A DNA stretch of 33,637 nt from Anaerolineae bacterium (GTDB lineage Bacteria; Chloroflexota; Anaerolineae; JAADDB01). The stretch's first letter is position 1, and every line of letters starts with the position of its first letter. The DNA lies in NCBI GenBank assembly GCA_015486845.1, contig WFQU01000117.1:1-33637 (forward strand). The letters are read 5' to 3'. Below, piece by piece: positions 1 to 33,637 of the stretch. A program made the position numbers and the translations under genes. The notes beneath the pieces are model-generated. The model was not told the origin of the DNA, did not search any database, and saw only the letters and a list, made by a program, of their open reading frames with translations.

Positions 1-320
1 CAACGCAGGCTGCGCACGCCGATAAAAAATCAGGCCCCCTTTAAGAAGTTCAACTTCTTTAAGAAGTTGAACTTCTAATCGACGGCGTTCTCCGCCCAAG
101 CGCACGGGGGGCAAATCCCCGTGCTACGTCGCCAAGAAGCCCCCTGAAAGGGGGCTGGTGTTGAACAGCCCCTTGGTAGAGGACGCTACCTTGACGTACC
201 CCGCCGCTGCACCGGCATCAAGGCTTTAGCCGGTGGTAGACCCACCAACCCGCCTAAAGGCTCGACGCCGGCCGCATTATTTTCATCCGTTGTGGTGCGC
301 CGCAGGCTCATGTCAAATCT
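1..320 (-). repeat. Repeat cluster downstream of clpB (palindrome A, REP-like hairpins, B module)
   Basis: AGAAGTTCAACTTCTTTAAGAAGTTGAACTTCT (44-76), CGGCATCAAGGCTTTAG...CTAAAGGCTCGACGCCG (213-270), ATTTTCATCCGTTGTGGTGCGCCGCAGGCTCAT (279-311). Related sequences occur inverted at 33338-33465. Confidence 0.8.
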
Positions 321-350
321 ATGGCTATGACCAGCACCGGCTCGGCGCCG

Positions 351-2987
351 TTAGTTTTCGTCCACCACTTCGGCTTCCACGACCGGGGTAAACGTGTAAC
401 CTCCGTCGCCGTAACCTACTTCGACATGGTCGCCGTCGCGAATCTCGCCTTGTAGGATTTCCATTGCCAATGGATCTTGGATGCGATGCTGGATCACCCG
501 CTTTAACGGCCGGGCACCGTAAACCGGATCATATCCTTCTTGCACCAACGCCCGCTTCGCTTCCTCCGTCAGCTCGATGCTGATATGTCGCTGGGCCAGT
601 AAATCCCGCAGCCGCCGCATCTGGATGTCCACAATTTCCATCAGATCGGCCATGGTCAATGGCTGGAAGACGATAATCTCGTCCACCCGGTTCAGAAACT
701 CTGGCCGGAAACTCTGCCGCAGTGCCTGCAACGCTTGTTGCTTCGCTTTCTCGAACAGCTCTCGAAATGTTTTCTCGTCCACACCCTCCGGCAAGTTAGC
801 CAGATACTGACTGCCCACGTTGCTGGTCATGATAACGACACTGTTCTTGAAATCCACCGTGTGCCCTTTGCCATCGGTGAGCCGGCCATCGTCCAGCACT
901 TGCAACAGAACATTGAAGACCTCCAAATGCGCCTTCTCGATCTCGTCGAAAAGCAGTACGCTGTAAGGACGGCGCCGCACTGCTTCCGTCAATTGGCCGC
1001 CTGCTTCGTATCCCACGTAGCCCGGCGGTGCGCCAATCAACCGGCTTACCGTGTGTCGCTCCTGATACTCGCTCATATCGATGCGCACCATCGCGTCTTC
1101 ATCGTCGAAGAGAAACTCCGCCAAAGCGCGAGCCAACTCTGTCTTGCCGACGCCGGTAGGTCCCAGAAAGATGAAACTGCCGATGGGTCGATTTGGATCC
1201 TGCAGGCCGGCCCGGGCCCGGCGCACCGCGTTGGCCACCGCTCGGATAGCGTCGTCCTGCCCGACCACCCTCTGGTGCAACCGTGCTTCCATCTGTACCA
1301 GTTTTTCCACTTCACCTTCCAGTAGCCTGCTTACCGGTATGCCGGTCCACTCGCTGACAATCCTGGCGATATCCTCGGCATCCACTTCCTCTTTCAGCAA
1401 GCTTCCTTTGGCCTGCAATTGCTGTAGCCTGGCCAACGCTTCCTCGCGTTTACTCTCCAGCTCCCGCAAAGTGCCGTAGCGCAGCTCCGCCGCTTTGCCC
1501 AAATCCGCCTGCCGTTCTGCCTCGGCAATCTGATGGCGCACTTGCTCGATCTGTTTTTTGATCTGGCGCAGCGCCATGATTGCCTCCCGTTCCGCCTGCC
1601 AGCGGGCTGTGAGCTGTTTGCTTTCATCTTGCAAATTGGCTAATTCGCTTTCGATTTTGGTCAGCCGCTCTTTGGAAGCCGCATCCTTCTCTTTTTTCAG
1701 CGCTTCTCGCTCGATTTCTAACTGCATAATCTGGCGGTCGACGTTATCCAAATCCGCCGGTTTGGAATCGATTTCCATGCGCAGCCGGGCTGCGGCTTCG
1801 TCAATGAGATCGATGGCTTTGTCCGGCAAGAAGCGGTCGCTGATGTAACGATGGCTCAACGTGGCCGCGGCAATGACGGCGCTATCGGTGATGCGCACAC
1901 CGTGATGTACTTCGTAGCGCTCTTCCAAGCCTCGCAAAATGCTGATGGTATCCTCCACGCTGGGCTCGCCCACATAAACCGGCTGGAAGCGCCGCTCGAG
2001 GGCCGCGTCTTTCTCGAGGTAATGCCGGTATTCGTCTACGGTAGTCGCCCCGATGGTGTGCAGTTCGCCCCGAGCCAGCATCGGCTTGAGCATGTTGCCG
2101 GCGTCCATGGATCCCTCTGCTTTGCCCGCCCCGACCACGGTGTGCAGTTCGTCGATGAAGAGAATGACCTGCCCTTCCGACTCTTTTACTTCTTTGAGTA
2201 CCGCTTTGAGCCGCTCTTCGAACTCGCCGCGGTATTTGGCGCCGGCGACCAGCGAGCCCATGTCCAGCGCGACGATGCGCTTTTCCTTCAATCCCTCGGG
2301 CACGTCGCCGCGCACGATGCGCTGGGCTAATCCTTCCACGATAGCCGTTTTGCCCACGCCGGGGTCGCCGATGAGCACCGGATTGTTTTTGGTGCGCCGA
2401 CTGAGGATCTGAATTACCCGGCGAATCTCGTCATCACGGCCGATGACCGGGTCCAGCTTGCCTTGCTTGGCCATCTGAGTCAGGTCGCGCCCGTATTTCT
2501 CCAAGGCCTGGTACTGCGCCTCCGGATTTTGATTTGTCACGCGCTGGCTGCCGCGGATGTTAGCTAAGGTCTGCAAAATAGTGTTGTAGTCCACGCCATG
2601 GCGGGCCAGCAATTCCTTAATGGCGCCTGCGTTGGGCTCGGTCATGGCCATCAAGATGTGTTCCGTGGAAACGTATTCATCTTTCATGCTGCCTGCCAAC
2701 TTTTCCGCCTCTTCCAAAAGGGCGTTCAGCGCCTGCGAAAGACCCACTTGCGCCGCCGCGCCGTAGGAACGGGGCCGTCGGCTCAGTTCTTGCTCCAAAT
2801 CTTGTACCAACATGTCCGTGGCACTGCCCATGCGCGCCAGAATGGCCGGCACCACGCCGCCTTCTTGTTGCAATAAAGCCAAAAGCATGTGCTCCGGCCA
2901 GATTTCGGGGTGATTGTATTCCCCTGCTAAATGTTGTGCTTCCAAAACAGCTTCCTGGGCTTTTTGGGTAAATTTATCTAAACGCAT
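351..2987 (-). CDS. clpB: ATP-dependent chaperone ClpB (Hsp100 disaggregase)
   Basis: 878-aa ORF; Clp N domain ([14 protein letters not shown]), two Walker A motifs ([16 protein letters not shown]), coiled-coil middle domain; AAGGAGG RBS upstream of ATG. Confidence 0.97.
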
Positions 2988-3125
2988 TGCGTTGCCTCCT
3001 TATTTTTGATCCCTGCCTAAATGCTTCACGATGCTTTCACTTTAGTCTAACCGTGTTAGACGATACTATGTAGGGTGTTAGCATTCTGTTAGTTTTTGAG
3101 GCGTAACTGCTTTGCTCTGGCCCAA

Positions 3126-3200
3126 TAGAACGCTGATTACGCAGATATCCGCAGATGGATCAGAAAAGATCAGTGAAAATCAACGTTATCTGCGTCTAAT
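3126..3200. repeat. R1-type dispersed repeat (GAACGCTGATTACGCAGATATCCGCAGATGGATCAG...)
   Basis: Shares the AGAACGC(T/A)GAT / ATCTGCG words with 16814, 19826, 25772, 33367 and 33468 regions. Confidence 0.55.
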
Positions 3201-3525
3201 TCTAAGTAATCGTCTAAAAAACAGTTCCTGTTTTATTGTGGTCTCTTCAAGGGGAAACGGGAGGTGAATTCTGGATAGGGGCTATATCCGGATGGTCTGA
3301 TAATGAGGAATTTCCATGCGCTGTGGTGCCCTATAGGCCTATGGCAACCCTCCCCGCTATGGGAAAGAGCATAGCCGCACCATAATCTTTCTGGCTGATG
3401 GCTGCAATGTTCTGAACGCCACGATTACTATCTGTCAACAAATAAGGCACCGTTTGTCCGAGTTTGGCTATAATAGTTGTGGTATTGAACGATAAACAGG
3501 GAAGCCTCCTACACTCCTATGCGTG

Positions 3526-3599
3526 CTGTCATTGCCAGGGAAGCAATTGCCCTCATGGATGTTGACGATTGCTTCCCTTTTCTCAACGACAATGAGCAG
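3526..3599. repeat. MITE-like nested inverted repeat
   Basis: CTGTCATTG...GGGAAGCAATTG(...)CGATTGCTTCCC...CAATGAGCAG; inner arms match 11/12 and outer arms are also complementary. Confidence 0.65.
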
Positions 3600-3748
3600 A
3601 TCAGTGATGTCGCCGTTCCCCCCTGATGCGTCCGAAACGGTATACCGCGTTGCGCTTCTATGCACACGCTAACGACTGAAAGTCGTATCCAGACGGCGTC
3701 CGTGTTTCCAACAGATTATTGTGGCCGGCTTGGTAAGCCTGGATAGAA

Positions 3749-5485
3749 TCAGCCCTGCTTGGATTGCGGCAACGACCGCAAATAGCGGCGCACCTCTTCT
3801 GGTTCGCTCAGCTTGAGCACTTCCGTGCTGATTTTCTGGGCATCTTCATAGCGCCATTGGCGGATCTGCGCTTTCACAGCGGGAATGGACGGAGGCGCCA
3901 TGCTTAGTTCGTCGACGCCCAAGCCCAGCAACAATGGTGCCGCCAAGGCATCACCGGCCAATTCGCCGCAGATGCCTACCCAAATGCCGGCGGCGTGTGC
4001 AGCGATCACCACTTGTTGGATGAGCCGCAGCACGGCCGGATGCATAGCATCCGCCATTTTGCCGATTTCTGGGTGTGTGCGATCCGCAGCCATGGTGTAT
4101 TGCGAAAGATCATTCGTGCCGATGCTAAAAAAGTCGATTTCGGGTGCTAAGACATCTGCTAAGACCGCAGCAGCTGGTATTTCTACCATGATGCCCACTT
4201 CGACATCCTGGGCGTAAGGTAAGCCCTGCTTTTCCAGCGCCTGGCGGGCTTCCGCCAAATACTTTTTTGCTGCGCGGACTTCGTCCAAAGCGGCTACCAT
4301 AGGGAACATAATTTTGATGCCGGTGCTATTGGCGCCGGCCCTGAGGATCGCTTTCAGTTGCGTGACGAATAGATCCGGGTTGGCCAAAGAGAGTCGAATC
4401 CCTCGTTTGCCCAGAAAGGGGTTGGCCTCGGCGGGCAGGCGCAGATAAGGCAACGGTTTGTCACCCCCGATGTCCACCGTGCGGAAAATGATCGGCCGTC
4501 CGGCCATTACTTCCAAGTAAGGCCGGTATGCCTCGACTTGCTCTGCTTCGTCCGGCGGCGTGTCACGCTGCATGTAAAGGAACTCGGTGCGCAGCAAGCC
4601 AACACCCTCGGCGCCGAGCTGTACGGCTTGTTCCGCTTCTACTCGTCCATTGCCACCCAAATTAGCGCCTATTTCGATGGTGCGGCCATCTGGCGTTTGG
4701 GCTGGCTGTTGGCCAGCGCGGCGCGAAGCCTCCTGTTCGACCCGGTCACGCTCCATAGCGGCGCGGTAGCGAGCCAACGTTTCTGCTGAGGGATCGAGGT
4801 AAACAAGCCCCGCTTTGCCGTCTAAGAGCATTGCATCGCCAGTGTGTACGGCGTCCAAGAAAGCTGCTGGCATGCCGACTACCGCCGGTATGCCTAATCC
4901 GCGGGCCAAAATGGCAACGTGGGAAGTCTGGTTTCCTTGCACGGTGCAGAAACCCAACGTCAGTTCTTTGGGCAAGAGAATCGTTTGGGACGGGGTGAGG
5001 TTCTCGGCTACGATGATGGATGGTTGGTCCGGCTCATTGACATCTGTTGAGCGGCGGGTCAAAATGCGCAGAACCCTTTGTCCCACATCACGTAAATCGA
5101 CGGCCCGGGCGCTGAAAATGGGGTCGTTGAGGGTTTCTAACAAAGCAGCTTGTTGTTCGAAAGCAGCTTGCCACGCTTTTGGCGCGCTTTCCCCCTGTTC
5201 GATGGCGGTGTCCACTTGCTGCAGAAGCGTCGGATCGGATAAAAACATCTCGTGCGCTTCGAAAATAGCTGCTTTTTCTTTACCTAAACGTTGCAGCGCT
5301 TTTTCGTGCAATTGATGGATTTCTGTGTGCGCAGTGGCTAACGCTTGCTGGAGCCGTTCTTTTTCTTCCGCTGGGGATGCCGTAACGTTGGTCTCTGCGA
5401 TGTCAACGACCTGTGCCAGCACAAACGCTGGCGCGATAGCAATCCCTTTTGAAGTGGGATTGCCGTGAAAAAGTTTCTCTGTCAT
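3749..5485 (-). CDS. ptsI: Phosphoenolpyruvate-protein phosphotransferase (PTS Enzyme I)
   Basis: 578 aa; phospho-His motif GNQTSHVAILARGLGIPAVVG and C-terminal PEP-binding motifs (GIGTNDLSQY-like SIGTNDLSQYTMAADR, GICGELAGD). Confidence 0.96.
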   Translation of the reverse strand: MTEKLFHGNPTSKGIAIAPAFVLAQVVDIAETNVTASPAEEKERLQQALATAHTEIHQLHEKALQRLGKEKAAIFEAHEMFLSDPTLLQQVDTAIEQGESAPKAWQAAFEQQAALLETLNDPIFSARAVDLRDVGQRVLRILTRRSTDVNEPDQPSIIVAENLTPSQTILLPKELTLGFCTVQGNQTSHVAILARGLGIPAVVGMPAAFLDAVHTGDAMLLDGKAGLVYLDPSAETLARYRAAMERDRVEQEASRRAGQQPAQTPDGRTIEIGANLGGNGRVEAEQAVQLGAEGVGLLRTEFLYMQRDTPPDEAEQVEAYRPYLEVMAGRPIIFRTVDIGGDKPLPYLRLPAEANPFLGKRGIRLSLANPDLFVTQLKAILRAGANSTGIKIMFPMVAALDEVRAAKKYLAEARQALEKQGLPYAQDVEVGIMVEIPAAAVLADVLAPEIDFFSIGTNDLSQYTMAADRTHPEIGKMADAMHPAVLRLIQQVVIAAHAAGIWVGICGELAGDALAAPLLLGLGVDELSMAPPSIPAVKAQIRQWRYEDAQKISTEVLKLSEPEEVRRYLRSLPQSKQG

Positions 5486-5496
5486 AAGTATCGTCC

Positions 5497-6465
5497 TTAT
5501 AAATCATTGTCCGCCAATTCCAAAACACGGGCGGCGGCATCACTATCGGTAATCAAGCAGTCAATGACATGACTGCGCAAAGCGCCCCAGATGGCAGAGG
5601 CTTTTTCTCTTCCCCCGGCGACGCCGATAACCAGCGGAATACGGTGTAGTGCCTGCCAGGAAACGCCAATAAGCCGATGGTGGATATCCAGATCCAGAAG
5701 CTGGCCTTGGGTATCGTAGAAATAGCCACAAACATCCCCGACACCACCCCGTTCTTTGATGGCTTGGAGATCTTTCTCGGTAAGGTGCTTAGCTTGAAAT
5801 AAGCTGGAAAGCGTGGGAGGCCAGACGCCGCCGATGCCAACCAGGGCAATGTCGGATTTAGCAGCCAGTTCTATGGTTTCCTGAATAACGGGCTGCCGCA
5901 CGATGGCGTCATGGGAAGCAACGTCGCTGGCCAGCAACGGTGCGGGCAAGTATTTGTATTTGCCGCAGAGCGTTTGGGCTAACCAGCGGGTCAGGTCTGG
6001 GCCGTCTAAGATAGGGTTGACGGAGCCTGCCGTGCCGACCAGTTGTACTACGGTTACCCGCTTTTGCCGGGCAGTGCGCAGGGCACTGACAACTTGGTAC
6101 ACGCCGGTGCTCCAGGAGATGCCTAGAATCATGTTGCTCTTGAGTAGATTCATCAGCCGGTTAGCAGCTAAAACGCCTAAGCCTTGGATAATTTGGGCAT
6201 AGCCCCTGTTCTCCGACGCCATAACTAAAGCTTCTTTGATAGCGAAACGGCGTTCTATGGCAGTCTGAAGTTGGCCCACTTCACTCCAGACACCGCGAAT
6301 ACGAATGTCAACGATACCGAGCTCGCGCGCTTCTGCCAGCCAGCGGGAAATCTGTGAGCGCGAGACACGCATCTGGGCAGAGATATTGGCCTGGGTGAGG
6401 TTTTCCATGTAATATAATTGGGCAACTTTGGCCAATTTCAGTAAATGAGGGTCCCTGGTTGACAT
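5497..6465 (-). CDS. SorC/DeoR-type sugar-binding transcriptional regulator
   Basis: 322 aa; N-terminal HTH (LTQANISAQMRVSRSQISRWLAEARELGIVDIRI) followed by a SorC-type sugar-phosphate-binding domain; starts 186 nt after HPr and ends 11 nt before ptsI. Confidence 0.9.
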   Translation of the reverse strand: MSTRDPHLLKLAKVAQLYYMENLTQANISAQMRVSRSQISRWLAEARELGIVDIRIRGVWSEVGQLQTAIERRFAIKEALVMASENRGYAQIIQGLGVLAANRLMNLLKSNMILGISWSTGVYQVVSALRTARQKRVTVVQLVGTAGSVNPILDGPDLTRWLAQTLCGKYKYLPAPLLASDVASHDAIVRQPVIQETIELAAKSDIALVGIGGVWPPTLSSLFQAKHLTEKDLQAIKERGGVGDVCGYFYDTQGQLLDLDIHHRLIGVSWQALHRIPLVIGVAGGREKASAIWGALRSHVIDCLITDSDAAARVLELADNDL

Positions 6466-6651
6466 TTTGTGTCTTGCTTTCCCGAACTTATATCATGGGC
6501 GTTGGTTTTCTGCTTCGGCAAAGATAGTAGTAAGTCTGTACATAGTTGATGCAGCCTTTTTCCGATCTTTTTTTCTGTTAACGGACATTAGCCAATTATT
6601 CCGATCCGAGCACCGCCGGCGCCCAGCAAAGAAATCTGTCGATTGCCGGTA

Positions 6652-6945
6652 TTACTCACCAAAATTATTGGCGACTAAAGCTGAGAGCGCTTGGATAGCT
6701 TCTTCTGCATCATCTCCTGCAGCTTCTACCTCTATATCGTGCCCCTTTTTCACGCCAATGGTCATGATGCCTAAGATGCTTTTAGCATCCACGAAGGGGG
6801 TGCCGCGTGTGAGATTGCGCACGCGGACGGCGGCCCCGAAGTTAGCAGCCGTCTGTACGAATAATGCCGCCGGCCTGGCGTGTAACCCGGCCGGATTGTC
6901 AATGGTTAATTTCGCTGAAACGATAGTTGCCGTGACTGTGTCCAT
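6652..6945 (-). CDS. ptsH: HPr phosphocarrier protein
   Basis: 97 aa; NPAGLHARPAALFVQ (phospho-His) and DAKSILGIMTIGVKKG (region of regulatory Ser46). Confidence 0.94.
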   Translation of the reverse strand: MDTVTATIVSAKLTIDNPAGLHARPAALFVQTAANFGAAVRVRNLTRGTPFVDAKSILGIMTIGVKKGHDIEVEAAGDDAEEAIQALSALVANNFGE

Positions 6946-6949
6946 AATT

Positions 6950-7345
6950 TTATAGTATCTTCCTCATATTACTTGCAGCTTCGGCAGCAGTGTTGACCGC
7001 CTCGAGGCTGTGTCCTAAAGAAGCCTCTACGGCAGCGACGATAGCGCCCTCGACTAATGGTGCTTCGCTCATTTTAATATTCTGCTGTTGTTCTTCCGTT
7101 AACATCTCTATAGCCATCTGCGTACTCATCACTGCGCTGCCTAAATCCAGCAGCACTAATACCCCGTCAGGGGCATAAGCTTTTTGCAAGGCAGTAAAAA
7201 TACGCTCTGCATTCGTCCCCATAGTTTGGTCATCGACGCCGCCAGCGGCAGCGATTAGCACACGTTTTTGGCTCATTTGTTCGGCCATTTCTTTGACGCC
7301 GACTGCGACTTTGGCGCTATGGGATACGATGACAATACCTACCAT
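6950..7345 (-). CDS. dhaM: PTS-dependent dihydroxyacetone kinase phosphotransferase subunit DhaM (EIIA-Man-like single domain)
   Basis: 131 aa; GIVIVSHS active-site His, LLDLGSAVMSTQMAIEML, APLVEGAIVAAVEASLG signatures; 4-nt gap to HPr start. Confidence 0.93.
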   Translation of the reverse strand: MVGIVIVSHSAKVAVGVKEMAEQMSQKRVLIAAAGGVDDQTMGTNAERIFTALQKAYAPDGVLVLLDLGSAVMSTQMAIEMLTEEQQQNIKMSEAPLVEGAIVAAVEASLGHSLEAVNTAAEAASNMRKIL

Positions 7346-8004
7346 TTATGGATCTCCTTTGTTGCTAGGCAGTGGGGGCAATTTTTGACTTCGTGAATTG
7401 CTCCTGCTGCCGGAATGTTGTTGTCTGTGGACGATTCTTTGTAGCCTACTGTACCGCATGCGCAAGCATACCAACCGTCCGGTGCCTTGTCAAAATCGAA
7501 CCGCTTTAATGTGAGATCAATCTCTTCGCTGTCCATGTGCCAACGGGCATTGGTGAAAAGGCGTTGTGCGCCGATGCTGGTTAGTTTTTGGTAGTAGGTG
7601 GCGAAATGCTGGCAGTGTCTCATCAACAAAACACCTACTGTGACATCCGCAGGGAATGGGAAATCCAGCGCATTGGCACAGATAACTTGTAAATTGCGCG
7701 GTAATTCCGTTCCGGCTTGTTGTAAGAAAGTGGCCACCAGTTCTGGAAAGACTTCGATAGCGTATACTCGTTTGACCCGTGGCGCTGCCGCCGCTGCCAG
7801 CCGGAAATCGCCGGCACCGATGTCCAAGAGCACATCGTCTGGGTGCAGCCGTTCCACGACAAACTTATAGATAGCATCGTCATACGGCGCAAACCACGCC
7901 TCCCAATCTTGCAAATCGTGCCGGCGTGAAAATACACCTAAGTCTAAGTCTTCCCTGAACTGGATGGCATCCTTTTCCCAATTAGTCACTTGCTGCGTAT
8001 CCAT
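7339..8004 (-). CDS. Class I SAM-dependent methyltransferase-like protein with C-terminal Cys-rich (Zn-ribbon-like) tail
   Basis: VLLDIGAGDFRLAAAAA SAM-binding motif I; C-terminal CACG...CPHC. Overlaps dhaM by 7 nt. Confidence 0.75.
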   Translation of the reverse strand: MDTQQVTNWEKDAIQFREDLDLGVFSRRHDLQDWEAWFAPYDDAIYKFVVERLHPDDVLLDIGAGDFRLAAAAAPRVKRVYAIEVFPELVATFLQQAGTELPRNLQVICANALDFPFPADVTVGVLLMRHCQHFATYYQKLTSIGAQRLFTNARWHMDSEEIDLTLKRFDFDKAPDGWYACACGTVGYKESSTDNNIPAAGAIHEVKNCPHCLATKEIHKW

Positions 8005-8267
8005 TTGATTAATGTGTAAGCAAAACCGAAAACCAGCCAGGTACTGAACAATACAATGGCCGTGACTCTAATTTGGGTTCCCCAACTAAGGTCTTTTGGT
8101 GCAGAATAGAGCAAAAGAGCCACTAACCCTATGCTGATTACAATCATCACTTTGATGCCGGCCCGAGGTGTGATGAGTGGTTGTAGTTCCACCTCTTTCG
8201 TTGGCTCTTCGGCTTTATCATTTGCTTCAACAGGCTGTACCAATTTATGCTTTTCCTTTTGCGCCAA
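7986..8267 (-). CDS. Small membrane protein with two predicted TM helices
   Basis: 93 aa; charged N-terminal ~40 aa followed by two hydrophobic segments; 15-nt gap from the SdhD-like gene and 19-nt overlap with the methyltransferase. Confidence 0.65.
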   Translation of the reverse strand: MAQKEKHKLVQPVEANDKAEEPTKEVELQPLITPRAGIKVMIVISIGLVALLLYSAPKDLSWGTQIRVTAIVLFSTWLVFGFAYTLIKWIRSK

Positions 8268-8282
8268 AACACCCTCTCTTTG

Positions 8283-8618
8283 TTACAAAATGGACACGAA
8301 TAGCCAAAGGCCATATGCGAACACTAACACGCCTATGATGGATAGTCCCCATGTCACAGACCGATCGGTTGACTTGGAAACACCAAAATCTAACACCAAC
8401 GCTCTGATTCCAGCCATAGCATGAAAAATCACTGAGGCTAAAAATAGAATTTCTATAACCAGGACGATGGGGTTAGAGAGATACTGTATGATGTCCTGGT
8501 AGGTCAAAAGACCGCCAGCCGCAAAATGGTTAACAATCATGTGTAGGGTGAGTAAAATTACCAGCAACAAGCCGGTAAGCGCTTGCCAAAGCCACGCTAA
8601 ACTTCCTCGTTGTGCCAT
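8283..8618 (-). CDS. Succinate dehydrogenase-type membrane anchor subunit (SdhD-like)
   Basis: Three hydrophobic segments with candidate heme His (LLTLHMIV, VIFHAMAGIRALVLD). ATG at 8618 has a purine-rich RBS; the ORF track extends to a TTG at 8636. Confidence 0.85.
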   Translation of the reverse strand: MAQRGSLAWLWQALTGLLLVILLTLHMIVNHFAAGGLLTYQDIIQYLSNPIVLVIEILFLASVIFHAMAGIRALVLDFGVSKSTDRSVTWGLSIIGVLVFAYGLWLFVSIL

Positions 8619-8632
8619 TTTTTCTCTCTCCC

Positions 8633-9037
8633 TCAATGAAACATCAAAATAGCCGCTATAAGCGACACGAAAACAGTTAGCACGATTACAGTCCAGAACA
8701 TGATTTTATGCTGTCTGACGCCTATGTTGAGTGCCATGAGCATGAGCCGTAAGCCGTTCAATCCGTGGTAGATGATGACGGCCACTAAACCTACCTCTAA
8801 CAAAATGAGGATAGGACTCTCCATGAACTGAACCATATTGTCATAAGCGGCGGCACCTTGGGTAAGCGTCCTCAAGACATAGAAATGCAAGAATAAATAG
8901 AGGACTAACAATATCCCCGTGAGACGATGCAACGCAAACGCCCAAGCACCTACACCTTTCTTAGTGACACTAAACCATCTCTCCCAATTCTTTTTGGGCA
9001 AGAGGGGCTCCGGTCTTTTATATTCTTCTGCCAACAT
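8633..9037 (-). CDS. Succinate dehydrogenase cytochrome b-type subunit (SdhC-like)
   Basis: 134 aa; FALHRLTGILLVLYLFLHFYVLRTL and IIYHGLNGLRLMLM SdhC-type motifs. Confidence 0.88.
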   Translation of the reverse strand: MLAEEYKRPEPLLPKKNWERWFSVTKKGVGAWAFALHRLTGILLVLYLFLHFYVLRTLTQGAAAYDNMVQFMESPILILLEVGLVAVIIYHGLNGLRLMLMALNIGVRQHKIMFWTVIVLTVFVSLIAAILMFH

Positions 9038-9049
9038 AATGCCCTCCTA

Positions 9050-9757
9050 TTAGAACAGATGTTTCAGTTTGTCGGAAATTAGATGCTGGCGCAGATACAT
9101 GATCATGCTGCCGGGATCTACGTCGTTAGGACACACTTCGCTGCACTCCATGGCCGAATGGCAACGCCAGCAACCTTCTGCGTTATCCACCATTTGCAAG
9201 ATGGCGGGAACATCCTGACCGCGTGGTTCTTGCACGACCCGCGCTGCCGCGGCTAAAGCGGCCGGTCCTAAATAGGCCGGATCTGTGGCCACAACCGGGC
9301 AAGCGGAAAGGCAAAGCCCGCATTCGAGACAGCTTTCGTAGCGTGTATAACTGCCGACTTCTTCCGATGGCTTTCCCTCTGGCAAGTACTCGCTTTGGCG
9401 TATTAACGGCATTTCCACGGGTGCGTATTTATTGAAAAACGGTTCCATACTCACAACAAGGTCGCTGACGAGCGGCGCATTGCGCAACGGCTCGACGGTC
9501 ACTTCGGTGGTGCCTAACGCCAGGACATTGGCCACACAGGCTAAGACTTCTTTGCCGTTGACCAACATGCCGCAGGTGCCGCAGGAACCGTGATGACAGG
9601 AATGCCGATAAGTCAAGGTCTCGTCATTGATCCGCAATTTCTCCAGCACGTCCAGCACTGACATTTGCTCGTCGACTTCGATCTTGAACGTATCATAGCG
9701 AGGTGGGTCGATGACCCCGGGCTTGTAGCGGAAAATCTTAAAGGTTACTTCAGTCAT
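9050..9757 (-). CDS. SdhB/FrdB-type iron-sulfur protein (2Fe-2S, 4Fe-4S, 3Fe-4S motifs)
   Basis: SCHHGSCGTCGMLVNGKEVLAC (2Fe-2S), CLECGLCLSACPV (4Fe-4S), CWRCHSAMECSEVCPNDVDP (SdhB third cluster). Start set at MTEVTFKIF (9757), 2 nt after the glpA stop; the longer ORF start at 9820 overlaps glpA. Confidence 0.94.
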   Translation of the reverse strand: MTEVTFKIFRYKPGVIDPPRYDTFKIEVDEQMSVLDVLEKLRINDETLTYRHSCHHGSCGTCGMLVNGKEVLACVANVLALGTTEVTVEPLRNAPLVSDLVVSMEPFFNKYAPVEMPLIRQSEYLPEGKPSEEVGSYTRYESCLECGLCLSACPVVATDPAYLGPAALAAAARVVQEPRGQDVPAILQMVDNAEGCWRCHSAMECSEVCPNDVDPGSMIMYLRQHLISDKLKHLF

Positions 9758-9759
9758 TT

Positions 9760-10935
9760 TCACACCCCCCGCCGGTAATAAGCAGTGTGGGGCAACAAGA
9801 CAACCTCTCGGGTACGACATGCTACGTCGAGCCCTAATTTTTCCACGACGACATTGGCGGTTACTTCAGCCATGCCCCGTGCTGTGGTTGCTTTGCCGCC
9901 GGTGATGGTTACAAAGCCTATGACATTGTCGCGATCTTCATGATCGAAACACTTGAAGGTCCTGCTCAACTCACGCCCGGTCGTGGCGCCGCTTTCCGAT
10001 CCAATGAGGGGTCGGGCTGCTGCCCAAGCCGCTCGCATTGGCGCATTTTTGACGGCCGGCACAAGCATAGCGCCCATTTTGTACATGAGCTCTATATGTT
10101 CTTTCTTCATTTCCAGTTGGTCTGGATCTTTCACGACCCAGGAACTGGTGCCGATGACCGAAAGGGTCCGCTGTGGCAAGATGATGTCGCCATCGCCAGA
10201 GCGGTGCATGCGGTTAAGCACCATGTTGTTCCAGCGCCCGTAAACGGCGACTAGAACGCCAGGGGATGGCTGCATAGGCACATGAACGCCGGCCATAGCT
10301 GCGATTTTATCGGACCAGGCACCTGCTGCGTTCACCACCAGGTCGGCGCCGATGTCGTAGGTTTTTTCTGTGACGTGATCGCGTACCCTGACCCCCACAA
10401 CAGTTTTATCTTTCATTAGAAGTTTGGTGACTTGCGTGTAAGTCTTGATAACAGCGCCGTTGTGCTGCGCCGTGGCCAGAAACCGCAGGGGAAGCCGCAT
10501 GGCGTCCATGGTGCCATCCGGCACCTCTACGGCTGCTTTGACGGCCGGGTTGAGGTTGGGCTCGCGTTGTAATGCTTCTTGGGTTGTGATCTCTTGATAC
10601 GGAATAGCGCATGTCTCTAAACCGGCCAGAAAGGCGTCGTGATAAGCCATATCCTCATCGGTGATGGCGACAAAAAGACCGTTGTTCAACTCGAAAGTAC
10701 CAGGTGCAATTTTGCGCAGAATCATGTTTTCTTGAATACATTCCTTGGCCGATTCCTGGTCTTTCACCGCGTAACGCGCGCCGCTGTGCAATAATCCGTG
10801 GTGCCGGCCGGTCGTGCCAGAAGTGACCTCTCCGCGTTCCACGATTGTGACACGCACGCCGCGCAGCGTCAGGTCATGGGCTAACGCTGCACCTGTGGCC
10901 CCACCTCCCACAATGACTACATGGGGCTTTCCCAT
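9760..10935 (-). CDS. glpA: FAD-dependent glycerol-3-phosphate dehydrogenase, GlpA-type catalytic subunit lacking the C-terminal BFD-like domain
   Basis: 391 aa; VVIVGGGATGAALAHDL FAD motif; GTTGRHHGLLHSGARYAVKDQESAKECIQEN closely matches E. coli GlpA as recalled; ends after the DAO-type domain. Confidence 0.92.
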   Translation of the reverse strand: MGKPHVVIVGGGATGAALAHDLTLRGVRVTIVERGEVTSGTTGRHHGLLHSGARYAVKDQESAKECIQENMILRKIAPGTFELNNGLFVAITDEDMAYHDAFLAGLETCAIPYQEITTQEALQREPNLNPAVKAAVEVPDGTMDAMRLPLRFLATAQHNGAVIKTYTQVTKLLMKDKTVVGVRVRDHVTEKTYDIGADLVVNAAGAWSDKIAAMAGVHVPMQPSPGVLVAVYGRWNNMVLNRMHRSGDGDIILPQRTLSVIGTSSWVVKDPDQLEMKKEHIELMYKMGAMLVPAVKNAPMRAAWAAARPLIGSESGATTGRELSRTFKCFDHEDRDNVIGFVTITGGKATTARGMAEVTANVVVEKLGLDVACRTREVVLLPHTAYYRRGV

Positions 10936-11263
10936 TTTATTTCCTCCTCATATAGAACAGCTCTGAAAATAACTGACATAGAGCCCAAAAAGCTTATTCT
11001 CCCTTTCTGAGGTTCAATTTCTCGCAGGAATTGAACCTTCAGGGATGGTTACCGTAGTGAACAATTCAGTTCAAGAATACAAATAATACATCAAATATGG
11101 CGCGATGATGAAAATATCGCTAAGTTTGTTCAAATAGTAATGATGCCAAACCACAATCATGGTGCTCATTAACCTGGACGAACCAGCGCCAAAAACGACG
11201 ATAGAGGGTACGTAGGCCTTTCTATCTGTGTAGCTGCTACGGATCCGTGTAGGTTCTTAAGAC

Positions 11264-11300
11264 ACATAAAAAATAAGGGCGGGGAAATTCCCCGCCCTTA
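11264..11300 (-). terminator. Intrinsic terminator downstream of glpK
   Basis: TAAGGGCGGGGAAATTCCCCGCCCTTA near-perfect palindrome (11274-11300), followed on the minus strand by TTTTTTATG. Confidence 0.88.
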
Positions 11301-11479
11301 CTGTCGTTTCTGGAGTCAGCACACGCTCCTCGCCCGACCCTTTATGTCATCAAGGAGCCGCACGGCAAGCACAAGAACTGTGAACTTTCCTGTCTCCAGG
11401 TCTGATAAAGAAAGCGGTCCGGTCTACGGCACCGAGAATCCCTTTACAAGCCTAACTTTGAGCTTTGTGGGATGATTTT

Positions 11480-12994
11480 TTACTCAACCCAATTAAATGT
11501 GCGCTCAACAGCTTTCAACCAACCTTTGTACAGGCGGTCCCTTTCTTCATCGCCCATCTTGGGTTTCCAGGTATGAGCAATTTGCCAATTCGTCCTCAAG
11601 TCATCCAGGTTGTTCCAGAAACCAACGGCCAGCCCGGCGGCATAAGAAGCGCCTAATGCTGTCGTTTCGGCAACCTGCGGTCGCACCACTGGCACGCCGA
11701 GAATATCAGCCTGGAACTGCATCAAAAGCTCATTGTAAACCATCCCACCGTCGACTTTCAACGCTTTCAGGTTGACGCCAGAATCTTTGTTCATGGCATC
11801 CAAGACCTCGCGTGTCTGAAAAGCGGTTGCTTCCAAAGCCGCTCGGCCAATGTGTCCTTTATTGATGTAGCGGGTGAGACCTACGATAACGCCGCGAGCA
11901 TCAGATCGCCAGTATGGTGCGAACAGACCGGAGAAGGCAGGTACGAAATAAATACCGCCGTTGTCTTCCACGCTCTTGGCTAACTCTTCGACCTCGGCTG
12001 ACGTGGAAATCATGCCCAGGTTATCCCGCAGCCACTGTACCAAAGCGCCGGTAATAGCGATGGAACCTTCCAAAGCGTAGTTGGCCGGCGCGTCGCCGAA
12101 TTTATAGGCTAACGTCGTCAATAAACCGCTCTTGCTCTGCACTGGCTTCGTGCCGGTGTTCAACAGCATGAAGCAGCCGGTACCATACGTGTTCTTCGCT
12201 TCACCAACACTGTAGCAGGTTTGGCCGACCAAAGCAGCTTGCTGGTCACCTAAAGCGCCGGCTACAGGAATGGCCATGCCAAACGGGCCATCTTTAGGCG
12301 TGTAGCCGTAAACTTTCGGATCACTGGAAGGACGAATCTCTGGCATCATTGATCGCGGAATGCCCATCACTTTCAGCATGTCCTCGTCCCAGTCCAAGGT
12401 CTCCAAGTTCATAAGCATGGTGCGGCTGGCATTGGTGACATCGGTCACGTGTGCGCCGCCATTGGGCCCACCGGTCAACCACCAGATTTCCCAGCTATCG
12501 ATGTTGCCGAAATAAGCGTCACCTTTTTCAGCATCTTCGCGCAGTCCGGGCACATTTTCCAACATCCATTTGATCTTGGGGCCGGAGAAATAGGTCGCCA
12601 GCGGCAAGCCAACTTTGGTGCGGAAGCGATCCTGGCCGCCATCTTTGGCCAACTCGTTGCAAATCTTGTCGGTGCGGGTATCCTGCCAAACAATGGCATT
12701 GTAATACGGTTTACCCGTCTTTTTGTTCCAGACCACGGTGGTTTCGCGCTGGTTCGTCACACCAACGGCTGCCAGTTCGGATGCATCCACGTGTGATTTT
12801 TCCAGGGCGCCTTTGATAACATCTTGGGTCCTGGCCCAAATTTCCATCGGATCATGCTCGACCCAGCCGGGCTTGGGATAAATCTGCTCGTGCTCCATCT
12901 GATGCGACCCAATTACCTTGCCTTCATGGTCGAAGATCATGAAGCGGGTACTGGTAGTTCCTTGATCGACAGCTCCTACATATTTCTTTGTCAT
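11480..12994 (-). CDS. glpK: Glycerol kinase
   Basis: 504 aa; [53 protein letters not shown]; retains the glycerol-binding Arg-Glu (QRET) and Tyr (TYFSG) positions. Confidence 0.97.
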
Positions 12995-13037
12995 CGTAAC
13001 ACCCTCCTTGTGTTATGCATCGAGTGAAATAAACAAC

Positions 13038-13676
13038 TCACACTTCTTTGTGATTCCAAACTTTTTCTGCACTTTGAATCAGAAGATAACTGGATGTTGC
13101 TCCTGGATCCTGGTGATTCGCACTGCGCTCACCCAAATAACTGGCTCGTCCTTTGCGTGCGACCCATGGTATAGTAGCTTTCATCCCTTCCTCAGCAGCG
13201 ATCGTAGTCTTTTCCAAGGCCACGGATAAGGTGTCGCCGTTCGTGACTGCTTTCTGAAAAGCCTCCACAGCCGGTGTCCAGGCATCTACCATGGTCTTGT
13301 CACCTGGGACAGCTTTTCCTCTCTGTTTGATGCCTTCTAAAGCAGCCTGAAACAACTTTAGAACGTCTTCTTCGGAAAGTTCATTTTTGTTTCCGGCGGC
13401 CATGCCCATGCGCAGGAAAAGCGTGCCATACAGCGGACCGCTGGCCCCACCCACGGTGGAAACTAAAGCCATACCTACCTTTTTCAAGATAGTCCCTATG
13501 TCTTTATCTTCGACGCTTGGTAGTTGAGCCATGACAGCTTTGAAGCCACGTTGCATGTTGATGCCGTGGTCGGCATCGCCAATGGCAGCATCTAATTCGG
13601 TGAGGTACGTTTCGTTGGCGTCAACAACATCGGCATAGTGCTTGATCCAGTTCAGCACGTCTTCTTTGGTGACCAT
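13038..13676 (-). CDS. dhaL: Dihydroxyacetone kinase ADP-binding subunit DhaL
   Basis: 212 aa; AAIGDADHGINMQRGF Mg/ADP motif, VGGASGPLYGTLFLRMG, PGATSSYLL. Confidence 0.95.
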   Translation of the reverse strand: MVTKEDVLNWIKHYADVVDANETYLTELDAAIGDADHGINMQRGFKAVMAQLPSVEDKDIGTILKKVGMALVSTVGGASGPLYGTLFLRMGMAAGNKNELSEEDVLKLFQAALEGIKQRGKAVPGDKTMVDAWTPAVEAFQKAVTNGDTLSVALEKTTIAAEEGMKATIPWVARKGRASYLGERSANHQDPGATSSYLLIQSAEKVWNHKEV

Positions 13677-13701
13677 AGCACTTCCCTCGGTTCCAGGTTG
13701 G

Positions 13702-14703
13702 TTACATTCCCCACCGCAGACCGGGTGTGTGCACCGGCGCGTCCCAGTATTTAATCATTTCGTCATCAGCGCGCAACAAAGTGATGGAGAAACCAGCCAT
13801 TTCCAAGGACGTAATGTAGTTGCCGATGAGATTTCGTTCGATTTTGATTCCTTTACCTTGGCAGATCTGCGCTAAGCGGCGGTAAGCAACGTACAACTCA
13901 ATGAGTGGTGTGCCGCCCATGCCATTGACCATGGCAATGATCCGATCGCCGGATTTGAATGGCAAGTCGGTTAAAATAGCGTCTGCCATCATATCCACGA
14001 CTTCATCGACAGGTTTTATTTTCATGCGCTCGCGCCCTGGCTCGCCATGGATACCGATGCCGATTTCCATTTCATCGTCGCCAAGCTCGAAGGTCGGCTT
14101 GCCGGCTACCGGAACGGTGCAAGAGGTCAATGCCATGCCCATGCTCCGGCCGTTTTCGTTGACTCTGTTGGCCAGTGCTGTGAGTTCTTTCAACGGCATG
14201 CCCGCTTCCGCCGCGCCGCCAGCAATCTTTTCCACGAATACCGTCACGCCCACGCCGCGACGTCCTTGCGTGTAAAGGCTATCTTGCACAGCTACATCGT
14301 CATTGGTAACCATAGAAGCGACTTCGATGCCATCTGCGCCGGCCATCTCTGCTGCCATTTCGAAATTCATGACATCGCCGCTGTAGTTTTTGACGATGTG
14401 TAGAACGCCTGCGCCGCCGTTAACCGCTTTGGTGGCATCGTAAATCTGGTCCGGTGTTGGTGAAGTGAATACTTCGCCGGGGCAAGCTGCATGCAACATG
14501 CCGATCCCTACATAGCCGCCGTGGAGCGGTTCATGGCCGCTGCCGCCGCCGGAAACGATACCGACTTTTCCTTTGACAGGTGCATCAGCTCGCACAATGT
14601 AATTGGGAGCAAAGTGCACGCGTACCAAATCTGGATGAGCGAAAACAATACCTTCTAGCTCTTCCTTTACAACATCTTCTGGCTTATTGATTAGTTTTTT
14701 CAT
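13702..14703 (-). CDS. dhaK: Dihydroxyacetone kinase substrate-binding subunit DhaK
   Basis: 333 aa; [41 protein letters not shown] (candidate DHA-binding His). Confidence 0.96.
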
Positions 14704-14738
14704 GACCCTCTCTCCAAAATCGACTCACACACATTTAA

Positions 14739-14767
14739 CCGGGGGGAAGAGCTACCCTTCCCCCCGG
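14739..14767 (-). promoter_or_regulatory. Strong intergenic stem-loop between glpF and dhaK (attenuator or mRNA-processing candidate)
   Basis: CCGGGGGGAAG-AGCTACC-CTTCCCCCCGG, 11-bp perfect stem; no clear T-tract. Confidence 0.6.
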
Positions 14768-14858
14768 AGTGGGATCGCTCGCCTGTGCAACATAACACAG
14801 GCTAACGCCCTTAGAATGTTAAATTCGTGCCTATTTTATGAGGCTTTGGCACTTGTGT

Positions 14859-15659
14859 TTATTCGCCTTCTGTCGGCAGGAACGGCATAATAAACCAATC
14901 ATACATAAAGGCGCCGACGGCCCCACCAATTAATGCGCCGGTAACAGGCGGTCCGATCCAATACCAACCGCTGAAAAGTCCTTTTGTGCCTACGATCGCA
15001 CCAAAGATGCGAGGCCCAAGGTCACGGGCTGGGTTGATGGCGTATCCACTGGGCCCGCCAAGTGATAAACCAATGGCCATAACCAAGAAGCCGACTAACA
15101 ACGGCCAAAGATTGGCGCCAACGCCAACATTCTTGGCATCGACAATGGCGTAAATACCCATAATCAGCATGGCAGTACCCACGATCTCAGCGATGTAGGC
15201 ATTCCATATAGGATAGGTTCCTAATGCGGTTCCGCTCGTTGCGCTACCCCAGAAAGCTTGTCCGAAAACAGAACCTGGCCCTGTGCACCAAACGTTGGGC
15301 AAACCAGCTTTGACTAAGCCCTCAAAGTAGACAAGATAAACGCCTAAGGCGCCTAAGAAAGCACCAATCATCTGAGCAGCCCAGTATACAAGCATCTTGC
15401 CCCACGGCATACCGCGTTTGATCGCAGCAGCAAACGATACGGCCGGGTTGATGTGTGCACCGGTGACGCCACCGGCGATGTACACTGCCACGGCAACTGC
15501 AAAGCCCCACCCTAAAATAATGGTGTTCCAGTCATAGCCGGGAGCTGCTAATCTTGGGGCTAAACCAACGTTGGCCACAACGCCATCGCCAAATAGAATC
15601 AGAACAAAAGTCCCTACGAGCTCAGCAACGAACTCGCCCCACAAGGTGTTTTTCTTCAT
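14859..15659 (-). CDS. glpF: Glycerol uptake facilitator (aquaglyceroporin)
   Basis: 266 aa; NPA motifs TGAHINPAVSFA and SGYAINPARDLGPR, the latter with the Asp typical of glycerol facilitators. Confidence 0.95.
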   Translation of the reverse strand: MKKNTLWGEFVAELVGTFVLILFGDGVVANVGLAPRLAAPGYDWNTIILGWGFAVAVAVYIAGGVTGAHINPAVSFAAAIKRGMPWGKMLVYWAAQMIGAFLGALGVYLVYFEGLVKAGLPNVWCTGPGSVFGQAFWGSATSGTALGTYPIWNAYIAEIVGTAMLIMGIYAIVDAKNVGVGANLWPLLVGFLVMAIGLSLGGPSGYAINPARDLGPRIFGAIVGTKGLFSGWYWIGPPVTGALIGGAVGAFMYDWFIMPFLPTEGE

Positions 15660-16720
15660 CGATCAGTTTCTCCTTCTTAACAAGTAAAGTGGCAACACGA
15701 ATCATAAATTGCCCAAAAAACCGAAAACAGCTACTCCGAACAATATACTGAATACTGACGGTACAGCTTTATGTAATGAAATCACCCCCTCTCTTGATGT
15801 AAATCACGGTGTGCTGCGTTTCTCCTCTCAACGATAATTAATGATAGGAGGAAAACGTTCCCGCAGTCTTTCATCAAATTCGAAAGATGTGGTAAATCAG
15901 CATATCTTTCTCTGCCATATCCACTTTCTTGGATGGGCTCGGGGTTAAGATTGATGAAAGCTATTGTAACAATCGGATTTTGACTTCGCTGTGCATGTAA
16001 CGACTATCACAATGCGCTTTCGTTAATCATGATCGTTACATGATAAGGAAACAAATGTCATAACACCGATATCACACATAAATTCTCAAAAAGCTGTGCT
16101 GTAATTGTTAAAGTGCGCTTCGCGCTTACGCACGCGGCCAATCTCTCCCTATACAACCTAATGGATGTCTTTGTTTAGGGTGTTTTATTGGTTGTATAAA
16201 GGAATTAGCCCCCCCTGATATCAATAAACATGTGGGGGGAAGTGGAAAAACTGGAGTAATAACAATGAGAAGTTTGTTCGGCTGATGATAGTAGCGCTAC
16301 TGCATAACGACTGCTTGTGTGTGGATAACGCTTATTTGAAGGACAAGCTACCATTGCTTTATGCTCCCAACAAATTAAGTCTTTGAGTCATTGGCCATTA
16401 AGCCGATTGATGTTTTTATTACTACATTGTAATAATGTAACGCATGTACACATATGTGCATGCCTTGCACATATTCTACACTTGGTAGTATAGCACAAAA
16501 ACCGGATTTGTCAAGGGGTTCCGGCGCAAAACGGGGACAAAATCGTGAGAATTTGCCGTTTTTTCGTGATTTTGCAGTTTTCAAGGCGACATTGGGATAT
16601 TCCCTTTACACTTTCACGGTTTCCCGCCGGAGCGCTTTGGCACGTGACGCACCCATGAGGGGGCATCATCCGAAGCGGGTGGCCGTTAGCGTGTGGGCAA
16701 TGGCGAATGGATAAGTAACT

Positions 16721-16840
16721 CCGGCGATTGGAAATTGCTGCAAACGTTGCGAAATCTGCCTGTGCAGGCGTTGCCCTGATTTATAGTTGCTGGGCTGGTT
16801 ACCTTTATGATTTGTAGAACGCTGATATGCGCTGATTTGA
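16721..16840 (+). repeat. Dispersed repeat copy (CCGGCGATTGGAAATTGCTG...), internally deleted, followed by a GAACGCTGAT module
   Basis: Aligns with 19857-19965 but lacks about 30 nt between CTGTGCAGGCG and TTGCCCTGA. Confidence 0.7.
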
Positions 16841-16940
16841 TTTCCATCCGCATGAACTAACACGCGGCGGTGCGATTCTGTGCATTGCGTGAAGATGGTA
16901 CAATGGTCAAAAGGTATTATCGTTACAAGGAGGTTTTATC

Positions 16941-18356
16941 ATGTCCGATCGCTTGACCGTGGTCATTGACCAGGGAACCCACGCGACCAGGGCCCTGGCC
17001 ATCGATCAACAGGGCCGTATACGCGCTTCAGCCTGGCAAAAAGTGGCTTTACATCGTTTGGGTCGGGAAATGGTGGAGCAAGATGCTGAAGAGATTGTGC
17101 GTTCGGTGTTGCAAGTGCTGAAAACAGTGTTGGCGGATCCGGAAGTCGTGCGGATGTCGATTGCACAGGCCGGCCTGGCCACTCAGCGTTCCACGGTCGT
17201 GGCCTGGGACCGTGAGAGTGGCCAGCCGTTAGCGCCGGCGCTCAGTTGGCAGGACCGTCGCACGGCGCATTGGCTGCAGCGGTTGCAGCCATATCAAGAA
17301 GAGATCAAACAGCGCACCGGACTTCCTTTGTCGCCCCATTATGGCGCCGGCAAATTGCGCTGGTACCTTGATCACGTTTCTATTGTTCGCCAGAAATTGA
17401 GCGGGAAGCGGCTGGCTATGGGCCCGTTGGCCAGTTTTCTCCTCTCCCGACTGCTGGAAGGACAGCCTTTGGTCGTTGATCACGCTAATGCGTCCCGCAC
17501 GCAACTCTGGAATATCGCCACTTGTGATTGGGATCCCTGGCTTTTAGACTTATTCGGCGTGCCGGAGGAAGCGCTACCCCATTGCCGGCCTATTTCCTCT
17601 CTTTACGGCGTTCTGCGCGGCACGGATATTCCGCTGTTGGCCGTGAATGGGGATCAAAACGCGGCGCTCTATGGCTGGGGGCAACCCCGTGGCGATACGG
17701 CCATCGTCAATTTGGGCACAGGGGCTTTTGTTCTGCTGCCGACGGGCAATGAATTGATACGTCACCCTCGCCTGCTTAGTGGCATTACCAATAGCAGCGA
17801 GACGGAGCGCTCGTATACTCTTGAAGGCACCGTCAATGGCGCCGGTGCAGCGCTTTCCTGGGCTGCCGAGCAGTGGCAAATCCCCGATCTCATTGCCCGG
17901 CTGCCCGGTTGGTTAGCCGAAGAAAACGAGCCGCCGATTTTTCTGAATAGCATTGGCGGTTTAGGCTCTCCCTGGTGGCAGACCGGGCCGGTGCCGGCCA
18001 TTGTCGGCGAGGGCAGCCTTGGACAAAAAGTGGTCGCGGTGGTGGAGAGTGTCTTGTTCTTATTGCAGGCGAATATCGACGCCATGGCCGAGGCCGGTTT
18101 GAACATCGATCGGCTGCAAGTCAGCGGCGGCCTGGCCCGGCTGGACGGATTGTGCCAGCGGTTGGCCGATTTGACTGGGTTGCCGGTGTACCGTTCCGTC
18201 GAAACAGAGGCAACGGCCAAAGGAATCGCCTGGCTGGCTGCCAGCGGCCGGGGCCGGTGGGGTGCAAGTGCGGCTGAAAGTGTGTTCTCGCCGAGAGGAA
18301 ATGGTGCGCTCCAAGACCGCTACCGACAATTTTGCCGCCTGATCGTTGCGGAATGA
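16941..18356 (+). CDS. FGGY-family carbohydrate kinase (divergent glycerol kinase paralog)
   Basis: 471 aa; VVIDQGTHATRALAID, LATQRSTVVAWDRESG, NGDQNAALYGWG, NLGTGAFVLLPTG; AAGGAGG RBS. Confidence 0.92.
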   Translation: MSDRLTVVIDQGTHATRALAIDQQGRIRASAWQKVALHRLGREMVEQDAEEIVRSVLQVLKTVLADPEVVRMSIAQAGLATQRSTVVAWDRESGQPLAPALSWQDRRTAHWLQRLQPYQEEIKQRTGLPLSPHYGAGKLRWYLDHVSIVRQKLSGKRLAMGPLASFLLSRLLEGQPLVVDHANASRTQLWNIATCDWDPWLLDLFGVPEEALPHCRPISSLYGVLRGTDIPLLAVNGDQNAALYGWGQPRGDTAIVNLGTGAFVLLPTGNELIRHPRLLSGITNSSETERSYTLEGTVNGAGAALSWAAEQWQIPDLIARLPGWLAEENEPPIFLNSIGGLGSPWWQTGPVPAIVGEGSLGQKVVAVVESVLFLLQANIDAMAEAGLNIDRLQVSGGLARLDGLCQRLADLTGLPVYRSVETEATAKGIAWLAASGRGRWGASAAESVFSPRGNGALQDRYRQFCRLIVAE

Positions 18357-18385
18357 TGGCAATGCACAGCTAACGGGTCACCGTT

Positions 18386-19822
18386 ATGGCACGGAAACTA
18401 TCGCAACGATCAAAACAAACTCTCCCGGGAAAAATGAGCATGGAAAATAATCGTATGATGGAGGCTGAGATCAATCGGCGTCCGGAAAAGCTATCCCCTC
18501 GCCGGAAACTGACCTGGCATGAAGTCGTCGGCTATGGCATGGGAGATTTTGGCAGCAATATGGTTTGGGGGCTCACCAGTGTGTTCCTCTTGTTCTTTTA
18601 CACAGATGTCTTTGGCTTAACAGCTTTGGCGGCCGGTGTTTTGTTATCGATTGCCCGCGTTCTCGATGCCGGTTTCGATCTTATTTCCGGCCTGCTGACT
18701 GAACAATTACACTTTCGTTGGGGAAAGTTTCGCACCTATTTGCTTTTCGGGCCGATTCCTATGGGCATATTGCTTGTTCTGAGTTTTACAACACCCCATA
18801 TCAGCGACGCTATGAAGCTCTTTTACGCCTACGCAACCTATATTTTGCTCCTTTTTGTGTTTTCGGCCACCAATACACCTTATGGCGCTTTAGCGACCAC
18901 GATGACGCAAGATATCGCTGAGCGTAACAGTTTATCCTCGGCGCGTGCTATCGGTGCTATTATTGGTTCCGGGTTTGTCGTGGGGATGGCTACCCCGTGG
19001 TTAGTCTCCGTATTGGGGCGCGGCAATGAGGCGCGCGGGTTTCAATGGGTTGCACTTCTGTTCGCCGTGATCTGCGTTTTGGCGCTTTGGACTACTTTCA
19101 TTACGAGCAAGGAGTATTACGTTTCAGCGTCGGATAGTGGATTTTCTCTGCGGAAACTTAGTTTCATCATCATGCACGATCCGCCGTTCCTCATAATGAC
19201 TTCATCTGCGCTGCTATCCTCTGCCAGCTGGCTCACGCACAATGCCATGCCCCCCTATTATGTGACGTACGACATGGGCCGGCCCGGGGTTTTGAGTTTG
19301 TTTCTTGGTATCGGGACAATAGCCATTTTAGCCGGCGTTGCCGGGGGAAAGGCTGTTATTCGTATTCTCGGTAAACGCGATACGATGATTGTCGGGAATA
19401 TTATCAGCGCGGCCGCAATGATTGTTTTCTACTTCACGCCATTTGACAATTTGGTGATGATCTTCGCATTGCAGATTATAGTTTCTTTTGGTGGCGGTGT
19501 TGGATTGGTGCCCCTTTGGTCAATGTTAGCCGACACGGTTGAATACGGCGAATGGAAAACCGGCTACCGCGCTGAAGGAGGGCTCTATTCTGTAGCCAGT
19601 GCGGTGATGAAAATCGGGTGGGCGATTTCTGGTGCACTTCCGGCCTGGATACTGAGCAGCAGCGGCTACATTCCCAACCGGGGACAGCCGCTCTCCTCGC
19701 TGGTGGGTATCAATATCGCTTTTAATCTGTTGCCGGCGTTTTTGCTTTTGGCAGCGACGATTCTGCTCTTCTGGTATCACCTGGATGAGAAGCTATTTGA
19801 CCAAATTGTGAGTGAGCTGTGA
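18386..19822 (+). CDS. GPH-family (glycoside-pentoside-hexuronide:cation) MFS symporter
   Basis: 478 aa; MelB-like N-terminus GYGMGDFGSNMVWGLTSVFLLFFYTDVFGL and DTVEYGEWKTGYRAEG motif. Confidence 0.9.
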   Translation: MARKLSQRSKQTLPGKMSMENNRMMEAEINRRPEKLSPRRKLTWHEVVGYGMGDFGSNMVWGLTSVFLLFFYTDVFGLTALAAGVLLSIARVLDAGFDLISGLLTEQLHFRWGKFRTYLLFGPIPMGILLVLSFTTPHISDAMKLFYAYATYILLLFVFSATNTPYGALATTMTQDIAERNSLSSARAIGAIIGSGFVVGMATPWLVSVLGRGNEARGFQWVALLFAVICVLALWTTFITSKEYYVSASDSGFSLRKLSFIIMHDPPFLIMTSSALLSSASWLTHNAMPPYYVTYDMGRPGVLSLFLGIGTIAILAGVAGGKAVIRILGKRDTMIVGNIISAAAMIVFYFTPFDNLVMIFALQIIVSFGGGVGLVPLWSMLADTVEYGEWKTGYRAEGGLYSVASAVMKIGWAISGALPAWILSSSGYIPNRGQPLSSLVGINIAFNLLPAFLLLAATILLFWYHLDEKLFDQIVSEL

Positions 19823-20012
19823 GAATGGAACGCTGATCAACGCAGGCTGCCTTGTCCGGCGATTAGAAATCGCTGTTACAACTGCGAGACCTGCCTGCGC
19901 AGGTTACAAGCTAATCGCCGTAGGGCGATTTTGCAGATGTTGCCGTGACTTTTAGTCACTGGGCCAAATGGCCCCCCCGGCCGGGTGTGTTGCTCCCCCC
20001 AAGGTTGGGGAG
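19823..20012 (+). repeat. Dispersed repeat cluster downstream of the GPH transporter
   Basis: GGAACGCTGATCAACGCAGGCTGC, then CCGGCGATTAGAAATCGCTG...TTTTAGTCACTGGGCC, then a G/C-run module; all have relatives elsewhere in the window. Confidence 0.72.
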
Positions 20013-20230
20013 TAGGGAGCGCCTTCAGCTGCTGTGGTTTGTTAACATGAACTCAGCCCTGCCGATTTGACAATATGATAGCTGCTCCATATACTCCCCC
20101 ACTGTATCTTGGTTGTTTTATAAGCGTTTTGGTTGATAAAAGAAGCGTTTTAATTACCAGGCAAGTGGGCACAGGCGAAAAAGCCGAACGTTTCGGGTGA
20201 AGCTTTTGCGGGCAAAATCAGGCGGGCGTT

Positions 20231-20503
20231 ATGCAGCGTATTGATGAACAAACGAAAATGAAAATTCAGCATCGTCTACATCGCGTCGAAGGGCAAGTGA
20301 GAGGCGTACAGCGGATGCTTGACGATGGTCGGGAATGCGATGAACTGTTGCAGCAATTGGCCGCGATAAGATCGGCAGTACATAATACGGCCATTTTGCT
20401 GGCGCGTTCTTACACTGAAAGTTGTCTTACAGATCCGGACATGACGATTTCACCGCGGAAATTGACGGATCGCCTTTTGCATTTGTTGGACAGGGTGGAT
20501 TAA
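20231..20503 (+). CDS. CsoR/FrmR/RcnR-family metal- or thiol-sensing repressor
   Basis: 90 aa; HRLHRVEGQVRGVQRMLDDGRECDELLQQLAAIRSAVHN family fold signature. Confidence 0.88.
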   Translation: MQRIDEQTKMKIQHRLHRVEGQVRGVQRMLDDGRECDELLQQLAAIRSAVHNTAILLARSYTESCLTDPDMTISPRKLTDRLLHLLDRVD

Positions 20504-20584
20504 GCGAATATTAGCCTGTTGGTTTAGCCAGAGGGCAATGCCCGGCAGGCATTCAGATGTAATTTCTGGCGCGATTGCATAGCG

Positions 20585-21025
20585 ATGTGCGAAGACAAAG
20601 AAATGCAAGGAGAGCATGATATGAGTTTATTAACTCGTTTATTGGGCACAGGAGAAACCAAACGGGGTTTGATCAGTGCGGAAATAGAAACACCGACCGT
20701 GACTATTGAGCCAGTTCACATCACGGATGCAGAGTTCGAGTCGGTTGTGCTGCAAAGCGATAAGCCGGTTTTGCTGGATTTGTGGGCTGACTGGTGTGTG
20801 CCGTGTCATATGATCGCTCCGGCGGTGGAGGATTTAGCGGTGGAATTTGATGGACAAGCACTCGTAGCTAAAATTGACGTGGATGCTAATCCCATGGTGC
20901 CACAGAAATATGGTATCATGGGTATTCCTACTTTACTCCTTTTCAAGGAGGGGCAAGAGGCGGATCGGATTGTCGGGGTGACAACGTACGGTAATTTACG
21001 TAAGCATTTAACTGCCTTGCTCTAA
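20585..21025 (+). CDS. Thioredoxin with CVPC active site
   Basis: 146 aa; VLLDLWADWCVPCHMIAPAVEDLA, YGIMGIPTLLLFKEG; possible downstream start at MSLLTRLL (20621). Confidence 0.92.
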   Translation: MCEDKEMQGEHDMSLLTRLLGTGETKRGLISAEIETPTVTIEPVHITDAEFESVVLQSDKPVLLDLWADWCVPCHMIAPAVEDLAVEFDGQALVAKIDVDANPMVPQKYGIMGIPTLLLFKEGQEADRIVGVTTYGNLRKHLTALL

Positions 21026-21141
21026 TGGAGATATGGGGGCGCGTCAGACCATTGAGCGCGTTGACGCGCTTCTCCCCTCTCTATATTGCTGTCGGGCGGT
21101 ACAGTTTTGACTGCTAATGTAATGGTTGGGGAAGCGGGGAG

Positions 21142-21867
21142 ATGATGATTACAGGCAGTGGGCAATGGATTGTTGGCGGGCTTGACCTGCTTTGGGGTTT
21201 CCTTTCGGTCTATTTTGGTTTGCGCCTTTGGCGGATGAACCGAGCTGATCGACAGGTAAGCCGTTATCAATGGGGTTGGGTGCTCGTTTGGTTAGGGGCA
21301 GCGGCTTTGGCGCGCGGGGCCTACACGCTGGGCGGTGAACAATTACCGCTGGCAATCGGTTATTGGCTGCGGGTGGTTGAGCTCTACTTGTGGGGTTTGG
21401 CGGTACTTAACACGTTGTTGGCTGCATTTTTCATGGCGGTTCCGGCTGCCCAACGTGATCGTATCATGTGGTTGCCCTGGCTGCAATTTTTCGTTTTCTT
21501 GCTCACTGTGAGCTTCCTGCGCCATGATTTCTATTTGGTGAGCATGAACTATGCCCCGGTATTGTTACTTTTGGGCTGGTTCTTGCTGCAGGATGCGCAG
21601 GAAAATCATCTGGTGGCATTTCTTTGGTATGGCATCGTTGCTTTTTCCCTGCTCTTTGTGTTAGATGAGGCCATGGGCCGGGCGTTGATTGGCACACATG
21701 TTGCCTTGCCGGCTATAGCCATTGTAGGCTTGCTCGGTTCCTATTTCTTTTATCGGGGCGGGATTGGCTTGCATGATCGGGATATCGTGCAAGTACGGCC
21801 GCCCTCCTTGAAACGCGGGAAAAGCAAACGCAAGTCGGGCCAGCATGAACGGAAGAACGATAGTTAA
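21142..21867 (+). CDS. Hypothetical multi-pass membrane protein with basic C-terminal tail
   Basis: 241 aa; about seven hydrophobic segments; C-terminal KRGKSKRKSGQHERKN. Confidence 0.7.
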   Translation: MMITGSGQWIVGGLDLLWGFLSVYFGLRLWRMNRADRQVSRYQWGWVLVWLGAAALARGAYTLGGEQLPLAIGYWLRVVELYLWGLAVLNTLLAAFFMAVPAAQRDRIMWLPWLQFFVFLLTVSFLRHDFYLVSMNYAPVLLLLGWFLLQDAQENHLVAFLWYGIVAFSLLFVLDEAMGRALIGTHVALPAIAIVGLLGSYFFYRGGIGLHDRDIVQVRPPSLKRGKSKRKSGQHERKNDS

Positions 21868-22280
21868 TAGCATGTCGTTTCCTGTTTGCGCGTAATGAAC
21901 GAATCCTTGGTGTGAAGACGATGTAGAAATCCATTGAGATAACTGTTTTGGGACAAACGGAAGAAGAAAATCGTTTTTGTAAAAGCTGCGTGCCGACTTA
22001 TGCTTCGCAACAATGAAGTCTGGAGACGACTGTATTTGCTTGGTACGTTCCCTATGCCGGCACGAGTTGTGTATTTAGACGCATTGGATTCTGTTACGTA
22101 GGCCGAGTACTTGTACCACATTTGCTTGGCTAAACGGAATGACCTGCATTTCTCGATCTGTCGGTCGAAGGGGAATTTGGTGGAGCGGTCGTGCCGAGCC
22201 GTATGTGCTGGCCCGGGCATTGCGCAGCTATTTAGAAGAACAAGAAGAAACAGCCGTTTTCGCCCGTTGAAGGAGAACCC

Positions 22281-23603
22281 ATGGTGACAAAGGGGGCTGC
22301 CGAGCTCGATGAACAGCAAACCCAGTTTAACACTTTTGTAGAGCGACATTTCCGGCATAATTTCTTAGCGGCTATGGTGCATGGTACGTTTTTCCAACTT
22401 AGCGCTGCATTTGTGAGTCCGGCGACGATTTTGCCGGCTTTCATCAACACTTTGACCGGCTCAAAAGCGATCGTCGGCGTGATGATAGCCATTGCCACGG
22501 GGGGGGGCTATGTGACGCAATTGCCGGCCGCCAGGTTTTTGGAATCTAAGCCACACAAACAACCTGCTTTAATTGCTGCGATTTCTATTCGGCTCATTTC
22601 CTGGTTTCTCATCGCGGCCATGACTTATTTGTGGGGTGTTACCCATCCGCTGTTAGTATTATTTGTTTTCTTATTACTGCTGCTGATTTTTTCCATGGCC
22701 GGCGGCTTGGGCACTGTGGCCTATGGAGATGTCATTGCTAAAGCGATCCCAGCCCAGCGCCGCGGACGGTTTGCCGGGTTTCGTTACCTGTTGGGCAGCT
22801 TCTTAGCCATCGGAGCCGGCTTTGCTATCCGCTGGGTACTGAAACGTCCGGATTTGTTTCCTTATCCGGCCAACTTTGCGCTAATCTTTTTAGGTAGTGC
22901 TCTTAGTTTGAGTGTCGCTTTTTTTGGCTTCTGGATGATTCGGGAGCCGGTGGATCCGGTATTAGGTGAGCTGTTAGATGTGCACGCCTTTTTTCGTTTG
23001 GCGGGGAAGCTTTGGCGTCGATATAGCAATTTCCGGCTTTTCATACTTAACCGGTTAGCCGGGGAAACATGGCAAATTAGCATGCCCTTTTATGTTTTGT
23101 ACGCCAAACATGATTTGCACGTTTCTACGGCCAGTATCGGCCTTTTTGTGGTGGGACAGCTAGCGGGTGGCATGATTGGTAACCTGTTTTGGGGCTTTTT
23201 GGGCGATCGCAGTGGCAATAGGATTGTTATCGTGGTGAGTTCTTTATTGTTGGTGACCATTCCGCTGGCAGCATTGCTGTCGCCGGTCGGTTCTGACTGG
23301 ATCTTTATGCTGGTCTATGTGCTCATCGGCTTCGTAATCGCGGGACGACGCATCGGCTACACGAATTACCTGCTGGAAATCGCTGCGCCGGACGTGCGCT
23401 CGACCTGCATTGCCATGAATGGCACCTGGATGATTCCAACTGCCTTTTATCCCATTATCGGCGGCGTGCTGGCGTCTTTTTGGACCTATCGCTGGCTGTT
23501 CTGGTTGACAACAGTGTTAGCGCTATTGGCATTTATCGCTTCCTGGTGGCTACGCGAACCCCGGCAAGGCGAAATGGCGGTTTGCACAGCTTCTGGCAGT
23601 TAG
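22281..23603 (+). CDS. MFS transporter
   Basis: 440 aa with about 12 hydrophobic segments; AKAIPAQRRGRFAGFRYLLGS loop; AAGGAG RBS upstream of ATG. Confidence 0.88.
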   Translation: MVTKGAAELDEQQTQFNTFVERHFRHNFLAAMVHGTFFQLSAAFVSPATILPAFINTLTGSKAIVGVMIAIATGGGYVTQLPAARFLESKPHKQPALIAAISIRLISWFLIAAMTYLWGVTHPLLVLFVFLLLLLIFSMAGGLGTVAYGDVIAKAIPAQRRGRFAGFRYLLGSFLAIGAGFAIRWVLKRPDLFPYPANFALIFLGSALSLSVAFFGFWMIREPVDPVLGELLDVHAFFRLAGKLWRRYSNFRLFILNRLAGETWQISMPFYVLYAKHDLHVSTASIGLFVVGQLAGGMIGNLFWGFLGDRSGNRIVIVVSSLLLVTIPLAALLSPVGSDWIFMLVYVLIGFVIAGRRIGYTNYLLEIAAPDVRSTCIAMNGTWMIPTAFYPIIGGVLASFWTYRWLFWLTTVLALLAFIASWWLREPRQGEMAVCTASGS

Positions 23604-23618
23604 ATACAATGGGGTGCT

Positions 23619-24338
23619 ATGAATGTGATAAGGTCCGATTGCAGTGAAAATAAAGTGAGGCAAGGGCAATTAGGTGGAGAGCCATACCTGGTCTCGGATA
23701 GTTTTACGGATTGTGTGCGGGTTGGCATGTACGATACGGAAGCCGAATTGGTGGCTGCTTTGCAACAGGGTGATAAACATGCCTGTGCTGTTTTGGTTGA
23801 ACGCTATTCCAAAACGGTGTATAATGTTGGTTTGCGTATTTTAAGAGATCGTCATGATGCTGAAGAAGTATTGCAAGAGACCTTTATTGCCGCCTGCCAG
23901 AAAATTCGTGCTTTCAGGCAGGATGCCAAGTTGAGCACTTGGTTGTATCGCGTGGCCACTAATGCTAGCCTGATGTTATTGCGCAAGAGAAAGCGAACCT
24001 ATTCTTTGGACGAGCCATTTGAGACCCAGGACGGCGATCAATTGCCGCGGCAATTGATCGATTGGCGCTTTGACCCGCGTGACTTGCTGTTGAATAATGA
24101 GATGAAGGAGTTTTTGCGTGTAGCGGTGGATCGCTTGCCGGATAAGTTAAGGGTGGTTTTTGTTCTGCGGGATATCGAAGGTCTTTCGACGCAGGAAACC
24201 GCTGATCTGTTAGATATCAGTGAATCGGCGGCGAAAGTGCGGCTGCATCGGGCGCGGCTACAATTGCGAGAAGACCTAAACGTTTATTTTCAACCCCATG
24301 AGGAGTTATCAGCTACGCCAACACCGGCTGTCTCTTGA
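23619..24338 (+). CDS. ECF-subfamily RNA polymerase sigma factor
   Basis: Region 2 (YSKTVYNVGLRILRDRHDAEEVLQETFIAACQKIRAFRQDAKLSTWLYRVATN) and region 4 (LPDKLRVVFVLRDIEGLSTQETADLLDISESAAKVRLHRAR). True start may be MYDTEAELV (23727). Confidence 0.93.
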   Translation: MNVIRSDCSENKVRQGQLGGEPYLVSDSFTDCVRVGMYDTEAELVAALQQGDKHACAVLVERYSKTVYNVGLRILRDRHDAEEVLQETFIAACQKIRAFRQDAKLSTWLYRVATNASLMLLRKRKRTYSLDEPFETQDGDQLPRQLIDWRFDPRDLLLNNEMKEFLRVAVDRLPDKLRVVFVLRDIEGLSTQETADLLDISESAAKVRLHRARLQLREDLNVYFQPHEELSATPTPAVS

Positions 24339-24475
24339 TCTTGGCGCAATACTTTGTAAGAGATTTATTAGAATCTCAGGATTGTTGTAACGATGTTTTT
24401 TGGAACGCATCTAATTGGAATAGTTCATCGGAAATTAAGTGGGCATTAAAAGAGCATCGCCATTGAGGAGGAAGT

Positions 24476-24736
24476 TTGCTTATGGAGAAGAAAAGTAGCG
24501 TGCGCAGGGTGCTTATTTTCACCACACCCAGTTGTCCGCATTGTAATGCTGCTAAGCGCTATTTTCGCCAAAAAGGGATTCGTTTCAAGGATATTGATGT
24601 GTCTCGTGATCACACCGCAGCTCGTGATATGATTCGCCTGAGCGGTCAATCTGGTGTGCCTGTGATCAAGATTGGCAATAAAGCCGTGGTGGGCTTCAAC
24701 CGACCGAAAATTGACCGATTGCTCGGTTTAGCGTAG
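24476..24736 (+). CDS. Glutaredoxin-family protein
   Basis: TTPSCPHCNAAKRYFRQKGIRFKDIDVSRD CxxC active site and SGVPVIKIGNKAVVGF. Annotated start is a non-ATG codon; ATG at 24482 (MEKKSS) is likelier. Confidence 0.88.
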   Translation: MLMEKKSSVRRVLIFTTPSCPHCNAAKRYFRQKGIRFKDIDVSRDHTAARDMIRLSGQSGVPVIKIGNKAVVGFNRPKIDRLLGLA

Positions 24737-24832
24737 TATTTTAGCGGGCGGGTTTCTGGCTCGCTGAAAATATAACTTGTCTTGTCTGTTACTTGTCTGC
24801 TGAGAAAAAAACAGTGAAAGGAGTTCGTTGAG

Positions 24833-25108
24833 ATGAAGGTCGAACCAATTGGAGATCGTATTCTCATTAAAGTGGTAGAAGCGGAAGCTAAAACGCCCAG
24901 CGGAATTATTCTGCCGGAGACGGCCAAGGAAAAGCCGCAACAGGGTGAAGTATTGGCCATGGGCAGCGATGCGCAGGAAGAATTGCCGTTGGAGATTGGT
25001 GATATTGTTCTTTTCCCCAAGTACAGCGGTACCGAGATTAAAATCGAAGGTGTCGAGCATTTGTTGCTGGAAAGCGGCGATGTCTTGGCTAAGATTATTC
25101 GGGACTGA
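24833..25108 (+). CDS. groES: Co-chaperonin GroES
   Basis: 91 aa; MKVEPIGDRILIKVVEAEAKTPSGIILPETAKEKPQQGEVLAMG, VLFPKYSGTEIKIEG. Confidence 0.96.
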   Translation: MKVEPIGDRILIKVVEAEAKTPSGIILPETAKEKPQQGEVLAMGSDAQEELPLEIGDIVLFPKYSGTEIKIEGVEHLLLESGDVLAKIIRD

Positions 25109-25144
25109 AAAAGTCAGTCTATCTAATGTGTCTGTTTGTTCTGT

Positions 25145-25180
25145 AACCTCTGGCCGTATGGTCAGAGGTTAGTTTTATAT
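25145..25180 (+). terminator. Intrinsic terminator downstream of groES
   Basis: AACCTCTGGCC-GTAT-GGTCAGAGGTT (11-bp stem with one G:U) followed by AGTTTTATATTT. Confidence 0.82.
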
Positions 25181-25243
25181 TTACGGTCAGAATGTGTATG
25201 CGTTCTGATCAACGGGGAAGTTAATGATGGATAGGAGGTAGCT

Positions 25244-25690
25244 GTGAAAGCGACATTACATTGGGTTGAAGGCATGCAGTTTGTGGCTAATGCTGATTCA
25301 GGGCATGCGCTGGTCATTGACGGCTCGCCCGGCGTGGGCGGCAAGGACAGTGGCCCGCGTTCTATGGAATTGTTAGCTATGGGGTTAGGTGGATGTACGG
25401 GCATGGACGTGGCGTATATCTTGCGCCGGCATCGACAGCCTTTTACCGGCTTGGAAGTCTTCGTGAATGTTGAGAGAGCCGATACACACCCGCAAGTTTT
25501 CACCCGTATTCACATCGAATATATTATTTATGGTAATGTCTCCGAGAAAGCGGTCAAAAGGGCAATCCATCTCTCCGAAACAAAATATTGTTCCGCATCG
25601 GCCATGTTTGGCAAGACGGCCAAAATCACCAATAGTTATCATATTCTTAATAGTGGCGTACCGGAAGATGTCACAGTACCTTCCGAGTAA
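25244..25690 (+). CDS. OsmC-family peroxiredoxin-like protein
   Basis: 148 aa; conserved Cys motifs LGGCTGMDVAYILRR and ETKYCSASAMFGKTA. Confidence 0.92.
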   Translation: MKATLHWVEGMQFVANADSGHALVIDGSPGVGGKDSGPRSMELLAMGLGGCTGMDVAYILRRHRQPFTGLEVFVNVERADTHPQVFTRIHIEYIIYGNVSEKAVKRAIHLSETKYCSASAMFGKTAKITNSYHILNSGVPEDVTVPSE

Positions 25691-25721
25691 TAGGGGGTGA
25701 TGACTGTCATGAATCTGCCTG

Positions 25722-25815
25722 TTCGGTGCAGGTAAACGCATACCACAGGCACGCCTTAGCGGATGAAAATAAGATCAGCGCACATCAGCATTGATCAGTG
25801 TTCTGTTTGCAGAGG
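25722..25815 (+). repeat. Composite dispersed repeat copy (B + R1 modules)
   Basis: GGCACGCCTTAGCGGATGAAAATAAGATCAGCGCACATCAGCATTGATCAGTGTTCTGTTTGCAGAGG resembles 33441-33513. Confidence 0.7.
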
Positions 25816-25990
25816 GGTTTAATCGTTAGATACCCGTGGTATGGTTATGACACGCGTCATTCAATAAAATGGAATGGGATGATAAATTAAAGAGTGGAGA
25901 TTAAGAACGCCGGATGTGAGGCGCTGGTGGGAGTTTTGTTGGTGTTCAGTCAGTTTAGTTGATTTTTATTTGGAACGAGGAGGTTCTCTA

Positions 25991-27154
25991 ATGACGATCA
26001 TTGTAGCAAAGCCGGGAGAAGTCCAATTTCCTAAAGGCTTGGAAGGTGCCATTGCCAGGGAAACGACGAAAGGTTATGTGGACGGTAAACAAGGTAAACT
26101 TTATTATCACGGTATTTCCATTGAAGAGTTAGCAGAACATTCAACCTATGAAGAAGTTTTTTATCTTTTGATGTACGATAAGCTTCCATCGAAAGAAGAA
26201 TTATCCATTCTGGATATGCGTATGCGGCAATATCGCGAAATCCCTGATGCTGTTTATGAATTCATTAAGGATCGAGCCAGTGGCTATAACGTGCATCCGA
26301 TGTCCGTTTTGCGCACAGCCGTTTCCATGTTAGCGCCTTTTGATGACGCTTCGGAAGAACAGTCTATGGCCGCTGCCGAACGCGAAGCGATTAAGATCAC
26401 TTCTCGTATGGCAACGATTACGGCCGCTATCGGTCGTGCCCGCCGAGGTTTAGCGCCGATTCACCCTGATTTTAATTTGCCTCATGCCGCGAATTTCCTC
26501 TATATGTATTTAGGCGAGGAACAGGATGATTTCATGAATCGGTTAATGGACGTGTTGTTGATTTTGCATGCTGATCACGGCTGCAATGCGTCGACTTTCG
26601 CTACGCTGGTAGTGGTTTCTACGTTGGCCGACATGTATTCCGGCGTTGTGGGCGGCATCAGCGCTTTGAAAGGGCCGCTGCATGGTGGTGCTAACGAACG
26701 TGCTATGGCGATGTTGGACGAGATTGGCGACGAGGAGAATGCTGAAGCTTGGATTTTGGATGCGATTGCCAAGAAGAAGAAGATTATGGGCTTTGGCCAT
26801 CGCGTGTATAAAGCATACGATCCTCGTGCTCGCATTCTGCATAGTTATGCTGAGGAAATTACACGACGCGCCGGCACTGAGCATTGGCTGCGTATCGCTT
26901 CTATCATTGAACGCGTGATGATTGAGAAGTTGGGGGCTAAAGGAATTTTTCCCAATGTCGATTTCTACTCCGGCACGGTGATGTCCTCCATGGGTGTCGA
27001 GCGCAAGCTGTTCACGCCGATTTTTGCCACGGGACGCGTCGCAGGCTGGACAGCCCACGCTGTAGAGCAACTGAAGGATAACCGTATTTACCGGCCGCGC
27101 TTCATTTATGTCGGTCCGGTGAATGTGGCTTATACCCCGATTGACGAACGTTAA
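25991..27154 (+). CDS. Citrate synthase
   Basis: Start set at MTIIVAKPG with GAGGAGG RBS; LHADHGCNASTFATLVV, GPLHGGANERAM, GFGHRVYKAYDPRA, FPNVDFYSG. Confidence 0.95.
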   Translation: MTIIVAKPGEVQFPKGLEGAIARETTKGYVDGKQGKLYYHGISIEELAEHSTYEEVFYLLMYDKLPSKEELSILDMRMRQYREIPDAVYEFIKDRASGYNVHPMSVLRTAVSMLAPFDDASEEQSMAAAEREAIKITSRMATITAAIGRARRGLAPIHPDFNLPHAANFLYMYLGEEQDDFMNRLMDVLLILHADHGCNASTFATLVVVSTLADMYSGVVGGISALKGPLHGGANERAMAMLDEIGDEENAEAWILDAIAKKKKIMGFGHRVYKAYDPRARILHSYAEEITRRAGTEHWLRIASIIERVMIEKLGAKGIFPNVDFYSGTVMSSMGVERKLFTPIFATGRVAGWTAHAVEQLKDNRIYRPRFIYVGPVNVAYTPIDER

Positions 27155-27385
27155 AAGCGGTTTGTTGGTGTTGCAGGTTAAAAGTGTAGAAGCGGTGTGT
27201 TCTCGTAAGGGCATGCCGCTTTGTTTATGGTCGGTTTCTCTGAGAATAGAATGCCGATCTCAAATCTATTATAAGTGGCCCTCAAGAAAGAGAACCAAAC
27301 AGCTTGTCAGCTGTTATCTACCGACTCTATGCCTATCCCTGTAGCATGACTTCTCAAGCCTGTGCCCCCAATCTTGTCAAGCGTT

Positions 27386-27442
27386 TTTCATCTACTGTGG
27401 TGTGCCTGTCTGCGTGCCCGCACAGGCAGGCCGTAGGCTTAT
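27386..27442 (-). repeat. B-module repeat interrupted by a 26-bp hairpin
   Basis: Reverse complement GCCTACGG-[CCTGCCTGTGCGGGCACGCAGACAGG]-CACACCACAGTAGATGAAAA; same insertion at 33171-33226. Confidence 0.8.
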
Positions 27443-27993
27443 ATTGACGCTCTCCATTCTGCGGATAACATGCTGTAAACCACCAGGTCCAGATAATGTC
27501 CGTTGACCTGTTGGTACTGGCGTAAAATGCCGTCCTGGTGGAAGCCTAATCGCTCTGGGATGGCCCGGCTGCGTTTGTTCCCGGCGGCTGCTTCAATCTC
27601 AATTCGGTTGAGGCCGAGCGTGTCGAAGCCGTAATCCACCACGGCCCGGCAGGCGGCAGTCATCAAGCCATGTCCCTGAAACGTCTTGCCCAGCCAATAG
27701 CCGATGGCGCTGCGCCGGTCGATCCAGGAAATCTTTTGCAGCTCGATGAGCCCGGCCAACTGCTCTTGGTGCCAGAGCGCCGCCGTGAAACCGCCATTTT
27801 CGGCGGTGATGCGCAGCCGGCTGGTGATGAACTGCTCGCAATCATGTGCCGATTGTGTTTGTCTTTCCCAGGTGAGCCAGCGACGCAAATGGGCCCGGTT
27901 TGTGTCGATCAGATGGAATAAAGCGTTGGCATCGTGGCGTTGCAATAATTGCAGCCTGCTATCTTGGTCCAACGGCGTATAGAAGAAGTACAT
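27439..27993 (-). CDS. GNAT-family acetyltransferase (RimJ/RimL-like)
   Basis: IGYWLGKTFQGHGLMTAACRAVVDYGFDTLGLNRIEIEAAAGNKRSRAIPERLGFHQDGILRQ. Start chosen at MYFFYTPL with GGAGAG RBS; the longer ORF begins at 28056. Confidence 0.88.
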   Translation of the reverse strand: MYFFYTPLDQDSRLQLLQRHDANALFHLIDTNRAHLRRWLTWERQTQSAHDCEQFITSRLRITAENGGFTAALWHQEQLAGLIELQKISWIDRRSAIGYWLGKTFQGHGLMTAACRAVVDYGFDTLGLNRIEIEAAAGNKRSRAIPERLGFHQDGILRQYQQVNGHYLDLVVYSMLSAEWRASI

Positions 27994-28068
27994 TTTGCTC
28001 TCCATCCTCGGCCAATAGACAGAGGCGACCGCCCCGGGCCGCCTCTGTTGTGACATCCAGAAAAGCGT

Positions 28069-30690
28069 TTAGTACCCTTTTTCTTCCAAAGCAGCTTGTG
28101 CCGCCGCCAACCGGGCAATGGGCACACGGAATGGCGAACAAGAAACATAGTTCAAGCCGGCGCGATGGCAGAACTTCACGCTATTCGGCTCGCCACCGTG
28201 CTCGCCGCAAATACCCACTTCCAGGTCGGGCCGGGTCTCGCGACCTCGATCCGTGCCGATTTTTACCAGTTGGCCGACCCCTTCTTGATCCAATACCTGG
28301 AACGGGTCGTCTTTGAGAATTTTCTTTTCCACGTAGAACGGCAGGAACCGGCCAGCGTCATCCCGGCTCAGACCGAAAGTGGTCTGCGTCAAATCATTGG
28401 TGCCGAAGGAGAAGAACTCCGCCACTTCGGCGATCTCGTTAGCCGTCAAAGCCGCCCGAGGCAGCTCGATCATCGTGCCCACCTGGTATTCGAAGGAAAC
28501 ACCCGTTTCTTCCTGCACATCTTGGGCGGCTTTGCGGACAACCGCTTCCTGCAATTTCAGCTCGTTGACGTGCGCCACTAACGGGATCATCACCTTAGGA
28601 TGGACATCGACCCCTTCTTTTTTGACCGCCACGGTTGCTTTGAAAATAGCCCGGGCTTGCATTTCGGTTATTTCCGGGTAGCGAATGCCTAAGCGGCAAC
28701 CGCGAAAACCGAGCATAGGATTAGCTTCCGACAAAGTGTTGATCTTGTCTTGTAGTGTTTCGGTGCTGATGCCCATTTTCTTAGCTAAGTCGGCGACTTC
28801 TGCCGGCTCTTTGGGCAAGAACTCGTGCAAAGGCGGATCTAACGTGCGGATGATGACCGGATAGCCGTCCATGACCCGGAAGATGCCCTCGAAATCGCCT
28901 TGTTGCAGCGGTTCGATTTTAGCTAAAGCAGCTTTGCGTTCTTCCAAAGTGGACGCCACGATCATCTCGCGCACGGCATCGATGCGATTGCCGACGAAGA
29001 ACATATGCTCGGTACGGCAAAGACCAATGCCGGCGGCGCCAAAATCACGGCCAACCTGTGCGTCGTGCGGCGTGTCGGCATTGGTGCGCACGCCAATAGT
29101 GCGGAATTCGTCAGCCCAAGTCATCAAGGTCTGGAAATCATCACTTAACGCTGGCTCTACCGTTGGCACTTGGCCCTTGATGACCTCGCCGCTGCTGCCA
29201 TTGAGCGTGATCCAGTCCCCTTCTTTCAATACTTCGTTGTTAACCGTAACAATGCCTGCACCGTAGTCGATATTCAAATCGCCGCAGCCGGCCACACAGC
29301 ATTTGCCCATGCCGCGGGCGACTACTGCCGCATGGGAAGTCATGCCGCCGCGGGCGGTCACGATACCCTGCGCCGCGACCATACCGTGGAAATCTTCCGG
29401 CGCCGTTTCCACGCGCATCAGAATTACTTTTTCGCCCGCTTTGGCCAGTTTTTCGGCCTCGTCTGGATCGAAAACAAGTTTTCCGGTGGCTGCGCCGGGG
29501 CTGGCGGGCAACCCTTTAGCCAGTACTTTAATCTTGGCGTTGGGATCCACTGTGGGATGCAAGAGTTGGTCTAATTGCTCTGGGGCCACGCGCATGACAG
29601 CTGTCGCTTGGTCGATCAGTCCTTCTTTCACCATGTCCACAGCGACTTTGACTGCTGCGGCGCCGGTGCGTTTGCCGGTGCGCGTTTGCAGCATGTACAA
29701 TTTACCTTTTTCGATGGTAAATTCCATGTCCTGCATATCTTTATAATGCGCTTCCAATTTCTGGGCGATCTCGATAAACTGTTTGTACGCCTCTGGCAAC
29801 TCTTCTGCCATCATGGCGATGGGGTGCGGCGTGCGAATGCCGGCCACTACATCTTCACCCTGCGCGTTGAGCAGATATTCGCCGAAAATGCCTTTCTCGC
29901 CGGTAGCGGGATTGCGGGTGAACGCGACGCCAGTGCCGGAGTCGAAGCCCATATTGCCGAAGACCATAGTAACCACGTTGACAGCGGTGCCCCAGTTATG
30001 CGGAATTTTGTGGAAATTGCGGTAATCCACCGCCCGGCGGGTCATCCAGGAATCGAATACCGCCGCAATGGCCATGCGCAATTGGTCGTATGGATCTTCA
30101 GGAAAATCTTTCCTGGTTTCTTTCTTGATGATAGCTTTGAACTCATTGGCGATTTCCTCCAACATCTCTGTAGTCAGATCGGTGTCCTGGCCGCCCTCGG
30201 TTTTCGCTTTGTATACGTCCATGACATGTTCGAAAGCTTCGCCGCTGGCGCCCATGACGATTTTACCGAACATCTGGATGAAGCGACGGTAAGCGTCCAT
30301 GGCGAAACGAGGATTGCCCGTTAATTTAGCCAAACCCTCTAAAGTTTCTCGGTTCAAGCCTAAGTTCAAGACAGTATCCATCATGCCCGGCATAGAAACG
30401 CGTGCACCGGAGCGAACGGAGACCAACAACGGATTCTTGGGATCACCGAATTTCTTGCCCGACTGTTTCTCGACAACTTTTAGCGCTTTTAGTGTCTGTT
30501 CCCATAGTCCTTCCGGGAACTTCAGGCCTAGTTCGTTGTAAACATTGCACGCTTCTGCTGTAATGGTGAAGCCTGGCGGCACCGGTAGCCCGGCATTGGA
30601 CATCTCGGCTAAGTTAGCACCTTTTCCGCCGAGCAAGTCTTTCATTTTTGCATTACCTTCGCTGAACAGATAAACCCACTTTTTTGTCAT
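28069..30690 (-). CDS. ppdK: Pyruvate, phosphate dikinase
   Basis: MTKKWVYLFSEGNAKMKDLLGGKGANLAEM start with AAGGAG RBS; phospho-His motif TARGGMTSHAAVVARGMGKCCVAG; C-terminal FGTNDLTQTTFG. Confidence 0.96.
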   Translation of the reverse strand: MTKKWVYLFSEGNAKMKDLLGGKGANLAEMSNAGLPVPPGFTITAEACNVYNELGLKFPEGLWEQTLKALKVVEKQSGKKFGDPKNPLLVSVRSGARVSMPGMMDTVLNLGLNRETLEGLAKLTGNPRFAMDAYRRFIQMFGKIVMGASGEAFEHVMDVYKAKTEGGQDTDLTTEMLEEIANEFKAIIKKETRKDFPEDPYDQLRMAIAAVFDSWMTRRAVDYRNFHKIPHNWGTAVNVVTMVFGNMGFDSGTGVAFTRNPATGEKGIFGEYLLNAQGEDVVAGIRTPHPIAMMAEELPEAYKQFIEIAQKLEAHYKDMQDMEFTIEKGKLYMLQTRTGKRTGAAAVKVAVDMVKEGLIDQATAVMRVAPEQLDQLLHPTVDPNAKIKVLAKGLPASPGAATGKLVFDPDEAEKLAKAGEKVILMRVETAPEDFHGMVAAQGIVTARGGMTSHAAVVARGMGKCCVAGCGDLNIDYGAGIVTVNNEVLKEGDWITLNGSSGEVIKGQVPTVEPALSDDFQTLMTWADEFRTIGVRTNADTPHDAQVGRDFGAAGIGLCRTEHMFFVGNRIDAVREMIVASTLEERKAALAKIEPLQQGDFEGIFRVMDGYPVIIRTLDPPLHEFLPKEPAEVADLAKKMGISTETLQDKINTLSEANPMLGFRGCRLGIRYPEITEMQARAIFKATVAVKKEGVDVHPKVMIPLVAHVNELKLQEAVVRKAAQDVQEETGVSFEYQVGTMIELPRAALTANEIAEVAEFFSFGTNDLTQTTFGLSRDDAGRFLPFYVEKKILKDDPFQVLDQEGVGQLVKIGTDRGRETRPDLEVGICGEHGGEPNSVKFCHRAGLNYVSCSPFRVPIARLAAAQAALEEKGY

Positions 30691-30895
30691 TAAATTTCTC
30701 CTTGTTCCGTAAAAGTACTTCGTTTGTGTCGGTAAACCGTACTTTGTTACCATTTTGAAGGGTGACTCTTGTGGAAAGTCTCCTTACGCTTGTCACATTA
30801 TAGAAAGTCAATTGTTATTTGGCAAAAGCCTTTCTCTCGGATTCGGGCAAGCCTTTTAATCCCCAACGGGAATACGCTAAGTGGTCGTGTCTGGC

Positions 30896-30944
30896 AAAAA
30901 GAAAGGCTGACAAATGGTCATGCCATTTGCCCGCCTTTTCTTTT
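30896..30944 (-). terminator. Intrinsic terminator downstream of dnaK
   Basis: Minus strand: AAAGGCGGGCAAATGGCATGACCATTTGTCAGCCTTTCTTTTT, two-part stem plus T-tract. Confidence 0.82.
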
Positions 30945-30975
30945 CATCCGGTTAGCCATTGACTAAAATGGCTTG

Positions 30976-32901
30976 TCATGGTTCGTTAACTTCTCGATAT
31001 TCGCCTTCGACGACATTTTCTTCGCCGGGCGCTGTTGCTTCGCCGCTTTCATCCGTTTCTGCGGCACTGCTGGCAGCACCGGCAGCGGTTTCGGCTTGCT
31101 GTTGCTGATAAAGTTGTTCGCTCAGCGCGTGGCTGGCTTGCAACAACGATTCAGTGGCCTGGCGGATAGCATCAATATCCTCGCCATCCTTGATTTCCCG
31201 CAAATGCTTAATTTGTTCTTCAATACTGCTGCGGTCTTCTGCCGAGACTTTATCAGCTAATTCGCGCAAGGTTTTCTCGATGGTATAAATGGTATTATCC
31301 GCTGTATTGCGCACTTCCGCCAGTTCTCGTATTCGCTTATCCGCGTCGGCGTGCTCTTGTGCTTCTTTCACCATGCGGTCCACGTCGGCATCAGACAGGT
31401 TCGTCGTGGCCGTAATGGTGATGTGTTGCTCTTTGCCTGTGGCTTTGTCTTTTGCTTTCACGGTCAGAATGCCGTTGGCGTCCAGATCGAACGTGACTTC
31501 GATTTGGGGCACGCCGCGCGGCGCCGGCGGAATGCCATCTAACCGGAACTTGCCCAATGTCATGTTATCCCTGGCCATGGGGCGTTCCCCTTGCAAGACA
31601 TGAATATCCACCGCTGTTTGGTTGTCTTCTGCTGTGGTGAATGTCTCGGTCTTGGAGGCAGGAATGGTCGTGTTGCGCGGAATGAGTACCGTCATCATGT
31701 TGCCCAATGTTTCCACGCCCAAGCTTAGCGGCGTGACATCCAGTAAGAGGATATCTTTGACCTCGCCGCCGAGGACGCCGCCCTGAATGGCAGCACCGAC
31801 CGCAACGACCTCATCCGGGTTAACGCCTTTGTGCGGTTCTTTGCCGGTCAAGCTGCGGACTAAATCTTGTACCATGGGCATGCGTGTCGCTCCGCCTACT
31901 AATACGACTTCGTTGATGTCGTCACGGCTCAAACGAGCATCCTGCAAAGCCCGATTGAACGGACCCACGCAGCGTTTGACCAAATCGTCCGTCAATTGTT
32001 CGAATTTGGCTCGCGTCAACTTCATCACTAAGTGCTTGGGGCCATTAGCGTCGGCGGTGATAAACGGCAGGTTGATCTCTGTTTCAGTCATGCCGGAAAG
32101 CTCGATCTTCGCTTTTTCGGCCGCTTCTTTCAGCCGTTGTAAAGCCTGCCGGTCGTTCCGCAGGTCAATGCCGTTTTCCTTGCGAAATGTTTCGACGATC
32201 CAGTCGATGATGCGGTTATCCCAATCGTCACCGCCCAAGTGTGTGTCACCGTTGGTGGATTTTACTTCTACAACGCCTTCGCCTACTTCCAGGATGGAGA
32301 CGTCAAAGGTGCCACCGCCCAAGTCAAAAACTAAAATGGTCTCATTGGTTTTCTTGTCTAAGCCATATGCTAAGGCTGCTGCTGTTGGCTCATTGATGAT
32401 GCGCAACACTTCCAGCCCGGCGATGCGTCCGGCGTCTTTCGTGGCCTGGCGCTGGCTGTCGTTGAAGTAAGCCGGCACAGTGATCACAGCCTGTTTGATC
32501 TCTTCGTGCAGATAGGCTTCTGCATCGCGCTTAAGCTTCTGCAGGATCATGGCCGAAATTTCTTGCGGCGTGAAGTCTTTGCCTACCGCCGGAATATGCA
32601 CCCGAGCATCGCCGGCTTTTCCTTGTGCGACTTCGTAGGGCATCATGGAGCGTTCTTGGGCAACCTCGTCATAACGACGTCCCATAAAACGCTTGATGGA
32701 GAAGACTGTATTTTCAGAGTTGATGACAGCTTGCCGTTTGGCGTTCTGGCCTACTAAGCGTTCACCTTTTTTGGTAAACGCGACCACAGACGGGGTTGTG
32801 CGCCCACCTTCGGCGTTGGGTATAACCTCCGCCGAGCCGCCCTCCATAACTGCCATACAAGAATTCGTTGTTCCTAAGTCAATGCCAATAATTTTTCCCA
32901 T
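30976..32901 (-). CDS. dnaK: Chaperone protein DnaK (Hsp70)
   Basis: 641 aa; [61 protein letters not shown], substrate-binding domain. Confidence 0.98.
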
Positions 32902-33170
32902 TTTCGGGTTTCCCCTTTCCCTTTTTTCTTTCTGTATATGCGATTTCGCTCTCCTTATTTGTGGAAAAATGCTTTCCCCGGGTGGTTGGCCCTGGTTCTT
33001 GTCTTATTTAGCTGGTGCTTGGCATGTAACATGCCTTTTCACCATTTCTCGGCCTGAACCGCTCGTTTCCATAATATTAGCGACGCATATGGTGTACAAA
33101 CAAGGTTATTATCTGCGATAGGCATTAGATTTGTGCATGTGCTTTGTTAGTTTTTCATTAGAGTCGGCAT

Positions 33171-33515
33171 GGGCCTGTGGCCTGCCTGTGCGGGCACGCA
33201 GACAGGTGCACCACAGCGGCTGAAAACGCCCCCTATCCGCCAAGGTTTGGGGGGAGCGCAACACACCCCCAGAATTGGGGGCCGGGAGCTCGAGGGCAGT
33301 GCCCTCGAAAGAGAAAAAGGAGGTGACATTATTTTTGATCAGAAGTTCAACTTCTAAAAGGGGATTGTTTTTTATCTGCGTGCGCAGCCAGCGTTGATCT
33401 GCGTCCCATTTTTATTTTCAGAGGAGTTATCATGAGCCTACGGCACACCACAACGAATGAAAATTAAGATCAGCGTGCATCAGCGTTAATCTGCGTTCTA
33501 TTTTCAGAGGAGGAA
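33171..33515 (+). repeat. Repeat cluster upstream of dnaK
   Basis: B + 26-bp hairpin (33171-33226), perfect palindrome TCGAGGGCAGTGCCCTCGA (33290-33308), AGAAGTTCAACTTCT (33341-33355), uninterrupted B (33432-33464), R1 (33466-33513). Confidence 0.8.
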
Positions 33516-33637
33516 TTTTCGTATTGCTGGCGTAATATATTTAAGATCAGCGTTCCATAATGATTTTTGGTGCTGGACATAGCTATGGGTTGTGTTATGA
33601 GTATAGTCATACAGATTTTCTTTGTTTCCACGGATAA

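Follow-up and report, generated by a model that had tools for sequence, protein, structure and literature searches.

The closest described counterpart of the locus reported here is the GlpA-SdhBCD complex proposed for Thermofilum-related archaea, in which glpA is followed by sdhB, sdhC and sdhD (PMC11962113, Commun Biol, April 2025, Fig. 9b). The locus of the Anaerolineae bacterium shares with the Thermofilum pendens type the gene order without sdhA, a GlpA clade apart from the canonical, GlpBC-linked one and a predicted membrane transfer via SdhBCD (PMC11962113). The system of T. pendens and its relatives is, however, archaeal and was proposed from synteny and phylogeny only (PMC11962113). 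The same study states that, in bacteria, canonical glpA is consistently accompanied by glpBC (PMC11962113). The GlpABC complex of E. coli has a homologous DAO-domain GlpA, the same residues at the glycerol-3-phosphate (G3P) and FAD sites and a role in glycerol catabolism, but the present system lacks its BFD Fe-S domain, GlpB and the CCG-domain protein GlpC. GlpD and GlpO belong to the same flavoprotein superfamily and catalyse the reaction assigned here to GlpA, but they are single-subunit enzymes with another C-terminal domain. On the side of complex II, the type A di-haem succinate:menaquinone oxidoreductase Sdh2 of M. smegmatis (6lum), which is the best structural relative of both anchors, SdhC and SdhD, has the three-cluster SdhB and all four haem ligands of our system; its flavoprotein, in contrast, is SdhA rather than GlpA, and the SdhB clades are separate. 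Finally, the thiol:fumarate reductase TfrB and CCG-type complex II join SdhB to a CCG module, as does one variant locus described below (L242), whereas the locus analysed here has SdhC and SdhD anchors and no CCG protein.

The window, i.e. the whole analysed stretch of 33,637 nucleotides, contains four minus-strand genes in the order GlpA, SdhB, SdhC and SdhD, running from position 10935 down to 8283. The first codes for a GlpA-type FAD flavoprotein of 391 aa, a short form consisting of the DAO domain only (9760..10935, -; domain scan). It matches TIGR03377 over profile positions 1-378 of 530 with 451.7 bits, which is below the cut-off of 552.8 because the C-terminus is missing. After a gap of 2 nt follows an SdhB-type protein of 235 aa with three Fe-S clusters (9050..9757, -; dhsB, TIGR00384, 194 bits, cut-off 88) and, after a further 12 nt, an SdhC-type membrane anchor of 134 aa (8633..9037, -; TIGR02970, 76 bits, cut-off 52). 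The last gene codes for an SdhD-type membrane anchor of 111 aa (8283..~8618, -; Pfam Sdh_cyt, 49.6 bits, cut-off 25.8). The gene order and gaps given in an earlier note on this DNA are exact, and the profile matches agree with its assignments. The note had also described GlpA as occupying the flavoprotein position in the absence of SdhA, GlpB and the CCG-domain protein GlpC. Indeed, no sdhA, glpB or glpC was found within the window; SdhA belongs to a separate succinate dehydrogenase (SDH), and in the whole genome a CCG-domain protein was met only once, as a frame of 695 aa on a different contig.

The cassette is set within a glpF-dhaKL-glpK / dhaM-ptsHI locus for glycerol and dihydroxyacetone. 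Upstream, on the same strand, lie genes for a glycerol facilitator of the MIP channel family (glpF, 14859..15659, -; family match), DhaK (Dak1, 13702..14703, -) and DhaL (Dak2, 13038..13676, -), both from the domain scan, and glycerol kinase (glpK, 11480..12994, -; TIGR01311, 752 bits). An intrinsic-terminator-like hairpin of 14 pairs with a T run is located between glpK and glpA (11272..11302, -). Since this terminator-like hairpin is strong, glpA-sdhBCD probably begins a transcript of its own. Directly after sdhD, a small membrane protein is encoded (7986..8267, -) that gave no family match and was seen next to close relatives only; it could be an extra anchor peptide. The next genes code for a methyltransferase-like protein with a C-terminal CxC...CPxC motif (7339..8004, -) that is recurrent in glp/dha operons, and for DhaM, the phosphoryl donor subunit of PTS EIIA-man type (6950..7345, -; domain and family match). 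They are followed by an HPr-like ORF, a SorC-type regulator with sugar-binding domain (5497..6465, -; domain scan) and, on reading of the sequence, a ptsI-like gene for PTS enzyme I (3749..5485, -). Homologues of the methyltransferase-like protein, in which the C-terminal GWYAC(x)CG...CPxC is conserved, were seen at about 58 loci, in glp/dha operons of the SdhBCD, EtfBA and GlpBC types of GlpA alike. On the opposite strand, the window contains a second glycerol-kinase-like FGGY kinase (16941-18356, +), divergent from glpK with 297 bits to TIGR01311 (cut-off 590) and followed by a transporter-like gene.

The cassette combines the ligands of complex II, i.e. those of a three-cluster SdhB and of bis-histidine haem anchors, with the absence of an SdhA/FrdA-type flavoprotein. 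In SdhB, the ligands are C54, C59, C62 and C74 for the [2Fe-2S] cluster, C143, C146, C149 and C209 for the [4Fe-4S] cluster and C153, C199 and C205 for the [3Fe-4S] cluster. All of them, including four cysteines at the [2Fe-2S] cluster, are 100% conserved among 61 GlpA-type SdhBs. In SdhC, H51 and H91 align with HisC47 and HisC87 of M. smegmatis Sdh2, and in SdhD, H26 and H66 align with HisD65 and HisD107; these four ligands, for two haems b, are 98-100% conserved. GlpA, for its part, ends right after the DAO domain and has no BFD [2Fe-2S] domain, a point missed by the earlier note. The same scan detected Fer2_BFD in E. coli GlpA and in the GlpBC-linked GlpAs of the class.

The cassette very probably encodes a dedicated membrane-bound glycerol-3-phosphate:menaquinone oxidoreductase. 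This reading is built on the observed gene order and its conservation, the ligands, the co-occurrence, the separate clades and the separate complete SDH, and from these we infer the physical complex, its substrate, the direction of the reaction and the type of quinone. The FAD of GlpA would oxidise G3P, the product of the glycerol kinase encoded nearby, to dihydroxyacetone phosphate, and the electrons would pass through the [2Fe-2S], [4Fe-4S] and [3Fe-4S] clusters of its own SdhB paralogue and then via haem bP and haem bD of the SdhC/SdhD anchor to menaquinone. GlpA would thus take the place of SdhA, and SdhBCD that of GlpBC and of the BFD Fe-S domain of GlpA. Three points count against such an enzyme. 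Di-haem anchors are the type serving succinate-to-menaquinone transfer, and for the transfer from G3P to menaquinone such an anchor is thermodynamically unnecessary, because G3P is a stronger reductant than succinate. Hence it is only as a hypothesis that we propose that the membrane potential might, via the two haems, help electrons to enter a menaquinone pool that is already reduced, as it does in di-haem SQRs. Further, since SdhA and GlpA belong to different flavoprotein families, the docking surface for GlpA would have to differ from that for SdhA. Lastly, one clade has a solo SdhB, with SdhC matches far below cassette level.

The earlier note had proposed to check the glpA-sdhBCD linkage in relatives, and it is conserved. 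A scan of 85,462 species yielded 295 SdhB relatives; among the best 80 of these, GlpA is encoded directly upstream in 70, mostly after glpK, while two are cut by a contig end and eight are unlinked. The cassette is present in many families and several classes of Chloroflexota, including the isolates Levilinea saccharolytica, Thermanaerothrix daxensis and Leptolinea tardivitalis. It is also carried by a MAG with the Bacillota label (L084), which has relatives within its phylum; a 'Dormiibacterota' MAG was not taken as evidence for a second phylum, as its phylum returned the same matches as Chloroflexota. Across 249 genomes of the class, GlpA-type SdhBs adjoin GlpA, SdhC and SdhD wherever the flank suffices, with the exception of one family. 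At a threshold of 590 bits for the short-GlpA profile, 47 of these 249 genomes scored above. Short GlpA is present in all 46 class genomes with GlpA-type SdhB, and GlpA-type SdhB in 46 of the 47 short-GlpA genomes (hypergeometric 1e-49, uncorrected for genome relatedness). The remaining genome, G065, was rejected as an exception, both of its GlpA copies lying at contig ends. Where sdhB is unlinked, the same GlpA is encoded elsewhere in the genome (9/9). Solo GlpA-type SdhB loci without anchors are L062, L063, L064, L097, L099, L102, L122, L127 and L129, and in genomes of this kind GlpA often adjoins a LacI-like regulator. As the nine solo-sdhB genomes keep GlpA and contain only SdhC matches far below cassette level, the GlpA-SdhB pair is, judged by gene content, the most persistent core of the cassette.

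These patterns bear on the possibility that GlpA and SdhBCD are merely co-regulated and do not form one enzyme, GlpA having another acceptor and SdhBCD another flavoprotein. Such an arrangement would fit clade f4, in which sdhB occurs alone without dedicated anchors, as well as the Sulfolobus GlpA-like enzymes that reduce quinones unaided in vitro (PMC11962113). We nevertheless consider it unlikely in view of the one-to-one co-occurrence of GlpA and SdhB. In addition, pairwise distances of GlpA correlate with those of SdhB (r 0.86) and SdhC (0.76), but only weakly with those of GlpK (0.26), even though glpK is encoded next door, and the SdhB-linked clade lacks both the Fe-S domain of GlpA itself and GlpBC. 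In the GlpA tree, the SdhBCD-linked and unlinked GlpAs form one clade (45 rows, SH-aLRT 99), and the partner type tracks the clades, i.e. SdhBCD-linked plus unlinked, EtfBA-linked and GlpBC-linked. Both the GlpA and the SdhB tree were built quickly and contain some long branches, so that details within clades are unsure.

According to a further alternative, sdhBCD would belong to an ordinary succinate dehydrogenase or fumarate reductase with sdhA elsewhere, next to glpA by accident. SdhB, SdhC and SdhD do each match SDH families. The genome (3.28 Mb, 98% complete), however, carries a complete second cluster, sdhC-sdhD-sdhA-sdhB, on contig C150, the SdhA of which passes TIGR01816. Accordingly, the check proposed in the earlier note for a separate complete SDH turned out positive, and the case it had set against its own reading, in which the cassette holds the only SDH subunits besides an orphan sdhA, did not occur. 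Nor do the two SdhBs of the genome group together: as the earlier note had suggested to examine, the cassette SdhB falls into a clade apart from SDH, and one branch with SH-aLRT 100 separates 57 SdhA-linked SdhBs, including those of E. coli and of the genome's own SDH, from 62 GlpA-type ones (53 GlpA-linked and nine unlinked). The residues P119, D184, D187 and R193 (E. coli numbering), near-universal in SdhA-linked SdhB, are lost in GlpA-type SdhB, which has gained the group-specific residues H52, H55 and E70 in the [2Fe-2S] loop. Loss of the Q-site tryptophan was rejected as a marker of GlpA-type SdhB, as SdhA-linked SdhBs of the same groups vary there too. A search for SdhA in 49 cassette genomes found at least eight with none or with only ~200-bit, 34-39% identical flavoproteins (G052, G140, G182, G208, G028, G062, G090 and the Leptolinea tardivitalis isolate, G260); some of these absences may be assembly gaps, although G140 is rated 100% complete. 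Together with the linkage kept in many families and the co-occurrence that holds without linkage, these findings rule out an ordinary SDH with displaced sdhA for practical purposes and leave this alternative with very little probability. A chance neighbourhood of glpA and sdhBCD is ruled out by the conserved linkage and the co-occurrence. Among the SDHs, the SdhBs of L068 (G177) and L245-L255, which are SdhA-linked in the order sdhA-sdhC-sdhD-sdhB, were among the top-scoring ones against the GlpA-type profile.

It is equally hard to maintain that the flavoprotein, though resembling GlpA, has a different hydroxy acid or an amine as its substrate, so that the complex would not be a G3P dehydrogenase. 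The score of GlpA below the TIGR03377 equivalog cut-off would speak for this, but is due to the missing C-terminus, and the positions common to E. coli GlpA and GlpD (R54, Y55, R308, R325 and K348) are kept in at least 99% of 126 homologues. Going by GlpD structures, these residues presumably line the G3P site. Moreover, most cassettes have this gene placed after glpK, and here it lies amid glpF, dhaK, dhaL and dhaM. The GlpD-like gene of the genome is a different one, located on contig C120, and the GlpA of the window neither matches GlpD models best nor has the C-terminal GlpD domain. At L021 (429-2063, + and 2105-3841, +), the genome's GlpD directly follows an FAD-linked oxidase that, on reading, resembles alkyl-DHAP synthase, a pairing that makes a link to ether lipids possible.

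Other exit modules were found next to GlpA-type proteins. In L243 (529-2325, -), SdhB, SdhC and SdhD are joined in a single natural fusion ORF next to GlpA, and L242 (372-3416, -) encodes GlpA, a GlpA-type SdhB and a CCG-domain (GlpC/TfrB-like) protein, with no SdhC or SdhD in view. A different short GlpA is encoded directly after EtfA in five genomes of the class (G059, G048, G024, G121 and G077; loci L193, L195, L201, L202 and L203; at L203 the flank includes EtfB too). This arrangement suggests a third exit route, from a G3P dehydrogenase to ETF; literature searches found no GlpA-ETF pairing. Tentatively, GlpA may be a plug-in flavoprotein with at least four exit modules (GlpBC, SdhBCD including the B-C-D fusion, SdhB plus CCG, and EtfBA), which lacks a BFD domain of its own wherever a different module stands in, and the di-haem anchor of the SdhBCD form might make G3P oxidation responsive to the membrane potential. 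If true, this would be an energetic role undescribed for any G3P dehydrogenase.

The earlier note had presented the subunit swap as not known to be described. Its novelty does not hold, as GlpA-SdhBCD had already been proposed for Thermofilum archaea (PMC11962113), whereas the core inference of the note, that GlpA feeds a wire and anchor of SdhBCD type, finds strong support in the conservation, the co-occurrence without linkage, the clades and the separate SDH. In our literature searches, no bacterial GlpA-SdhB was found and the term 'GlpA-SdhB' was met only in PMC11962113; the wide bacterial spread, the absence of the BFD domain, the co-occurrence without linkage and the further partner modules thus appear new. 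The bacterial cassette qualifies the statement that bacterial glpA is consistently found with glpBC (PMC11962113), and in Chloroflexota many genes annotated as 'succinate dehydrogenase' probably code for glycerol-3-phosphate enzymes. The cultured hosts Thermanaerothrix daxensis, Levilinea saccharolytica and Leptolinea tardivitalis make the system testable, Leptolinea, without a close SdhA, offering a clean background. The Fe-S wire and anchor of complex II would be usable in bacteria by a flavoprotein of an unrelated family, and thus beyond one archaeal group.
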